From a bacterium (lineage in GTDB: Bacteria; Bacteroidota; Bacteroidia; NS11-12g; UBA955): a DNA stretch of 63,959 bases. Numbering within the stretch: the first letter of the stretch is position 1; the number at the start of each line of letters is the position of its first letter. The notes beneath the pieces are model-generated. The model saw nothing but the letters and a program-made list of their open reading frames with translations. It was not told the origin of the DNA and did not search any database. The translations under genes were made by a program, and so were the position numbers. The stretch spans positions 1-63,959 of the forward strand of contig JAQSCZ010000126.1 in NCBI GenBank assembly GCA_029945665.1, given 5' to 3'. Shown here in pieces: positions 1-63,959 of the stretch.

Positions 1-215
1 TTAAGGTTGTGCCTATCAACAAAATCAAAATGCTTTTGCTGCGCAAAAGTTTTTATGCTCACAATAAAATTCATTCAAGCAAGCTTGATGAATATTGTTA
101 TTGACCTATCGGTCAATGAGCCTTAAGGTTGTGCCTATCAACAAAATCAAAATGCTTTTGCTGCGCAAAAGTTTTTATGCTCACAATAAAATTCATTCAA
201 GCAAGCTTGATGAAT
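1..215. repeat. 93-bp direct repeat (1-93 and 123-215)
   Basis: Positions 1-93 and 123-215 are identical by eye, with a period of 122 bp. Each unit holds a short stem (cttttg/caaaag around the ctgcg loop) and an imperfect palindrome at its right end (attcattcaagc/aagcttgatgaat). The 29-bp spacer carries its own inverted repeat, attgacc-tatc-ggtcaat, at 100-117. No open reading frame explains the conservation. It lies just downstream of the tRNA-Cys terminator and resembles a REP-like or structured intergenic element. The first copy begins at the window edge, so more copies may lie outside. Confidence 0.85.
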
Positions 216-227
216 TTTTTGTGGCAT

Positions 228-256
228 AAAAAAATCCCGCACTAGGGTGCGGGATT
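228..256 (-). terminator. Rho-independent terminator of tRNA-Cys
   Basis: On the minus strand a 10-bp GC-rich stem (233-242 with 247-256) with a 4-base loop is followed by a run of T (the A run at 228-234 on the plus strand). It lies 17 bases past the 3' end of the tRNA. Confidence 0.85.
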
Positions 257-272
257 CATTTTGGTTTTGTTG

Positions 273-343
273 AGGTCGGAAGCGGGTTCGAACCGCTGTA
301 GAAGCTTTTGCAGAGCTTTGCCTAACCACTCGGCCATCCGACC
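273..343 (-). tRNA. tRNA-Cys (anticodon GCA)
   Basis: Read on the minus strand, the sequence folds into a full cloverleaf. The acceptor stem GGTCGGA pairs with TCCGACC. The D arm starts GCCGAGTGG, the anticodon stem AAGCT/AGCTT encloses loop CTGCAAA with anticodon GCA, and the T arm is AGCGG-TTCGAAC-CCGCT. The discriminator base (plus-strand A at 273) is U, the identity base of tRNA-Cys. CCA is not encoded. It has its own promoter and terminator. Confidence 0.95.
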
Positions 344-361
344 TTAATTTTTTAAGGACTG

Positions 362-392
362 CAAATGTAAAGAAAAGTTTTTTTAAAGTCAA
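362..392 (-). promoter_or_regulatory. Promoter of tRNA-Cys
   Basis: On the minus strand TACATTTG (369-362) fits the Bacteroidota -7 element TAnnTTTG, with TTG at 392-390 twenty bases upstream. Transcription would start about 15 bases before the tRNA. Confidence 0.65.
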
Positions 393-2210
<1,818 letters not shown>

Positions 2211-2215
2211 TCAAA

Positions 2216-2446
2216 ATGCAGGTAGATATTTTAACACCCGATCAATCTCTTTACTCAGGTGAAGCTACAATTGTTACCGTTCCTGGTATCAATGGCAGTT
2301 TTCAAATAAAAAACAACCACGCACCAATTATTTCAGCATTGGGAATCGGTAAAATCGTTGTTGATGGAGCCGAAGGTAAAAAAGAATTTGCGGTGAATGG
2401 CGGCATTGTTGAAGTGCTTAAAAATAAAATCGTAATCTTAGCCTAA
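2216..2446 (+). CDS. atpC: ATP synthase F1 subunit epsilon, short form
   Basis: This is the epsilon subunit of the F1 central stalk. The 76-residue protein has only the N-terminal beta-sandwich (MQVDILTPDQSLYSGEA, then a GSFQIKNNHAP segment). It lacks the C-terminal pair of helices that inhibits ATP hydrolysis in 130-140 residue homologues. Short forms are common in Bacteroidota, so this is probably not a truncation. It is co-transcribed with atpD, and the operon ends at the hairpin at 2473-2498. Confidence 0.93.
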   Translation: MQVDILTPDQSLYSGEATIVTVPGINGSFQIKNNHAPIISALGIGKIVVDGAEGKKEFAVNGGIVEVLKNKIVILA

Positions 2447-2472
2447 GGCTATAATCAAATCTTATAAAAATG

Positions 2473-2498
2473 AGCCTCCGTTAATCGGGGGCTTTTTT
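2473..2498 (+). terminator. Rho-independent terminator of atpDC
   Basis: The stem agcctccg/cgggggct, with one G-T pair, encloses a 5-base loop and is followed by six T. It overlaps the stop codon of the convergent PIN gene by two bases. Confidence 0.85.
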
Positions 2499-2919
2499 AT
2501 GCTCTGTTATATAGCTGTAGAAACATCTCCGGACTCAGCACTGCAATGTCACTATGCTTAAAGTCATGCAAATTTTGTGTAATAATAACATCTATTTTAC
2601 TGTTCAGTGCACTGAAATATTGAATTGCATCTTCTAAGTCGGTGAATTTAGATTGCATAGCATTTCTTACTATGTCTTCATTCTCCGTTGTAATTTTAAA
2701 AGGTGCATAAATCGAAGCTGATAATGCCTTTACTTTTTTAGTAGATTGAAATTGTTTATGCAAAAAATAGGAGGTAATGGCAATCGTAGTGGGCGATACC
2801 CATGTGTTTCTACTATTATTTAATGTTAGTTCTATTGTCTTTTTGCAATGATTGTGATTAAGAGCGTCACTTACCAACCAATCGATAATTACATTGGCGT
2901 CTATAAAAATATTTCTCAT
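2497..2919 (-). CDS. PIN-domain toxin (VapC-like)
   Basis: The 140-residue protein has the PIN-domain layout of VapC-type ribonucleases. The N-terminal FIDANVIIDWL holds the first metal-binding Asp (residue 7). A central TDLEDAIQYFSA segment carries further acidic residues, and a C-terminal strand IDVIITQNLHDF is followed by a Ser-Pro segment. Such toxins cleave tRNA or rRNA and are held inactive by the partner antitoxin. The antitoxin gene lies 8 bases upstream on the same strand. Family membership is clear, but the RNA target cannot be told from sequence. Confidence 0.8.
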   Translation of the reverse strand: MRNIFIDANVIIDWLVSDALNHNHCKKTIELTLNNSRNTWVSPTTIAITSYFLHKQFQSTKKVKALSASIYAPFKITTENEDIVRNAMQSKFTDLEDAIQYFSALNSKIDVIITQNLHDFKHSDIAVLSPEMFLQLYNRA

Positions 2920-2927
2920 ATTTTTAG

Positions 2928-3206
2928 TTACTTAAAACGCTTTTTATGCTTATCTAAAATGGCAGATGCAATATCTGTTTGATTGCTTTTATTTTGATTA
3001 AGCGAAATAATACCTGCAAATTTTGAAGCATGCGAATTATCTCCCTTTGAAGGATTGTTTTCTGAGGATTTCATAGCAATATAGGTTTCCAAAAAATCTG
3101 TAACAAGACTAGAAATCGAATTATGTTCTTCTGAAGCGTAGACCTTTGCTTTTTCTACAATTTCTTTTTCGACACTAAGGGTAAGTTTATATTCTTTCTT
3201 TTCCAT
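2928..3206 (-). CDS. Antitoxin of the PIN toxin (DUF6364/ribbon-helix-helix-like)
   Basis: The 92-residue protein begins with a strand and two helices (YKLTLSVEKEIVEKAKVYAS, then an SISSLVTDFLETYI helix). This is the usual pattern of DUF6364-type ribbon-helix-helix antitoxins that bind DNA as dimers. The charged, probably flexible C-terminal half would wrap the toxin. It precedes the toxin gene, as is normal for autoregulated pairs. A minus-strand -7 element TAAATTTG lies at 3219-3212, just upstream of the ATG. The family assignment is from pattern memory. Confidence 0.65.
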   Translation of the reverse strand: MEKKEYKLTLSVEKEIVEKAKVYASEEHNSISSLVTDFLETYIAMKSSENNPSKGDNSHASKFAGIISLNQNKSNQTDIASAILDKHKKRFK

Positions 3207-3370
3207 ACTTACAAATTTACAATTTAATACGTAGTTTAAAAATTTAATTTAAAAAATCAGTGCTCAAACTAATCTTGCCATGCAACCATGCAAAATCCTC
3301 GTGAATACCTCCGAACTTTCCGCCGAGGGGCTATTTTGTTCATAAAGTACTACTTTAAAATGAATACCTA

Positions 3371-6300
3371 CTATTCCTTAACCAGTCGATGACGTTCAAT
3401 CTGCTGATCTGAATTAATTTCTAAGATGTAGATACCTGAATTCAAATTTTCAATATTTAAAAGAAATGAATTTGTCGCAATATTGTTAGTTTCGAATACA
3501 ACTTGTCCTACAGAATTTAACAGTCGAATGGATTGCATAATCTGAATACTGCCCGAACTTATAGTGGTAAAATTGCTGCTTGGGTTGGGGCTAATTTTGA
3601 AACTTTGGTACTCATTTTTCTTAATATTTATTGAGGTTACAAATAGACAATCAGAAGTATCAACACAATTATTTTTTGTAACAATTACCGCATATACGCC
3701 ACTGATAATCGGTGTAAATGTTTGACTATTGGCTCCATTAATAGCTTGTTTTCCATTATTACAATCAATCCATTGATAGGTGGCACCTGCCAAATTAGAG
3801 GTTAATATTCCACCATTTTTAACAATGGTTTTATCGTTGTTTTGAATGGTTATGTTCAATAATACATTACTATCGCATCCAATATAATTAGTATATTTTT
3901 GTGTATAGTTTCCCGAACTAGTATAAGTGGTATTGTTGTAAATAAATTGCCTACAGGCTTGTTGCGTTATTGAATAGGTGCTTGCTTGGCAAGTAATACT
4001 GAAAGGGGCAAATCGATTTTGAAGGAGATTGTCTAATGAAGTAAAGCTGCCGCCAGCATAAACCATCGATTCATCGGCACAAATTGTAATAACTCTGCCA
4101 TTAAAAATAGGATTCCACGAAAATGGGATGGCATTGGATAGACCAATTGCGGCTATATTTTTTCTCCTTTTACCGCCTATGGTGTCAAAATCACCACCAA
4201 TAAAAATATATTTGTTGTTTTTAGAAATACTAAACACAGCATTATTAGCATTTGGGTCCCAATTGCTAGCGCTGCCAGTACTTGTATCCAATTCAGCAAT
4301 TCTATTTCTAACACTGCCTCCAATATTTTTGAAATAACCTCCAACAAGGATTTTGTCGTTATTTAGTAACAAGCAGTTAACAATATTATCTGCATCTGGA
4401 TTCCATGTGGTAGCAGCACCTGACGATGTATCTAAAGCCGCAATTTTTCTTCTTGGTTGTCCGCCTGTATTTGCAAAATTACCACCAACAAATACTCTGT
4501 CATTGCTAACAGCAATAGCACTTACATAGCTGTCTGCATCTGGTTTCCAGTTGAAAACATTGCTTTTTAAATAATCAACCGAAGCCAGTCTAATTCTACT
4601 TTGTGTATTTACAGTGGTAAAATTCCCACCTAAATAAACTCTTCCATTAGAGATGGCGATGGCTAGTACCGATCCACCAACAATACCCGGGTTCCATTTG
4701 TGCACATTAGCCGATTTGGTATTTAAGGCAGCAGTATAATTGCGCGTTTGTCCATTAACCGAAGTAAATGCACCACCTATATAAATTAAACTATCTTGAA
4801 TCGCCATACAATTAACGATACTATTCACATTATTGGCATTCCATGGTAATAATGCGCCTGTTGTGGCATCCAAAGCTAAAAGATTAGTTCTGCTCTGACC
4901 TCCAATCGATGTAAAATCACCACCCACATAAATCTTATTTAAATTGGTGTTTAAATGCTGAATAGTATTATTGGCATGAGGATCCCACGGTTTAATGGCA
5001 CCGGTTGAAAGCTCAATGGCAGCTAAGTAATTGCGTTTAAATCCACCCATTGTTGTAAAACTTCCACCTGCGTATAGCGTTCTGTCACCTATTGAAATGG
5101 AGTTAACAACATTCGCAGCATTTGGATTCCAAGGAAGCGTATTGCCATAATTTAAACTTTGTGCACCAATTCTATTTCTATTTAAGCCACCAAGTAATGT
5201 AAAGGAACCTCCTAAATAAATAGTTGTATCATTTATCATTACCGTTCTTATAATGCCATTGGGCGAAGGATTCCAAGCATTAGCCAATGCTGTAAGGGTA
5301 TCTATGGCTGCTAAATTACTTCTATTTTGGCCTCCAATTTTAGTAAAACTGCCACCTGCTATAACATTGCCTTTATTAATAACTAATGTATTTATTGTTC
5401 CACTCGTACAATTGGCATTCCAAGTATTAACCGTGCCTAAAGTATTGTGAATACTGGCAATGGCGATTCTTGATTGACCACCAATTGTTGTAAAACTGCC
5501 ACCTGCTATAATTTGATCATTATTGTTGAGAATGGTTTGAACACCATTGTTGGCATCTGGATTCCAATTAAGAAGGGAACCATCATTGCGATTCAATGCC
5601 AATAACCGATTCCTGTTAACGCCGCCAATTATGGTGAACCCTCCACCGACATATACAAAATTTGTGTTAGTTGCCATGGTATATACCGTAGCATTGGCAT
5701 TGGGGCTCCAACCTGTTAAGTTGCCAGTTGCAGTATCCACCGCACATAAACGATTCCGACCACTAGAACCAGCCAATGTAAAGTCGCCCGCTGCATACAA
5801 GATGCCATTGTTTATTTGCAAATTGCGAACAGATGAATTGAGCGCAATATTTAATGGACGCAAAGCACCTGAAGTCGAATCGATAGCAGCAAAATAGGCG
5901 CGACTGATCGAATTAATAGTTGAAAAACTACCACCGATATAAATGGTATGACCAACACTTATTATTGATAAAATACTTCCATTGGGATTTGGATTCCATG
6001 CATTTGCGGTTGCCAATGATTTATTAAGGCTGGCCAAACGATTCCTACCCTGACCCCCAACAATTGTAAAAGAACCACCCACATAAACATTATCCCCTCG
6101 GTATGCAATTGATTGCACGGCCCCGTTGCAAGCAGGATTCCAATTCAATGCCGCCCCAGAGGGGAGGTTTAATGCAGCTAAATTGGTTCTATTCTGACCA
6201 CCGATATTTGTAAATATACCACCTACATAAAGGGTATTATTATCTAAAGTCATGCAATAAACAGTGCTATTAGAGACAGGGTCCCAACTTTTTATAATAG

Positions 6301-7111
6301 CAGTTCCAGTATCAATTGCAGCCATCCTGTTCCTGGTTATACCATTGATTTGTAAAAAATCTCCTGCCGCATAAAGTGTTGAACCTTTCAAAATTAAAGC
6401 GTAAATTGTATTGTTAGCATTGGGATTCCAAGCACTAATTTTACCATTTGCTAAAATATGTGCAATTCGGTTTCTATTGCTATCGCCAACCATTGTGAAC
6501 GCGCCACCAATATACCAACCACCACTTCCATCAGCAACAGATGCGAATACCACGCCATTGGGTTCTGGCATTTTTACATCGATATTCCCATTGTTATTGT
6601 CTATTTGTGTACCATATTTTTTGAATACGCCAAACGATGTAAAATCGCCACCAGCATAAAGCACGTTGTTTTTTACTAAAAGCGTTCTAACAGTATTGTT
6701 AAATCCAGCGCCTTGAGACATGAAATTTGTTAACTTTCCTGAGCTATCAATATGAGCAATCCTATTTCTAGTACTGTCGCCAATTTTTGTAAAATTACCC
6801 GCAATGTACCATCCACCTTTGCCATCTGCTGCCGAGCTATATACGGTAGCGTTAGGATTGGAAAATTTAAAATTAACCATGCCAGAGCCTGAATCAACTT
6901 GGCTTCCATAGGTTTCAGTAGGACCAATATCTGTAAAACTTCCGCCTATAAATATTCGGTTGTTTGCAGAATCCTTGGCAATCGCATTAACCTGACCATT
7001 GGGCGTCCACCAATTGGGTTCTAATGTAATTTTTTGAGCATTCAGGCCAAAGCATGAAATGCCTAACCAAAATAAAATGAGGTAGCTGCGACTCTGTAAA
7101 GTTTGATTCAT
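3371..7111 (-). CDS. Secreted 21-repeat beta-propeller protein with T9SS type A sorting domain
   Basis: The 1246-residue protein has a signal peptide (SYLILFWLGISCFGLNAQ) and then 21 repeats of about 50 residues. Each has a YVGGxFTxIGGQxRNxLAAID core followed by a WNPNANN turn, as in DUF5122/delta-60-type propellers. After them come a Cys-containing stretch, an Ig-like segment (YQWIDCNNGKQAINGA) and a C-terminal domain starting FKISPNPSSNF and ending in LVKE. That last domain is a T9SS type A signal, so the protein should be exported and attached to or released from the surface. The ATG at 7111 is preferred to an in-frame TTG at 7117. The stop is TAG. It lies downstream of alaS and the FkbM gene. 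The ligand is unknown. Confidence 0.88.
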   Translation of the reverse strand: MNQTLQSRSYLILFWLGISCFGLNAQKITLEPNWWTPNGQVNAIAKDSANNRIFIGGSFTDIGPTETYGSQVDSGSGMVNFKFSNPNATVYSSAADGKGGWYIAGNFTKIGDSTRNRIAHIDSSGKLTNFMSQGAGFNNTVRTLLVKNNVLYAGGDFTSFGVFKKYGTQIDNNNGNIDVKMPEPNGVVFASVADGSGGWYIGGAFTMVGDSNRNRIAHILANGKISAWNPNANNTIYALILKGSTLYAAGDFLQINGITRNRMAAIDTGTAIIKSWDPVSNSTVYCMTLDNNTLYVGGIFTNIGGQNRTNLAALNLPSGAALNWNPACNGAVQSIAYRGDNVYVGGSFTIVGGQGRNRLASLNKSLATANAWNPNPNGSILSIISVGHTIYIGGSFSTINSISRAYFAAIDSTSGALRPLNIALNSSVRNLQINNGILYAAGDFTLAGSSGRNRLCAVDTATGNLTGWSPNANATVYTMATNTNFVYVGGGFTIIGGVNRNRLLALNRNDGSLLNWNPDANNGVQTILNNNDQIIAGGSFTTIGGQSRIAIASIHNTLGTVNTWNANCTSGTINTLVINKGNVIAGGSFTKIGGQNRSNLAAIDTLTALANAWNPSPNGIIRTVMINDTTIYLGGSFTLLGGLNRNRIGAQSLNYGNTLPWNPNAANVVNSISIGDRTLYAGGSFTTMGGFKRNYLAAIELSTGAIKPWDPHANNTIQHLNTNLNKIYVGGDFTSIGGQSRTNLLALDATTGALLPWNANNVNSIVNCMAIQDSLIYIGGAFTSVNGQTRNYTAALNTKSANVHKWNPGIVGGSVLAIAISNGRVYLGGNFTTVNTQSRIRLASVDYLKSNVFNWKPDADSYVSAIAVSNDRVFVGGNFANTGGQPRRKIAALDTSSGAATTWNPDADNIVNCLLLNNDKILVGGYFKNIGGSVRNRIAELDTSTGSASNWDPNANNAVFSISKNNKYIFIGGDFDTIGGKRRKNIAAIGLSNAIPFSWNPIFNGRVITICADESMVYAGGSFTSLDNLLQNRFAPFSITCQASTYSITQQACRQFIYNNTTYTSSGNYTQKYTNYIGCDSNVLLNITIQNNDKTIVKNGGILTSNLAGATYQWIDCNNGKQAINGANSQTFTPIISGVYAVIVTKNNCVDTSDCLFVTSINIKKNEYQSFKISPNPSSNFTTISSGSIQIMQSIRLLNSVGQVVFETNNIATNSFLLNIENLNSGIYILEINSDQQIERHRLVKE

Positions 7112-7183
7112 CGTCAATAAATATTAAACGACGAAAGTAGACGTTTTTTTAAGATTAAAACTTAAACGGTAAAATATTTACAG

Positions 7184-7900
7184 TTATTTGACCAGACAGA
7201 AATACCTAAACCGACTGCAATAAATAACGTTATAACCCAGTTGGGCCATTTTTTCTAATGAATGCTTGATTTTGCTAATATCTTGAAATACAGAATTTTT
7301 GCGATTATAATGGTACTCTAAATAAATGGCCTTAAAGTTAATTTTGTCGGCTAGCATGTTTTCTAAAACTTCGTACTCTGCACCCTCAATATCCATTTTA
7401 ATATAATCAACTTGTGACAGGCCTAATCTGGTCATTATACTTTTGATTGTTTCTGCAGGCACTTCAACAAAATTATCTGTGGCATCAATATTATTGATAG
7501 AATGTGAAACAAAATTGGCCTCCTTTGGCTTGAAAAATTTGACAGTTCCAACTTCTTTCCACAACGCAGCTGCATTGAAAATAATTTTATCGGCAATGTT
7601 TTGTTCGTTTTTCGCTATTAAATCTGTTTTAACTTTTTGAACATACTGAATTGAAATATCTGTTGGGTCGAACAATTGAATTATACAATTATATTGTTTA
7701 ATTAAATCAATTTCTGCTTCAATATCTTCGCCAGCCCCAAAAGAAAGTATAGAGGCATCCTCTTTTATAAGTCCCTTCGGTACAATCATAAATCCATAAT
7801 CATTGCCTATGGTTTCGTAGGCTCCAACATCATTCTTATTGTATTTAGATAAATATAAAAGTTGTAATACTTTTCGAACGCTTAAATATAAAAATTTCAT
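7184..7900 (-). CDS. FkbM family methyltransferase
   Basis: The 238-residue protein has the SAM-binding fold of FkbM/Methyltransf_21 enzymes. An SILSFGAGEDIEAEIDL glycine loop is followed by QLFDPTD at the end of strand 2, and a VDYIKMDIEGAEYEVL segment is the family hallmark. FkbM enzymes O-methylate sugars or secondary metabolites. The substrate here cannot be inferred. It starts 10 bases after the alaS stop codon and is probably co-transcribed with it, a pairing with no obvious functional logic. Confidence 0.85.
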   Translation of the reverse strand: MKFLYLSVRKVLQLLYLSKYNKNDVGAYETIGNDYGFMIVPKGLIKEDASILSFGAGEDIEAEIDLIKQYNCIIQLFDPTDISIQYVQKVKTDLIAKNEQNIADKIIFNAAALWKEVGTVKFFKPKEANFVSHSINNIDATDNFVEVPAETIKSIMTRLGLSQVDYIKMDIEGAEYEVLENMLADKINFKAIYLEYHYNRKNSVFQDISKIKHSLEKMAQLGYNVIYCSRFRYFCLVK

Positions 7901-7910
7901 TTCGTGCAGT

Positions 7911-10583
7911 TTATTGGTTTGAGGTTTCCTCTTTTATTTTGAATTGATCGCTTATTGTTTTGGCTTCTTTTAATACCTGTCCAAGACCCGCTATGTTTTT
8001 TCCACCTGCCGAGGCAAAGAATGGTTGGCCACCGCCACCACCTTCAATGTGTTTTGCCAAATCACGGATAATTTGACCACAATTAATGCCATGTGATTTG
8101 ACCAATTGATCGGTACAAAAAATAGTAATAAATGGTTTATCGTTAATTACAGATGAAATAACGCCAAATATATTTTCGTATTCATTTCGTAATTGAAAAC
8201 AGATGTTTTTTAAATGTTCTGGTGAAAGGCTGTCAATTCGCTCGAAAAGGGTATACATACCATTACTACCTTGTTCTATGCGTGTTTTAATTTCTGCTTT
8301 TACAGCATTGGCTTTTTCTAATTCAAAAATCTCCAGTTTTTTTTGCAAATCTGCTTTGTCTTGAATTAAAGATTGAATGGCTAACTCTATTTGCTTTGGA
8401 TCACCAAGTATATGTTTGATGGTTTTAAATTCTTTTTCAATCCCTTCATAATATGTATCAGCAACTTTATTTGTAATCGCTTCAATTCTGCGAACACCAG
8501 CGGCAACCGAACTTTCGGACGTAATCTTAAAACGTCTTATTAAACCAGTGTTTTTAACATGTGTTCCCCCACAGAGTTCTACTGAATAAGATTTGTCAAA
8601 GGTAATGACTCTTACTAAATCGCCATACTTCTCGCCAAATAAAGCCGTAGCACCAAGTTCTTCAACAGCTTTTTTAATAGGCACATTTCGCTGTTCATTT
8701 AAAGTAATATTTTCAAATATTTTCTCATTTACAATCGCCTCGATTTGCATTAACTCCTCTTCTGTTAATTTTGCAAAATGACTGAAGTCAAAGCGCAAGT
8801 ATTCAGCATTTACCAAACTACCTTTTTGAGCCACATGTTGACCTAAAACTTGCTTAAGTGCAGCATGTAAAAGGTGAGTTGCACTGTGGTTATTCATAGA
8901 TAGTGAGCGTTTCTCTTGATCTACTTTTGCAAAAAATGCTTGTGTGTGATTCACAGGCAGTTGATTTACATAATGAATAATTAAATCATTTTCCTTCTGA
9001 GTATCTGTAATGATTAAGTCTTCGTCGTTTACAATGCCTTTTAAGGTTCCAATATCTCCAACTTGTCCGCCACTTTCTGCATAGAATGGTGTAATATCAA
9101 ATACCAATTGGTATTGCAATTTATCCTTAACTTTTAGAGTTCTGAAGCGTGCTATCTTGACAGTCGCTTCGAGGAAATCATAACCTACAAATTCTTCATT
9201 TTCATCGTCTAGTAAATATTGCCAATCGCCAGTTTCTTTCTGTGCATCCTTTCTGCTTCTGGTTTTTTGTTCTAATAATAAAGACTCGAATCCTGCAATA
9301 TCCACGGTGAAATTATTTTCATTGGCAATCAATTGGGTTAAATCAATAGGGAAACCAAATGTATCATATAATTCAAAGGCAGTTTTACCATCAATTATTT
9401 TGTTACCATCGACATGGTTTAAAATTGTTTTTTCAATTCTGGTTAAACCTGTTTCAAGTGTCCTTAAGAATGATAGTTCTTCTTGTTGAACAACTTTTCG
9501 AATGAAATCTTGCTGCTCAATGAGTTCATTAAATGTTGAACCAAATTCTGTGGCTAACACTGGAAGAAGTGAGTGAATAAAAGAGTCACGCATATTCAAA
9601 TAACTATAACCATAGCGCAAAGCCCTTCTTAAAATCCTGCGAATAACATAACCCGCTCCTGTATTACTTGGCAATTGACCGTCGGCTATACAAAAAGCAA
9701 CTGCTCTCACATGGTCGGCTATTACCCTGAAAGCAATGTCTTGCTTAGCATCCGAACCGTTATAATAAATGCCAGTTAATTTCTCTAACTCTTTAATAAG
9801 CGGTTGGAAAATATCGGTATCATAATTTGATTTTTTATCTTGTAGAACACGCGTTAACCGCTCGAAACCCATGCCAGTGTCCACGTGTTGAGATGGCAAT
9901 TTTTCTAAACTTCCATCAGCCTTTCGATTGAACTCCATGAATACATTGTTCCAAATTTCAATTACCTCGGGATGATCGTTATTTACCAAAGTATCTCCAC
10001 CAATTAAAGCACGATCGTCATCACTTCGCATGTCAACATGAATTTCACTGCAAGGGCCGCAAGGACCAGTATCGCCCATTTCCCAAAAATTATCTTTTTT
10101 ATTGCCTTTCAAAATTCGGGAAGGGTCAATTAATTGTGCCCAACAATCGTAAGCTTCTTGATCGAATGCCAAACCTTCTTTCGCATCGCCTTCGAAAACG
10201 GTAACGTATAATTTTTCCTTGTCAATTTTATAAACATCCGTCAAAAGTTCCCAACTCCATTGAATGGCTTCCTTTTTAAAATAATCGCCAAAACTCCAAT
10301 TGCCTAACATTTCGAACATGGTGTGGTGATAATGGTCGACACCAACCTCTTCTAAGTCGTTGTGCTTGCCGCTTACTCTCAAACATTTTTGAGTGTCTGC
10401 AGCCCGCTGATAGGGGGCTTTTTTATTTCCTAAAAAATAATCTTTGAACTGATTCATACCCGCATTGGTGAACATGAGGGTGGGGTCATTTTTTACAACA
10501 ATTGGTGCCGAAGAAACTATGGTATGCTGTTTATTCCGGAAGAATTCTAAAAATGTTAATCGTATTTCTTTTGCGTTAATCAT
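7911..10583 (-). CDS. alaS: Alanine--tRNA ligase
   Basis: This enzyme charges tRNA-Ala with alanine and edits mischarged Ser and Gly. The 890 residues cover the class II catalytic core (FFRNKQHTIVSSAP, then TLMFTNAGMNQFKDYFLG), the tRNA-recognition helices, the editing domain with zinc ligands in HSATHLLHAALK and in CGGTH, and the C-terminal coiled coil with a C-Ala domain (GGGGQPFFASAGG). A minus-strand -7 element TACTTTTG lies at 10636-10629. The gene is divergent from the M23 peptidase gene. Confidence 0.98.
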   Translation of the reverse strand: MINAKEIRLTFLEFFRNKQHTIVSSAPIVVKNDPTLMFTNAGMNQFKDYFLGNKKAPYQRAADTQKCLRVSGKHNDLEEVGVDHYHHTMFEMLGNWSFGDYFKKEAIQWSWELLTDVYKIDKEKLYVTVFEGDAKEGLAFDQEAYDCWAQLIDPSRILKGNKKDNFWEMGDTGPCGPCSEIHVDMRSDDDRALIGGDTLVNNDHPEVIEIWNNVFMEFNRKADGSLEKLPSQHVDTGMGFERLTRVLQDKKSNYDTDIFQPLIKELEKLTGIYYNGSDAKQDIAFRVIADHVRAVAFCIADGQLPSNTGAGYVIRRILRRALRYGYSYLNMRDSFIHSLLPVLATEFGSTFNELIEQQDFIRKVVQQEELSFLRTLETGLTRIEKTILNHVDGNKIIDGKTAFELYDTFGFPIDLTQLIANENNFTVDIAGFESLLLEQKTRSRKDAQKETGDWQYLLDDENEEFVGYDFLEATVKIARFRTLKVKDKLQYQLVFDITPFYAESGGQVGDIGTLKGIVNDEDLIITDTQKENDLIIHYVNQLPVNHTQAFFAKVDQEKRSLSMNNHSATHLLHAALKQVLGQHVAQKGSLVNAEYLRFDFSHFAKLTEEELMQIEAIVNEKIFENITLNEQRNVPIKKAVEELGATALFGEKYGDLVRVITFDKSYSVELCGGTHVKNTGLIRRFKITSESSVAAGVRRIEAITNKVADTYYEGIEKEFKTIKHILGDPKQIELAIQSLIQDKADLQKKLEIFELEKANAVKAEIKTRIEQGSNGMYTLFERIDSLSPEHLKNICFQLRNEYENIFGVISSVINDKPFITIFCTDQLVKSHGINCGQIIRDLAKHIEGGGGGQPFFASAGGKNIAGLGQVLKEAKTISDQFKIKEETSNQ

Positions 10584-10603
10584 ACTTTATTAAATTATTC
10601 TGC

Positions 10604-10611
10604 TATTTTTG
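10604..10611 (+). promoter_or_regulatory. -7 element before the M23 peptidase gene
   Basis: TATTTTTG fits the Bacteroidota -7 consensus, 49 bases before the ATG at 10661. No TTG lies at the normal distance. The 77-bp gap also holds the divergent -7 element of alaS (10636-10629, minus). Confidence 0.4.
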
Positions 10612-10660
10612 ACGTTTAAAATATTTTGCAAAAGTAAAGAAACCGAGAGAGTATATCAGC

Positions 10661-11632
10661 ATGGCAAAAACCAAATATTTCTTCAACCCCAAAACCCTCA
10701 GTTATGAAAAATACAAACTGAGTAAGTGGTTTATATTTCTTCGAAGTATTGGGGTTTTCTCATTTTCGGTTATTTTAGGTTTTATATTTTTCATTGTTTT
10801 CTCTCGATTTGTGGATTCTCCTGATGAGAAAAAACTAAAATCAGCCAATACAGAAATTGAAGCGGAGTTAGAAAATGTTGAAAACAGATTAACTGGTTTG
10901 AATACAGAATTGGAAAGAATACGTGAGAAAGATGTCACGGTGTATCGGTCAATTTATGAAAGTGAACCGCTAAACGAGAAGGCATGGCAACAAAGCTTTA
11001 GCAATACAAAAAAGTATAATGAATTAAGAAAATTACCAAATTCAGAACTGCTTGTAGAATTAAATACCAAAATGGATAAGCTCAATCAGCAAATGGATAT
11101 ACAAAGCGAAAGTTTTGATGATTTATTGAAGATGGCTAAAAATAAAAAGGATTATTTAGCTAAAATTCCAGCTATTCAGCCCGTTTCTAACAAGGCTTTA
11201 GATAGAATAGGTTCGGGTTTTGGATATAGAACAGATCCATTTTACAGAACGCAACGTTTTCATGCTGGTATAGATTTTACTGCACCAAGAGGTGTTGAAG
11301 TATATGCTACAGCCGATGGTGTTGTCTCATTAGTAAAAACAGAAATATGGGGGTATGGTCAACATATCATTATTAACCATGGCAATGGTTTTGAAACGTT
11401 ATTTGGACATTTAAGTAAATTTAAAGTCAAAGTTGGTCAGCGCGTTGTAAGAGGTCAACTTATTGGTTTGATTGGCAGCACAGGTAAATCAACCGCCCCA
11501 CATTTGCACTATGAAGTGCACAAAAATGGAGAACCACTTAATCCTGCTTTTTTCTTTTATAATGATTTAACAGACATTGAATATCAAAAAATGTTGGAGC
11601 GAGCTTCTGCGCCTAACCAATCCTTTGATTAA
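10661..11632 (+). CDS. Membrane-anchored M23 family metallopeptidase
   Basis: The 323-residue protein has a transmembrane helix at about residues 24-46, a periplasmic coiled coil at about 60-100, and a C-terminal lysostaphin-type M23 domain. Zinc ligands are visible as H201-x3-D205 in HAGIDF and H283 in APHLHYEV, with H250 and H281 at the active site. Such enzymes cut peptidoglycan peptide cross-links during growth or division. The layout is the standard Bacteroidota form, and all catalytic residues are present. A MerR-type gene follows after 9 bases, in the same operon. Confidence 0.92.
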   Translation: MAKTKYFFNPKTLSYEKYKLSKWFIFLRSIGVFSFSVILGFIFFIVFSRFVDSPDEKKLKSANTEIEAELENVENRLTGLNTELERIREKDVTVYRSIYESEPLNEKAWQQSFSNTKKYNELRKLPNSELLVELNTKMDKLNQQMDIQSESFDDLLKMAKNKKDYLAKIPAIQPVSNKALDRIGSGFGYRTDPFYRTQRFHAGIDFTAPRGVEVYATADGVVSLVKTEIWGYGQHIIINHGNGFETLFGHLSKFKVKVGQRVVRGQLIGLIGSTGKSTAPHLHYEVHKNGEPLNPAFFFYNDLTDIEYQKMLERASAPNQSFD

Positions 11633-11641
11633 TATATCACC

Positions 11642-11983
11642 ATGGATAGTAAAGCTGATTCAACCGATCAAAAACTATTTTATAGGATAGGGGAGCTTGT
11701 TAAATTGCTAGATATTCCCTCTTCAATGCTTAGATTCTGGGAAAAGGAATTCGATTGTTTAAAACAATTAAAAAAAAATAGAAAGGGCGAACGCATGTAT
11801 ACTTTAAAAAATATAGAAGATATAAAATCTATTATTTATTTAGTAAAAACCAAAGGTTATACATTACAAGGTGCCAATGATTTCATGAAAAAGGATGAAG
11901 ATAAAATTAACAAAAACCAACAAGCCTACAATAGCTTAAACAAGATAAAATCATTTCTTGAAGAATTAAAAGAAAATTTATAA
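11642..11983 (+). CDS. MerR family transcriptional regulator
   Basis: The 113-residue protein is essentially a MerR winged helix-turn-helix. It begins FYRIGELVKLLDIPSSMLRFWEKEF and continues with the wing (NRKGERMYTLKNIEDIKSI) and a GYTLQGANDFM helix. There is a short C-terminal helix but no effector-binding domain. Compact MerR proteins next to an M23 peptidase are common in Bacteroidota. The regulated genes are not evident. Confidence 0.88.
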   Translation: MDSKADSTDQKLFYRIGELVKLLDIPSSMLRFWEKEFDCLKQLKKNRKGERMYTLKNIEDIKSIIYLVKTKGYTLQGANDFMKKDEDKINKNQQAYNSLNKIKSFLEELKENL

Positions 11984-12062
11984 CTGCTAAAAATTCCTGT
12001 ATTTTATACGTAATGTAGATAAATATAAGTTTTTATGTAAGAAAATAGCGAAAAAATAATCA

Positions 12063-12070
12063 TAAGTTTG
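12063..12070 (+). promoter_or_regulatory. -7 element before the coiled-coil protein gene
   Basis: TAAGTTTG fits the TAnnTTTG consensus, 20 bases before the ATG at 12091. No clear -33 TTG is present. Confidence 0.45.
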
Positions 12071-12090
12071 TACTATAATCGCATATATAT

Positions 12091-13017
12091 ATGGAAATTC
12101 AACAAAACGAAAAAGACAAAAAAAGTAAAACCTACTTAGCCATTTTAATTGGGGCCTTATTAATACTTAATATTGGTATTGGTGTTAATCTGTATATGTC
12201 TAACCGCAAGAAAAATGAATTGGCAGTTAAAGTAGATACTATTACCTCACAGAACACGCAGTTAACGACTGAATTGCAAGCGGCCGAGAATGAAATTAAA
12301 TCATTACAAGAAGCTAACCAAGGACTTGAAGGTAAATTAACAGAAAGAGATGAAGCCATTGCTCAAAAAATCACACAAATAAAAATCTTATTAAGCAAAG
12401 GCAAATTATCTGCTTCAGAATTGCAAAAAGCCAAATCAGAAATTGCTACCTTACGCAACCAAATTGAAGATTACAAAACACAAATTACGCAATTAACCGA
12501 GAAAAACGCAGAGTTAACTTCCGCTAATGAAGGCTTAAACCAAACCCTTACCGCAGAACAAATGAAAACCGCCGATCAAGCCAGAACCATCGATTCTAAA
12601 AATAGAACCATTGGTTTAGCCAAAAAGTTAAATGCAGGTGTTATCTCAGCTATGGGCGTAAGAGAAAGAAAAATGTTTGGTAAAAAAGAGCTTGAAACAA
12701 ACAAGGCTAATAAAGTTGAAGAAGTAAAGGTGAAATTTACAATCGATAAAAACGAAGTTGCTGATGCTGGTGAAAAAGATATTTTTGTTAAAATTATCGG
12801 TCCAGATGGCTCACCGATAACCACCAAAGTGCAAACAACCAAAGTAGATGGTACTGAAACACTTTATACTGAAAAGAAAACTGTTGATTACAAAAATGAA
12901 AAGAGTGAACAGACAGTATACTGTACTAAGCAAGGTGGATATAAACCAGGTGAATATACTGTGGAAATATTTGCAGAAGGTTATAGAATTGGAACTACTA
13001 AGTTTACCTTAAAATAA
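12091..13017 (+). CDS. Membrane-anchored coiled-coil protein, function unknown
   Basis: The 308-residue protein has one N-terminal transmembrane helix (TYLAILIGALLILNIGIGVNLYM). A long coiled coil follows at about residues 40-165, rich in Gln, Glu, Lys and Leu. A C-terminal beta-rich domain from about residue 210 contains a VKFTIDKNEV strand and a GPDGSPI turn. The topology suggests a periplasmic rod anchored in the inner membrane. I recognise no enzymatic motif. It is a single-gene unit, with its own -7 element upstream and a strong terminator at 13063-13096. Confidence 0.75.
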   Translation: MEIQQNEKDKKSKTYLAILIGALLILNIGIGVNLYMSNRKKNELAVKVDTITSQNTQLTTELQAAENEIKSLQEANQGLEGKLTERDEAIAQKITQIKILLSKGKLSASELQKAKSEIATLRNQIEDYKTQITQLTEKNAELTSANEGLNQTLTAEQMKTADQARTIDSKNRTIGLAKKLNAGVISAMGVRERKMFGKKELETNKANKVEEVKVKFTIDKNEVADAGEKDIFVKIIGPDGSPITTKVQTTKVDGTETLYTEKKTVDYKNEKSEQTVYCTKQGGYKPGEYTVEIFAEGYRIGTTKFTLK

Positions 13018-13062
13018 AAGATTAGATACCATCAATTTTTAGAACAAAAATTTAAATCATAT

Positions 13063-13096
13063 AAGCCGGTCAATTTCAAATTGACCGGCTTTTTTT
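13063..13096 (+). terminator. Rho-independent terminator
   Basis: The perfect 11-bp stem aagccggtcaa/ttgaccggctt encloses a 7-base loop and runs into seven T. It ends the coiled-coil protein gene. Confidence 0.92.
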
Positions 13097-13135
13097 ATAA
13101 ATTGTGAACTTTTAAGTAAATTTTAAATATAAAAT

Positions 13136-14347
13136 ATGTCAGGATTCAAATATAAATATTCGACTTTGGTAGTCATCTTTTTATGCAATGTCATGGCATT
13201 CATGGTATTTTTTAATGCACCTTTAAAAGTAGATGAAGTTGATTACTATCCTCAGATTCTAAAGTATGTGGAAGGCGATTATAGCATGAATCAGGATATT
13301 ACAGCATTCACAACTTATCATGCGTTACTTGCAATTTTCGCAAAGCTTACCGGCCTCACATCTGTTTGGTTTTTTAGAGCCATCAATATGTTATTTGCTT
13401 TTGTCTCCGTAATTGTTTTTATGCGATGTGCCGCTTTAATTGAAAAGAAATGGCCCTCGATGGCCCTTCTTCAGTTTGCGTTCTTTCCCATTATTTTCCC
13501 TTATTTTTTCCTAATTTATACTGATATTTTATCGCTTTTGATGATATTGATTGGGTTGTATTTTTTTCTAAAAAAGAATTATCACTGGGCGGCCATATTT
13601 GCAATTATTGGTAGTTGTGTGAGACAGAATAACATTGTTTGGTTGGCTTTCTTTTGTTTATTGAGCTATGGTGAACCTAATAATTGGAAGTTTAGCGTAA
13701 ATAAAGGGGTCTCTCATTTAATTAAATATTGGACCTTCACGATGGGTTTTATTTTATTCGTTGGTTTTGTAATTATCAATAAAGGTGTGGCTATCGGAGA
13801 TCGGTCTATGCATCCACCATTTGCCTTTCAGCTTGGTAATATTTATTTTTTATTGTTTTGTTTCTGGTTTGTTTTTTTGCCCCTCAATCTTGGAAAATTA
13901 AAAGAGATTACATCGCTTTTCAAAAAATATAAATGGCTTATTCCAGCAATACTTATAGGCTATATCGGTTTCATTTTAACCTTCAATAATTCTCACCCAT
14001 TCAATTACCAATGGGGTGGTTATTTTCTGAGGAATAGAGTACTTATATTTTTCAATACATCACTCTTGCTCAAATCAATATATTTCATTGTTGTGCTCTT
14101 GGCAATTTTTTCAATAAGCCAAATTAAATTGGAACAAAAAAGTTTCTACCTTTTGTATCCAATGATCATTTTATATCTATTACCTTCTTGGTTAATAGAA
14201 CAGCGTTATTATATTATTCCATTTGCTTTGTTTTTATTATTCAGAAAAGAAGCAGATATTAAGACTGAGAAAATACTCACCGTTTGGTTGTGTTTAGCCG
14301 GTTTACTGTGTTTTATTATTATCAATTCAAGCAGATTTTTTCTATAA
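13136..14347 (+). CDS. ALG10/DIE2-like polyprenyl-phosphate-glucose glucosyltransferase
   Basis: The 403-residue polytopic membrane protein resembles the eukaryotic ALG10 alpha-1,2-glucosyltransferase of the ER N-glycan pathway. Recognisable points, in order, are the DE pair at residues 33-34 followed by a Y-x-P-Q and a DIT segment, a FFLIYTDILS helix, CVRQNNIVW around 162-168 (ALG10 has FRQTNIIW), IGDRSMH at 220-226 (ALG10 has IGDRSSH), an HPF segment, and a late QRYYIIPF (ALG10 has FRYFILPY). In eukaryotes the donor is dolichyl-phosphate-glucose. A bacterial enzyme would use a polyprenyl-phosphate sugar to build a surface glycan. It stands alone, with terminators on both sides. Confidence 0.75.
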   Translation: MSGFKYKYSTLVVIFLCNVMAFMVFFNAPLKVDEVDYYPQILKYVEGDYSMNQDITAFTTYHALLAIFAKLTGLTSVWFFRAINMLFAFVSVIVFMRCAALIEKKWPSMALLQFAFFPIIFPYFFLIYTDILSLLMILIGLYFFLKKNYHWAAIFAIIGSCVRQNNIVWLAFFCLLSYGEPNNWKFSVNKGVSHLIKYWTFTMGFILFVGFVIINKGVAIGDRSMHPPFAFQLGNIYFLLFCFWFVFLPLNLGKLKEITSLFKKYKWLIPAILIGYIGFILTFNNSHPFNYQWGGYFLRNRVLIFFNTSLLLKSIYFIVVLLAIFSISQIKLEQKSFYLLYPMIILYLLPSWLIEQRYYIIPFALFLLFRKEADIKTEKILTVWLCLAGLLCFIIINSSRFFL

Positions 14348-14458
14348 GATTGTTTCTTTTAATTCGTGTTGTGTTTTTGAAATGTAATTAAAACAAGATT
14401 TAATCGCATTTAAACAATGAAAAATGAATAACGGATGCAATTAATTTCAATAAAAGTA

Positions 14459-14488
14459 TTGTTATTTTAAAGAAATAGGTTATTTTTG
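14459..14488 (+). promoter_or_regulatory. Consensus Bacteroidota promoter
   Basis: TTG at 14459-14461 and TATTTTTG at 14481-14488 are separated by exactly 19 bases, a perfect match to TTG-N19-TAnnTTTG. It drives the small basic protein gene at 14509. Confidence 0.85.
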
Positions 14489-14508
14489 CACCCTTAAATA
14501 AAAAGATT

Positions 14509-14664
14509 ATGGCAGTTACAAGATTAATGAGAAAAGACAGACGTAATAAAGAATTTACTAGAGTTAGAAAAACTAACCTTAAGAATGTTCGCTCTGTATT
14601 ATATATTCAATCACCATACAAAGGTGTTTCAGGAATTGTATTAGAAGATCAAGAATCTAAGTAA
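14509..14664 (+). CDS. Small basic protein (51 aa), possibly ribosome-associated
   Basis: The frame starts at an ATG 21 bases after a perfect promoter and ends at TAA before a strong terminator, so it is a complete mono-cistronic gene. The product begins MAVTRLMRKDRRNKEFTRVR. It is very rich in Lys and Arg in its first half, with a short hydrophobic C-terminal half (VLYIQSPYKGVSGIVLED). The strong promoter, size and charge suit a ribosomal or RNA-binding protein. I do not recognise it as a named ribosomal protein and infer this role only from composition. Confidence 0.8.
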   Translation: MAVTRLMRKDRRNKEFTRVRKTNLKNVRSVLYIQSPYKGVSGIVLEDQESK

Positions 14665-14683
14665 TTGGATTAACAAATATTGA

Positions 14684-14714
14684 AAATCCCACTCCCTAAG
14701 AGTGGGATTTTTTT
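14684..14714 (+). terminator. Rho-independent terminator
   Basis: The stem aaatcccact/agtgggattt is followed by a T run to 14714, ending the small basic protein gene. Confidence 0.9.
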
Positions 14715-15003
14715 GTTATTATATTCACATTATTCCTAAATTAATTGTAAGAATTTCAATAACACTTAAGCTGAAAAGTTGCCATCCTAAGTCATAAATA
14801 CATTTAACCTCTTCGGATTTTCAGAACATTTACAATTTTCGATTGATAACACTTTCAACCCTTATCACATTTTAGAATTGGTTATATTTTGTTATGCAGA
14901 TTAATAAAGTTGCAAGTTTGCGCATTTAATTTCCATAAATTCACAAAACAATATTTTTTGAAAGTGCACTTGAATAAAAAAAACGTTTCTTTGCAACTCT
15001 AAT
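14715..15003. other. Intergenic stretch before the SulP gene
   Basis: This is AT-rich sequence with no reading frame I can support. It must hold the promoter of the SulP-carbonic anhydrase operon, but I see only a weak -7-like TTTCTTTG at about 14986-14993. Confidence 0.45.
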
Positions 15004-16536
15004 ATGAAATTTTTATTCAAAGAAGATTTTAAATCTTCTATAGTCCTTTATCTTGTAGCGCTTCCACTGTGCCTAGGAATTGCTTTAGCGAGTAAGGCAC
15101 CTATCATTTCTGGAGTAATTGCTGGAATTATAGGAGGAATAATAGTTGGTTTCTTTAGTGGTTCTCACACCAGTGTAAGTGGACCTGCAGCGGGTTTAAC
15201 AATTATCGTAATTACAGGCTTGAAGGATTTACCGGATTTTCAGGCTTTTTTGTTAGCAGTGGTATTGGCGGGGTGTTTTCAATTTATATTGAGTAAACTC
15301 AAAGCTGGAGTTTTAGGAGATTTTATTCCAGGGGCTGTTATCAGTGGCATGTTAGTATCCATTGGGTTATTGCTCGTTCTAAAACAAATACCCCACGCGC
15401 TAGGTTATGATTTTGATTTTGAAGGTGATGAGGAATTTTTACAACAAGATGGTAAAAATACATTTACAGAAATATATTATGCTATTCTTGAGGTTAACTG
15501 GGGTGCTGTATTAATAGCATTATTATCACTCCTTATTCTTATAGGATGGGGTTCTGAAAAACTTGCGAAATACAGTTTTTTTAGATTAATTCCATCCCAA
15601 CTGATTGTAGTTATACTTGGAATCGGTTTAAATACAATATACCAAGACTTTTTTCCTGAAATGGCCCTAAAAGGGTTTCATTTGAGTGATGTACCTATGA
15701 TTGATGCCGAAACCCTCAGTACTTGGAATTTTCCTGACTTTAACCAAATTGGAAACCCAATTGTTTGGAAACTAGCAATTACAATAGCATTTGTTGCAAG
15801 TATAGAGACATTGTTAAGTATCCAAGCAGGTGATAAAATTGACCACCATAAACGAACAACGCCTGCTAACCGCGAGTTATTAGCACAAGGCCTAGGTAAT
15901 ATAACCAGTGGTTTCTTAGGGGGCCTGCCAATAACATCTGTTATTGTGCGTACTTCGGCCAATGTAAACGCAGGTGCTAAAACAAAATTATCTGCGATGC
16001 TCCATGGTTTATTTCTTTTATTAAGTGTTCTTGTTTTAACACCCTATATCAATTTGATTCCTAAAGCAGCCTTGGCAGCTATTTTAATTCATGTGGGCTA
16101 TAAGTTGTCAAAACCATCTATTTTCAAAGAAGAATACAAAAGAAACTTCAACCGATTTGTACCATTCATAATTACCATCATAGCCATACTATTCACCGAT
16201 TTGCTGATTGGGATTATAGTCGGTATTTTGGTAAGCCTGTGTTTTATTTTGATTAGTAATTACAAAACATCGGTAATGTTATACCAAGACCATAGTAATT
16301 ATCTTTTGAGATTTAATAAAGATGTTTCATTTTTAAACAAAATAAATATTAAGAAAATATTAAGTACAATTCCAGATAATTCTCATCTTTTAATCGATTC
16401 GACCAAGGCCGATTTTGTAGATACTGATATCATTGAAGCAGTTGATGATTTCATCACAGCAGCCAATCAAAGAAAAATTATAATTTCAGTTAAAACAACG
16501 GCAACTAAACCAGAATCTCTTTTCAAAACATCATAA
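15004..16536 (+). CDS. SulP family anion (probably bicarbonate) transporter
   Basis: The 510-residue polytopic protein has the SulP fold. The N-terminal SIVLYLVALPLCLGIALASKAP and GIIGGIIVGFFSGSHTSVSGPAAGL segments are typical, followed by about a dozen hydrophobic helices and a short C-terminal STAS-like segment from about residue 440. SulP proteins move sulfate, bicarbonate or other anions. The carbonic anhydrase gene begins at the base after the stop codon, so bicarbonate is the likely substrate: the enzyme would interconvert CO2 and the transported bicarbonate. The anion specificity is inferred from context alone. Confidence 0.9.
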   Translation: MKFLFKEDFKSSIVLYLVALPLCLGIALASKAPIISGVIAGIIGGIIVGFFSGSHTSVSGPAAGLTIIVITGLKDLPDFQAFLLAVVLAGCFQFILSKLKAGVLGDFIPGAVISGMLVSIGLLLVLKQIPHALGYDFDFEGDEEFLQQDGKNTFTEIYYAILEVNWGAVLIALLSLLILIGWGSEKLAKYSFFRLIPSQLIVVILGIGLNTIYQDFFPEMALKGFHLSDVPMIDAETLSTWNFPDFNQIGNPIVWKLAITIAFVASIETLLSIQAGDKIDHHKRTTPANRELLAQGLGNITSGFLGGLPITSVIVRTSANVNAGAKTKLSAMLHGLFLLLSVLVLTPYINLIPKAALAAILIHVGYKLSKPSIFKEEYKRNFNRFVPFIITIIAILFTDLLIGIIVGILVSLCFILISNYKTSVMLYQDHSNYLLRFNKDVSFLNKINIKKILSTIPDNSHLLIDSTKADFVDTDIIEAVDDFITAANQRKIIISVKTTATKPESLFKTS

Positions 16537-17118
16537 ATGGAAATAATTAGTAAAATATTTTTAGAAAATAAAGCATGGGCGGCCGATAAATCCAATATGG
16601 ATAAAGAATATTTTTATAAACTTTCGCTTATTCAAGAACCGGATTTTTTATGGATTGGTTGCTCAGACAGTCGTGTGCCAGCCAATGAGATTACAAATAC
16701 CGAGCCCGGTGAAATGTTTGTTCATCGCAACATCGCTAATGTGGTAGATTTAAATGATATCAACCTAATGAGTGTAATGCAATATGCCGTCGAATACCTT
16801 AAGATAAAGCATATTATTGTTTGTGGGCATTATGGCTGTGGTGGCATCAAGGCAGCAATGTCCAAAGATAGTTTCGGTAAAATGGATATTTGGTTAAGTA
16901 AGATCAAGGAAGTATATAGCCAAAATGTTTCCAGTTTCGATGGCTTAGAAACCGAGGAAGCCCGCTTAAAGAAAATGGTTGAATTGAATGTAATTGCTGG
17001 TGTTAAAAAAATTCAATCTTCTGAATTAATTCAATCCAATCCTGAGATTGTTGTACACGGCTGGGTTTACGATTTGCTCGATGGCATTCTGCACAGAATT
17101 GCCGGCGGAACTACTTAA
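16537..17118 (+). CDS. Beta-class carbonic anhydrase
   Basis: This enzyme interconverts CO2 and bicarbonate using zinc. The 193-residue protein carries the beta-class ligands C42 (CSDSRVPA, with D44), H98 and C101 (HYGCGG), and ends with the conserved HGWVYDLLDG segment. It lacks the last 15-25 residues of many homologues but no active-site part. Its ATG directly abuts the SulP stop codon, so the two are translationally coupled. Its 3' end overlaps the convergent thioredoxin-like gene by 8 bases. Confidence 0.95.
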   Translation: MEIISKIFLENKAWAADKSNMDKEYFYKLSLIQEPDFLWIGCSDSRVPANEITNTEPGEMFVHRNIANVVDLNDINLMSVMQYAVEYLKIKHIIVCGHYGCGGIKAAMSKDSFGKMDIWLSKIKEVYSQNVSSFDGLETEEARLKKMVELNVIAGVKKIQSSELIQSNPEIVVHGWVYDLLDGILHRIAGGTT

Positions 17119-17617
17119 TCAATTTTTTGATCTGTTCCTCTAATTCAAGCTCACTGCCTTCGGTGTAGCCATTGTGAACATAAACAATATTGCCTTGTTG
17201 ATCAATTAATATCACCTGAGGCGGATTATTCACATTCATGGCTCTGGCTAAATCTTTATTCTCATCTGTTAAAATAGTATATGGCCATCCTTTACCGTTT
17301 ACAAATGGCTTAACCTTCGGTATGTTTCTTGAATCATCTATGGTAACTGCAATCAATTCACAGCCATATTTTTTTTGCCAATCGTCATATACATCCAGGA
17401 TATTGTCTAACTCTTTAATACAAGGTCCACACCAAGTTGCCCAAAATGAGATAATCGTAATTTTACCTGTTTTGCCATAATCTTGAATATTAACTGTTTT
17501 GCCATCTATGGTTTTAACATCTACAGAGGGTAAGGTTTGTTTTTGTTTTGTGGTATCATTTGCTTGTGCATTCACAGTACATGTGAGGGCAAGAAGTGAA
17601 AGTATAAATAATCTCAT
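17111..17617 (-). CDS. TlpA/ResA-like periplasmic thioredoxin
   Basis: The 168-residue protein has a signal peptide (MRLFILSLLALTCTVNAQA) and a thioredoxin fold with the redox motif in FWATWCGPC. The later NVNNPPQVILIDQQG carries the cis-Pro loop. Such proteins reduce periplasmic disulfides, for example in cytochrome c maturation or stress resistance. The partner is not identifiable here. It is a single gene convergent with the carbonic anhydrase. Confidence 0.93.
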   Translation of the reverse strand: MRLFILSLLALTCTVNAQANDTTKQKQTLPSVDVKTIDGKTVNIQDYGKTGKITIISFWATWCGPCIKELDNILDVYDDWQKKYGCELIAVTIDDSRNIPKVKPFVNGKGWPYTILTDENKDLARAMNVNNPPQVILIDQQGNIVYVHNGYTEGSELELEEQIKKLIK

Positions 17618-17702
17618 GGTTACAAATAAACAATGTTTATGCCAAAAATAAAACTACAATAAAATAATGCCTATGAGGGACAAAAACGATTACTGGTTAC
17701 AT

Positions 17703-17733
17703 TTGTTTTTATGCTGTTTTTATATTAAATTTG
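17703..17733 (+). promoter_or_regulatory. Promoter of queA
   Basis: TTG at 17703-17705 and TAAATTTG at 17726-17733 are separated by 20 bases, close to the Bacteroidota consensus. The ATG follows 29 bases later. Confidence 0.7.
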
Positions 17734-17762
17734 CACCCTTTTTTACCCATATTATACATTAG

Positions 17763-18809
17763 ATGAAATTATCAAAATTCCAGTTTGAATTGCCAACCAA
17801 CCTAATTGCTCAGGATCCTTCTAAACAACGCGACGAGTGCAAATTAATGGTAGTTGACAGAAAAAGCAGAACCATTCAGCATAAAAAATTTAAAGATATA
17901 CTTGAAATTTTTGATGAAGACGATGTTTTCGTAATGAATAATACCAAGGTTTTTCCTGCCAGAATGTATGGTAACAAAGAAAAAACAGGTGCAAAAATCG
18001 AAGTGTTTCTTTTAAGAGAATTAAATGAAGAACTTAAATTATGGGATGTATTGGTTGATCCAGCTAGAAAAATAAGAGTTGGTAATAAATTGTATTTTGG
18101 CGATGATGACCTGGTAGCAGAGGTAGTTGACAATACTACGAGCAGAGGTAGAACCATACGTTTCCTATTTGACGGCGATAAAGAAGAATTTAATAAAATT
18201 GTTAGAAAATTAGGTGAAACTCCAATTCCTAAATACATTGATAGACCTGTAAAGAAAGAAGACGAAGAGCGTTATCAAACAATTTTTGCTAAAGAAGAAG
18301 GTGCAATTGCACCGCCTACTGCTGGATTGCACTTTAGCAAAGAACTAATGATGCGTTTGGATATTAAAGGGATTAAATTTACGGATGTTACACTTCACCT
18401 AGGCTTAGGAACATTTAGAGATGTTGAAGTTGAAGATTTAACGAAGCATAAAATGGATTCTGAAAGTTATAATATTCCTGAGATAACAGCGGATATTGTT
18501 AACCTTGCCAAAGAAAATAAAAAGCGCGTGGTAGCTGTAGGCTCTAGCGTAATGCGTGCTTTGGAGAGTTCAGTTTCTTCAACAGGTTTATTAAACGCTA
18601 GCAAAGGTTGGACCGATAAATTTATTTTCCCTCCTCACAATTTTGCAATTGCCAATACTTTCATCACAAATTTCCACAGTCCTGAAAGTACACTTTTAAT
18701 GATGAGTGCAGCTTTTGGTGATTATGAATTTATGATGGAAGCCTATAAAGAAGGTATCAAGAAAAAATATAATTTCTTGTGCTATGGCGACGCGATGCTT
18801 ATTCTTTAA
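17763..18809 (+). CDS. queA: S-adenosylmethionine:tRNA ribosyltransferase-isomerase
   Basis: QueA moves the ribosyl part of SAM onto preQ1 in tRNA to form epoxyqueuosine, the penultimate queuosine step. The 348 residues match the family length. Diagnostic segments are [14 protein letters not shown] at the N-terminus, [35 protein letters not shown] and, near the end, [17 protein letters not shown]. It is a single gene with its own promoter. No other queuosine gene is in the window. Confidence 0.97.
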
Positions 18810-18826
18810 GCAATTTCAAATATCTA

Positions 18827-19534
18827 TTAATAGAAAAATTCTTCTTGTTTTTTCAAGTTGGTTAAATTAAAAAGGTAACTTACGGAAATACCTATGTAAC
18901 TGCCTTTATAACCAAGATTGAATAGGGGTTTTGTGTTTTTACTATTGCTGTAAATTCCTAAATTTGTATTATTTCCTAAACCTTGTCTGATAAAGGCACC
19001 AAATACAAATACGTTATTGTTTTTGGCTTCATGGCTTACTTCCAACCCAATATTTAACATGGTATAAAACGTACTTTTAGTTTCTTCTTTAATTCTAAAA
19101 TTACCATTCTCACTTCTAATTTCTCTCTGCGTGGCAGACATAAGATTACTCAATGTGAATCCTATATTCTCACGAATATTTGAAACAGAATTTAAACGCT
19201 GTTTTAGAACAAAATTAATGGGGAATTCAATGAGCGATTGATTTTGTTTTAATTCAACACTTTTATTTAAACTATCATTAAATAAACGATACCCTTTCGA
19301 GGTATATAAGGCATTTACTGTAACACCAATTTTATCACTAAACCCATAATAGGCCATTACACCCAAATTAAAACCCGATTTAAAACGGATAAAATAATTG
19401 TTTGGTATGCTATCTACAACCTTTGGTTTGGATGCAATATAAGCCACAGATGGGCCGAATCTAAAGCCCGTTTGAGCAGGTAAACTGAAATGAATAAAGA
19501 GGAACAAAACAGAAAGTCGGATGGTTAGTTTCAT
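18827..19534 (-). CDS. Outer-membrane beta-barrel protein (PorT-like)
   Basis: The protein begins with a signal peptide (MKLTIRLSVLFLFIHFSLPAQ) and continues with alternating amphipathic strands such as FRFGPSVAYIAS and GFNLGVMAYYGF, and a final YIGISVSYLFNL. This is the pattern of PorT/OMP_b-brl domains. A longer frame reaches back to 19597 but adds a charged tail before the signal peptide, so I chose the ATG at 19534, giving 235 residues. The role is unknown. Confidence 0.78.
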   Translation of the reverse strand: MKLTIRLSVLFLFIHFSLPAQTGFRFGPSVAYIASKPKVVDSIPNNYFIRFKSGFNLGVMAYYGFSDKIGVTVNALYTSKGYRLFNDSLNKSVELKQNQSLIEFPINFVLKQRLNSVSNIRENIGFTLSNLMSATQREIRSENGNFRIKEETKSTFYTMLNIGLEVSHEAKNNNVFVFGAFIRQGLGNNTNLGIYSNSKNTKPLFNLGYKGSYIGISVSYLFNLTNLKKQEEFFY

Positions 19535-19684
19535 TGGTTCAAACTTACAGATTTTTTTATTTTTATTTTTACTTAAAGTCGGTTTAATCTTCAACACCCT
19601 TCTAATGTTTGAAAGTTACGATGTATACAAAGCAATTTCAAGGAATTTATAAAAGTGAATCTTATGAGTTAAACGAATAATGCC

Positions 19685-19692
19685 TATTTTTG
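19685..19692 (+). promoter_or_regulatory. -7 element before the acyl-CoA reductase gene
   Basis: TATTTTTG fits TAnnTTTG and overlaps the first possible start codon of the gene (TTG at 19690), which argues for a later start. No -33 TTG lies at the usual distance. Confidence 0.45.
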
Positions 19693-19704
19693 TTACTTCA
19701 TATT

Positions 19705-20697
19705 TTGGATACATTACAATACAATAAAGACCTACAAAGCCTTGGTAAAATATTAAACGAATTACCTGAGTCTGTTATACTTTCTGCACAAGTCCATAAC
19801 CAATGGTTCAGTCCTCAATTTAGTTTGATGGCTGCCAAAAATTGGGCCATGGCGCTCAATGAAAGTGATATTAACACTTGGTTGGAAGCTGTAAAACCCA
19901 GCAATGAGATTAAACAAGTTGGAATAATAATGGCTGGAAATATACCTTTCGTAGGTCTACATGATCTTCTCTCTGTTTTAGCCTCTGGAAATAAAGCTTT
20001 GGTCAAATTGTCTTCGACCGACGAAATACTCATGAAATTTATTATCAAAAGTTTAATTGAAATTAATCCATCCTATGCTCAAAAAATTGAAATTGTGGAA
20101 AGATTGAATTCGGCAGATATGGTTATTGCTACTGGCAGTGACAATTCTGCAAGGTATTTCGACTATTATTTCAGAGATAAAAAGACCCTAATTCGCAAAA
20201 ACAGAACCTCTATCGCCATTTTAACTGGTAATGAATCCAAAGAACAACTTGAGGCTTTGGCTGATGATATTTATATGTATTACGGCATGGGATGCAGAAA
20301 TGTGACCCATTTACTAATGCCAAAGACTATTGATTTACATGCCTTTTATACAGCACTTGATAAATATATAAACCATGTAAACCATCATAAATTTTATAAT
20401 AATTACATGTACCATAAGTCGATTTTGCTAATGAATTTAACCAAGCATTACGACAATGGATTTATGATTTTTCAAGAGAAAGATGAGCTCAATGCGCCTC
20501 TGGCAACTTTAAATTATCATTATTACGAGAATGATAATGATATATTGCAATACATTGATAAATACAAAGACCAATTGCAATGCATTGTTAGTGGTCACCC
20601 TGCTGTGAAAGAAGGCATACCTTATGGCACCTCTCAATCGCCTGCACTTTGGCACTATGCAGATAATATTAATACCTTAGCGTTTTTAAATAACTAA
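19705..20697 (+). CDS. Acyl-CoA reductase (LuxC-like)
   Basis: The product resembles Bacteroidota LuxC-type acyl-CoA reductases, which reduce acyl-CoA to the aldehyde with NADPH. Visible features are VGIIMAGNIPFVGLHDLL, KLSSTDEILM, an ATGSDNSARYFDYYF segment, RKNRTSIAILTG and the Cys-bearing MYYGMGCRNVTHL. No ATG or GTG lies near the start. The choices are TTG at 19690, inside the -7 element, or TTG at 19705, which gives 330 residues and which I prefer. Its usual ferredoxin partner is not beside it. Confidence 0.85.
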   Translation: MDTLQYNKDLQSLGKILNELPESVILSAQVHNQWFSPQFSLMAAKNWAMALNESDINTWLEAVKPSNEIKQVGIIMAGNIPFVGLHDLLSVLASGNKALVKLSSTDEILMKFIIKSLIEINPSYAQKIEIVERLNSADMVIATGSDNSARYFDYYFRDKKTLIRKNRTSIAILTGNESKEQLEALADDIYMYYGMGCRNVTHLLMPKTIDLHAFYTALDKYINHVNHHKFYNNYMYHKSILLMNLTKHYDNGFMIFQEKDELNAPLATLNYHYYENDNDILQYIDKYKDQLQCIVSGHPAVKEGIPYGTSQSPALWHYADNINTLAFLNN

Positions 20698-20714
20698 GGT
20701 ATTTAACTTTTTTA

Positions 20715-21509
20715 TTAAATTAAATCTTTGGCTTTGGCCACTAATTCAGCTAAATCTAAAACTTCCACTTCACCTTCTTTGTTTTTGTTTTTAACACCAT
20801 CACTCATCATGGTCATACAAAATGGACAATTTGAAGCTATGATAGTCGCGCCTGTATCTAATGCTTCTTCTGTGCGTTCAATGTTCACTTCTTTATTGCC
20901 TTTTTCGGCTTCTTTAAACATTTGAGCACCACCAGCACCACAGCAAAAACCATTGGATTTGCATCGTTTCATTTCAACCAATTCAGCGTCTAGTATTTCT
21001 AATACGGCGCGCGGAGCTAAATATTCGCCATTCGCACGACCAAGATAACAACTGTCATGATAGGTGATTTTCTTGCCTTTGAAAGCGCCGCCTTCTACTT
21101 TTAATTTACCAGTATTGATTAAGTTTTGTAAAAATTGGGTATGGTGCATTACATCGTAATTGCCACCCAATGAAGGATATTCATTTTTAAGCGTATTAAA
21201 ACAATGCGGACAGGTTGTTACGATGTGTTTAATACCGTAACCATTCATTACAGCAATATTATTCATGGCCTGCATTTGAAATAAAAATTCATTGCCGGCT
21301 CTTTTTGCAGGATCGCCTGTACAACCTTCTTCTGTTCCAAGTATTCCAAAGTCAACTTGACAATGGTTTAATATTTTTGCAAATGCCTTCGTAATTTTCT
21401 GAGCCCTCTCATCAAAACTACCCGCACATCCAACATAAAATAAAACTTCTGGGGCTTTTCCTTCGGCCGCATATTCGGCCATGGTTTTCACTTTAAATCC
21501 TAAAGACAT
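20715..21509 (-). CDS. (Fe-S)-binding CCG-domain protein, heterodisulfide-reductase-like
   Basis: The 264-residue protein has two CCG (cysteine-rich) domains. The first runs from FYVGCAGSFD to TTCPHCFNTLKNEYP. The second runs from YHDSCYLGR through CKSNGFCCGAGGAQMF to SNCPFCMTMM. Such domains bind an unusual 4Fe-4S cluster in electron-transfer proteins like HdrB, GlpC and LldE. In Bacteroidota it usually pairs with a ferredoxin-domain protein, which is absent here. It is the last gene of the gmk-nadD operon, 7 bases after nadD. Confidence 0.9.
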   Translation of the reverse strand: MSLGFKVKTMAEYAAEGKAPEVLFYVGCAGSFDERAQKITKAFAKILNHCQVDFGILGTEEGCTGDPAKRAGNEFLFQMQAMNNIAVMNGYGIKHIVTTCPHCFNTLKNEYPSLGGNYDVMHHTQFLQNLINTGKLKVEGGAFKGKKITYHDSCYLGRANGEYLAPRAVLEILDAELVEMKRCKSNGFCCGAGGAQMFKEAEKGNKEVNIERTEEALDTGATIIASNCPFCMTMMSDGVKNKNKEGEVEVLDLAELVAKAKDLI

Positions 21510-21516
21510 GGTACAA

Positions 21517-22077
21517 TTATAATTCTTTTTTTAGAAGACTTATAATTTCATCGCGCACTAAATATTTTACAGATTGATTATGAGCTAACATATTTCTAAT
21601 TTTTGTTGCCGAAATGTTCAATATAGGACTATCGTAGACATGGATATTAGGGCGATCAGGAAAAGGATTTATAAAATTTGCATCGCGTTTATAAATCAAC
21701 ATCGGATAAGCTAAAATTCTTTCGTAAGCTTTCCATAAATGAATATTTGCCAAACTATCACTTCCCATCACAATATAAAACGCTTCTTCCGGATATTGCG
21801 CCATTAATGCTTCTAAAGTATCGATGGTGTAGGAGGGTTGAGGTAATTGAAATTCAATAGTCTCAATTTCAAATTGAAAATTATCCTCAATGGAGAGCTT
21901 TACCATTTCCATTCTGAGGTCTTGCGCTATCAGTTCGTCTTTTATTTTTAATGGATTATGAGGAGAAACAACAAATTTTATTTTGTCAAGATTGGCTTCA
22001 TTTAATATATACTGTGCAATTATTAGGTGTCCAACATGCAATGGATTAAAGGATCCGAAAAATAAACCAGTTTTCAT
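21517..22077 (-). CDS. nadD: Nicotinate-nucleotide adenylyltransferase
   Basis: NadD joins ATP and nicotinate mononucleotide to give deamido-NAD. The 186 residues have the nucleotidyltransferase motif GSFNPLHVGH at residues 8-17 and the C-terminal ISATKIRNML. Length is normal. Its ATG overlaps the gmk stop codon by 4 bases (ATGA), so the two are translationally coupled. Confidence 0.96.
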   Translation of the reverse strand: MKTGLFFGSFNPLHVGHLIIAQYILNEANLDKIKFVVSPHNPLKIKDELIAQDLRMEMVKLSIEDNFQFEIETIEFQLPQPSYTIDTLEALMAQYPEEAFYIVMGSDSLANIHLWKAYERILAYPMLIYKRDANFINPFPDRPNIHVYDSPILNISATKIRNMLAHNQSVKYLVRDEIISLLKKEL

Positions 22078-22637
22078 GAGGCTATAAAATTTCGAACAAT
22101 TTCCTCGGCCTTTTGAAGCGTATCTTCTAATTTGTCATTAATTAAAACCATGTCGTATTGCTTTTCAAATTGCAGTTCAAACTGTGCTTTCTCAATTCGC
22201 ATTTGCAATTGGTGTTCCACCTCAGTGCTTCTTTTTCTAAGGCGTTCCATTAAAATATCAATACTTGGTGGTCGCAGAAAAACAGACAGGGCTTGACTCC
22301 CAAATTTCTTCTTGATATTTAAACCACCAACCACATCAACATCAAAAACAACCGTCTTACCTTCTTTCCAAAGTCGCTCTATCTCGCTATTAAGTGTGCC
22401 ATAAAAGATGCCTGAATACACTTCTTCATGCTCTAAAAATTCATTCCGTTCTATTTTAGACTCAAAATCTTCTAATTCTAAAAAATGATACTCTCTTCCA
22501 TTTAATTCATTTTCTCTTGGTTTGCGTGTGGTAGCCGAAATAGAAAAACCAAGTTCAGGGATGGTTTTTAATAAATGATTCACCACAGTGGTTTTGCCAC
22601 TGCCAGATGGGGCTGAAAATATGATAACTTTATTCAA
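22074..22637 (-). CDS. gmk: Guanylate kinase
   Basis: Gmk phosphorylates GMP to GDP. The P-loop is in IFSAPSGSGKTTVVNHLL, followed by SATTRKPRENELNGREYHF, the GMP-binding Tyr region (EVYSGIFYGTL) and a VVFDVDVVGG Walker B strand. I place the start at TTG 22637, which yields the common N-terminus NKVIIFSAPSGSGKT. A longer TTG start at 22655 adds six unconserved residues. No ATG is available. It is the first gene of gmk-nadD-CCG protein. Confidence 0.95.
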   Translation of the reverse strand: MNKVIIFSAPSGSGKTTVVNHLLKTIPELGFSISATTRKPRENELNGREYHFLELEDFESKIERNEFLEHEEVYSGIFYGTLNSEIERLWKEGKTVVFDVDVVGGLNIKKKFGSQALSVFLRPPSIDILMERLRKRSTEVEHQLQMRIEKAQFELQFEKQYDMVLINDKLEDTLQKAEEIVRNFIAS

Positions 22638-22717
22638 GACCCTGCAAAGAAACAAAGATTTTTAGAATAAAAATTTCAATTTATGAAAATATATTTCCGC
22701 AAGGCAACTATCTGTTA

Positions 22718-22725
22718 TATATTTG
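22718..22725 (+). promoter_or_regulatory. -7 element before the first PKD protein gene
   Basis: TATATTTG fits TAnnTTTG. It overlaps a possible TTG start at 22723, which favours the TTG at 22750. Confidence 0.45.
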
Positions 22726-22749
22726 TGTCTACTATTAAATAAAAATATT

Positions 22750-25700
22750 TTGCAAGTCAGAATAGCCTTTTTAGTTGGTTTTTTCTGTTGTTTTATTAAC
22801 CTTAAAGCCACTCCTGTTGCAGATTTTACATTATCTGTAAAACAAGGGTGTGTGCCTTTAACAGTCTCTTTTACAAATAAAAGTACCGGCAGTCCTACCA
22901 AATATGAGTGGGATTTTGGCAATGGAAATAAATCTACGTTATTAAATCCTTCAGCCATTTATTACAAATCAGGAAATTTTGCTGTAACGCTAACTGTTTG
23001 GGATGCGAGCGGTAATAAGGCGAGTAAAACATTCAATCCAATCCGGGTTTTTAAAAATCCTACGGCTGAATTCATAGCCGACACTGTGGGTTGCGTGGGT
23101 GATTTATTGAATTTTAAGGACCTTTCTTCAAAAGCAGATACGGCTATTGTAAAATGGACTTGGGATTATGGGGATGGTAACTTAACCAATAGTCAGAATT
23201 CTCAACATGCATATACATACGATAATACATTTACCATAGGTTTAACCATTGTGGATGGCTATGGTTGTAAAAGCCTAGAAACGAAGGTGAAGTATATCCG
23301 CATTAAACCAAAACCAAAACTTAATTTCGCTTTAAGTACCCTTTATAGTTGTGCTATTCCTGTTAAAGTTACCGCTTTAAATAGTAGCACCGGCGCTACA
23401 GGTTATACATGGAGTACAAGTATTGGTAACAGTGGAACAACGAAAGATTTCTTTTTCGATATTACTAATTATGGCAATGTTACCGTTACTTTAAAGGCTT
23501 CCTCCGCCAATGGCTGTGCCGCTGAGCTTACCAAAGGCCCAATTGTTGTGCAAAAAATGAAAGCAGATTTTTCATTCCCGAGTGGCAATTTTTGTCAAAA
23601 TGCAGACCTAACATTCACCAATAATTCAAGTCCCGCACCTTCAACCAATAAATATTTTTGGGAATTTGGCGATGGAACCACAGATAATACCAAAAACCCT
23701 TCACACAAGTTCACCTCCGATGGTACTTATTCAATTAAAATGACGGTTACCAATGGTGCTTGTTCTGAGGAAATTACCAAAACCATTGTCATTAAAAAAC
23801 AGCCAGTTGTTACTGTTACAGTAGATGATACCGTTGGTTGTAAGTTGCCTTCTACAATTACGGCTCGTATAAGCGGCGCCAACCTAACAAATAGTCAATG
23901 GAGTTGGGGAGATAAGACGCCAATCGTTACGCTTGCTGGCAGTCAGTCTTCTATTTCGCACACCTATAAAGTTAAAAATGCATACCAACTGGTCTATCGG
24001 GCTAACGATGTTAATGGTTGTTTTTTTGGTGATACTTTTCCTTATCTCATGCATATTGCAGATCAGAAGGTTGAAATTATTCCTGACAGTGTTACAGGTT
24101 GTATTCCTAAGACAGTTAAATTTGATATCAAAGAAACGCTTTTTCAAAAAGTAAAATCTTATGAATGGGTATTTAGTGATACCGCTTTAAAATATACAAT
24201 AAAACGCCCGCTTAGAACCTTTTATAAGAGAGGCCAATATCAGGTTATACTAAAAGTGGTAACGATAGAAGGCTGTGAATTTTTTGATACTGCTAAAATT
24301 TTATTAGGTGAGAAATACAAGCCTTCATTTTACATCAAAAAACCAAAGGATATTTGTAATAATGATACTTTTCATTGGGTCAATACGACCAAGCCTGACA
24401 GTTTGAAAAAGAAACTCAAATTTTATTTAAAAGCTTATGAAATACCTGAGTTGAATATTGGTGATACAGATGCCTTTGTATTTAAAGATTCTCTAATTTA
24501 TTCTAGAATAGGAGGAAAGTTCAAATTAAAGTTGGTTGCCAATGACAATGGCTGTGAATCGACTTCCGACAATGTAGATACGCTATATGTGCATGGTCCA
24601 TATCCCAAGGTTTATCTTAAAAATTTAGATTGTAAATTCGATAAATATATGGTTGCCATCGAAACCAATTGGAGCAACCGCTCGGTATTTACAATCGATG
24701 ATAGTATTTATAATTACACGAAACCATTTGTGTACAAATTGAAACCCAATAAATTCAATATAATAAAATACAAATCATGGAATGATACCTTTAGTTGCGT
24801 CGATTCATTTATACCAAAATATCCTGTAAGTCCCAATCGAGAGGATCCTGGCATAATCAATTCTTTGAGTAGTATTTGTGCGCCATCCATTGTTACCTTA
24901 GGCTATAATAAAAAAGTAATTGTTGATGGACATTGGATATTTCCGAATGGGGACACTACCCATCAAGTTAAAACAAAATATACTTTCAATGAAGGAGGTA
25001 CTTTTACGATTAAATTAGCTGGTTACAGGGATTCTACCTTGTGTCCAGATACCTTTATTTTTATTTACAATATTCAAGGTGCAATAATTAAGGACAGAGT
25101 CATAGCATCAAGTAAATGCTTGCCAATTCAGCTTAATCTTTTAGATTCAAACTTTAACAAGGATAACAACATACATACTTGGCAAATTGGAGATGATTTT
25201 ATAGATGTTAAATCTTTAAGTACATTATATCAAGTTAATGTAATTCCTGCGGGCAATGACACAGCAATAGTCGTTAAGCATTTGGTAGTTGCAGCAAATG
25301 GTTGCAAAAGTCAGAAAATATTTTACATACCTTTTTCAGGTCCCAAGATGGGATACAAATTTAAACGTTATGCTGTCTGTGATACGCCAGTGTTCTACTT
25401 CGATGGTTTGATAAAGGATAGTTCTAAAACCAAATTCCCTGTGCAATTTAAATGGACCTTTAGCGATGGAACCATTAAAAACGGGATGCAAGTAAGTGGC
25501 AAATTCAAAGTGGTAGGAATGAATTATTACACGGTAAGTTGTACTGATGTCAATGGATGCAGTACCAGTTATTATGATAGTTTTGAAGTTTCTCCCAATA
25601 TGCTCCAACCGCTCTTTTATGCAGATCCAACTGGCCGTTTTTGTCCACCGTTACAATGCAAATTCTTCGATTTGTCAAAGACTTTTAACGCCCAAATTGT

Positions 25701-28020
25701 GAAATGGGAATGGGATTTCGGAGATGGTACAACCTCACAACTACAGAATCCAGAAAAGCTCTACTTACTCCCTGGAAACTATAATTTAACTTTAAAGGTT
25801 ACGAGTCTCAATGGGTGTACTGCCACACTTGTTAAACCAGGTTATATTATTGTAAATGGTCCACGCGGTACCTATGATTTTGATAGAGGCGATGCCTGTT
25901 TGCCGCATAAAGTGCAATTCAGAGGAGTTGCCATTGATTCTGCAACCATGGAGTGGGATTTAGGCGATGGTGTAGTAACCGAAGGCAATAATTTTACCCA
26001 TACATACAATAGAAGAGGTCGCTATATTCCCGCACTCATTTTATCAGATACTTTGGGTTGCAAATACACTTTGCCACCAATTGATACAATTGAAATATTT
26101 GATTATCCTGTGGCGACATTAAAAGCCAAAGGTCTATGTTTTCATGAGCCGATTCAAGTTGGTTCTGTTGCATACAGTAACCACGACGATCCAAGTGTTA
26201 AATCAACTTGGTATTTTAATAATAATTTAGCCAGTCCCGGCACCGACTCCATGTTTAATTCAAAAACCAGAGGCAATCAAAGTATTCGATTGATTGTGGA
26301 GAATAAAGGCACTTGCAAGGATACCGTTGATATAAAAGTTCGGCTATATGCACCAACTGCTAATTTTATTCCATCTAAGCCATTGGTTTGTTTAGGGAAT
26401 CCCTTAAAATTTGATAATTTAAGTATATCGGATACAACTATTAAATCGTACCAGTGGGATTTTGGGGACACAAGAACTTCCACCATTGATCAACCAATAC
26501 ACAGTTATTCCGCTCCAGGCCAATATGATGTCCAATTGATAGCCAAGGATGTATTGAATTGTGTTGATACCATTATGAAACCAGCTGCAGCTATCGTTGG
26601 AGATACGATACCGCCAGCCATGGTGCCAATCAGAAGAGCTTCGGTTTTAAGCAACCGATCTATTGAATTGGTCTTCGCTAAATATCCGACTTTTGATTTT
26701 ACAAAGTATCTTTTGTATAAAGAGGCGAATGGCAATTATTATAAAATATCTGAGTTAACAAACAAGAACGATACTGTTTATACTGATAATCAGGTAAATA
26801 CGCTTACACAATCCTATTGCTATAAAATATCCTCCGAAAATCTGTGTTTGTTGCGATCACCAATTAATGCAAGTCAAGAACATTGTACCATTGAAACAAA
26901 AGCATATGGCAAATTGGATGCTAACCTTGTAAAATGGAGTCCTTATATTGGATTTGATTCTGTCGAAAACTACGAGATTTGGCGCGAAGATTATAACAAA
27001 CCAAGTGGATATAGTTATGTCGCTACTGTAAAAGGACATGAATTTGAATATACTGATACCCTTATTACCTGTAATACCCGTCAAAATTATAGAATCATGG
27101 CCAATCAGTTCATGGGCTTTAAGGAATATTCGCGAAGCGATACAGCAACTGCTAAACCCTATTATTTTAATACCACACTTCCTAATTATGCTTGGCGTGC
27201 AACGGTAGAAGAAGATGATTATACCAAGGTAGAATGGTTAAATAATGCCTGGAGTAAAAATGGAATGAAGGCCTATTTGCTAACCAAACAATTTCCAGAC
27301 GGTAAAACCTTATTCGAGAATAAATATTTCGATTTATTGGATACCACCTTCTTAGATAAAAATACCAACGTTCAAGAACATAGTTATGTTTATAAAGTAA
27401 AAGGGCTCGACTTATGTGGAGACACCACACCGATTAGCAATGTAGCACAATCCATTTTACTAAAATGCTATTTCGATGAAAATACTCAAAAACCTGCGTT
27501 GATTTGGAACCATTACAACCTTTGGAGCCAAGGGGTTTCTTATTATCAAATTGAGCAAAAAATGCCAGATGGATCTTTTGTAATTATCGGTAAAGTAAAT
27601 GCGAATGATACGCAATTTATACACATGGATGCATTGCAAAACTGTACCCCTAAATTTAGATACCGTGTGCGAGCGATTAGCAATGTCAATGCTATTTTGA
27701 ATAGTTCAACTTATAGTTTATCTAATGAAGCAGATGCATTTCCGCATTCAACTTTGTTTATACCCAATGCTTTCAGTCCAGATAAAAATGAAATCAATGA
27801 ATTTTTTGGACCACAAGGGCAATACATTACCAAATATAAATTCCAAATTTTCAACCGTTGGGGCGAGAAAATATTCGAGACTTCAAATTGTATGGAAGGT
27901 TGGAATGGCTATTATAAAGACGAGCGCTGTGAGCAAGATGTATACCTCTATAGCCTAGAAGCTCAGGGTGCAGATAAAAAGTCTTACAACTTGAAGGCCA
28001 CCTTCCATCTGTTTAGATAA
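22750..28020 (+). CDS. Giant secreted PKD-repeat protein with T9SS type B sorting domain
   Basis: The protein of about 1756 residues has a signal peptide (VRIAFLVGFFCCFINLKA) and a long row of PKD-like domains. At least nine show the WDFGDG-type core, for example YEWDFGNGN, WEFGDGT, WEWDFGDGTTS and WDLGDGVV. Fibronectin-like segments with YRxxA strands follow. The C-terminal domain starts LFIPNAFSPDKNEINEFF and contains FNRWGEKIFET, typical of the gliding-motility-associated (CHU_C) type B signal. It should be exported by T9SS and act at the surface in adhesion or gliding. No ATG lies near the start; TTG at 22750 fits the promoter and signal peptide. Confidence 0.9.
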   Translation: MQVRIAFLVGFFCCFINLKATPVADFTLSVKQGCVPLTVSFTNKSTGSPTKYEWDFGNGNKSTLLNPSAIYYKSGNFAVTLTVWDASGNKASKTFNPIRVFKNPTAEFIADTVGCVGDLLNFKDLSSKADTAIVKWTWDYGDGNLTNSQNSQHAYTYDNTFTIGLTIVDGYGCKSLETKVKYIRIKPKPKLNFALSTLYSCAIPVKVTALNSSTGATGYTWSTSIGNSGTTKDFFFDITNYGNVTVTLKASSANGCAAELTKGPIVVQKMKADFSFPSGNFCQNADLTFTNNSSPAPSTNKYFWEFGDGTTDNTKNPSHKFTSDGTYSIKMTVTNGACSEEITKTIVIKKQPVVTVTVDDTVGCKLPSTITARISGANLTNSQWSWGDKTPIVTLAGSQSSISHTYKVKNAYQLVYRANDVNGCFFGDTFPYLMHIADQKVEIIPDSVTGCIPKTVKFDIKETLFQKVKSYEWVFSDTALKYTIKRPLRTFYKRGQYQVILKVVTIEGCEFFDTAKILLGEKYKPSFYIKKPKDICNNDTFHWVNTTKPDSLKKKLKFYLKAYEIPELNIGDTDAFVFKDSLIYSRIGGKFKLKLVANDNGCESTSDNVDTLYVHGPYPKVYLKNLDCKFDKYMVAIETNWSNRSVFTIDDSIYNYTKPFVYKLKPNKFNIIKYKSWNDTFSCVDSFIPKYPVSPNREDPGIINSLSSICAPSIVTLGYNKKVIVDGHWIFPNGDTTHQVKTKYTFNEGGTFTIKLAGYRDSTLCPDTFIFIYNIQGAIIKDRVIASSKCLPIQLNLLDSNFNKDNNIHTWQIGDDFIDVKSLSTLYQVNVIPAGNDTAIVVKHLVVAANGCKSQKIFYIPFSGPKMGYKFKRYAVCDTPVFYFDGLIKDSSKTKFPVQFKWTFSDGTIKNGMQVSGKFKVVGMNYYTVSCTDVNGCSTSYYDSFEVSPNMLQPLFYADPTGRFCPPLQCKFFDLSKTFNAQIVKWEWDFGDGTTSQLQNPEKLYLLPGNYNLTLKVTSLNGCTATLVKPGYIIVNGPRGTYDFDRGDACLPHKVQFRGVAIDSATMEWDLGDGVVTEGNNFTHTYNRRGRYIPALILSDTLGCKYTLPPIDTIEIFDYPVATLKAKGLCFHEPIQVGSVAYSNHDDPSVKSTWYFNNNLASPGTDSMFNSKTRGNQSIRLIVENKGTCKDTVDIKVRLYAPTANFIPSKPLVCLGNPLKFDNLSISDTTIKSYQWDFGDTRTSTIDQPIHSYSAPGQYDVQLIAKDVLNCVDTIMKPAAAIVGDTIPPAMVPIRRASVLSNRSIELVFAKYPTFDFTKYLLYKEANGNYYKISELTNKNDTVYTDNQVNTLTQSYCYKISSENLCLLRSPINASQEHCTIETKAYGKLDANLVKWSPYIGFDSVENYEIWREDYNKPSGYSYVATVKGHEFEYTDTLITCNTRQNYRIMANQFMGFKEYSRSDTATAKPYYFNTTLPNYAWRATVEEDDYTKVEWLNNAWSKNGMKAYLLTKQFPDGKTLFENKYFDLLDTTFLDKNTNVQEHSYVYKVKGLDLCGDTTPISNVAQSILLKCYFDENTQKPALIWNHYNLWSQGVSYYQIEQKMPDGSFVIIGKVNANDTQFIHMDALQNCTPKFRYRVRAISNVNAILNSSTYSLSNEADAFPHSTLFIPNAFSPDKNEINEFFGPQGQYITKYKFQIFNRWGEKIFETSNCMEGWNGYYKDERCEQDVYLYSLEAQGADKKSYNLKATFHLFR

Positions 28021-28077
28021 CAACTAAATCTAAGGAATTGAAATCAAAAAAAAGCGAGTAACAAATGCTTTAAAAGT

Positions 28078-29574
28078 TTAAACAGTTATTTCGGGTTTTA
28101 CCAAAATTGTTTTTTCTTGACTTATCGTAACCTTACCTTTTTCAGCACCTTTAATTTTTCTTACAAATTTGCGCTGTGTATAAGCAACCGTGGCCAAATC
28201 TTGCTGCCGCGACTTGGAGAAATACGCTGCTAAGCTTGCTGCTTTTTCTAATACAGAATCTGGCAAAGGTTTGTTTTTTTTAATTTTAATAATCACATGA
28301 CTGCCACCAACATCTTTGGCATGTAACCAGATATCATCCTTGTCGCTAAAATAATTGAGAAGTTTCTCATTACTCTCTGCATGTTTTCCAACAAGTATCT
28401 CATATCCCTCGTATTCAAAATGTTTGTAAGGTAAATTGACAATGCCACTTTCATTGGCTTTATTTTTTACAAACGGTTTTAAATCGCGCATTTGTTGGGC
28501 CATTAAAACGCGCTCTAATTGGCTTTTAAGTATAACAATAGTCTTACTGGCATTGTCAATCTTTAATTCGAGCTGTTTTAAAATATAAGGTTTGGCTTTG
28601 TCTTTTTTAAAGTATAACTCAGCATTTTTAAGTGCAGATAATTTCTCGTCTAATTTGATTTCAATGGGTTGATTATGGTACACATCATTCACTGTTATTT
28701 TTTTTATGCCCTCTGGAATCAGGTATAAATTTGCTAAAATAATATTGCCAATTTCTTCATCTTTTCGGGCGTCGAGTAATTTTTCGAGCGCTTTGGAATT
28801 CGCCTTTAAATAGTTTTCCTTCTCCTTTAATTGGGTGCTAAATTTTGAAACTAATTCTGATTTGGACTCACTAAAAATTCTAGATTTTAAATACGCCGAA
28901 GTATAGTCTGTAATCGTATTTAAAATGTTATTGTTTGTATCATTCGCATTGAAAGATAAATCAAGTGGGGATTCGCTGATAACTAGGTTAACGGATTCAT
29001 TGTAAGCTCGCAATTGGTTTTTAAAGATAGCTGCATCTATTCTTTTACTATTGTTTAAATAAAATGTCGCAGGTAGATAGGGGTATGTTTCTGAAAATAT
29101 TTGCGCATTTTCAAAGGCCTTTTCTTGAAAGATGGGTTCTATTACACGCACCATATCCGACCAGGCTAAATCCTGATCCATTTCTATATTCCTTCTGAAT
29201 TGATTGATGACTTTGTCGTTTTCAAAAAGTAAGACGTTGGCTTTTCTTCCGAAACATTTGAACGCTAAACGCTCGCCATTGTCAAATTCCAAATGAAAAC
29301 TTCTTTCATAAGGATGGCCTATAACAGCTACCACTTTGTAATTAACAAGTTCTTTAAATTGAGGCTTGAATAAGCGGTTTTCGCCAACAACATCGTTGTC
29401 AAAGTTGAAAAATATTTCACCTTTATAAAAAGTACAACGGAATGAAAAGTGATTGAATTCGAAATAAATTTCATCAACAGAATTGCTAAAAGACTTGACC
29501 AAAAATTGATTGCGTAGTTGTGCATCTAAAGTTCGAGCAATAGCTGCAATAACAAAACAATTGTGATGGTGCAT
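28078..29574 (-). CDS. NFACT family protein (RqcH/Rqc2-like)
   Basis: The 498-residue protein has the N-terminal NFACT domain (MHHHNCFVIAAIARTLDAQL, then FHLEFDNGERLAFKCFGRKANVLLF), a long central coiled coil, and the C-terminal NFACT-R domain (DIWLHAKDVGGSHVIIKIK, then AAYFSKSRQQDLATVAYTQ). RqcH proteins bind stalled 50S subunits with peptidyl-tRNA and add C-terminal alanine tails that mark the chain for degradation. It is slightly shorter than Firmicutes homologues. It lies 25 bases after map on the same strand. Confidence 0.9.
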   Translation of the reverse strand: MHHHNCFVIAAIARTLDAQLRNQFLVKSFSNSVDEIYFEFNHFSFRCTFYKGEIFFNFDNDVVGENRLFKPQFKELVNYKVVAVIGHPYERSFHLEFDNGERLAFKCFGRKANVLLFENDKVINQFRRNIEMDQDLAWSDMVRVIEPIFQEKAFENAQIFSETYPYLPATFYLNNSKRIDAAIFKNQLRAYNESVNLVISESPLDLSFNANDTNNNILNTITDYTSAYLKSRIFSESKSELVSKFSTQLKEKENYLKANSKALEKLLDARKDEEIGNIILANLYLIPEGIKKITVNDVYHNQPIEIKLDEKLSALKNAELYFKKDKAKPYILKQLELKIDNASKTIVILKSQLERVLMAQQMRDLKPFVKNKANESGIVNLPYKHFEYEGYEILVGKHAESNEKLLNYFSDKDDIWLHAKDVGGSHVIIKIKKNKPLPDSVLEKAASLAAYFSKSRQQDLATVAYTQRKFVRKIKGAEKGKVTISQEKTILVKPEITV

Positions 29575-29599
29575 GCTTAAGCTTTAAATCAGAGCAAAT

Positions 29600-30364
29600 T
29601 TAATAATCGCCATTGATATCTGTCAAAGCCTCACAGCCATTTTCTGTTATCAAAATGGTGTGTTCGTATTGTGCAGAAAGTTTGCCATCAATGGTTCTGG
29701 CGGTCCAGCCATCTTTTCGGTCAACTTTACAACGGGCCTTTCCAGCATTAATCATGGGCTCAATGGTAAAAGTCATACCAGGGCGAAGTATGGGGCCTGA
29801 GTTTTTCTTGGCCACATGGTCAACCTGAGGATCTTCGTGAAAACGGATTCCAACGCCATGTCCACAAAATTCAAAAACAACGCTGTAGCCATTCTTTACG
29901 GCATGCTCATTTATCACATACCCAATATTGCCTAGGTGGTTGCCCGGATAACATTCTTTCATGCCAAGGTGCAGGCATTCATTGGTTACTTTCATTAATT
30001 CCTTGGCATAAGTAGATACTTCACCAACTTCATACATTCTACAAGTATCGCCAAAGTAACCGTTTAAAATAGTTGTAACATCAACATTTACAACATCGCC
30101 AAACTTCAATTCATAGTCATTTGGAACACCATGGCAAACAACGTCATTTGGAGACACACAAGTGGCATATTTGTATCCTTTGTAGCCTTTTGTAGCGGCT
30201 TTTGCACCATGTTTTACAATGAATTCTTCAGCTAAACGGTCAATTTCAATGGTTTTGATACCTGGCTTTATAAATTGTTCAAGGTATTTAAGGGTTTCTG
30301 CAGCTAATTTACTGCTCGCTCTTATACCATCTATTTGTTCTTGGTTTTTAATAATAATAGCCAC
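29600..30364 (-). CDS. map: Type I methionine aminopeptidase
   Basis: Map removes the initiator Met from nascent proteins. The 254 residues carry the pita-bread metal ligands: Asp in VNVDVTTILNGYFGDTCR (two), His in FCGHGVGIRFHEDP, Glu in TIEPMI and Glu in AQYEHTILI. The start codon is GTG at 30364. The preceding minus-strand sequence has no clear promoter. NFACT follows in the same direction. Confidence 0.97.
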   Translation of the reverse strand: MAIIIKNQEQIDGIRASSKLAAETLKYLEQFIKPGIKTIEIDRLAEEFIVKHGAKAATKGYKGYKYATCVSPNDVVCHGVPNDYELKFGDVVNVDVTTILNGYFGDTCRMYEVGEVSTYAKELMKVTNECLHLGMKECYPGNHLGNIGYVINEHAVKNGYSVVFEFCGHGVGIRFHEDPQVDHVAKKNSGPILRPGMTFTIEPMINAGKARCKVDRKDGWTARTIDGKLSAQYEHTILITENGCEALTDINGDY

Positions 30365-30469
30365 TGTTTACTCGCTTATATGGGTGCAAATTTACATTAA
30401 ATAATTAGGCATTAAAAATGCGTGCGATTGAATTATTGAGATTCTAGTAAACATTGTACTTACTTATTA

Positions 30470-31555
30470 TTAAAAAGGTACAGAAATTGAGCTTGTTACA
30501 AAATGGTTGCTGCGTGTTTCCAACTTATCCTTTAAGAATATGGATGCTTTACTTTGAAGGGTCCTAGCTTCTATTCTAAAAAGGGCAAATTTGCTTATTT
30601 GGAAATCAATATTCATTGAATATCCAAAGGTCTGAAAAGGTTTGTGATTAATTGTTGTAATAATTACATTGTTTGGATCACTGTAATATTCTATTCGCGT
30701 TGCTATTTTTATAGTTTTGTTTAACGCGTATTGTGTTACAATTATGGGAGAAAACCAGGTATTAAGTCCAGAAATTCGCTCATTGCTATCTCTTTTTTGT
30801 TCCAATCCGTAATCTAACCCTACAATCACTTGAAATTTAGTTGTAATTTGGTATTGGGCATAGGTGTTATTGAAGAATCTTTTTTGATTTAAACTATCGG
30901 CACCGCCATTTCCCAAGTATGTACTCCAGTTGAATGTTAAATTTTTATTCGCTTTGTAATTTAATTGGGTACCAATAGCGGGTTTGCGATAGTATTTTGA
31001 AAGCATTATTTTTTGCCAACCGTTTAGAACCAAAAAACTTAAATTCAATGCGTCATTTTTACTTGTAAAATTTAATTTAAAACCAGATTCGTAATAGGGT
31101 GAATTTTCTGCTAATATACTTCTTGTCAAATTCCAACAGTCTTTGCCAATAGCACTTTCAAAACCAATGTGCGAAGGCATAACGCCAATATCTAACCATA
31201 TTTTTTGCTGTTTGGAAATTTTAAATCCAATATTGGCTTCAAAAATATTTTTTATAAAGCCCTTTTCTTGTGCCAAATTATAGGTTGAATAGGTTCCACC
31301 CATCAATGCTAAATTGCTCCTAAATCTTTTTTTTGACAGGCTAGCCTTTACATAAGCTAGATTTAAGTTAAACTCATTGTGCCTATTATAATTGTAAAAA
31401 AAAGAAGGACGTAAATGTTTTTCAGGGCGCCCAAAATCGTAACTATAATAAGATTCCATGTAGCCGGAAATTTGGATATTTTGAGCTGAATCTTCAAAAG
31501 CGGCTCTGATAGTAAAAAAGGGGAGAAGACATAAAAGAAGACTTATACTTCTCAT
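30470..31555 (-). CDS. Outer-membrane porin (BBP2/OmpL-like)
   Basis: The 361-residue protein has a signal peptide (MRSISLLLCLLPFFTIRAAF) followed by ISGYMESYYSYDFGRPE, the usual first strand of Bacteroidota beta-barrel porin-2 proteins. Many amphipathic strands follow, ending NHFVTSSISVPF with the C-terminal aromatic of outer-membrane barrels. It starts 5 bases after the kup stop codon, so it may serve as the outer-membrane entry route for potassium or another solute handled with Kup. Confidence 0.83.
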   Translation of the reverse strand: MRSISLLLCLLPFFTIRAAFEDSAQNIQISGYMESYYSYDFGRPEKHLRPSFFYNYNRHNEFNLNLAYVKASLSKKRFRSNLALMGGTYSTYNLAQEKGFIKNIFEANIGFKISKQQKIWLDIGVMPSHIGFESAIGKDCWNLTRSILAENSPYYESGFKLNFTSKNDALNLSFLVLNGWQKIMLSKYYRKPAIGTQLNYKANKNLTFNWSTYLGNGGADSLNQKRFFNNTYAQYQITTKFQVIVGLDYGLEQKRDSNERISGLNTWFSPIIVTQYALNKTIKIATRIEYYSDPNNVIITTINHKPFQTFGYSMNIDFQISKFALFRIEARTLQSKASIFLKDKLETRSNHFVTSSISVPF

Positions 31556-31560
31556 ATCAT

Positions 31561-33519
31561 TTATGACTTTCGAATTAAATCAATTTTCTCTACTTTATGG
31601 TAAACCAATGGAATTAACTCCGTAATCACATCACTCTTGTCAAGTCCAAAGGCTTTTTCGTCCGTTTGACTAAAACTCTTCAATTTGAAATAGGATTTCA
31701 ACAAAATACCTTCTCTCAATTCAAATTCATTTTCAACTGATAGGAATTTTTCAATAACTACAAATTTAAAATCGGGTTCTGCATTGTATTTGGTAGAGCC
31801 ATCAGGACGAATGTGGAGATTCAATTCTTTTTGTTCAACCAAATCGGCAACAATTTTCTTGAAGAACAATTCCGCTCTTGGTTGTACTCTAAAACCTATG
31901 TTAATATTAACTTTAATTACTTTATCATCAATTAACTCGTCGACTTCGTAATTAAGAGAATAAGGTTCATCCGTACGGTGTAGGTGCAAGAACCAATATA
32001 CATCAGCCCGTTTTGGTTTCTTAGAAAAAATTGAGTTAATAATTTTCTCCTCCACTTCATGATAATTATTTGCCTTGGTGAGATAAATCAAGTGAGTCGA
32101 AAATTTCGGTATACTTTCATCGCAACTTAACTCTTGGATTTGAGCTGTGTATTTCTCGAGTCTTGTAAACTTCGTTAGTTTATTATTAATTTTTCTGCCA
32201 AAATATACTGTGTACATAATAATAAAAAACAAGGATGAAATTATCACTGTGATATAACCACCCTCTGGAAATTTCTTAATGTTTGCTATGAAAAATGAAA
32301 CTTCTATAATAAAGAAGAAAATAAAAATGAATCCTGCCAATGCCTTGTTCCAACGCAATCTATAGCGCAAAAAGCAATACAATAGAATAGTGGTCATCAT
32401 CATGGCCATGGTAATAGCTAGGCCATAAGCAGCCTCCATTTTTGCTGAAGACTCAAAGTGCCAGATAACCAAAATACAACCAACCCACATAATTGAATTG
32501 ATGCTTGGAATATAAATCTGACCTTTTAAATTGGAAGGTTGTCTTACGGTCACTCTTGGCCAAAAGTTTAAGTTCATAGCCTCACTAATTAGAGTGAATG
32601 AACCGCTGATGAGTGCTTGAGAGGCAATGATGGCTGCCGAAGTAGCAATAATAATTCCTGGAATTAAGAACCAGTCAGGCATCATTTCAAAAAATGGTTT
32701 TCTGCCATCTAGGTGTGTTGAACCTTGATTTAACAACCATACAGCTTGACCAAGATAGTTCACAATTAAACAGGTTTTAACAAATCCCCAGGTAATGCGT
32801 ATATTCTTTTTACCGCAATGGCCTAGGTCTGAATATAAGGCCTCGGCTCCCGTAGTAGCCAAGAAAACACCACCTAATAACCAAAAACCTTGCGGGTAAT
32901 TAGCCAATAAATCAATTGCATATTTGGGATTAAGTGCTTTTAAAATACTTGGGCAAAGCACCACTTGCGAAATGCCGACAACAAATAACATGGCAAACCA
33001 AACGAGCATGGCTGGCCCAAAAATGGTGCCTATATAATGGGTTCCAAATCTTTGAAGAAAAAATAGTAATGATAAAATAACAATAACAATCGGGACGGTT
33101 GGAATATTTGGTATAATTTTATCAAGTCCTTCTATTGCAGATAATCCTTCAACAGCTGAAACAACAGAAATCGGGGGCGTGATAATACCATCTGCTAAAA
33201 GTGTAACTGCACCAATAATCGTTGGAATAATAAGTTTTTTACGGTATCTTCTCACCAAGGCATAAAGCGAGAAAATACCTCCTTCGCCTTCGTTATCTGC
33301 TTTTAAAGTAAGCCAAATATATTTTATAGTAGTTTGAAATACAAGGGTCCAAACTATACAAGAAATACTGCCTAGTACAAGCATTTCGGTTATGGGTTTA
33401 TCATCTATAATTGCATTTAAAACATACAATGGACTGGTTCCAATATCGCCGTAAATTATACCCAAAGCGATTAGTAATGTGGCGGCGGTTACCTTGCTAT
33501 TTCTGTCCTTGTGTTTCAT
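31561..33519 (-). CDS. kup: KUP/HAK/KT potassium uptake protein
   Basis: Kup imports K+ with H+ across the inner membrane. The 652 residues have the signature LGIIYGDIGTSPLYVLNAI near the N-terminus, then NEGEGGIFSLYALVRR, GVFLATTGAEALYSDLGHCG and about 12 hydrophobic helices, with a cytoplasmic C-terminal domain from about residue 450. A minus-strand -7 element TACATTTG lies at 33570-33563. It is the first gene of a two-gene operon with the porin. Confidence 0.96.
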   Translation of the reverse strand: MKHKDRNSKVTAATLLIALGIIYGDIGTSPLYVLNAIIDDKPITEMLVLGSISCIVWTLVFQTTIKYIWLTLKADNEGEGGIFSLYALVRRYRKKLIIPTIIGAVTLLADGIITPPISVVSAVEGLSAIEGLDKIIPNIPTVPIVIVILSLLFFLQRFGTHYIGTIFGPAMLVWFAMLFVVGISQVVLCPSILKALNPKYAIDLLANYPQGFWLLGGVFLATTGAEALYSDLGHCGKKNIRITWGFVKTCLIVNYLGQAVWLLNQGSTHLDGRKPFFEMMPDWFLIPGIIIATSAAIIASQALISGSFTLISEAMNLNFWPRVTVRQPSNLKGQIYIPSINSIMWVGCILVIWHFESSAKMEAAYGLAITMAMMMTTILLYCFLRYRLRWNKALAGFIFIFFFIIEVSFFIANIKKFPEGGYITVIISSLFFIIMYTVYFGRKINNKLTKFTRLEKYTAQIQELSCDESIPKFSTHLIYLTKANNYHEVEEKIINSIFSKKPKRADVYWFLHLHRTDEPYSLNYEVDELIDDKVIKVNINIGFRVQPRAELFFKKIVADLVEQKELNLHIRPDGSTKYNAEPDFKFVVIEKFLSVENEFELREGILLKSYFKLKSFSQTDEKAFGLDKSDVITELIPLVYHKVEKIDLIRKS

Positions 33520-33663
33520 TGTAACATTTTAATGCTTATTAATTCAATTTTAAAATAAAGTGCAAATGTAAATCTAGTTTGACAAAATTATTCTATATAT
33601 AAGAAATTATATTTTAGCGTGCATCCATTGTTCCTCCAAAATTTTATTTTAATTGAAATTCAC

Positions 33664-33671
33664 TACCTTTG
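33664..33671 (+). promoter_or_regulatory. -7 element of prfB
   Basis: TACCTTTG fits TAnnTTTG and ends 5 bases before the prfB ATG, so the predicted mRNA has almost no leader. Confidence 0.5.
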
Positions 33672-33676
33672 CATTT

Positions 33677-34784
33677 ATGAATAATGAGCAATTGAAGGAT
33701 ATAAGAGGCCGTGTTGAGGCTTTGGGGAGGTATCTTTGACGTCGAACAAAAATTAGCTTTAATAGCAGACGAAGAATCACAAACACTCTCTCCAGATTTT
33801 TGGAACGATTCAGCAAAGGCTGAAAAACATCTAAAAAAAATTAAAGAGAAAAAATTTTGGACAGAAGCCTATAAGTTATGTCAGGATGGATTATCTGATT
33901 TAGAAATACTCAAAGAATTTAATGAAGCTGGCGAAGCAACAGATGCAGAGGTTAACGAAGTTTATCAGAATACGACTGTAGCGCTCGAAAATCTTGAAAT
34001 GAAAAACATGTTGCGCCATGAGGAGGATAGGCTTGGTGCGATATTAACTATTAATAGTGGAGCAGGCGGCACAGAAAGTTGTGATTGGGCTTCAATGTTA
34101 GCTAGAATGTATATCATGTGGGGTGAAAAAAACGGCTAGTCTGTAACCGAAATAGACAGACAGGACGGTGATGTGGCAGGCATTAAATCAATAACCATCG
34201 AATTTGAAGGGAGTTTTCCGTATGGATATTTAAAAGGTGAAAGTGGCGTTCACCGCTTGGTGAGAATCTCACCTTTCGATAGCAATGCAAAGCGACATAC
34301 ATCATTTGCAAGTGTATATGCATACCCGATGATTGATGATGAAATTAAAATAGAGGTTAATCCAGCGGATGTTGATTTGCAAACAAGTAGAAGTGGCGGC
34401 GCAGGTGGACAGAATGTAAATAAAGTTGAAACGAAAGTGCAATTAACACACCGACCGACAGGCATTGTGGTGGTGTGTCAAAAAGCGCGTTCACAAGGCG
34501 AAAATAGAGAATTGGCCATGCAAATGTTAAAGTCTCAATTGTATGAATTGGAATTGAGAAAACAAAATGAAGCCCGCGATGCGATTGAAGCCAGTAAAAT
34601 GAAAATTGAATGGGGTTCTCAAATCCGAAACTATGTTTTCCATCCCTATAAATTAATTAAAGATGTGCGGACTGGAATCGAAACAAGCAATGTCAGCGCT
34701 GTAATGGATGGTTATTTAGATGAATTTATCAAAGGTTATTTAATGGCCTTAGGTGGTAATATTGTAGAAAAAGGTAAAGGTTAA
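33677..34784 (+). CDS. prfB: Peptide chain release factor 2, with +1 frameshift site and an in-frame amber codon
   Basis: RF2 ends translation at UAA and UGA. The zero frame runs from ATG 33677 for 20 codons to CTT TGA (TGA at 33737-33739), preceded by the Shine-Dalgarno-like GGGGAGG at 33724-33730, the classical autoregulatory +1 frameshift site. The shifted frame begins GAC at 33738 and gives 368 residues in all, with the anticodon-reading SPF at 198-200 and the catalytic GGQ at 243-245. Odd point: codon 154 is TAG (34137-34139), in frame, where E. coli RF2 has Phe (RGFKTE). The rest of the frame is intact. It is a nonsense mutation, a sequence error, or a readthrough site. Without suppression the gene would give a 153-residue product with no GGQ domain. 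Confidence 0.93.
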
Positions 34785-34827
34785 CAAGCATTGAAATTAG
34801 AATCAATAACAAAGAAAATTACTAGTT

Positions 34828-35688
34828 ATGTCGACTGATAGAATTAAAATAATTGAATGTCCCCGCGATGCAATGCAAGGCTTTCATCATATTATTCCAA
34901 CTGAAACTAAAGTAGAATACATTAATGCCTTGCTGCGTGTTGGATTCGATGTGTTGGATTGCGGTAGTTTCGTGTCACCTAAGGCTGTGCCTATGTTGGC
35001 AGATACCAAAGCGGTTTTGGATGCGATTGATTTAGACCATACAAATACAAAATTATTGGTTATAGTTGCCAATGAAAGGGGAGCCGAGGAAGCAGCCACC
35101 TTCAAGCAAATTGATTTTATAGGATATCCATTTAGCATTTCCGAACAATTTCAAAAACGCAATACCAATCATGGGATTATTGATTCGATTGAAATTCTGA
35201 AAAATATTCTCGCCATTGCAAATAAAGCACATAAAGAAGTTGTTGTTTATCTCTCTATGGGATTTGGAAACCCTTACAATGAAGAATGGTCAACTGATTT
35301 GGCCATTGATTGGTGTAAACGTTTGGCTGATTTAGGTATTAAAATTATCAGTTTGTCGGATACAATAGGTGTTGCAAAACCGACAGATATTGATGCAATT
35401 TTCAAAGCATGCCAATCCATGATACCAAACGTTGAATTAGGTGCTCATTTTCACACGCGGCCTGATAATTATTTACAAAATATTTCAGCTGCTTACAATG
35501 CAGGTTGCAGGAGATTTGATAGTGCTATGCGCGGTTTTGGAGGCTGTCCGTTCGCGTCAGATAAACTCACTGGAAATTTGCCAACAGAAGCATTACTATC
35601 TTATATTAGGCATATCAATGAACCTACCCAAGTTATTCCTGAAAAATTTGATCTAGCGTATTTATTGGCTGGAAAAATATTTATTTAG
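34828..35688 (+). CDS. mvaB: Hydroxymethylglutaryl-CoA lyase
   Basis: The enzyme cleaves HMG-CoA into acetoacetate and acetyl-CoA in leucine breakdown and ketone metabolism. The 286-residue TIM barrel carries the catalytic ECPRDAMQG (GLQ in most homologues), LGAHFHTRPDN with the metal-binding His pair, and the active-site Cys loop FGGCPFA. It follows prfB after 43 bases. Its TAG stop is just two bases before the repeat element at 35690. Confidence 0.9.
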   Translation: MSTDRIKIIECPRDAMQGFHHIIPTETKVEYINALLRVGFDVLDCGSFVSPKAVPMLADTKAVLDAIDLDHTNTKLLVIVANERGAEEAATFKQIDFIGYPFSISEQFQKRNTNHGIIDSIEILKNILAIANKAHKEVVVYLSMGFGNPYNEEWSTDLAIDWCKRLADLGIKIISLSDTIGVAKPTDIDAIFKACQSMIPNVELGAHFHTRPDNYLQNISAAYNAGCRRFDSAMRGFGGCPFASDKLTGNLPTEALLSYIRHINEPTQVIPEKFDLAYLLAGKIFI

Positions 35689-35689
35689 C

Positions 35690-36268
35690 GTGAGATCGGG
35701 TTAAGCATAACAATTAAATATGGTGTCTCAAATATTTTAATCCTTTCCATTTTCTTCCCCTTTAGCTTCGCTGCGGCTTCATGGTCCGTTAGTGCAAAAA
35801 TAAGATAAACTTAGCCGAAGGCATTCTCATTAGCTTGCGAGTAAAAAGCCACCACACAAAGAAAATTTCAATTGGTATTCTCGCGTTGTCTCGCCCTTAA
35901 TACCTGACTAAGAATGCGTTGGCTCAGCCCCTAGTTTTAGTTCCTTAATATATTTAAATCATATTCATTTTCTTCTACTTTTTTGTTTGGACAAAAAAGT
36001 AGCAAAAAAACCACCACGCATAGAAAATTTCAATTGGTCTTCACGCACAGGCCCGCCCTTCATCCCTGACCAATTAAAATTTTTACGCATGCTTGGACCC
36101 AACGCGCAGAACCTGCCTTCGATAAAAGTTGTACCATTTTAGCAGGTAGTGGTATTAGTTATTGTTTTTTTATTTACAACTTCTTTATTTCGATTACCTT
36201 TTTTTAAATTATTTACACAAGATTTAAGCAGCATTTAGTTGACTAAAGTTACTTAACCCGAACTTACG
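35690..36268. repeat. Interspersed repeat with terminal inverted repeats, copy A
   Basis: The element is bounded by gtgagatcgggttaag (35690-35705) and the inverse of gtaagttcgggttaag (36253-36268), matching at 14 of 16 positions. Inside, the core gaaaatttcaattggt occurs twice (35849-35880 and 36011-36042, with flanking ccaccac). A gaccaattaaaatttttacg segment lies at 36068-36087. The same parts occur in reverse orientation at 44782-45120. No coding frame with codon-like structure is visible. It fills the 584-bp gap between mvaB and ppk2. Confidence 0.75.
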
Positions 36269-36272
36269 TTAT

Positions 36273-37181
36273 TTATTTAGATTTTTTCAAAGTTTCCGCC
36301 TTTAATTCGGCTTTCCCTTGTTCTATAATTGCTAATTCTGCTTTGTTTAGAACAGGATAAGCTAAATTTAAATTTTGAAGGGTTTCAAGTAAAATATCTC
36401 CAACAACCACTCTGCTCACCCATTGATTATCGGCAGGAATAATATGCCATGGGGCGTGTTTAGTACTTGTAGATTGGATCATCTCTTCATAAACAGTTTG
36501 ATACGCATCCCAAAGCTTACGCTCTTTTAAATCGCCAAGATTAAATTTCCAATTTTTGGTAGGATCGTTGGTCCGTTCTAAAAATCTAATTTTTTGTTCA
36601 TCTTTGCTCATATTTAGAAATAGTTTAATGATAATTGTACCATTCTTCACTAAATGTCTCTCCATTTCATTAATTGCACGGTAGCGGTTTTTCCAAAATT
36701 TTGAATCAATATCACCAATTGCATTAATATGTGGCATTTTTTGATTTAAAATAAACTCAGGATGCACCTTTGCAACTAGCACTTCTTCGTAATACGAGCG
36801 ATTAAAAACGCCTATCATTCCTTTTGCAGGAAGGGCCTTGTAGGTACGCCATAAAAAATCATGATTGAGCTCTTCTTGGGTAGGTTGCTTGAAAGCGGTG
36901 ACATGGCAACCTTGTGGATTTATACCACTTAATACATGTTTGATACAACTGTCTTTGCCAGATGCATCAATTGCTTGTAAAACCAACAGAATAGTGTGTT
37001 TTCCTTGCGCAAAGAGTTTATCTTGAAGTTTGGCTATTTCCTCTTTGTAGCTTTCTAAACTAGCCTTAATCAATTTGTCGTTTAAATAACCAGCGTTATA
37101 AGAGGTTCTAAATTGTTTTAATTTGAAATCATGGCCATTTTTTACCACAATTTTTAGATCTTCTGTTACTTTTTTATTCAT
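36273..37181 (-). CDS. ppk2: PPK2 family polyphosphate:nucleotide phosphotransferase
   Basis: PPK2 enzymes move phosphate from polyphosphate to AMP, ADP or GDP. The 302-residue protein has the Walker A-like loop in LVLQAIDASGKDSCIKHVL and the Walker B/lid segment GVFNRSYYEEVLVAKVHPE, followed by lid Arg residues. A longer frame to 37313 overlaps the next gene and adds an unconserved hydrophobic tail, so I chose the ATG at 37181. The single-domain form fits class I or III. The exact nucleotide is uncertain. Confidence 0.92.
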   Translation of the reverse strand: MNKKVTEDLKIVVKNGHDFKLKQFRTSYNAGYLNDKLIKASLESYKEEIAKLQDKLFAQGKHTILLVLQAIDASGKDSCIKHVLSGINPQGCHVTAFKQPTQEELNHDFLWRTYKALPAKGMIGVFNRSYYEEVLVAKVHPEFILNQKMPHINAIGDIDSKFWKNRYRAINEMERHLVKNGTIIIKLFLNMSKDEQKIRFLERTNDPTKNWKFNLGDLKERKLWDAYQTVYEEMIQSTSTKHAPWHIIPADNQWVSRVVVGDILLETLQNLNLAYPVLNKAELAIIEQGKAELKAETLKKSK

Positions 37182-37191
37182 ATTGTATTTT

Positions 37192-37722
37192 TTAAAAGGA
37201 AAATCCGGCCCTAATAATATAAGGGGCGCCGTAAATGTTATTATTGGGTGGGAACTTGAGTAAATAATAGGCCGAAATATAAAATCCACCACCAGGAAAA
37301 TAGCCCCCGCCAATCAATACATAGTCATTCCAGCCTGTGTTAGCATTTTGATAGCTATAATTGAGCAATTGGTACTCCGTTTGAACAAAAAATTGTTGAC
37401 TGATTAAATACCGCACATAGGTATTTCCGCCATATACTTGATATTTAAAAGGACCAAATTTTAAAAATTGATAATTCGCACCAACACCCGCAATTAATCT
37501 ATTGGTTATTCTATAACCTACTTGAGGTTGCAAATTGATATTAATTGTAGATTGGCCATTGGTGCTTCCAAAACCGCCACCTCCGCCTATATTAAATACA
37601 AGACGCTTTCTAAATGGTACTTTTCCTGTACTATCTCTGGGCAGATCAGCTATGTTTTGGGCATCTAAAATGCGGATCAGACCAAAAAAAAGGACAAAAA
37701 ATAAAATGTTTTTTATTTTCAT
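37192..37722 (-). CDS. Putative outer-membrane protein
   Basis: The 176-residue protein has a signal peptide (MKIKNILFFVLFFGLIRILDAQ) and a barrel-like series of glycine- and tyrosine-rich strands (LVFNIGGGGGFGS, QPQVGYRITNRLIAGVGANY, FVQTEYQLLNYSY), ending with RAGFSF, a C-terminal Phe typical of outer-membrane barrels. It lies 10 bases before ppk2 in the same direction. The function is unknown. Confidence 0.75.
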   Translation of the reverse strand: MKIKNILFFVLFFGLIRILDAQNIADLPRDSTGKVPFRKRLVFNIGGGGGFGSTNGQSTININLQPQVGYRITNRLIAGVGANYQFLKFGPFKYQVYGGNTYVRYLISQQFFVQTEYQLLNYSYQNANTGWNDYVLIGGGYFPGGGFYISAYYLLKFPPNNNIYGAPYIIRAGFSF

Positions 37723-37746
37723 TGCTTTTGTGTTTCAATATTAGAT

Positions 37747-37754
37747 TAATTTTG
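37747..37754 (+). promoter_or_regulatory. -7 element of serC
   Basis: TAATTTTG fits TAnnTTTG, 24 bases before the serC ATG. A TTG lies 22 bases upstream (37722-37724), slightly far. Confidence 0.5.
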
Positions 37755-37778
37755 CATCCGAAAAAAATATAATACACA

Positions 37779-38837
37779 ATGTCAAAAATTCACAACTTTT
37801 CAGCAGGCCCATCTATTTTACCACAAGAAGTCATTGAAGCTTCGATTGAAGGAATCAGAGATTTCGCAGGTACAGGTTTATCTTTATTGGAAGTTTCACA
37901 CCGAGGTAAAGAGTTTATTGCAGTCGTTGAAGAGGCGCAAGCAACTATTAAAGAATTAATGGGCATTCCAGAAGGTTATGAAATTATATTTTTAGGTGGT
38001 GGTGCAAGTATGCAATTTTTAATGGTTGCTTATAACTTATTAGAAAAAAAAGGGGCTTATCTTAAAACAGGTGTTTGGGCCGCCAATGCTGTTAAAGAAG
38101 CCAAATATCTTGGAAACGTTGATGTTGTAGCAAGTAGCGAGGATAAAAACTATGCTTATATTCCAAAAGGGTATACCATTCCAAATGATGCCGATTATTT
38201 CCATTGCACAAGTAACAATACCATTTATGGAAGCCAAATCCAATCTTTTCCTGATAGCCCCGTAACCATGGTTTGTGATATGAGTTCAGATATTTTGAGT
38301 AGAAAAGTGGATGTCTCTAAATTTGGGTTGATTTATGCTGGTGCTCAAAAGAATATGGGCCCTGCTGGCGTTACAGTTGTAATTATTAGAAAAGATATTC
38401 TAGGAAAAGTAACCCGCCAAATTCCAAGCATGATGAATTATGCCATTCACATTGAAAAGGAAACCATGTTTAACACGCCTCCAGTTTTCCCGATTTTCTC
38501 AATGTTGCAAAACTTGAAATGGGTAAAAAAAGTTGGTGGGGTCGAAGAAATGCAAAAAAGAGCAGCCGCAAGAGCTAATTTATTGTATAGTGAAATTGAT
38601 AATAATCCTTTGTTCGTAGGAACTATTGCAAAGGAAGACCGTTCCCAAATGAACGCATGTTTCTTACTTACCGATGCTTCTTTAGAAGATAAATTTAATG
38701 CCGCATGGAAAGCTGCGGGTATTTCTGGTATCAAAGGTCACCGTTCGGCTGGCGGATACCGTGCCAGCATGTACAATGCATTACCTTTAGAGAGTGTTGA
38801 GGCATTGGTGAACGTAATGAGAACTTTTAATAATTAA
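37779..38837 (+). CDS. serC: Phosphoserine aminotransferase
   Basis: SerC transfers an amino group from glutamate to 3-phosphohydroxypyruvate, the second step of serine synthesis. The 352 residues start [16 protein letters not shown] and contain GGGASMQF and the PLP-binding Lys in [13 protein letters not shown]. The C-terminal [21 protein letters not shown] is the family hallmark. serA follows after 14 bases and DUF1015 after that, so this is a serine-synthesis operon. Confidence 0.97.
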
Positions 38838-38851
38838 TTCGCTTTTAACAA

Positions 38852-39805
38852 ATGAAAATACTAGCAAATGATGGCATTGATGCCTCTGCAAAAATAGCCC
38901 TTGAAGCCAAAGGGTTTACCATAGATACCAATAAAATAGCGCAAGAGGATTTGGTTTCAAGGCTAAATGAATATGATGTTTTATTAGTGAGAAGTGCAAC
39001 TAAGGTAACCAAAGCATTAATAGACGCTGCACCTAACTTAAAATTAGTTGGAAGGGCAGGTGTTGGCTTAGATAATATCGATACTGTTTATGCTAAAGAA
39101 AAGGGTTTGGCAGTAGTTAATACGCCTGCAGCAAGTAGTACAAGTGTTGCAGAGTTGGTTTTTGCCCACATGTTTTCTATTTGCCGTCTATTGCAATACA
39201 CCAATAGAGAGATGCCAGTAAACGGAATCGATAAGTTTAATGACCTTAAAAAGGCGGCTTCAGCAGGTGTTGAATTAAAAGGAAAAACCTTCGGTTTAAT
39301 TGGATTTGGAAGAATAGGAAGAGAAGCAGCACGCATGGCCTTCGGTTTAGGTATGAATGTCATAGCTTTTGATCCAATGATTTCCGAAGCTGAGGTTGAA
39401 ATTACCTTTCATCCAGAAGCACATTTACCTTCAATCAAAAAAATGATTAAAACGATTTCTAAGGAAGCTGTTTTACAGCAAGCTGACTTTGTAAGTTTAC
39501 ATATTCCTGGAGGTCAAGGTTATGTCATAGCAGCTGCTGAATTGGCTATGATGAAAAAGGGTTCAGGCCTCATTAATTGTGCAAGAGGTGGCGTTGTTTC
39601 TGAAAGCGATTTGATTGATGCTTTAAAAAGCGGACATTTAGCGTATGCTGGTACTGATGTTTTTGAAAAAGAGCCACCAGTGAATGGTGCGATATTGAGT
39701 TTGGACAATGTTTCTCTATCGCCGCATATTGGTGCAAGCACCGCCGAGGCACAAAAGCGCATCGGAGACGAAATGGCTGAACAAATCATCAATTTTTTTA
39801 AATAA
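38852..39805 (+). CDS. serA: D-3-phosphoglycerate dehydrogenase, short form
   Basis: SerA oxidises 3-phosphoglycerate with NAD as the first step of serine synthesis. The 317 residues have the NAD loop GFGRIGREAA and the catalytic Arg in NCARGGVVSE, Glu in TDVFEKEPP and His in LSPHIGAST. It lacks the C-terminal ACT domain that gives serine feedback in E. coli. Position between serC and DUF1015 supports this identity over other 2-hydroxyacid dehydrogenases. Confidence 0.92.
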   Translation: MKILANDGIDASAKIALEAKGFTIDTNKIAQEDLVSRLNEYDVLLVRSATKVTKALIDAAPNLKLVGRAGVGLDNIDTVYAKEKGLAVVNTPAASSTSVAELVFAHMFSICRLLQYTNREMPVNGIDKFNDLKKAASAGVELKGKTFGLIGFGRIGREAARMAFGLGMNVIAFDPMISEAEVEITFHPEAHLPSIKKMIKTISKEAVLQQADFVSLHIPGGQGYVIAAAELAMMKKGSGLINCARGGVVSESDLIDALKSGHLAYAGTDVFEKEPPVNGAILSLDNVSLSPHIGASTAEAQKRIGDEMAEQIINFFK

Positions 39806-39814
39806 TTACCACTT

Positions 39815-41023
39815 TTGCCCGAAATTTATCCTTTTAAAGCCTTACTTCCTTCACCTGGCCTCGAAATAGAAGTGTCGGCAAATACCCATGTTGATGACAA
39901 AGCAAGGCAGATGGAGATTATTCAAACCAATCCCAAAACCTATCTTCAGGTAGTAAAGCCTTATCTCAAGTTCGATGAAGAAAAGAACCCAGATAAACAT
40001 TTTCCGCTATCTAAATTGGCCATTGTTCAACTTATGGCCGATAAAATAATGGTTCAGGATGTGGAAGATACCTTGTACGTATATTCACAATTGAATAAGG
40101 ATACAAAAGAATTGTATCTCGGGTTAATATGCAACGTATCCGCTAAAGACTATTATGATGGTAAAATAAAGGTGCATGAAAATACTCTTACAGAAAAGGA
40201 AAATCAACTCATCGATCACATTAGAATTTGTGGAGCTATTGGAGAGCCGGTGCTATTAACCCACTTTGAAAATGCTGAAATAGAAGCTTTGCTCAAAAAA
40301 GTAATGGATGCCCAATCTTCGGATATTAATTTTACCGATGAAGTCAATAGGGAACACACTATCTATAAGGTTCAGGATATTGAATTAATCAATGCATTTA
40401 AAGCAGCTTATCACCAATTAGATAGTTTTTATATTGCAGATGGTCACCATAGGAGTGCAGCTTCTGCAGGGTATTACAAGGCCAAAGGCGTAAATGATGG
40501 TAGATATCTAGCTTTTTTGGTTCCTGCAAATCACCTGCATATTGATAGTTTTTATAGAGCGTATAAATCAAATAATACATTTGATATAAATGAATTTGTT
40601 AATGGCTTGAGTCTATATTTCGATATACATGAGACCAGTGAAAAAGTTGTGCCTAAATCTGCCCGAGAATTTGGACTTTGCACTTCAAAAGGCTGGTTTC
40701 ATTTAAAATTTAAAGGAATAATCGAACATCCAAATGTGGTAAATCAATTAGATGTATCTATCATTGAGCGATTTGTTTTTGGAGAATTACTTCATATTTC
40801 TGATTCAAAAACTGATCAAAGATTGACGTATATCAAAGGGAATACACCTATTGAGACAATTCACAATGAAGTTTTAAAGGGCACCTATGATATCGTCTTT
40901 ACAGTTTTTCCTTGCGACGTGGAAGAAATTTTTCAAATTGCCGATCAGGGTCTCATCATGCCGCCAAAATCAACCTATATTGAACCAAAGCTAAGAACAG
41001 GGCTTACTGTGCAAATAGTTTAA
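39815..41023 (+). CDS. DUF1015 family protein (SerC/SerA-associated)
   Basis: The 402-residue protein begins PEIYPFKALLP and contains a conserved YIADGHHRSAASAGYY segment and FLVPANHLHIDSFYRAY, both typical of DUF1015. The motif DGHHR also occurs in ParB-like kinases such as serine kinase SerK, so a role near serine metabolism is plausible but unproved. The start codon is TTG, 9 bases after serA. It is the last gene of serC-serA-DUF1015. Confidence 0.88.
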   Translation: MPEIYPFKALLPSPGLEIEVSANTHVDDKARQMEIIQTNPKTYLQVVKPYLKFDEEKNPDKHFPLSKLAIVQLMADKIMVQDVEDTLYVYSQLNKDTKELYLGLICNVSAKDYYDGKIKVHENTLTEKENQLIDHIRICGAIGEPVLLTHFENAEIEALLKKVMDAQSSDINFTDEVNREHTIYKVQDIELINAFKAAYHQLDSFYIADGHHRSAASAGYYKAKGVNDGRYLAFLVPANHLHIDSFYRAYKSNNTFDINEFVNGLSLYFDIHETSEKVVPKSAREFGLCTSKGWFHLKFKGIIEHPNVVNQLDVSIIERFVFGELLHISDSKTDQRLTYIKGNTPIETIHNEVLKGTYDIVFTVFPCDVEEIFQIADQGLIMPPKSTYIEPKLRTGLTVQIV

Positions 41024-41061
41024 TTTCAACGTATTAGAATCATTATTTTATTTTTATTACA

Positions 41062-41098
41062 CTAGTATTTTGATACTAGGTATTTTATACTATGTTTG
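41062..41098 (+). promoter_or_regulatory. Consensus promoter with an overlapping palindrome
   Basis: TTG at 41069-41071 and TATGTTTG at 41091-41098 are separated by exactly 19 bases. The -33 TTG lies in the loop of the palindrome ctagtat-tttg-atactag (41062-41079), so a bound repressor could block it. The palindrome might instead be a weak terminator of the serC operon. Confidence 0.6.
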
Positions 41099-41123
41099 CA
41101 TCAAACTAAAGTAAAATATAATT

Positions 41124-41270
41124 ATGATCTACAAATCAATTCCTTCTTTTCATTTCAACATTGGTTCCTTAAAAAACCCTTTGGCCTTGCTTGCTTTTAA
41201 CTTTTTTGCGAAAGAAAAGGTTTCTTTTATCGACTATAGCTCACTTAGAGCTGCAGTTATAAAGAAATAA
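41124..41270 (+). CDS. Small open reading frame (48 aa) behind a consensus promoter
   Basis: A frame from ATG 41124 to TAA 41270 starts 26 bases after a perfect promoter. The predicted peptide begins MIYKSIPSFHFNIGSLKNPL and has a moderately hydrophobic centre and a Lys-Lys end. I recognise no family. The transcript may instead be a leader for the next gene at 41284 or a non-coding RNA. Confidence 0.35.
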   Translation: MIYKSIPSFHFNIGSLKNPLALLAFNFFAKEKVSFIDYSSLRAAVIKK

Positions 41271-41283
41271 TTGCTTAGAATTT

Positions 41284-41547
41284 ATGATAATGAAAAATGC
41301 AATATTTTTTTTGTTGTTGATTTTCACTTTCAGCAGTTTTAAGGAAAAATCAAAACCTAGTTTTAAAAATGTGACTGTAGCCATTAAGTACCATGGGATA
41401 AGACGCATGGATACCTTTTTTATAAAGAATGCTAGAAGTCCAATTTGTATAGCAGATTTTCAGAACGGTGAATCTTGTCTGATTTCTGGTAAGGATAGCG
41501 TTATAACTTGCAATGTGGAAGATTATACAATTGTTTCAGTTAAATAA
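41284..41547 (+). CDS. Small secreted protein, function unknown
   Basis: The 87-residue frame (or 85 from the second Met at 41290) begins with a signal-peptide-like stretch (MKNAIFFLLLIFTFSSF). The remainder is charged, with two Cys (PICIADF and VITCNVEDY), so it is probably periplasmic or a lipid-free exported protein. It likely shares the transcript from 41098. I do not recognise it. Confidence 0.6.
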   Translation: MIMKNAIFFLLLIFTFSSFKEKSKPSFKNVTVAIKYHGIRRMDTFFIKNARSPICIADFQNGESCLISGKDSVITCNVEDYTIVSVK

Positions 41548-41606
41548 GCCACTAATTTGAAAGGTTTCAAATAACACCGTTCCATAAATTTCCCTTACTT
41601 TTTTTG

Positions 41607-41614
41607 TATTTTTG
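41607..41614 (+). promoter_or_regulatory. -7 element of acs
   Basis: TATTTTTG fits TAnnTTTG, 29 bases before the acs ATG. No TTG at normal spacing is seen. Confidence 0.5.
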
Positions 41615-41643
41615 TAAATAAATTAATTTTTACAATACTTACA

Positions 41644-43554
41644 ATGAAAAACATTCCTTCAAATCTTCAAGAATACCATGAGATTTATAAACACAGTATT
41701 GAAAATCCAGAGCAATTTTGGAGTGAAATTGCTGATGGTTTTTTATGGCATGAAAAATGGGACAAGGTTTTAAATTGGAACTTTAAAGACCCAATGATAG
41801 AATGGTTTTCAGGTGCTAAATTCAATATTACTGAAAATTGTTTAGACCGTCACCTTGCTGAAAAAGGTGATCAAACAGCCATCATCTGGGAACCAAATAA
41901 TCCCAAGGAAATTCACAGAAAATATACTTACCAAGAACTTTATACAGAGGTTTGCTTATTTGCAAATGTTCTTAAACGCAAGGGCATTGTAAAAGGTGAC
42001 AGAATTTGTATCTACATGCCAATGGTGCCTGAATTAGTCATCGCCATATTAGCCTGCGCTAGAATTGGTGCAGTTCATTCGGTTATTTTTGGAGGATTCA
42101 GCGCTCAAAGTATCTCTGATAGAATTCAAGATGCAGGCGCAAGAATGGTAATAACATCAGATGGTGGTTATAGAGGAGCAAAAGAAATTCCATTGAAATT
42201 TGTGATTGATGACGCCTTAGTACAATGTCCAACCATCGAAAATATCATTGTACTCAATAGAACCAATACGCCAGTCAGTATGATTAAGGAACGCGACTTT
42301 TGGTGGCACGAAGAGATGGCGACTGCACTCGAATTAGGACTCACAGATTGCGTTCCTGAAATAATGGATGCAGAAGACCTCTTGTTTATTTTATATACGA
42401 GCGGAAGCACAGGAAAGCCAAAAGGAGTGGTGCATACTTGTGGTGGTTATATGGTTTACACAGCCTATACGTTCAAAAATGTAATGCAGTACAAGACCGG
42501 TGAAATTTTCTTTTGCACTGCGGATATAGGTTGGATTACTGGGCATAGTTACATTATTTATGGTCCTTTGGCCAATGGTGCTATTTCTATGATTTACGAG
42601 GGCGTACCAAACTATCCGGATGCCGGAAGAATGTGGGATATTGTAGACAAGCACAGCATAAATATACTCTATACAGCTCCAACTGCAATTCGATCACTAA
42701 TGGCGGCTGGAGATAAATGGCTTGAGGGAAAAAATTTGAGTTCATTAAAAAAATTAGGAAGCGTAGGTGAGCCCATCAATGAAGAAGCATGGAATTGGTA
42801 TAATGAAAAAATTGGCAAGGGCCAATGTCCAATTGTAGACACTTGGTGGCAAACAGAAACAGGTGGCATGATGATGTCTCCAATTGCAGGGGTAACGCCT
42901 GCAAAACCTGGTTATGCAATGTTTCCATTGCCAGGCGTTCAAGTGATGCTTGTAGATGAAAAAGGAGATGAAATAATAGGGAATGGGGTAAGTGGTAATT
43001 TATGCATTAAATTTCCTTGGCCAGGCATGCTGCGAACGACTTATGGCGATCATGAGCGCTGCCGACTCACTTATTTTTCAGCGTATCCTAATTTATATTT
43101 TACTGGTGATGGCTGTTTAAGGGATGAGGACGGATATTATCGCATTACCGGCCGAGTTGACGATGTACTAAATGTTTCGGGTCATCGAATTGGAACTGCA
43201 GAAGTTGAGAATGCAATAAATATGCACACAGGTGTAGTGGAAAGTGCTATTGTTGGCTATCCTCATGATATTAAAGGTCAGGGAATCTATGCATACGTGA
43301 TTTGCCATGCCTTGGAAATCGAAGAGGAATTAATGCGTCAGGATATTTTACAAACAGTTTCGCGAATTATAGGGGCTGTTGCAAAACCAGATAAAATTCA
43401 ATTCGTCTCAGGTTTGCCCAAAACCCGCAGTGGCAAGATTATGCGACGCATCTTGCGTAAAATTGCCGAAGGAGATATCACCAATCTAGGGGATACCAGT
43501 ACCTTGCTAGATCCAACCATTGTTATTGAAATCGTTCAAGGGAAACTTTCTTAA
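41644..43554 (+). CDS. acs: Acetyl-CoA synthetase
   Basis: Acs activates acetate with ATP and CoA through acetyl-AMP. The 636 residues have the AMP-forming P-loop YTSGSTGKPKGVVHT, the WWQTETGG acyl-site segment, the hinge region YFTGDGC, DGYYRITGRVDDVLNVSGHR, and the C-terminal catalytic Lys in KTRSGKIMRRIL, which is the acetylation site in other bacteria. Slightly shorter than E. coli Acs but complete. The 3' end overlaps the convergent 43551 gene by 4 bases. Confidence 0.96.
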   Translation: MKNIPSNLQEYHEIYKHSIENPEQFWSEIADGFLWHEKWDKVLNWNFKDPMIEWFSGAKFNITENCLDRHLAEKGDQTAIIWEPNNPKEIHRKYTYQELYTEVCLFANVLKRKGIVKGDRICIYMPMVPELVIAILACARIGAVHSVIFGGFSAQSISDRIQDAGARMVITSDGGYRGAKEIPLKFVIDDALVQCPTIENIIVLNRTNTPVSMIKERDFWWHEEMATALELGLTDCVPEIMDAEDLLFILYTSGSTGKPKGVVHTCGGYMVYTAYTFKNVMQYKTGEIFFCTADIGWITGHSYIIYGPLANGAISMIYEGVPNYPDAGRMWDIVDKHSINILYTAPTAIRSLMAAGDKWLEGKNLSSLKKLGSVGEPINEEAWNWYNEKIGKGQCPIVDTWWQTETGGMMMSPIAGVTPAKPGYAMFPLPGVQVMLVDEKGDEIIGNGVSGNLCIKFPWPGMLRTTYGDHERCRLTYFSAYPNLYFTGDGCLRDEDGYYRITGRVDDVLNVSGHRIGTAEVENAINMHTGVVESAIVGYPHDIKGQGIYAYVICHALEIEEELMRQDILQTVSRIIGAVAKPDKIQFVSGLPKTRSGKIMRRILRKIAEGDITNLGDTSTLLDPTIVIEIVQGKLS

Positions 43555-43829
43555 ATGATTTTAATCTCATAACTACTAAATGCGCTCACCTCGCGCACAT
43601 CGAGTATGACCGTCTGATTTTTAATTTGTTCGTCATAAATAACATTCACCCCATTAATTTCATGCTTAACCTTATTAGGGTCAGTTGGATGGAAGTCAGA
43701 ATCAGATTGACTTAGAATGTACAAGTGGGTTTCTTTGTTCATTTTAACAGCGAGCTTATCGCGGTTTTCGTACAATACCTTCATTAGAAAGTAAAAATAA
43801 CGGGCACTTCTTTTGGTCACTTTTGTCAT
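43551..43829 (-). CDS. Hypothetical protein (92 aa)
   Basis: The 92-residue soluble protein has a basic N-terminus (MTKVTKRSARYFYFLMKVLYENR) and a beta-rich C-terminal half (GVNVIYDEQ, QTVILDVREVS). I recognise no family. The upstream 186 bases hold no clear promoter. It may be a real single gene because its codon pattern and lack of alternative frames are like its neighbours. Confidence 0.55.
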   Translation of the reverse strand: MTKVTKRSARYFYFLMKVLYENRDKLAVKMNKETHLYILSQSDSDFHPTDPNKVKHEINGVNVIYDEQIKNQTVILDVREVSAFSSYEIKII

Positions 43830-44015
43830 ATTTTAAAAATTGATATTCATTTTGAAGGTCAGCACCAGCCAATGTCACTATTTTTTGTGTTTAAAAGTTA
43901 AAATGGAAAAAGAAAATATGGAACGGTTTACTAAATTAAAAATGGAGTTTCTTTAAATTTAATAATACAAACATAGCAGTATTTTAATAAAATCGAAATA
44001 AAATTATTCTTAATA

Positions 44016-44687
44016 CTACTTAACGATTTGGTATTGGCAGGACAATACTAAAGTGGATTTTTTAAGCATTAAGCTATTTTTAGTTTTGCTAAATTGGTAT
44101 TCTTGAAAATAATTTTCTCTATTGGTGCAGCATGCACCCACATAGGTATTGAGCGTTTTAATACTTTTATTCCTATTGTATTTTATATTGAGAATGTATC
44201 CATTAAATGGAATCATTTTATAAGTGCCGTCCTTTTGTTGTAAAAATATTTCATAATTATCGTGTGTAATTAACAAGGCTCTGAAAAAAAGGGTGTAATG
44301 CATAAAATCGATTAAGCCATCGCCATTGATATCAAAGAAGTAAGTGTGGTCAAGCTTGTATTTCATTGGGTCGCCTTCTGGATAGGTTAAACTATCGCCT
44401 GTAGGGTCATAATCGGTAATCGGCTCTTTAAAATAGTAATTGTAGAACCAATGCAATGGGTGTTTTAAGTCGGATAGTGAATCAGGAATTGCGATTTTAA
44501 GCGCCTTGAGTTTATCTTCATCCGAGATTTCAATACTTGGAAAACTGATGGCAACGCGCTTCGGCTCTATTTTCTTTTCAGACTTATTACAGATGCTATC
44601 TTGTTGTTTTTTAGATAGTTTATCTTGCGCAGATAAATTAAAGATTAAATGAAAAAAAATTAAAGCAAGTAATAGGCGTGTATTCAT
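44016..44687 (-). CDS. Secreted protein with an EF-hand/FG-GAP-like motif
   Basis: The 223-residue protein has a signal peptide (MNTRLLLALIFFHLIFNLSAQ). It contains FFDINGDGLIDFMHY, a DxNGDGxxD calcium-binding loop of the kind seen in FG-GAP and dockerin-like repeats. A Cys-Cys pair lies in VGACCTNRE. The overall family is not recognised. It is a single gene, probably periplasmic or surface-exposed. Confidence 0.6.
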   Translation of the reverse strand: MNTRLLLALIFFHLIFNLSAQDKLSKKQQDSICNKSEKKIEPKRVAISFPSIEISDEDKLKALKIAIPDSLSDLKHPLHWFYNYYFKEPITDYDPTGDSLTYPEGDPMKYKLDHTYFFDINGDGLIDFMHYTLFFRALLITHDNYEIFLQQKDGTYKMIPFNGYILNIKYNRNKSIKTLNTYVGACCTNRENYFQEYQFSKTKNSLMLKKSTLVLSCQYQIVK

Positions 44688-44781
44688 TTTGTCTGTTACA
44701 CAAATATAATGCTATTACTTTGATTTTAAAAGTAGAAAGGGAGTATAAGCGGCACCTACACCTCATTCTGATTTTTAACTT

Positions 44782-45120
44782 GAGTTCGGGTTAAGGAAGT
44801 TTATTCAATTAAATTAAGTATTGTAGTAAATTGCAAATAAAAATGGCATTTTAGGACGAATATACGGGTAGGAGTCCATCCCGATTGCTCTCGGGACGTA
44901 AAAATTTTAATTGGTCAGGAATGAAGGATGAGCTTTTGCGAAAAGACCAATTGAAATTTTCTATGCGTGGTGGTCTTTTATTCGCAAACTCATGAGAACG
45001 CCTTCGGCCAAGTTTGTCTCCTTTTTACCCACACAAACCATAAAGTCGCAGCAAGCTAAATGAGAAGAAAATGAATACAATTAAAATATTTAATTAATAC
45101 ACTTAACCCGTACTGAGTTA
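44782..45120. repeat. Interspersed repeat with terminal inverted repeats, copy B
   Basis: This copy is bounded by gagttcgggttaag (44782-44795) and the inverse cttaacccgtactgagtta (45102-45120). It has the same internal blocks as copy A in reverse order: cgtaaaaattttaattggtc at 44897-44916, gaccaattgaaattttctat at 44945-44964 with gcgtggtgg following, a gcaagctaaatgagaagaaaatg block at 45052-45074 that parallels agcttcgctgcgg in copy A, and the end block. It is about 340 bp against 579 in copy A, mainly because the core is present once. It fills most of the 44688-45295 gap; the flanks hold nothing else I can see. Confidence 0.72.
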
Positions 45121-45282
45121 GCTTATTAAAGAATTAAAATATTTATTTAGAATAGCCTATTTGGCATGAAATAGCTTTTAAACATGTACTCTAACTAATC
45201 ATATTGCGACTCAAAATGCGACAATAACCACTCAATCTTAAACTAATAATTAATTCATAATCTATTATTAATATAAAGCCAT

Positions 45283-45290
45283 TAAATTTG
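45283..45290 (+). promoter_or_regulatory. -7 element before the DUF3817 gene
   Basis: TAAATTTG fits TAnnTTTG but ends only 5 bases before the ATG at 45296, so the transcript would be nearly leaderless. Confidence 0.4.
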
Positions 45291-45295
45291 TAGGT

Positions 45296-45604
45296 ATGCA
45301 AAAGTCCCGCTCACAACTTATAATGATTGGTCATTGGGAAGGTATCTCCTTTCTAATTTTATTATTTGTTGCGATGCCTCTGAAATATATGTTTAACATG
45401 CCTCTAGCGGTTCGTCTAGTAGGTGGCTTACACGGTGTATTATTTGTTCTTTTTATAGCCGTTTTATTTAAAGCTTACAGGTCTTTACCCATTAGTTTTG
45501 GCAAAACTGTTTTAATCTTCATCTTATCTTTTCTGCCTTTTGGTACTTTTTTTATTAACAGGGTGCTTGGGCCAGATAACAAAATTGATTACCTCAGTAT
45601 TTGA
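45296..45604 (+). CDS. DUF3817 small membrane protein
   Basis: The 102-residue protein has three hydrophobic helices. The sequence IGHWEGISFLILLFVAMPLKY followed by LAVRLVGGLHGVLFVLFIAVL, and the end LPFGTFFINRVL, fit DUF3817, an inner-membrane family of unknown role that often ends in a basic tail. Confidence 0.88.
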   Translation: MQKSRSQLIMIGHWEGISFLILLFVAMPLKYMFNMPLAVRLVGGLHGVLFVLFIAVLFKAYRSLPISFGKTVLIFILSFLPFGTFFINRVLGPDNKIDYLSI

Positions 45605-45674
45605 TTGGTCGTATTTCGGTCATTTTTAGGTATTTGTTTGACAATTCTGTTTTATTTCGTTTAATTCGAACGCA

Positions 45675-48600
45675 ATGTTAATATTTGACAAGAAATTCAA
45701 TTTTCTATTCTTTTATTTGGTCTTTTTTTGTTCAAATATTTGGAGTCAAGGAAAAATTAACGCCCCTACAATTGATTGTCTCGGAAATATTAGCAGCCTA
45801 AGTTATACGCCGCCTTCTGGTTTGACGCTTGCTTCTGCTACTTGGTATTTTGGAGATGGAGGCAATTCATCAAATAACGCGCCAACCCATGTCTATGGTT
45901 CGAAGGGGATATACAAAATAAAGATTGATGCTGTTTTTACCAATTCAACAACACAAACGGATAGTGCTGCGATCGAGATTGTAGGATTGCCGTTGGTGTA
46001 TTTTCATAGAATGCCTAAAGTTGATACTTGTTTAAGCAAGAATATTATTTGTTATAAAGATACATCTTCACCTGCCGCCGCTGGACAAACAATTAACAAA
46101 CGCTTAATAGTTTGGGGTGATGGCAATTTTACTAATTCAGCAAGTCCTATTAAAGGTGATATTATTTGCCATACCTATGCTGTACAGGCAAAATATACCA
46201 TTAAAATGGAGGTTACTGATATTTATGGATGTAAGAATAGTATTAACACCACAGTTGGTATTCTTAACGATATTGTGGCGAAGGCTGCTTTAGACACAAG
46301 TTGGTATGACTGCAAAACAAAGCAGCTTTGCATTAAAAATAATTCTGTCGGTCTTAATTTAGGAGCGGGTGCTTACAGATGGATAATTGATACCCTTGCC
46401 ATTGATACCAATTCATATTTAAAAACCCAACAATGCAAATATTTTAAGGGCAGTCGAAAAGCTAACCTAAAGCTAGTGGCTTCACTGAATGGTTGTCAAG
46501 ATACTTTTTCTAAGAATTTTTCAATAACTATCGATAGTTTGCCAAAAGTAATTGATTTGACTGATTCTGTAATTTGCAAAACAGGAACGATAACGGCCGA
46601 GGTGCAAAGTGCGCAATGGGATAATTTTGTTTGGACCTTTGATAATGGTATTTTGATGCCTCGCCCACCACACAGCCCCATTCGAATTCTAAATGAAATG
46701 TCGCCTGGTAATCATGTTTTGAAAGCCGTTATAACCCGAGGCTCATGTGTTTACACAATGACAAGGAATATTAAGGTTATGGGGCCATCAAGTAATATTC
46801 GGATATTTGGGAATAATCAATGTTTTAGTAATCGGCAGTTGTTTTTTGTTGATTCTTCAAAATTCGTTAATTTAAAGAATTGCAAGATGAGATGGACCAT
46901 TGAGGATCCCTATGGCGATAATTGCACCATTAACAGAGCCAAAGGACAAAATTTGTACAAGAACTGCAATTATTCTGTCGATTGGTATACCAAACACCAA
47001 TATTCCGCGGTTAGGGATAGTGTCAAAGTTGGTTTTAGTATTACAGATACCACAACGGGTTGTTCAGATACAGCAACCTTATATATAACTTTACGTGATT
47101 GTCCACCAATCTTAAAAATGGATAGTATAAATTTATGTAGTAATGATCCGTTTTTAATAGTAAATCCACAAACACCTATTAGTGTGACCTTCAATGGGGG
47201 TAAAAAATGGCAAAAATTTCCAGTCGTTTTAGATTCTAGTTATAGTGGTTATTACGATGTCGGAATGGTATTTGAAACCCTTGAATCGCCTTGGGCAGAG
47301 AATTTTGGAAATGATTCAATACGCATTCACTATGATACCATGTTTTATTACGATACCATTTATAAGAAAAAATTCTTAAATGTACACCGTCCAAAACTGG
47401 ATTCTTTTTCTGTAAAAATGTACCACTGTAAACCCATTAGAGCTTCGGTTTTTTTGAAATATAAACAATTTAAAAAGGGAGAAAAAGTAAGTATCAATTG
47501 GTATGATGGAACCTTTGTTGAGTTGATTCCAACAAAAGATACAACGATAGATTCACTATCTCACTTATACAAAAGTGGTGGAGTGAATACACTTTGCAGA
47601 GTTATCATTACGAGCGCCTCGGGTTGCGAGTATAATAAAACCATTGATTTGAAGGAAGGCAAGGTCTTGTCTGCATTTAATTCCCGATTTGAATGTTTAG
47701 AAAATAGCGTTTGTTTTGCCCCTTTTGTGTATGATAATATTGCTCAAGCCCCTTGGAAATACAACACACTTAATAATCATATTAAATGGAATTTTCCGGA
47801 TACAACGGTCTCTAGTTTTAAAACTTGCTTTAAATTTATGAAGGGCGGAATGAAATTTTATGAAATGGTATTGAATGATTCTTTTGGATGCACGGATACA
47901 CTGAGGGATTCTATCATGATTCAAGATGTAAGAGCCAATGTAACGAATTTATCTAAGATTGTTTATTGTTCGGAGTTGAAGCAATTTTTCGACTCTTCTT
48001 CCTACTTCAAAACCAAAGGAGAGGGGATATTGACCTATGCTTGGCAATTTGGAGATGGTGTTTATTCAAGTTTTGTTAAAGATCCGCTTCAGGTTATTAA
48101 TTCATCACTCGATAAAATACGTGTATTTCATGCAGTAGAAACCATTTCAGGATGCACAGACACGGTTGAATTTGAAATCAATTTGATTGGTCCGAAACCA
48201 TATTTTGTAATTTTAGATACCATTGGTTGCGGTTCATTAAAAGCTGAAATTCGAAATTTGTCAAAATATTGCAAATCCTATGATTGGAGTTTTGGCGACC
48301 AAAATATGACCCATTTTCAGACAGATTCTTCTAAAAATACGATATTTAACTACACCAAACCTGGTCGCTATTACATCAGCTTAACAGGCATAGACACAGT
48401 TTACAATGCGATTTCAGGCAATACCTATTATTGCAAATCTACTTTTCCAGATAAACTTTTTCAAAAAGATACCAATCGCTCAGTTTTAGTACTTCCCTTT
48501 GGTAAAACTGGAATAAAAACGATTGATACCATTTGTTTAGGAAGTAATTTTAAATTAGAAAGTTTAAGTGATACGATTTATCAATTTGATTATTGGCAAA

Positions 48601-49319
48601 TGGGCGATAGCATAAGTTTTATAAAGCCAACTGCCAGTAGTTTTAATTATCAATACAATAAAGAAGGCTTGTATACAGTTAAATTAAATCCCGGTTACAT
48701 TGCACCTGTAATTAATAACACTTGCAAAGACAGTGCTCAAAAGCAAGTTTTAGTTCTTGGAATAAAGGCAGATTTTGCAATTGATCCATTGGTGATCCCG
48801 CCACTTTTTCAATTCTATAACCAATCCATACCTGTTAGTGCGAATTTGAAATGGGATTTTGGTCAGCCAAGTACGGGGCCCAATAATTTATCAGGTATTC
48901 AAAATCCAAATCATAATTATGGTAACGATACTGGTCATTACACTGTTTGTTTAATTGCAACATTGCCTTATGGCTGCAGCGATACAGTTTGTAAACGCAT
49001 ATTTAATGACCATTTGTCTGATTTTCAATTGTTTAATGTGTTCACGCCTGGCGTGCTTGATGGTAAAAACGATGAGTATGATATCTTATTAGAAGGTGAA
49101 AGTTACTACGAATTGGTTATTTTAAATCGCTGGGGTATTGAAGTTTTTAAGCAAAATGTGGATGGTGACCCAAGTACACATACCAATTGGAATGGTAAGT
49201 TGATGAACACTGGCGCAGAATGTCCACCTGGCACTTATTATTATTTGTTTAAATACAGTTTAAGAACACAACCTGATGAAATAAAAACATACTCAGGTGT
49301 TATTACATTGATTCGATAG
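45675..49319 (+). CDS. Large secreted PKD-repeat protein with T9SS type B sorting domain
   Basis: The 1214-residue protein has a signal peptide (FNFLFFYLVFFCSNIWSQ), then PKD-like domains with cores such as TWYFGDGGNSSNN, YAWQFGDGVYSSF, YDWSFGDQN and LKWDFGQPS, and many paired Cys. The C-terminal FQLFNVFTPGVLDGKNDEYD and VILNRWGIEVFKQN form a type B (CHU_C) sorting domain. It is a surface or adhesion protein like that at 22750. The stop is TAG, followed two bases later by another TAA-TAG cluster. Confidence 0.88.
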   Translation: MLIFDKKFNFLFFYLVFFCSNIWSQGKINAPTIDCLGNISSLSYTPPSGLTLASATWYFGDGGNSSNNAPTHVYGSKGIYKIKIDAVFTNSTTQTDSAAIEIVGLPLVYFHRMPKVDTCLSKNIICYKDTSSPAAAGQTINKRLIVWGDGNFTNSASPIKGDIICHTYAVQAKYTIKMEVTDIYGCKNSINTTVGILNDIVAKAALDTSWYDCKTKQLCIKNNSVGLNLGAGAYRWIIDTLAIDTNSYLKTQQCKYFKGSRKANLKLVASLNGCQDTFSKNFSITIDSLPKVIDLTDSVICKTGTITAEVQSAQWDNFVWTFDNGILMPRPPHSPIRILNEMSPGNHVLKAVITRGSCVYTMTRNIKVMGPSSNIRIFGNNQCFSNRQLFFVDSSKFVNLKNCKMRWTIEDPYGDNCTINRAKGQNLYKNCNYSVDWYTKHQYSAVRDSVKVGFSITDTTTGCSDTATLYITLRDCPPILKMDSINLCSNDPFLIVNPQTPISVTFNGGKKWQKFPVVLDSSYSGYYDVGMVFETLESPWAENFGNDSIRIHYDTMFYYDTIYKKKFLNVHRPKLDSFSVKMYHCKPIRASVFLKYKQFKKGEKVSINWYDGTFVELIPTKDTTIDSLSHLYKSGGVNTLCRVIITSASGCEYNKTIDLKEGKVLSAFNSRFECLENSVCFAPFVYDNIAQAPWKYNTLNNHIKWNFPDTTVSSFKTCFKFMKGGMKFYEMVLNDSFGCTDTLRDSIMIQDVRANVTNLSKIVYCSELKQFFDSSSYFKTKGEGILTYAWQFGDGVYSSFVKDPLQVINSSLDKIRVFHAVETISGCTDTVEFEINLIGPKPYFVILDTIGCGSLKAEIRNLSKYCKSYDWSFGDQNMTHFQTDSSKNTIFNYTKPGRYYISLTGIDTVYNAISGNTYYCKSTFPDKLFQKDTNRSVLVLPFGKTGIKTIDTICLGSNFKLESLSDTIYQFDYWQMGDSISFIKPTASSFNYQYNKEGLYTVKLNPGYIAPVINNTCKDSAQKQVLVLGIKADFAIDPLVIPPLFQFYNQSIPVSANLKWDFGQPSTGPNNLSGIQNPNHNYGNDTGHYTVCLIATLPYGCSDTVCKRIFNDHLSDFQLFNVFTPGVLDGKNDEYDILLEGESYYELVILNRWGIEVFKQNVDGDPSTHTNWNGKLMNTGAECPPGTYYYLFKYSLRTQPDEIKTYSGVITLIR

Positions 49320-49429
49320 TAATAGTAAGATAAAGCACATTAATTGGGGCTTTTCAAACGGCTTAAAATGCAATTTGTTAAAACCCTTAATTCAGCTTAA
49401 TTTCGCACAAAAATTCACAATATTATATC

Positions 49430-49993
49430 ATGGCTACAGCATCAGATTTATCAGTTGGTCAATTCATTCGTTACAACGGAGAGTTAGTTCAAATAACAGA
49501 ATATATACACCGCACTCCGGGAAATTTACGCGCTTTTTACCAAGGCAAAATGAAAAATGTAAAAACTGGTAAATCGGCCGAAAACCGTTTTAATCCAGGT
49601 GAAAAAGTAGATGTAGTAAGAGTAGAGATTAGAGAATTATCTTATTTATACAAAGAAGGTACCGATTTGGTATGCATGGATAATGAAAGCTTTGAGCAGT
49701 ATAATATTGCTGAAATGTTTTTTGGCAATGCAGCACCCTTTATGATTGAAGGTATGATTGTCTTGGTGTCATTCGAAGAAGGCGAAACACCAATTGGCGC
49801 TCAACCACCAACACATGTTGAATTAGAAGTTACTTATACCGAACCTGGCGAAAGAGGCAATACTGCCACCAATACATTTAAACCAGCAACAGTTTCAACT
49901 GGCGCTAATTTAATGGTGCCTTTGTTCGTTGATATTAATGATAAAATTAAAATTGATTTGCGTACTATTGAGTATGTAGAGCGTGTGAAATAA
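49430..49993 (+). CDS. efp: Elongation factor P, with Asn at the modification site
   Basis: EF-P relieves ribosome stalling at polyproline. The 187 residues have all three domains: the N-terminal KOW-like domain and two OB folds, ending PLFVDINDKIKIDLRTIEYVERVK-type strands. The loop that carries the modified residue reads HRTPGNLRAF, so N32 replaces the Lys of KPGKGQAF (E. coli K34). This form cannot be beta-lysylated. It is the first gene of efp-agmatinase-cysteine desulfurase-cmk, with a 24-base gap to the next. Confidence 0.95.
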   Translation: MATASDLSVGQFIRYNGELVQITEYIHRTPGNLRAFYQGKMKNVKTGKSAENRFNPGEKVDVVRVEIRELSYLYKEGTDLVCMDNESFEQYNIAEMFFGNAAPFMIEGMIVLVSFEEGETPIGAQPPTHVELEVTYTEPGERGNTATNTFKPATVSTGANLMVPLFVDINDKIKIDLRTIEYVERVK

Positions 49994-50017
49994 GACCAGT
50001 TTTATGAAATAGATTTT

Positions 50018-50911
50018 ATGCATTCATTTACAGAAGAAGAAAATTTTTTAGGTATAACCGAAAAGGAATTATACGACTATTCAACCGCCAAGGTTGTCAT
50101 TCAATCTGCCCCTTACGAAAAAACATCCTCTTACTTAGAAGGCAGTAAATTCGGACCAAAGGCCATCATTGAAGCCAGTCATTTTGTTGAGTTTTATGAC
50201 GAAGAAACGGATCAGGAAGCGTATAAGAAAATAGGCATTGCTACCATTCCAGCAATGGAATTCGGCGATTTGGCCGATGCCGCTGCTGTTGATTTGATTG
50301 AAGAACAAACCAACATTCACCTAAACAATGGCAAGTATGTTGTATCCTTGGGTGCCGAGCACACTGTTACTTTTGGTTTTGTAAAAGCATTTAAAAAACA
50401 CCATACATCGTTTTCTGTTTTGCAAATTGATGCACACAGCGATTTAAGGCAATCATACCATGGCAATCCCTATTCACATGCGAGTGTTTTGGCGCGTGTT
50501 CACGATTTAGGGTTACCAATTTGTCAAATCGGAATTAGGGCACAATGTAAAGATGAGGCCGATTTAATTAAATCTTCCCATTTAATCAATACTTGGTATG
50601 CACATCAATTACAAGATGGCGATGCTTGGATGGATGAATGTATTGCGAAACTAGAAGACAAAGTATACTTGACCATAGATGCAGATGGCTTTGATCCCTC
50701 TGTTATGCCTGCAGTAGGAACTGCTGAGCCAGGTGGATTAATGTGGCATCAAGGGTTGCGTTTTTTAAAGAAAGTTGCTGAAAAAAAACACATCATTGGA
50801 TTCGATATCGTAGAGTGTGCACCAAAAGAAGGTGAAATTTTAACCCAATTTAATTTAGCCAAATTATTATATAAAATAATAGGCTACTGTACCATTCACA
50901 ATAAAATTTAA
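50018..50911 (+). CDS. speB: Agmatinase/arginase family ureohydrolase
   Basis: The 297-residue protein has the binuclear Mn site of ureohydrolases: GAEHTVTFGF (His ligand, GGDH in most), VLQIDAHSDLR and YLTIDADGFDPSVMP. The last motif and size fit agmatinase, which yields putrescine and urea from agmatine. Arginase or formiminoglutamase activity cannot be ruled out. It lies between efp and the cysteine desulfurase. Confidence 0.87.
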   Translation: MHSFTEEENFLGITEKELYDYSTAKVVIQSAPYEKTSSYLEGSKFGPKAIIEASHFVEFYDEETDQEAYKKIGIATIPAMEFGDLADAAAVDLIEEQTNIHLNNGKYVVSLGAEHTVTFGFVKAFKKHHTSFSVLQIDAHSDLRQSYHGNPYSHASVLARVHDLGLPICQIGIRAQCKDEADLIKSSHLINTWYAHQLQDGDAWMDECIAKLEDKVYLTIDADGFDPSVMPAVGTAEPGGLMWHQGLRFLKKVAEKKHIIGFDIVECAPKEGEILTQFNLAKLLYKIIGYCTIHNKI

Positions 50912-50919
50912 ACACAATT

Positions 50920-52056
50920 TTGAAAATTTATTTTGATAATGCCGCTACAACACCGCTTGATAAAGAAGTGTTTGAAGCCATGTTGCCTATTTTAAGAGAT
51001 GATTTTGGTAACCCTTCGTCGTCACACAGCCACGGAAGAAAGGTTAAAGCGCAATTAGAAATTAGTCGTAAAACCATTGCATCCTTATTAAATGCAACGC
51101 CAGGTGAAATTATTTTCACCAGTGGTGGTACCGAGGCAGATAATATGGCTTTGCGTAGCAGTGTTAAATCATTAGGTGTTAAAAATATTATAACTTCACC
51201 TCTAGAACACCACGCAGTGCTGCATACAGCCGAAGAATTGGCTAAAAAAGGAAAGATTGTTCTACATTTGGTTAAATTGACCGAAAACGGTCATATTGAT
51301 TTAAATAGTTTAGAAGATTTATTGAAAACAAATTCCAATGTTTTGGTTAGTTTAATGCATGCTAACAATGAAATAGGGAATTTGTTAGATGTCGAAAAGG
51401 TAAGTGCTTTGTGTAAGACCTACAATGCCTTGTTCCATTGCGACACGGTTCAAACCATGGGGCATTATCCATTCGATTTACAAAAAATGGGCATTGACTT
51501 TGCGGTGGGGGCTGCACATAAATTTAACGGACCAAAAGGTGTTGGTTTTTTATATGTAAATAAACGATTGAAGCTACAACCAATTCTAACAGGAGGTGCG
51601 CAAGAGCGTGAACTGAGAGGTGGAACTGAGAATGTTTATGGGATAGTTGGTATGGCCAAGGCGTTAGAAATATGCTACCGCGATATGGATAAAAAACAAG
51701 CCCACATTAAGCATTTAAAACAATATATCATTGATAAAGTAAAAGCCGAATTGCCTGAAATTAAATTCAATGGCGATCCTGAAGGCCATAGTTTGTACAC
51801 CGTTTTAAGTTTGGCATTTCCGCCATCAGTAGCGAATGAAATGTTGCTGTTTAACTTCGATATTCATGGTATTTCGGTATCTGGAGGTAGCGCTTGTTCA
51901 AGTGGCAGTAATGCGGGTTCTCATGTGATAAGAGCCATTAATAAAAATTTAGACCATGCACCGGTTCGGTTCTCATTTGGAAAATACAATACCATTGAGG
52001 AGGCCGATCAAGTATTGGCTTTTGTAAAATCGATGTTTGTTAAAGCACAAGCTTAA
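50920..52056 (+). CDS. Cysteine desulfurase (IscS/NifS-like)
   Basis: This PLP enzyme removes sulfur from cysteine for Fe-S clusters or thiolated tRNAs. The 378 residues start KIYFDNAATTPLD and have the PLP Lys in VGAAHKFNGPKGVGF and the persulfide Cys in SGGSACSSGSNAGSH. The start is TTG at 50920, as no ATG is available before the conserved N-terminus. It starts 8 bases after the agmatinase gene and 5 bases before cmk. No IscU follows, so it may serve tRNA thiolation. Confidence 0.93.
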   Translation: MKIYFDNAATTPLDKEVFEAMLPILRDDFGNPSSSHSHGRKVKAQLEISRKTIASLLNATPGEIIFTSGGTEADNMALRSSVKSLGVKNIITSPLEHHAVLHTAEELAKKGKIVLHLVKLTENGHIDLNSLEDLLKTNSNVLVSLMHANNEIGNLLDVEKVSALCKTYNALFHCDTVQTMGHYPFDLQKMGIDFAVGAAHKFNGPKGVGFLYVNKRLKLQPILTGGAQERELRGGTENVYGIVGMAKALEICYRDMDKKQAHIKHLKQYIIDKVKAELPEIKFNGDPEGHSLYTVLSLAFPPSVANEMLLFNFDIHGISVSGGSACSSGSNAGSHVIRAINKNLDHAPVRFSFGKYNTIEEADQVLAFVKSMFVKAQA

Positions 52057-52061
52057 TTCAA

Positions 52062-52754
52062 TTGAATAATCACAAAATTAATATCGCTATTGATGGGTAT
52101 AGCAGCTGTGGTAAGGGTACTTTAGCCAAAGAACTAGCCAAAGAACTTGGGTATCTTTTTATCGATTCTGGGGCCATGTACAGAGCCGTTACGCTCGCTT
52201 TAATTAGAAATGATATAGCAATCGACGATTTGGAAGCCATTGGTGCTTTATTACCTAAATTAGAAATATCTTTTGAATACAATGGGGTGTTAAATCACTA
52301 TCAAACACTTTTGAATGGCGATAATATCGAATCTGAAATTCGAACCATGAAAGTGAGTAATTTGGTTAGTCCTGTGAGTAAAATTGATGCCGTTCGAACA
52401 TTTCTTGTTAGGCAACAAAAGGCAATTGGCCAAAATAAGGGTGTTGTAATGGATGGAAGAGATATAGGGACTGTGGTATTTCCCGATGCGGAATTGAAAA
52501 TTTTTATGACCGCTCAACCAGAAATTAGAGCGCAACGCAGGTTAACAGAATTAAAACAGAACGGAGATATTCTCTCAACATTTGACAATGTTCTTGAAAA
52601 TTTAAAAAGTCGAGATTTACAAGATTCAACCCGATTGAATAGCCCACTCAGACAAGCTGAAGACGCCATTGTCATTGATAATTCTAACTTAAGTAGAGCC
52701 GAGCAAAAGGTGCTTGCCTTAAACCTAGCTTATGAAAAAATAGGTCAATTGTAA
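52062..52754 (+). CDS. cmk: Cytidylate kinase
   Basis: Cmk phosphorylates CMP and dCMP. The 230 residues have the P-loop in INIAIDGYSSCGKGTLAKEL (the SSCGK form is common in Bacteroidota), a YRAVTLALIRN segment, and the conserved GVVMDGRDIGTVVFPDAELKIFMTA and SRDLQDSTR. The start is TTG at 52062. It ends the four-gene operon that begins with efp. Confidence 0.95.
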   Translation: MNNHKINIAIDGYSSCGKGTLAKELAKELGYLFIDSGAMYRAVTLALIRNDIAIDDLEAIGALLPKLEISFEYNGVLNHYQTLLNGDNIESEIRTMKVSNLVSPVSKIDAVRTFLVRQQKAIGQNKGVVMDGRDIGTVVFPDAELKIFMTAQPEIRAQRRLTELKQNGDILSTFDNVLENLKSRDLQDSTRLNSPLRQAEDAIVIDNSNLSRAEQKVLALNLAYEKIGQL

Positions 52755-52757
52755 TTT

Positions 52758-52803
52758 TATACCTTTTAGTATAATACCTTTTGGTATAATACCTTTTGGT
52801 ATA
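52758..52803 (+). promoter_or_regulatory. Three tandem palindromes (operator candidate)
   Basis: Three copies of a 15-bp unit built around ataccttttggtat run in tandem (52758-52773, 52774-52788, 52789-52803). Each is a palindrome, atacc-tttt-ggtat, except that the first has one change (ttttag for ttttgg). They end 6 bases upstream of the -33 TTG of the ATPase gene. They look like operators, but stem-loops acting in the cmk 3' end are an alternative. Confidence 0.75.
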
Positions 52804-52809
52804 AAAATT

Positions 52810-52839
52810 TTGATAACAGCTTTTGTTGTTATATCTTTG
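52810..52839 (+). promoter_or_regulatory. Consensus promoter of the ATPase gene
   Basis: TTG at 52810-52812 and TATCTTTG at 52832-52839 are separated by exactly 19 bases. The ATG at 52859 lies 20 bases downstream. Confidence 0.85.
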
Positions 52840-52858
52840 TTATCAAATCCACTTTTTT

Positions 52859-54004
52859 ATGGCAAAGTCATCCCCTTTTATTTACGGTAATACGGTTAGC
52901 AATATAGCTTTTACCAATAGAGAAATTGAACTGGATAAGCTAATGAGTAACTTGTTAGGAGGTGTTAATACAATGATTATTTCTCCGCGTAGATGGGGTA
53001 AATCATCATTAGTGGAAAAGGTTGTCACCGCTATCAATAGAAAGGAGAAGCGCAATAAGACAATTGTAATTGACTTGTTTTCGGTGAGCAATGAGCAGCA
53101 GTTTCTCGAAACCTTTACCCGCGAAGTGATTAAAGCATCATCGAACCGCTGGCAAGAATGGCTGGGCAGCGGTGCTTTGTTTTTCAAAAAACTCATCCCT
53201 AAAATAAATGTCGGTATCGATCCTTTAACTGATTTTAGTATTGGATTCGATTGGAAAGAATTAAAAAAACACAGCGAAGAGGTGCTTAATTTACCCGAAG
53301 TGATAGCTAAAAAGAAAGGAATTAAATTCATTATATGTTTGGATGAGTTTCAGAATATCGCTTCATTTGATGATTATTTAAATTTCGAGAAAAAAATGCG
53401 TTCAGTTTGGCAACGCCAAAAACTAGTTACCTATTGCTTGTATGGAAGTAAACGCCATATGATGACAGATATTTTCAATAATCCGTCTAAACCATTTTAC
53501 CGCTTTGGAGATATAATGTTATTGCCTAAAATTCAAAAGGAAAAATGGATAGGATTTGTCGTTAAAAGTTTTAAGGAATCAGGAAAAACCATTAGTGCTG
53601 GTGATGCTGCCTTTATACCTGAGGTTATGAAAAATCACTCATGGTATGTTCAACAATTATCGCATTATACATGGAACTTAACGAGTAAAACTGCTGGTTT
53701 ACTTCAAATCAAAGCGGCATTAAACGAGTTGATTCAAGCCAATTCACCCCTATATCAAAAGGAAGTGGAGAGTATCAGTGTAACACAATTAAATTTATTA
53801 AAGGCAGTGGCTGTAGGTGAACACCAATTTACAAGTACCGCTGTTATGCAAATATACGCATTAGGTACACCGCGCAATGTGAGTAAGAATAAAACCATTT
53901 TGATAAATAACGATATTATACAAAACATTGATGGGGTCTACGAATTTGTAGATCCTGCCTTTGAATTGTGGTTTAAAAAGCAGTTTTTTAATCAGTCATA
54001 CTAA
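52859..54004 (+). CDS. AAA/ArchATPase-like ATP-binding protein
   Basis: The 381-residue protein starts MAKSSPFIYGNTVSNIAFTN, followed by the Walker A loop ISPRRWGKSSLVEKV and a hydrophobic strand with acidic end, KFIICLDEFQNI (Walker B). The rest has a YRFGDIMLLPKI segment and a C-terminal helical/winged part ending DPAFELWFKKQFF. These are features of ArchATPase/STAND-like proteins found in Archaea and Bacteroidota, often mobile or regulatory. An in-frame ATG-like start at 52823 lies inside the promoter, so I chose 52859. Function is unknown. Confidence 0.8.
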   Translation: MAKSSPFIYGNTVSNIAFTNREIELDKLMSNLLGGVNTMIISPRRWGKSSLVEKVVTAINRKEKRNKTIVIDLFSVSNEQQFLETFTREVIKASSNRWQEWLGSGALFFKKLIPKINVGIDPLTDFSIGFDWKELKKHSEEVLNLPEVIAKKKGIKFIICLDEFQNIASFDDYLNFEKKMRSVWQRQKLVTYCLYGSKRHMMTDIFNNPSKPFYRFGDIMLLPKIQKEKWIGFVVKSFKESGKTISAGDAAFIPEVMKNHSWYVQQLSHYTWNLTSKTAGLLQIKAALNELIQANSPLYQKEVESISVTQLNLLKAVAVGEHQFTSTAVMQIYALGTPRNVSKNKTILINNDIIQNIDGVYEFVDPAFELWFKKQFFNQSY

Positions 54005-55260
54005 GCCGATTTTTTAATCTCTAATTGCTGCCTCTTTACTTGTTTGTCAAGGCGATAAATCATGACCGCTGCTAGTGCCATGGATACTAGAACAACCAGT
54101 CCTAAATAATCGTAATGCAATAAAGGCGCTGTTTCTGAAGCCGGTTTTAGTACAATTAAGCCAGCCAAACCCGCGGCAATTCCACCTGAAAATTGTTGAA
54201 CGGAAGAATTGATACTCATGAAAGCGCCACGGTCTTTTTGAACCGGTAGCGAAGTCATTAGAGCCGATGAGGCAATTATTCTAGAATTGATGCCTATAAA
54301 TAAGATAATGTTTATAAGGATAACTAACCAAAGAGCTGTTGGGCCTAAATTGGTATATATGGCCACCATTATACCGCTTATAATCGTGCCAAAAAGAAAT
54401 ATTTTAAAACGGCCATGTCGATCGCTCATTTTGCCGATTAATGGTCCTGAAACAATTGAGAAAATTCCTGTTACACCATATAAAACGGGCAGTAAGTCTT
54501 GGTGGATATGCAAATTTCTAGTGCTAAATGCTGCACCTAAAGGCATAAGCATATAACCTCCTGTCGCTAGAAATATTGTAGCTAAAAATCCGCGGAGATA
54601 ACCTGAATTTGAAACCGTATTCCATAAATGAACGAATGGATTAATTGTTGATTTTGTTTTTAAATGTTCATTAACCGGTTTAAGATAAAAAACGATTACA
54701 ATGCCAACAAAAACTGAGAATATGGCAATCATCCAAAACGGAGAATGCCAACCGAATTTATTAGCCAAAAGGAGACCGATAGGCAAACCCAAAATTTGAC
54801 TCGCAGCAAAGGCCATTTGTACATAGCCCATTACTCTGCCGCGGTGTTCTACTTTAAAAATATCGGAGATAATTGCAAAGCTAATGGAACTAATAACACC
54901 TCCAAAAATACCAGTTACAATGCGCGCCATCATTAAAAATTGATAGGTGGGTGCTATGGCGCATAAAAACGTGCCAAATACAAAACCGATGTAGAAAAAC
55001 ATCATTAGTTTTTTGCGGTCGAATTTATCTGCAAAACCGGCCGCTAAAATGCCAGAGATACCGGCACTAAAGGCATAGGCAGAAACAACCAAACCAAATT
55101 GTGAGGTGGAAATTTTCATTTCTTCTAAGAGTATTGCACTCAGCGGTGATAATACCATAAAATCGAGCACCACGGTGAATTGTATGATGGCTATAATGGC
55201 AATTACGAATTTTTCGTATCTGCTAAACACATCTTTTTCTGTTGCAAGGGTCGTTTGCAT
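54001..55260 (-). CDS. MFS transporter (drug efflux-like)
   Basis: The 419-residue protein has 12 predicted helices and the major facilitator motifs, including DFMVLSPLSAILLEEM, a GFADKFDRKKLM loop (motif A, GxxxDxxxRKxxM) and GKMSDRHGRF in the central loop. The closest pattern is proton-driven multidrug efflux. It follows a TetR gene by 8 bases, so that regulator probably controls it. Its 3' end overlaps the ATPase gene by 4 bases. The substrate is unknown. Confidence 0.92.
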   Translation of the reverse strand: MQTTLATEKDVFSRYEKFVIAIIAIIQFTVVLDFMVLSPLSAILLEEMKISTSQFGLVVSAYAFSAGISGILAAGFADKFDRKKLMMFFYIGFVFGTFLCAIAPTYQFLMMARIVTGIFGGVISSISFAIISDIFKVEHRGRVMGYVQMAFAASQILGLPIGLLLANKFGWHSPFWMIAIFSVFVGIVIVFYLKPVNEHLKTKSTINPFVHLWNTVSNSGYLRGFLATIFLATGGYMLMPLGAAFSTRNLHIHQDLLPVLYGVTGIFSIVSGPLIGKMSDRHGRFKIFLFGTIISGIMVAIYTNLGPTALWLVILINIILFIGINSRIIASSALMTSLPVQKDRGAFMSINSSVQQFSGGIAAGLAGLIVLKPASETAPLLHYDYLGLVVLVSMALAAVMIYRLDKQVKRQQLEIKKSA

Positions 55261-55268
55261 ATTAATTT

Positions 55269-55856
55269 TTATTGAAATGATTTGATAACTTGGTTAAACA
55301 TTGATTTAAGTTTCGATGGGCTGATTTTAAAATGTCTACCCAACATTGTTTTTTCTTGTAAATGAAATTTGACTAAGGCGTAAAAAGGACCATAAGCCAA
55401 CGACCAGAAAATTTCAGGTTCCATTTTTTTAATTTCGCCCCTTTCTACAGCGTTGGTTAAAAATTGTTTCATGTTGGCCTTAAAATCCATAATGAGCTGA
55501 ACATCGGAATGATTGATGAGTGGTGAGTTCCTAAATTGCTCGTAAAATTGATACTGGTATGGAAACGCATTGATAAAACGGAGGCGATTTTGCCATTGCA
55601 ACCAAAGCCCTGTTTCGAAATTAAGCGCAGGACTAAATCCTTTGAGTGCCACTTCTGAAAAAGTAGCCTGAACTTCATTGTATAAATGGTTTAATAGGTC
55701 TTCGCGGTTTTTAAAATATATATAAATGGTTGCGGGTGATACATTGGCTGCTTTGGCAAGTTTTTGCATGCTCATGCCATCGAAACCTTCTTTCACAATC
55801 ATCTCCATGGCCTTGTCGCGAATTAATCGTTCCTTGTGTTCGTCCTTGTTTCGCAT
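55269..55856 (-). CDS. TetR/AcrR family regulator
   Basis: The 195-residue protein has an N-terminal TetR helix-turn-helix (RDKAMEMIVKEGFDGMSMQKLAKAANVSPATIYIYFKNREDLL) and a C-terminal ligand domain. It is transcribed before the MFS gene in a two-gene operon. The operator at 55872-55895 overlaps its own -7 element, so autorepression released by an efflux substrate is likely. Confidence 0.93.
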   Translation of the reverse strand: MRNKDEHKERLIRDKAMEMIVKEGFDGMSMQKLAKAANVSPATIYIYFKNREDLLNHLYNEVQATFSEVALKGFSPALNFETGLWLQWQNRLRFINAFPYQYQFYEQFRNSPLINHSDVQLIMDFKANMKQFLTNAVERGEIKKMEPEIFWSLAYGPFYALVKFHLQEKTMLGRHFKISPSKLKSMFNQVIKSFQ

Positions 55857-55866
55857 TTTTCTGGTG

Positions 55867-55895
55867 CAAATATAAATGAATGTTCATTCACTTAT
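55867..55895 (-). promoter_or_regulatory. TetR-MFS promoter with inverted-repeat operator
   Basis: On the minus strand the -7 element TATATTTG lies at 55874-55867. It touches an inverted repeat ataaatgaatg-tt-cattcacttat (55872-55895) that pairs at 10 of 11 positions. This is the size and position expected of a TetR operator. Confidence 0.75.
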
Positions 55896-55971
55896 AAATT
55901 ATTTATAAATACAGCTATCAATTTTTATGATGGTAAAATAGTGAGGTTTAATTTCAATACTTTTGTCATTG

Positions 55972-55979
55972 TATTTTTG
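55972..55979 (+). promoter_or_regulatory. -7 element before the split membrane protein gene
   Basis: TATTTTTG fits TAnnTTTG, 5 bases before the ATG at 55985. A second match, TACTTTTG, lies at 55958-55965. Confidence 0.4.
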
Positions 55980-55984
55980 TATAA

Positions 55985-56149
55985 ATGTCAATTTTAAAAA
56001 GACTTAATTATTCCAATCGGGCAGGAGAGGTCTTCCTTGTAACAGGGACCCTATTGGTCTGTTTTGTTTTTTTAATTTTAGCTCAAAAATATTTAATCTA
56101 CAAGGCATCCCCATTTTCGAAACAGTCGGTGTGCTTTGGTTTATCATAG
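55985..56149 (+). CDS. N-terminal part of a membrane protein (split by a frameshift)
   Basis: The 54-residue frame from ATG 55985 encodes MSILKRLNYSNRAGEVFLVT and a good transmembrane segment (LVCFVFLILAQKYLI), then ends at TAG. The downstream frame (from about 56101) continues with GIPIFETVGVLWFIIAI, which would extend it. Both frames overlap at 56101-56149. A one-base loss in the aaggcatcccc tract, in the genome or the assembly, or a -1 slip there, would join them. Confidence 0.5.
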   Translation: MSILKRLNYSNRAGEVFLVTGTLLVCFVFLILAQKYLIYKASPFSKQSVCFGLS

Positions 56150-56523
56150 CAATTACGCAAGTCTCCTATTTTCTGTCAGTGAAAGATATTCAATTGTTAG
56201 TATTAAAATTACTCACTAGTTTTATGCTCTCTGTTGCTTTATACAGTCTTTATTTTGGCAGCTATTATGGTTATTACTACTACCTAGGTACGCATAGGCC
56301 ATTTAAATTAATTGCGCGCGTTAACTCAGTTACAAAAGACAATAGGGGTTGGACACTAAATTGTCGAAGTCATACTTTTAAAAAATCGATGAGATTAGAT
56401 GGCGCCATGCACTCCCAAATGTTAAAAGGGGGAGTTGAAAATTATTGTGTTCACTTCGATGTATTTGAAGGAGAAAATAAAATTATTTACTGGGAATCAT
56501 ACGAGATTAAGCCATGCGAATAA
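56131..56523 (+). CDS. C-terminal part of the split membrane protein
   Basis: The 130-residue frame beginning at GTG 56131 has two hydrophobic helices (LWFIIAITQVSYFL and LVLKLLTSFMLSVALYSLYFG), a YYGYYYYLGTHRP stretch and a soluble C-terminus. The frame is open further upstream to 56008, and residues from about 56104 look coding. The natural protein is probably about 179 residues starting at 55985. I recognise no family. Confidence 0.6.
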   Translation: MLWFIIAITQVSYFLSVKDIQLLVLKLLTSFMLSVALYSLYFGSYYGYYYYLGTHRPFKLIARVNSVTKDNRGWTLNCRSHTFKKSMRLDGAMHSQMLKGGVENYCVHFDVFEGENKIIYWESYEIKPCE

Positions 56524-56569
56524 AACCATAATAGTTAATATGAGCAGTAAATTATCTCTTATCTTTTCT

Positions 56570-56577
56570 TATTTTTG
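56570..56577 (+). promoter_or_regulatory. -7 element of pyrC
   Basis: TATTTTTG fits TAnnTTTG and ends 8 bases before the pyrC ATG. No -33 TTG at normal spacing is seen. Confidence 0.4.
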
Positions 56578-56585
56578 CCATACCA

Positions 56586-57911
56586 ATGAAAATCTATTTA
56601 ATTAAACAAGCCACTATTATCAATGAAGGTAAACAATGGGTGGGCGATGTACTTATTAAAAATCAAAGAATAGAGCGGGTTGATACAAGCATTGATTACC
56701 CTGGAGCAATTGAAATAAATGCGGAAGGTCACTATTTGGTGCCCGGTGCAATAGATGACCAAGTGCATTTTCGCGAGCCGGGTTTAACGCATAAAGGTGA
56801 TTTATTTACCGAAAGCAGAGCCGCCGCCGCTGGTGGTGTTACCTCTTACATGGAAATGCCGAATACAAATCCGCAAGCGACAACCCAAGTCTTATTGGCC
56901 GAAAAATATGCAAGAGCCGCCCAAGTTTCATTGTCTAACTACTCATTTTTTATGGGTACTACCAACGATAATTACGATGAGGTGATGCGCACCAATTCAG
57001 CCAATGTTTGTGGCATTAAAATATTCATGGGCAGTAGCACTGGTAATATGCTAGTGGATAATCCCTCCACACTCGACCATATTTTTGCGAATAGTCCAAT
57101 GCTTATTGCCACACATTGTGAAGATGAAACAACTGTGAAGAATAACTTAGCCCTATATACTGCTGAGTATGGGGATAGCTTATCTGCTATACACCATGCC
57201 TTAATACGCAACGAAGAAGCCTGTTATAAAAGCAGCAGCATGGCTGTTGAATTGGCTAAACGACATGGTACCCGTTTACATGTTTTACACATAAGCACGG
57301 CTAAAGAAACCAATTTATTTAGCAATGAATTGCCATTAGAAAAGAAAAACATTACAGCCGAAGCCTGTCTTCATCATCTGTGGTTTACCGATGCAGATTA
57401 CGCTACCAAAGGCAATTGGATTAAATGGAATCCCGCCATCAAATCGGCTGCCGATAGAGCAGGCATTTGGAATGCTTTATTGGATGGTCGCATTGATGTG
57501 ATAGCGACGGATCACGCACCGCATACCATCGAAGAAAAAGAACAACCGTATGCCAAAGCACCTTCAGGCGGACCACTGGTGCAGCACAGTATTCAAACCA
57601 TGTTTCAATTTTATAACGAGGGTAAAATTAGTATAGAGCAGATTGTTACAAAGATGAGTCACAATCCAGCTATTTTATTCAGAATAAAAGACCGTGGTTA
57701 TATTCGCGAAGGGTATTATGCCGATTTGGTTTTGGTAAAAAAAGAAAAAGAAACAGTCACTAAAGATAATCTGTTATATAAATGTGGTTGGAGTCCTTTC
57801 GAAGGTGTGACCTTCGATTATAGCATTGCCAAAACCTTTGTGAATGGTCATTTGGCATGGAGCGATGGTCAATTAAATGATACGGTTTTGGGCGAACGGT
57901 TGTTGTTTTAA
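56586..57911 (+). CDS. pyrC: Dihydroorotase (Bacteroidota type)
   Basis: The enzyme closes carbamoyl aspartate to dihydroorotate in pyrimidine synthesis. The 441 residues carry the amidohydrolase metal-binding segment as DDQVHFREPG (Q59-x-H61), with Gln in place of the first His of the usual HxH. Also present are KIFMGSSTGNM (carbamylated-Lys region), IATHCEDE, LHVLHISTAKE and IATDHAPHT. The Gln form is what I recall for other Bacteroidota, so activity is expected. The other pyr genes are elsewhere. Confidence 0.93.
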   Translation: MKIYLIKQATIINEGKQWVGDVLIKNQRIERVDTSIDYPGAIEINAEGHYLVPGAIDDQVHFREPGLTHKGDLFTESRAAAAGGVTSYMEMPNTNPQATTQVLLAEKYARAAQVSLSNYSFFMGTTNDNYDEVMRTNSANVCGIKIFMGSSTGNMLVDNPSTLDHIFANSPMLIATHCEDETTVKNNLALYTAEYGDSLSAIHHALIRNEEACYKSSSMAVELAKRHGTRLHVLHISTAKETNLFSNELPLEKKNITAEACLHHLWFTDADYATKGNWIKWNPAIKSAADRAGIWNALLDGRIDVIATDHAPHTIEEKEQPYAKAPSGGPLVQHSIQTMFQFYNEGKISIEQIVTKMSHNPAILFRIKDRGYIREGYYADLVLVKKEKETVTKDNLLYKCGWSPFEGVTFDYSIAKTFVNGHLAWSDGQLNDTVLGERLLF

Positions 57912-57934
57912 TCTGTTTCCTTTGACATATTTAT

Positions 57935-57963
57935 TTGCAAACCCCCTTTTGGTATTACTTTTG
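57935..57963 (+). promoter_or_regulatory. Promoter of the large porin gene
   Basis: TTG at 57935-57937 and TACTTTTG at 57956-57963 are separated by 18 bases, close to the consensus. The ATG is 18 bases further on. Confidence 0.7.
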
Positions 57964-57981
57964 CAAACATTAGATTTTTGA

Positions 57982-59943
57982 ATGCGGAAACTCTTATTTA
58001 TTTTAGGTATTACAATTGCTGTTACTGCTCAAGCGCAAACAGAAGTATATGATACTGCAAAAAGATTGGATCCCTACAGTACAAATCAGCAAGACTTACA
58101 CCGTAATTTTCAATTCAAAAAAGCAACGGATAGTGGTATGTTGTATTTTGCCCAATACAATAAAGTAAAACGCGCAAATACAGCCATTCAAGACCTAGGT
58201 GACGTCAATACACCTTATCTTAATTTAAGTTATACACCCGCCACACTTACAGGTTTTGTAACGGGGTTTAATCCCTATGGCGATTATTATTTTTACAATA
58301 AAAACGCAAAATTTTACCAAGCAAAATTGCCATATACTTATTTTTACTACACACAGGGAAAGGCTGGGCAGAGTGGTAGGGGACTTATTGGATTTGATGC
58401 GGTGCATACCCAAAATATTGGCGAGCGTTTTAATTTTTCAGTAAATTATCATAGCACTACTAACGAAGGGTTTTATGTGCGTAATACAAATGTGATGAAG
58501 AATATTCAAACAACAGCGTATTACAAAACAAAAAATGAACGGTACATTGCAAGTACAATTCTGACATGGAATAAAACAGGCTTTAATGAAAGCGGTGGAC
58601 TTTACCAATCGAATGCGAATGATTTCTACTTTAGAAACTTGCCTTCCAACTTGCGTTTCCCATCAGTTGAACTACCAAGTGCTCGCAATGTGAATCGCTA
58701 CAGAGATCACCAATTCAATCATACATTTTGGTTGAAAGGTAAATATACAGATGATACATTCAAAAAGTTTATACCACAATTGGGAATTGGACATAGTTTT
58801 AATTGGCAAAAGCAAGCCAATTATTACACAGATAAATTAGCCGACTTTAATTCTCATATTTACGATTCGGCCTATAATTACAATCCTTTGTATACGGCAG
58901 ACAGCATGGGTTTTACAAACATTAGCAACAGTTTCGAAATATTTACCCCCATCAAAGAAAAGGGTTTGAGTTTTATTGCAGGTACCAAAATCGAACGCCT
59001 TAAATATTATCAGGGGTCGAGTGCCTTTAATTATCATTTATTGAAAAATTTTAACCAGTCAATTTATGGCCAATTGAATTTTAATTTTTTAAAAACATTT
59101 CAATCAGAGGTAAAAGGGCAATTGTTTTTGGCTGGATATAATCAAACCGACCATTCATTAAATTGGAGAAATAAAGCAAGCTTTGGTTATAATGAAAATT
59201 ATACCATTCTGCTTGAAGCAATGAGTATGTCGGCCCAGCCAACCTATCAACAAAGCTATATGTACTCAAATCACTATTATTGGAAAAATGATTTTAAGCA
59301 ACAAGGGCATCAAACATTGAAGGTTGGCCTGAGTAAAAGGAATAAAAAACCGGGTACTTACAATGCCTATTATTATACCATGCCCAATGAGTCTTTCAAT
59401 TTGCAATTCTCTTATAGTTTGCTCAGCAATTATATCTATTACGGGTATGATGGTAAGCCTACTCAAATAAATACTGCCGAAAATGTTGCGCAATTATCTG
59501 CCCACAAACATTTCAATTTAAAGAAATTTCAATTGCACCAAGAGTTAGTTTATCAGGCATTTTCAAGTGGATTGAAATCAAAAATTAGATTGCCAGACTT
59601 GCTTTCAAAAACAAGTGTTTATTTTCAAACGTATGCATTTAAAAAAGCAACCTTCTTGCAAATAGGAATGGATGTTTATTACACAACAGAATATTTAGGG
59701 AAGTTTTATAATCCGGCCACGCGTAATTTTCAACTCATGGATGTTAAAATTGGCAACTATCCCTATGCCGATTTCTTTGTGAATGCGGAAATAAAAACGG
59801 CTAAAATATTTTTTAAAATGGAGCATTTTAATCAGGATTTTGGTGGTAGAAATTCATTTCCGAATTACTTTTATGCTTCGCCCTATCAGCCAACAGCGCT
59901 AAGACGGTTTCGTTTGGGTGTTGCTTGGAAATTTTATTATTAG
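57982..59943 (+). CDS. Putative outer-membrane porin (Porin_10-like)
   Basis: The 653-residue protein has a signal peptide (MRKLLFILGITIAVTAQA). The mature start contains DTAKRLDPYSTNQQDLHRNF, and the rest consists of many aromatic amphipathic strands (YFYYTQG, FNFSVNYHST, FFVNAEIKTAKIFFKMEHFN). The end FRLGVAWKFYY is the terminal strand. This matches the Bacteroidota putative porin family. It stands alone with its own promoter. Its substrate is unknown. Confidence 0.87.
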   Translation: MRKLLFILGITIAVTAQAQTEVYDTAKRLDPYSTNQQDLHRNFQFKKATDSGMLYFAQYNKVKRANTAIQDLGDVNTPYLNLSYTPATLTGFVTGFNPYGDYYFYNKNAKFYQAKLPYTYFYYTQGKAGQSGRGLIGFDAVHTQNIGERFNFSVNYHSTTNEGFYVRNTNVMKNIQTTAYYKTKNERYIASTILTWNKTGFNESGGLYQSNANDFYFRNLPSNLRFPSVELPSARNVNRYRDHQFNHTFWLKGKYTDDTFKKFIPQLGIGHSFNWQKQANYYTDKLADFNSHIYDSAYNYNPLYTADSMGFTNISNSFEIFTPIKEKGLSFIAGTKIERLKYYQGSSAFNYHLLKNFNQSIYGQLNFNFLKTFQSEVKGQLFLAGYNQTDHSLNWRNKASFGYNENYTILLEAMSMSAQPTYQQSYMYSNHYYWKNDFKQQGHQTLKVGLSKRNKKPGTYNAYYYTMPNESFNLQFSYSLLSNYIYYGYDGKPTQINTAENVAQLSAHKHFNLKKFQLHQELVYQAFSSGLKSKIRLPDLLSKTSVYFQTYAFKKATFLQIGMDVYYTTEYLGKFYNPATRNFQLMDVKIGNYPYADFFVNAEIKTAKIFFKMEHFNQDFGGRNSFPNYFYASPYQPTALRRFRLGVAWKFYY

Positions 59944-60058
59944 GAGAGCGGGAAGTAGAGCTTAGGGAATTGGCAAGAGGAAATAGGTGATTGTTTATTG
60001 AGTATGAAATAAAATGGATTATCTTTGAAAATATAAATGAAATTTTTAGATTGAGTAA

Positions 60059-60086
60059 TGCGGAGAAAGAGGAACTCGAACCCCCC
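60059..60086 (-). other. Degenerate 3' end of a tRNA-Ser gene (attachment-site scar)
   Basis: Read on the minus strand the sequence is a T stem-loop (GGGGG-TTCGAGT-TCCTC) followed by the acceptor end TTTCTCC and GCA. This is the expected 3' quarter of a Bacteroidota tRNA-Ser, but nothing before it forms the rest of a tRNA. One stem base looks mutated (T for C61). Such fragments remain at one end of elements that integrate into tRNA genes, and this one sits at the boundary between core genes and the RHS region. Confidence 0.6.
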
Positions 60087-60157
60087 AATTTTAATAAATA
60101 TCTTTTGTTTAATTATAGTAACTAGAAATTATTAGCATTTGTTTTATATTCGTACGA

Positions 60158-61204
60158 ATGCATTTCAGGGTCGCAGTTCATCAATTACAAAGTTCATATT
60201 TATTGCAAAATAAATGTGCTGTTAAGTCCTTTAGTTTACAATCAACACCGACTACAGTTTGCAGTATATTCGATATGGGGTATAGGTATGGATACAACAA
60301 GCAAGAAAAGGACAATGAAATTGGTTTAGGACACTTTACGGCTGAGTTTTGGGAATATAATTCGAGTCTTGGAAGACGATGGAATCTTGACCCTATTTCT
60401 AGCACAGATGAAAATGAATATGTTGTAAATGGTAATAATCCAATATACTATGTTGATCCTAAAGGTGACTTTAAAACAAAATTTGGTGCTAAATTTTATA
60501 ACTTTTTAAATGGAGGAGGAGGCGAGGTTCGACAAGCAGGTGAGAAAGATAAAAATCATGCTGGGGAATGGTTTGTAGGAAAAAGAGTTAAATACAATGG
60601 CAATTACAGTGTAGGTGCAACTTATCAAAGGAAATTTGGGTGGGAAAATAAGACAGTAACAAAGACTACTGATGCGGTAGGTAATTTCGTTGAAAAATCT
60701 GAATTTACCGTTGAAGGTAAAGCTAAATTTTCTATCGGAGTACAGATAGGTGCATCTGGCAATCTTTGGGGTATTCAAGGTAAAGCAGAAGCTGGTTTAG
60801 CAACTTTTGACATTGCTGAAGCAAAGTATGATTTAACGAAAATGAAAGGAGCAGCAGGATTATCAGAGAATAGAGTACACAATTTCATTGGAGTAGACGC
60901 AAAATTACTAAGTGATAAACTACGAATTGGAGGTAAATATGATTACACATTTTTGTATTCTGATGGATATTATGGGCCAAGAATGGTAAAAGATTCAGAT
61001 ATACATGACTGGACTGCTAACTTACCTTTTAAAAGTTTTGGACCGAAGGTAAAAATTGTCGACAATATTATCGCAACCCAAGTAAAAGCAAGCGCCAATA
61101 TTGGAACTACTAATGGCAAGGTTTTTTATGGATTAGATATTGGAGCAGGGGCAAAATTAATATTAGGGGTTGATTTGAAATTAAAGCTTGGATTTAATTA
61201 CTAA
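60158..61204 (+). CDS. Orphan RHS-core protein with an unrecognised C-terminal toxin domain
   Basis: The 348-residue protein has, at about residues 41-100, an RHS repeat-associated core: YRYGYNKQEKDNEIG, a degenerate middle, SSLGRRWNLDP and NGNNPIYYVDPKGD. A full RHS protein has over 1000 residues, so this is a 5'-truncated orphan cassette. Residues 101-348 form the variable tip: glycine-rich alternating strands (IGVQIGASGNLWGIQGKAEAG, SIHDWTANLPF, ending KLILGVDLKLKLGFNY) with no known toxin motif that I can see. A candidate immunity gene starts 3 bases after its stop codon. Confidence 0.75.
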   Translation: MHFRVAVHQLQSSYLLQNKCAVKSFSLQSTPTTVCSIFDMGYRYGYNKQEKDNEIGLGHFTAEFWEYNSSLGRRWNLDPISSTDENEYVVNGNNPIYYVDPKGDFKTKFGAKFYNFLNGGGGEVRQAGEKDKNHAGEWFVGKRVKYNGNYSVGATYQRKFGWENKTVTKTTDAVGNFVEKSEFTVEGKAKFSIGVQIGASGNLWGIQGKAEAGLATFDIAEAKYDLTKMKGAAGLSENRVHNFIGVDAKLLSDKLRIGGKYDYTFLYSDGYYGPRMVKDSDIHDWTANLPFKSFGPKVKIVDNIIATQVKASANIGTTNGKVFYGLDIGAGAKLILGVDLKLKLGFNY

Positions 61205-61206
61205 CT

Positions 61207-61668
61207 ATGTTTATTGTAAAACAATATAATGATGATATTGAAGTATATCAGGATGATATTTTATATTTAAATGTTAAACGAAAATTTAATATTCTTGGCA
61301 AATTATTTTCAACTTTTATGATTGCAAATGAAGTAATATTGGAATCCACTTATGATATCTTTTTTTTCAAAAAGTTTCTTTCTATTTCTAATCAAAACCA
61401 ATCTCTTAAAGTAGAATTAATTAAAAAGTCTTCAGAATACTATTTGTTAAGCGAAGAACATCAATTAATATTAAGGAGACATTACTTTAAAAATCCACTC
61501 TATACGATTGAAGATAATAATTATAAAGTTGCAGAAGTATCAACATCATTACACGGGTTTGCTGAGTATCCTATTATTTATAATTTTACTACTGAGTGTG
61601 AAAAAAAATTGGAACTACTTTGCCTTATAAGATTTCTAATTGAAATTCCACCAACTATGGATGTTTAG
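61207..61668 (+). CDS. Candidate immunity protein of the 60158 toxin
   Basis: The 153-residue protein has no signal peptide and is mostly charged and beta-rich (FIVKQYNDDIEVYQDDILYL, LILRRHYFKNPLYTIEDN). It begins 3 bases after the orphan RHS gene, the usual place of an immunity gene in polymorphic toxin systems. I recognise no family. The role is inferred from position alone. The stop is TAG at 61666-61668, 65 bases short of the facing gene's end. Confidence 0.55.
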   Translation: MFIVKQYNDDIEVYQDDILYLNVKRKFNILGKLFSTFMIANEVILESTYDIFFFKKFLSISNQNQSLKVELIKKSSEYYLLSEEHQLILRRHYFKNPLYTIEDNNYKVAEVSTSLHGFAEYPIIYNFTTECEKKLELLCLIRFLIEIPPTMDV

Positions 61669-61733
61669 TTTGAGGAGTTGTTGTTTTAATAATTATTTTG
61701 AAAGTAGCAAAAGAAATGTTATTTTAAATTTTA

Positions 61734-62189
61734 TTATTCATAAATGAGTGAGGAGGGCTCACTTGCATTGAGAATTCTGAAAGTTACTTTTTTGCCATTA
61801 ACTAATATTTGATAATCATTATTTTTTATGGAGTTTCTGACAAGGAATGGAAATCTGATTTTTACATGAGCATAATATACTTTTTTTAGTGTGTCATTAA
61901 TATTTGGACGTTCTGTTTTCAATATTCTAAAATGGGAAAAGTTCTCCTTAGTACTATCAGAATAAAAAGGGTCATCATTATCCGCTAATACAATTATTTT
62001 TGTTAATTTTATTCTTTTACTGCATTTTGTTGGGTTTAAAAAAGACGTATCTTCTGTAAAAAATAAAGAATTGTCAACAATCAAATGAAAAATCAATATA
62101 CCACTAATTTCAATTTCTTTATTGACCGTTTTATTGGAAAAGCCACAGAGCAACATTATAATTAATAGGTGTAATATTTTGAATCTCAT
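61734..62189 (-). CDS. Exported candidate immunity protein of the metzincin toxin
   Basis: The 151-residue protein has a hydrophobic signal-like N-terminus (MRFKILHLLIIMLLCGF). The Cys in LLCG may be a lipoprotein site, though the lipobox is not classical. It starts 7 bases after the RHS-metzincin frame ends. An exported protein next to a protease toxin is a sensible immunity layout, because the toxin would act outside the cytoplasm. Family unknown, role inferred. Confidence 0.5.
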   Translation of the reverse strand: MRFKILHLLIIMLLCGFSNKTVNKEIEISGILIFHLIVDNSLFFTEDTSFLNPTKCSKRIKLTKIIVLADNDDPFYSDSTKENFSHFRILKTERPNINDTLKKVYYAHVKIRFPFLVRNSIKNNDYQILVNGKKVTFRILNASEPSSLIYE

Positions 62190-62196
62190 ATTTGAT

Positions 62197-63261
62197 TTAT
62201 TGTTTTTTCACATATGTATCTCCAACTTTTACCAAGGTAGGTCTATCTCTAAATCTTTCATCAAGTTCAGCCTCGCTTAAGGTGTTTTTTTTCGTTGGCA
62301 AAGAAATAACTGAGTCGTGACTATCTTCATTGCCAATTTCCGCGAAAGAGCCATCCTTTTTTCTATCAACAACGTTATTAGCACTAAAGGTAGAATTTAA
62401 TAACTGACCATTAGCAAACATTATCATGCTATTTTTAAAATAATCTGCAAAACTATTGTAGTGTATTTGATTAAATCCTACACCTCCACACTTGCCAAAA
62501 ATATCTAATTTAAATCCCAAATTAGGTACTGATAATTTTTTGGGTCCTACTCTCGTGTATCTATCCGACAATCCAATCAAATGCCCTGCTTCATGAATTG
62601 CTTCTACAATTTGATCTTCTAGAGAAACGCTTGAATTAATGAATGCAGCATTTGAAGTTAAAATATACTCTACTGAAGTAGTGTGAGACTACTTTGGTTG
62701 ACTATATGCGCCAAAGTACATTATATTATTTCCATTGTTTTTTGAATATGCGCCAAGTATAGACTTACTACCAGACATTTGCTGGGATAATTCAGCTCCA
62801 CCCGCTACAAAATTCACTTTAAAAACAATTGTAACACCATTAGATTCTCCACTTTTGTAAATAGTGCCAAACAATCGATTCATCTCGTCAACCATTAAAG
62901 CAGAGGCTCCCACACAATATATTGTTGACGATATTGTTAAAGTTGTTTTGCCGTTTTCGTCCTTTGTTATAGAAACTGTATAGTCATTTCCGTCGGCATC
63001 GATAAGATATATTGGATTATTCGCACAATACATGTATGGGGAGTTATTAGGATGATATACCGATCTAAAATCTTGTTTAAACCATCTACCTAACCTACTA
63101 TCATATATTCTCTCGCCAAAATCATAATCTCCACCACTCACATTTATCTCATTATCCTTCTCTTTCCCATTAAAACCAAACCTGTACCCCACATCGAATA
63201 TACTGCAAACTGTAGATTGTTTTGGATTGAAATTCTTATGAGTTTTGGTAATACAATCCAT
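62197..63261 (-). pseudogene. Orphan RHS-core metzincin toxin, interrupted by an in-frame TAG
   Basis: One frame of 355 codons runs from ATG 63261 to 62197 with a single internal TAG (62691-62689, codon 191). Residues 1-95 are an RHS core (YRFGFNGKEKDNEI, RIYDSRLGRWFKQDFRS, YMYCANNPIYLIDADGND). Residues 95-190 form strands typical of secreted hydrolase tips (TTLTISSTIYCVGASA). After the TAG comes HEAGHLIGLSD at 223-233, matching the metzincin HExxHxxGxxD, with a likely Met-turn at 279-281 (SMIM). A later start at 62580 would drop HEAGH. Without readthrough the toxin domain is lost. A -7 element TATCTTTG lies at 63300-63293. Confidence 0.7.
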
Positions 63262-63292
63262 CCGTTTATAGATTTAAAGTTGATATGCACAT

Positions 63293-63300
63293 CAAAGATA
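63293..63300 (-). promoter_or_regulatory. -7 element of the orphan RHS-metzincin gene
   Basis: On the minus strand TATCTTTG fits TAnnTTTG, 31 bases before the ATG. It suggests that the truncated RHS gene has its own promoter. No -33 TTG at normal spacing was found. Confidence 0.4.
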
Positions 63301-63645
63301 GGTTTTTGTTTATGCTTTTTAAATAGTGCTCAAAATTCTTAATTATTTCTGAATTTTGACACAGTTTATTTTACACCCTCCTAAATATGCATATAAAAAG
63401 TTTTGATTTTAATTAAAATGCATTTTCTTTCTTATAATTTGTTCATATATGAAAGATATTTATAGTATATTGATTCATAAAGTTTGTCCTTTTCATAAAA
63501 ATTTCCATTCAAATAATAATTACCACCTCTTGTACAATAAATAACCTTTCTATTAAAAAGCATAAATGCGCCATTTTGCCAAAAGTTTATTTAATGTAAA
63601 ATTAATTTGAATGTCCGTAATCATCCATAATTGATAAAAAAGTGT
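63301..63645. other. Intergenic stretch between the RHS gene and the transposase
   Basis: This AT-rich sequence of about 345 bp contains no reading frame or repeat I can support. The left end of the IS element should lie here, but without the other end I cannot define its inverted repeat. Confidence 0.45.
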
Positions 63646-63653
63646 TATTTTTG
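63646..63653 (+). promoter_or_regulatory. -7 element of the transposase gene
   Basis: TATTTTTG fits TAnnTTTG, 14 bases before the ATG at 63668. Confidence 0.4.
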
Positions 63654-63667
63654 TAAAAAAGTAATTT

Positions 63668-63959
63668 ATGAATTTGTTTAGTTTTACAGCACATTTTGAT
63701 AGCGAAGAAGCCTGTCGTAATCATTTCAAATCGCAAAGAGATAAAGAAGGTGTTATTTGCAGAGAATGTAAACACACAGAACATTATTGGATAAAAAGTA
63801 GATGGAGTTATGAATGCAAAAATTGTAGAAGCCGTACCTCATTAAAAAGTGGAACGATTATGCAAAGTTCAAATTTATCTTTTCTAGTCTGGTACAAAAA
63901 AAGGTTTTTATTAAGCGCTACAAAAAAAGGTTTTTCGAGCAAAGAAATTCAAAAACAAT
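63668..63959 (+). mobile_element. IS1595-type transposase, 5' part (runs off the window)
   Basis: The frame from ATG 63668 stays open to the window end (97 codons). It contains the N-terminal zinc ribbon of IS1595-family transposases: CRECKHTEHYWIKSRWSYEC with a following KNCRSRTS gives C-x2-C...C-x2-C. The segment SGTIMQSSNLSFLVWYKKRFLL is the conserved helix after the zinc ribbon. The DDE catalytic domain lies beyond the window. It marks the right side of the RHS-toxin region as mobile DNA. Confidence 0.8.

Follow-up and report, generated by a model that had tools for sequence, protein, structure and literature searches.

The prfB locus

The window, meaning the whole stretch of 63,959 nucleotides analysed here, comes from an uncultured member of the Bacteroidota and carries on its plus strand prfB, the gene of release factor 2 (RF2). 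Its zero-frame leader (33677–33739) runs for 20 codons from the ATG at 33677 and then meets TGA. A Shine-Dalgarno-like GGGGAGG (33724–33730) stands three bases upstream of the CTT of the +1 frameshift site CTT TGA C (33734–33740), with CTT at 33734–33736 and TGA at 33737–33739. This leader end at 33724–33740, which is kept in the relatives, had been taken in a preliminary description for the classical RF2 frameshift, and we concur.

The RF2 body (33738–34784) is read in the +1 frame from GAC at 33738 to the stop codon at 34782–34784. This frame is not open to the gene end, as it has exactly one internal stop, a TAG at 34137–34139, which is codon 154 when the GAC at 33738 is counted as codon 21. 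The SPF motif for stop-codon recognition (34269–34277) and the GGQ motif for peptide release (34404–34412) are both whole, so the same description was right that the +1 frame is intact through them except for the TAG. It was also right that the TAG is one base away from TAC or TAT.

When it is translated through the TAG, the protein reaches 462.6 bits with TIGR00020 (cut-off 370), which places it in the RF2 family, and the product has both the PCRF and the RF-1 domains. The locus shares with the known programmed +1 frameshift autoregulation of prfB the Shine-Dalgarno-like GGGGAGG, the CTT TGA C, the short leader and the +1-frame RF2 body, and differs from it in one additional stop within the body. 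By its body and shift site we file the gene as a frameshift-autoregulated RF2, with the TAG taken as an error. A two-piece RF2 made by re-initiation was set aside by reasoning: a frame could open at GTG 34173, but it leaves out domain 1 and the beginning of domain 2.

prfB in the relatives

The source genus has 16 other genomes in the set compared, and three of them (G001, G003 and G016) are without a complete prfB, so 13 genes were compared. The shift site reads CTTTGAC in all these 13 and altogether in 125 of 130 related loci, at least nine of which repeat a genome already counted. GGGGAGG and the stretch GGGGAGGTATCTTTGAC are identical in 13/13 same-genus genes. In the portions of the two sources used here, prfB frameshift sites are common in Bacteroidia (523/726 genomes, PMC8710568), and TAG serves as the stop of the shift motif in none of 8,164 genomes (PMC12421855). 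The frameshift reading of this prfB is correct and ordinary. One relative (L107 of G025, minus strand) has CTT TAA C at its shift site in place of CTT TGA C, and that TAA is a stop read by both release factors.

At the TAG position, the same-genus genes have TAC (7) or TAT (6), that is Tyr in 13/13 and TAG in none. Among the 130 related loci with their at least nine repeats, the column holds Y 92, F 32, M 3, C 2 and I 1, as expected from the earlier statement that Tyr or Phe is usual there. The E. coli RF2 has Phe at this position.

RF2 scored above the cut-off in 99/117 and 144/149 genomes of two sets with 13 in common, which makes 230 distinct genomes. A TAG is known within the RF2 frame in only one of the 230, the source genome. 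A TAG within the RF2 match was listed also for G203, but this genome has 336 aligned RF2-frame residues without a stop and its TAG falls outside the RF2 frame. The one or two TGA or TAA in the RF2 matches of other genomes are assumed to precede the shift site, in a stretch that is not translated in the +1 frame. This position was directly confirmed for G185 (L331) only, so another genome may yet have a lone TGA or TAA. G020, of the same family and listed as 96% complete, has no match to the RF2 profile, which also detects RF1.

In four of the 130 related loci, the aligned frame contains a stop. Three of these are the gene's own end, and the fourth is a lone in-frame TAA near base 173, at residue 16 of the +1 frame, in a groundwater MAG (L160). 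The four relatives inspected have Ser at that position. In G033 and G105, prfB is split across frames.

Against the closest relative (L093), dN is 0.081 before the TAG and 0.013 after it, while dS is saturated. Seven positions, the TAG included, differ from all 13 relatives, and one of the other six lies behind the TAG. By these substitution patterns, prfB is shown to be strongly constrained both before and after the TAG, and a long-dead gene would look different. A second intact prfB elsewhere, which had been named as grounds for dropping the preliminary account, was sought in the assembly and none was found; the other match to the RF2 profile is RF1. RF2 is essential in E. coli K-12, as stated in the consulted part of PMC5373646.

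TAG in the source genome

We surveyed 1.86 Mb, or 49% of the genome, for how coding segments end. The 1234 strong segments close with TAA (885), TAG (204) or TGA (145). UAG is therefore neither rare nor absent as a terminator with 204/1234 segments ending in it, and is an ordinary terminator in the source genome.

In the same 1.86 Mb, the stops flanked on either side by coding signal numbered 83 (TAA 66, TAG 11, TGA 6) and were flagged. Seven of the 83 were kept by eye, under no blind rule, as interruptions of a single gene, and 76 were dropped for a next gene with its own start or for a wrong-strand or weak signal. The by-eye set has TAG in four genes, TAA in three and TGA in none. The TAG cases are prfB, the window's 62689–62691 (minus), L204 at 7963 (minus) and L226 at 15229 (minus), and the TAA cases are L208 at 16337 (minus), L252 at 664 (minus) and L306 at 2788 (plus).

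Random nonsense changes are expected to split into 0.49 TAA, 0.27 TAG and 0.24 TGA, from the codon usage of 1.11 Mb with transitions counted double. The TAG share of the by-eye interrupted genes is 4/7 (P 0.09), or 3/6 without prfB (P 0.21), and is not significant in either count.

A lead towards genome-wide TAG tolerance was that the gene at the window's right end and the L204 gene also run across TAG. The former, at 62200–63273 on the minus strand, is a piece of a gene with an Rhs-associated core domain and a metalloprotease-like end with HEAGH, and has its in-frame TAG at 62689–62691. The three TAG genes other than prfB are this Rhs-core piece with the HEAGH motif, a T9SS-secreted protein and a GldJ-like protein. 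The T9SS-secreted gene has paralogues in the same genome; the GldJ-like one is below the GldJ cut-off and also has paralogues. For both genes, genus homologues or paralogues read through without a stop, and members of the T9SS family in G011 and G014 have stops as well. All three look dispensable and none is clearly essential.

Among the seven interrupted genes, prfB is the only clearly essential one. We considered infB (L252) as a second broken essential gene and rejected it, as the stop is in a duplicated C-terminal fragment of a gene that also has an intact copy. The fragment with TAA lies at 536–898 of L252 (G000:C25, minus), and the complete infB at 13059–14798 of the same contig.

tRNAs and RF1

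The preliminary description had called for a search for tRNAs with anticodon CUA. The assembly gave 32 tRNA matches, with 150 of 353 first-look candidates scored. ARAGORN called no CUA anticodon in the 30 tRNA loci fetched, a set without tRNA-Ile(GAT) and tRNA-Ala(TGC). The tRNA set is incomplete because neither of these two was called. A pattern search for a CUA loop with a T arm hit five places, none of them a CUA tRNA: two are in known tRNA genes and three are without a tRNA call. Hence the suppressor was looked for and not found, in an assembly that is without some tRNA genes.

Two of the matches have no locus of their own. C23:2692–2755 is in a tRNA-Tyr(GTA) gene (L033). The other, G000:C31:3963–4028 (L051, 1818–1883), duplicates part of the tRNA-Arg(CCT) gene and lies about 250 bases behind the complete one. 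As a weak match and a fragment of that neighbour, it was rejected as a suppressor tRNA.

A weak RF1 was rejected as well, since the RF1 (L002) has no residue unlike all 15 relatives. By its sequence, RF1 looks normal and unremarkable.

Discussion

The TAG at codon 154 is most likely a one-base error of sequence, consensus or assembly in a draft genome, the wrong base itself being inferred. It is best taken so because it is an isolated one-base stop, at a Tyr codon in all the same-genus genes examined, in a single-copy gene with an essential function, and the genome is a draft. The assembly has 126 contigs and its nine closest genome-contig matches are labelled MAG, and the source genome is probably a MAG too. 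Sequencing error had been put forward at the outset as a simpler explanation, and Tyr in 13/13 same-genus genes and a TAG known in only 1/230 genomes favour it. The consensus error is best ranked first, the rare broken allele next, and UAG suppression or a kept RF1 feedback last.

Essential genes are indeed broken in these drafts, usually by frame changes and less often by lone stops. The rpoB gene is above its cut-off in 93/117 genomes, and internal stops are listed only for G027 and G060, where rpoB is in pieces in both. It is also in pieces in G096 and G049, in each on one contig. In G027, a three-contig genome, rpoB (G027:C1:1205731–1209504) is spread over several frames with many stops. 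Three points count against the error reading, however. Full-length rpoB matches list no stop, so the essential genes of the drafts seldom have a lone stop; TAG interrupts three other genes of the source genome; and the assembly misses some tRNA genes, among which a suppressor tRNA may be.

Alternatively, the TAG may be real and recent, either as a defective prfB allele carried by some of the population or in a sick lineage that lives on low-level readthrough, caught as the consensus. A lone substitution with no other lesion in an otherwise constrained gene is just how a very young allele is expected to look. It is nonetheless an unlikely account, as a consensus should show the base that predominates in the sample, the assembly has no second prfB and RF2 is indispensable to E. 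coli K-12. Kawakami and Nakamura reportedly described in 1990 the autogenous suppression of an opal (UGA) mutation within the RF2 gene. A UGA within the RF2 gene corrects itself: RF2 itself reads UGA, so RF2 shortage favours the readthrough. That mutation is likewise an in-frame stop inside the RF2 gene, but the UAG here is read by RF1 and would, by this mechanism, go without the self-correction. More improbable still is that UAG is suppressed by a missed or unassembled CUA tRNA or by a weak RF1, with TAG being partly sense throughout the genome. The incomplete tRNA set and the 4/7 TAG among the genes judged interrupted by one stop, compared with 0.27 expected, speak for it in the 1.86 Mb. Its opponents are the P values of that excess, the absence of CUA tRNA from the 30 loci and the pattern search, an RF1 with no position differing from all 15 relatives, the 204 segments terminated by TAG, and the dispensable look of the other three TAG genes, whose families include uninterrupted members in other places.

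UAG is read by RF1 and not by RF2. With the TAG falling in the RF2 frame, it had been proposed that a leaky UAG makes the RF2 supply depend on RF1 as a second feedback loop. The five bases before the TAG (ACGGC) include two G and no T, and in E. coli G in these five bases raised the readthrough and T lowered it (PMC11126739, in the part used here). However, the base following the TAG is T, and by that source a T after the stop promotes termination in E. coli, where TAG also gives less readthrough than TGA. A regulatory codon should moreover be kept among relatives, and the TAG is in 0/13 same-genus genes. No stimulating RNA structure was found behind the TAG in one 101-base window, which folds worse than the shuffle mean (z +1.09, with 178/200 shuffles folding at least as well). 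That TAG is never the stop of the shift motif in the 8,164 genomes also argues against RF2 having been selected for control by RF1, as far as the excerpted PMC12421855 goes. With RF1 unremarkable and UAG an ordinary terminator besides, the proposed loop found no support, and a kept leaky codon is the least credible of the readings. Barely more credible is that the lineage reads UAG partly as an amino acid, by which RF2 would need two recoding events and its level would fall when RF1 is plentiful, coupling both factors.

The in-frame stop in prfB has parallels in the literature. Single-genome prfA pseudogenes (Prince et al. 2025, PMC12421855) similarly have a stop in a release-factor gene in one genome of its kind, but concern prfA instead of prfB and 34 genomes. 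In the passages available, their authors do not decide whether sequencing errors are behind them, and no mention of stops further down prfB was found there. The in-frame stops in functional prokaryotic genes, as described in the accessible part of PMC7918605, also lie within otherwise constrained genes. That study, unlike our single-genome case, kept only the stops common to at least two genomes to exclude sequencing errors. In the literature searched, partly as passages, neither an amber codon within prfB nor an RF1–RF2 cross-feedback was found described.

In summary, before a solitary stop in an essential gene is called recoding in a draft genome, the reads should be consulted, and the prfB TAG case is accompanied by another draft (L160) whose prfB has a single TAA at another codon. 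If the TAG is real and read through, the supply of RF2 would hinge on both RF1 and RF2 itself. If it is the consensus error that we favour, the TAG would be absent from the working prfB of the living population. The gene would then be an ordinary single-copy prfB regulating itself by the +1 frameshift, and RF2 would be made through the usual +1 shift alone.
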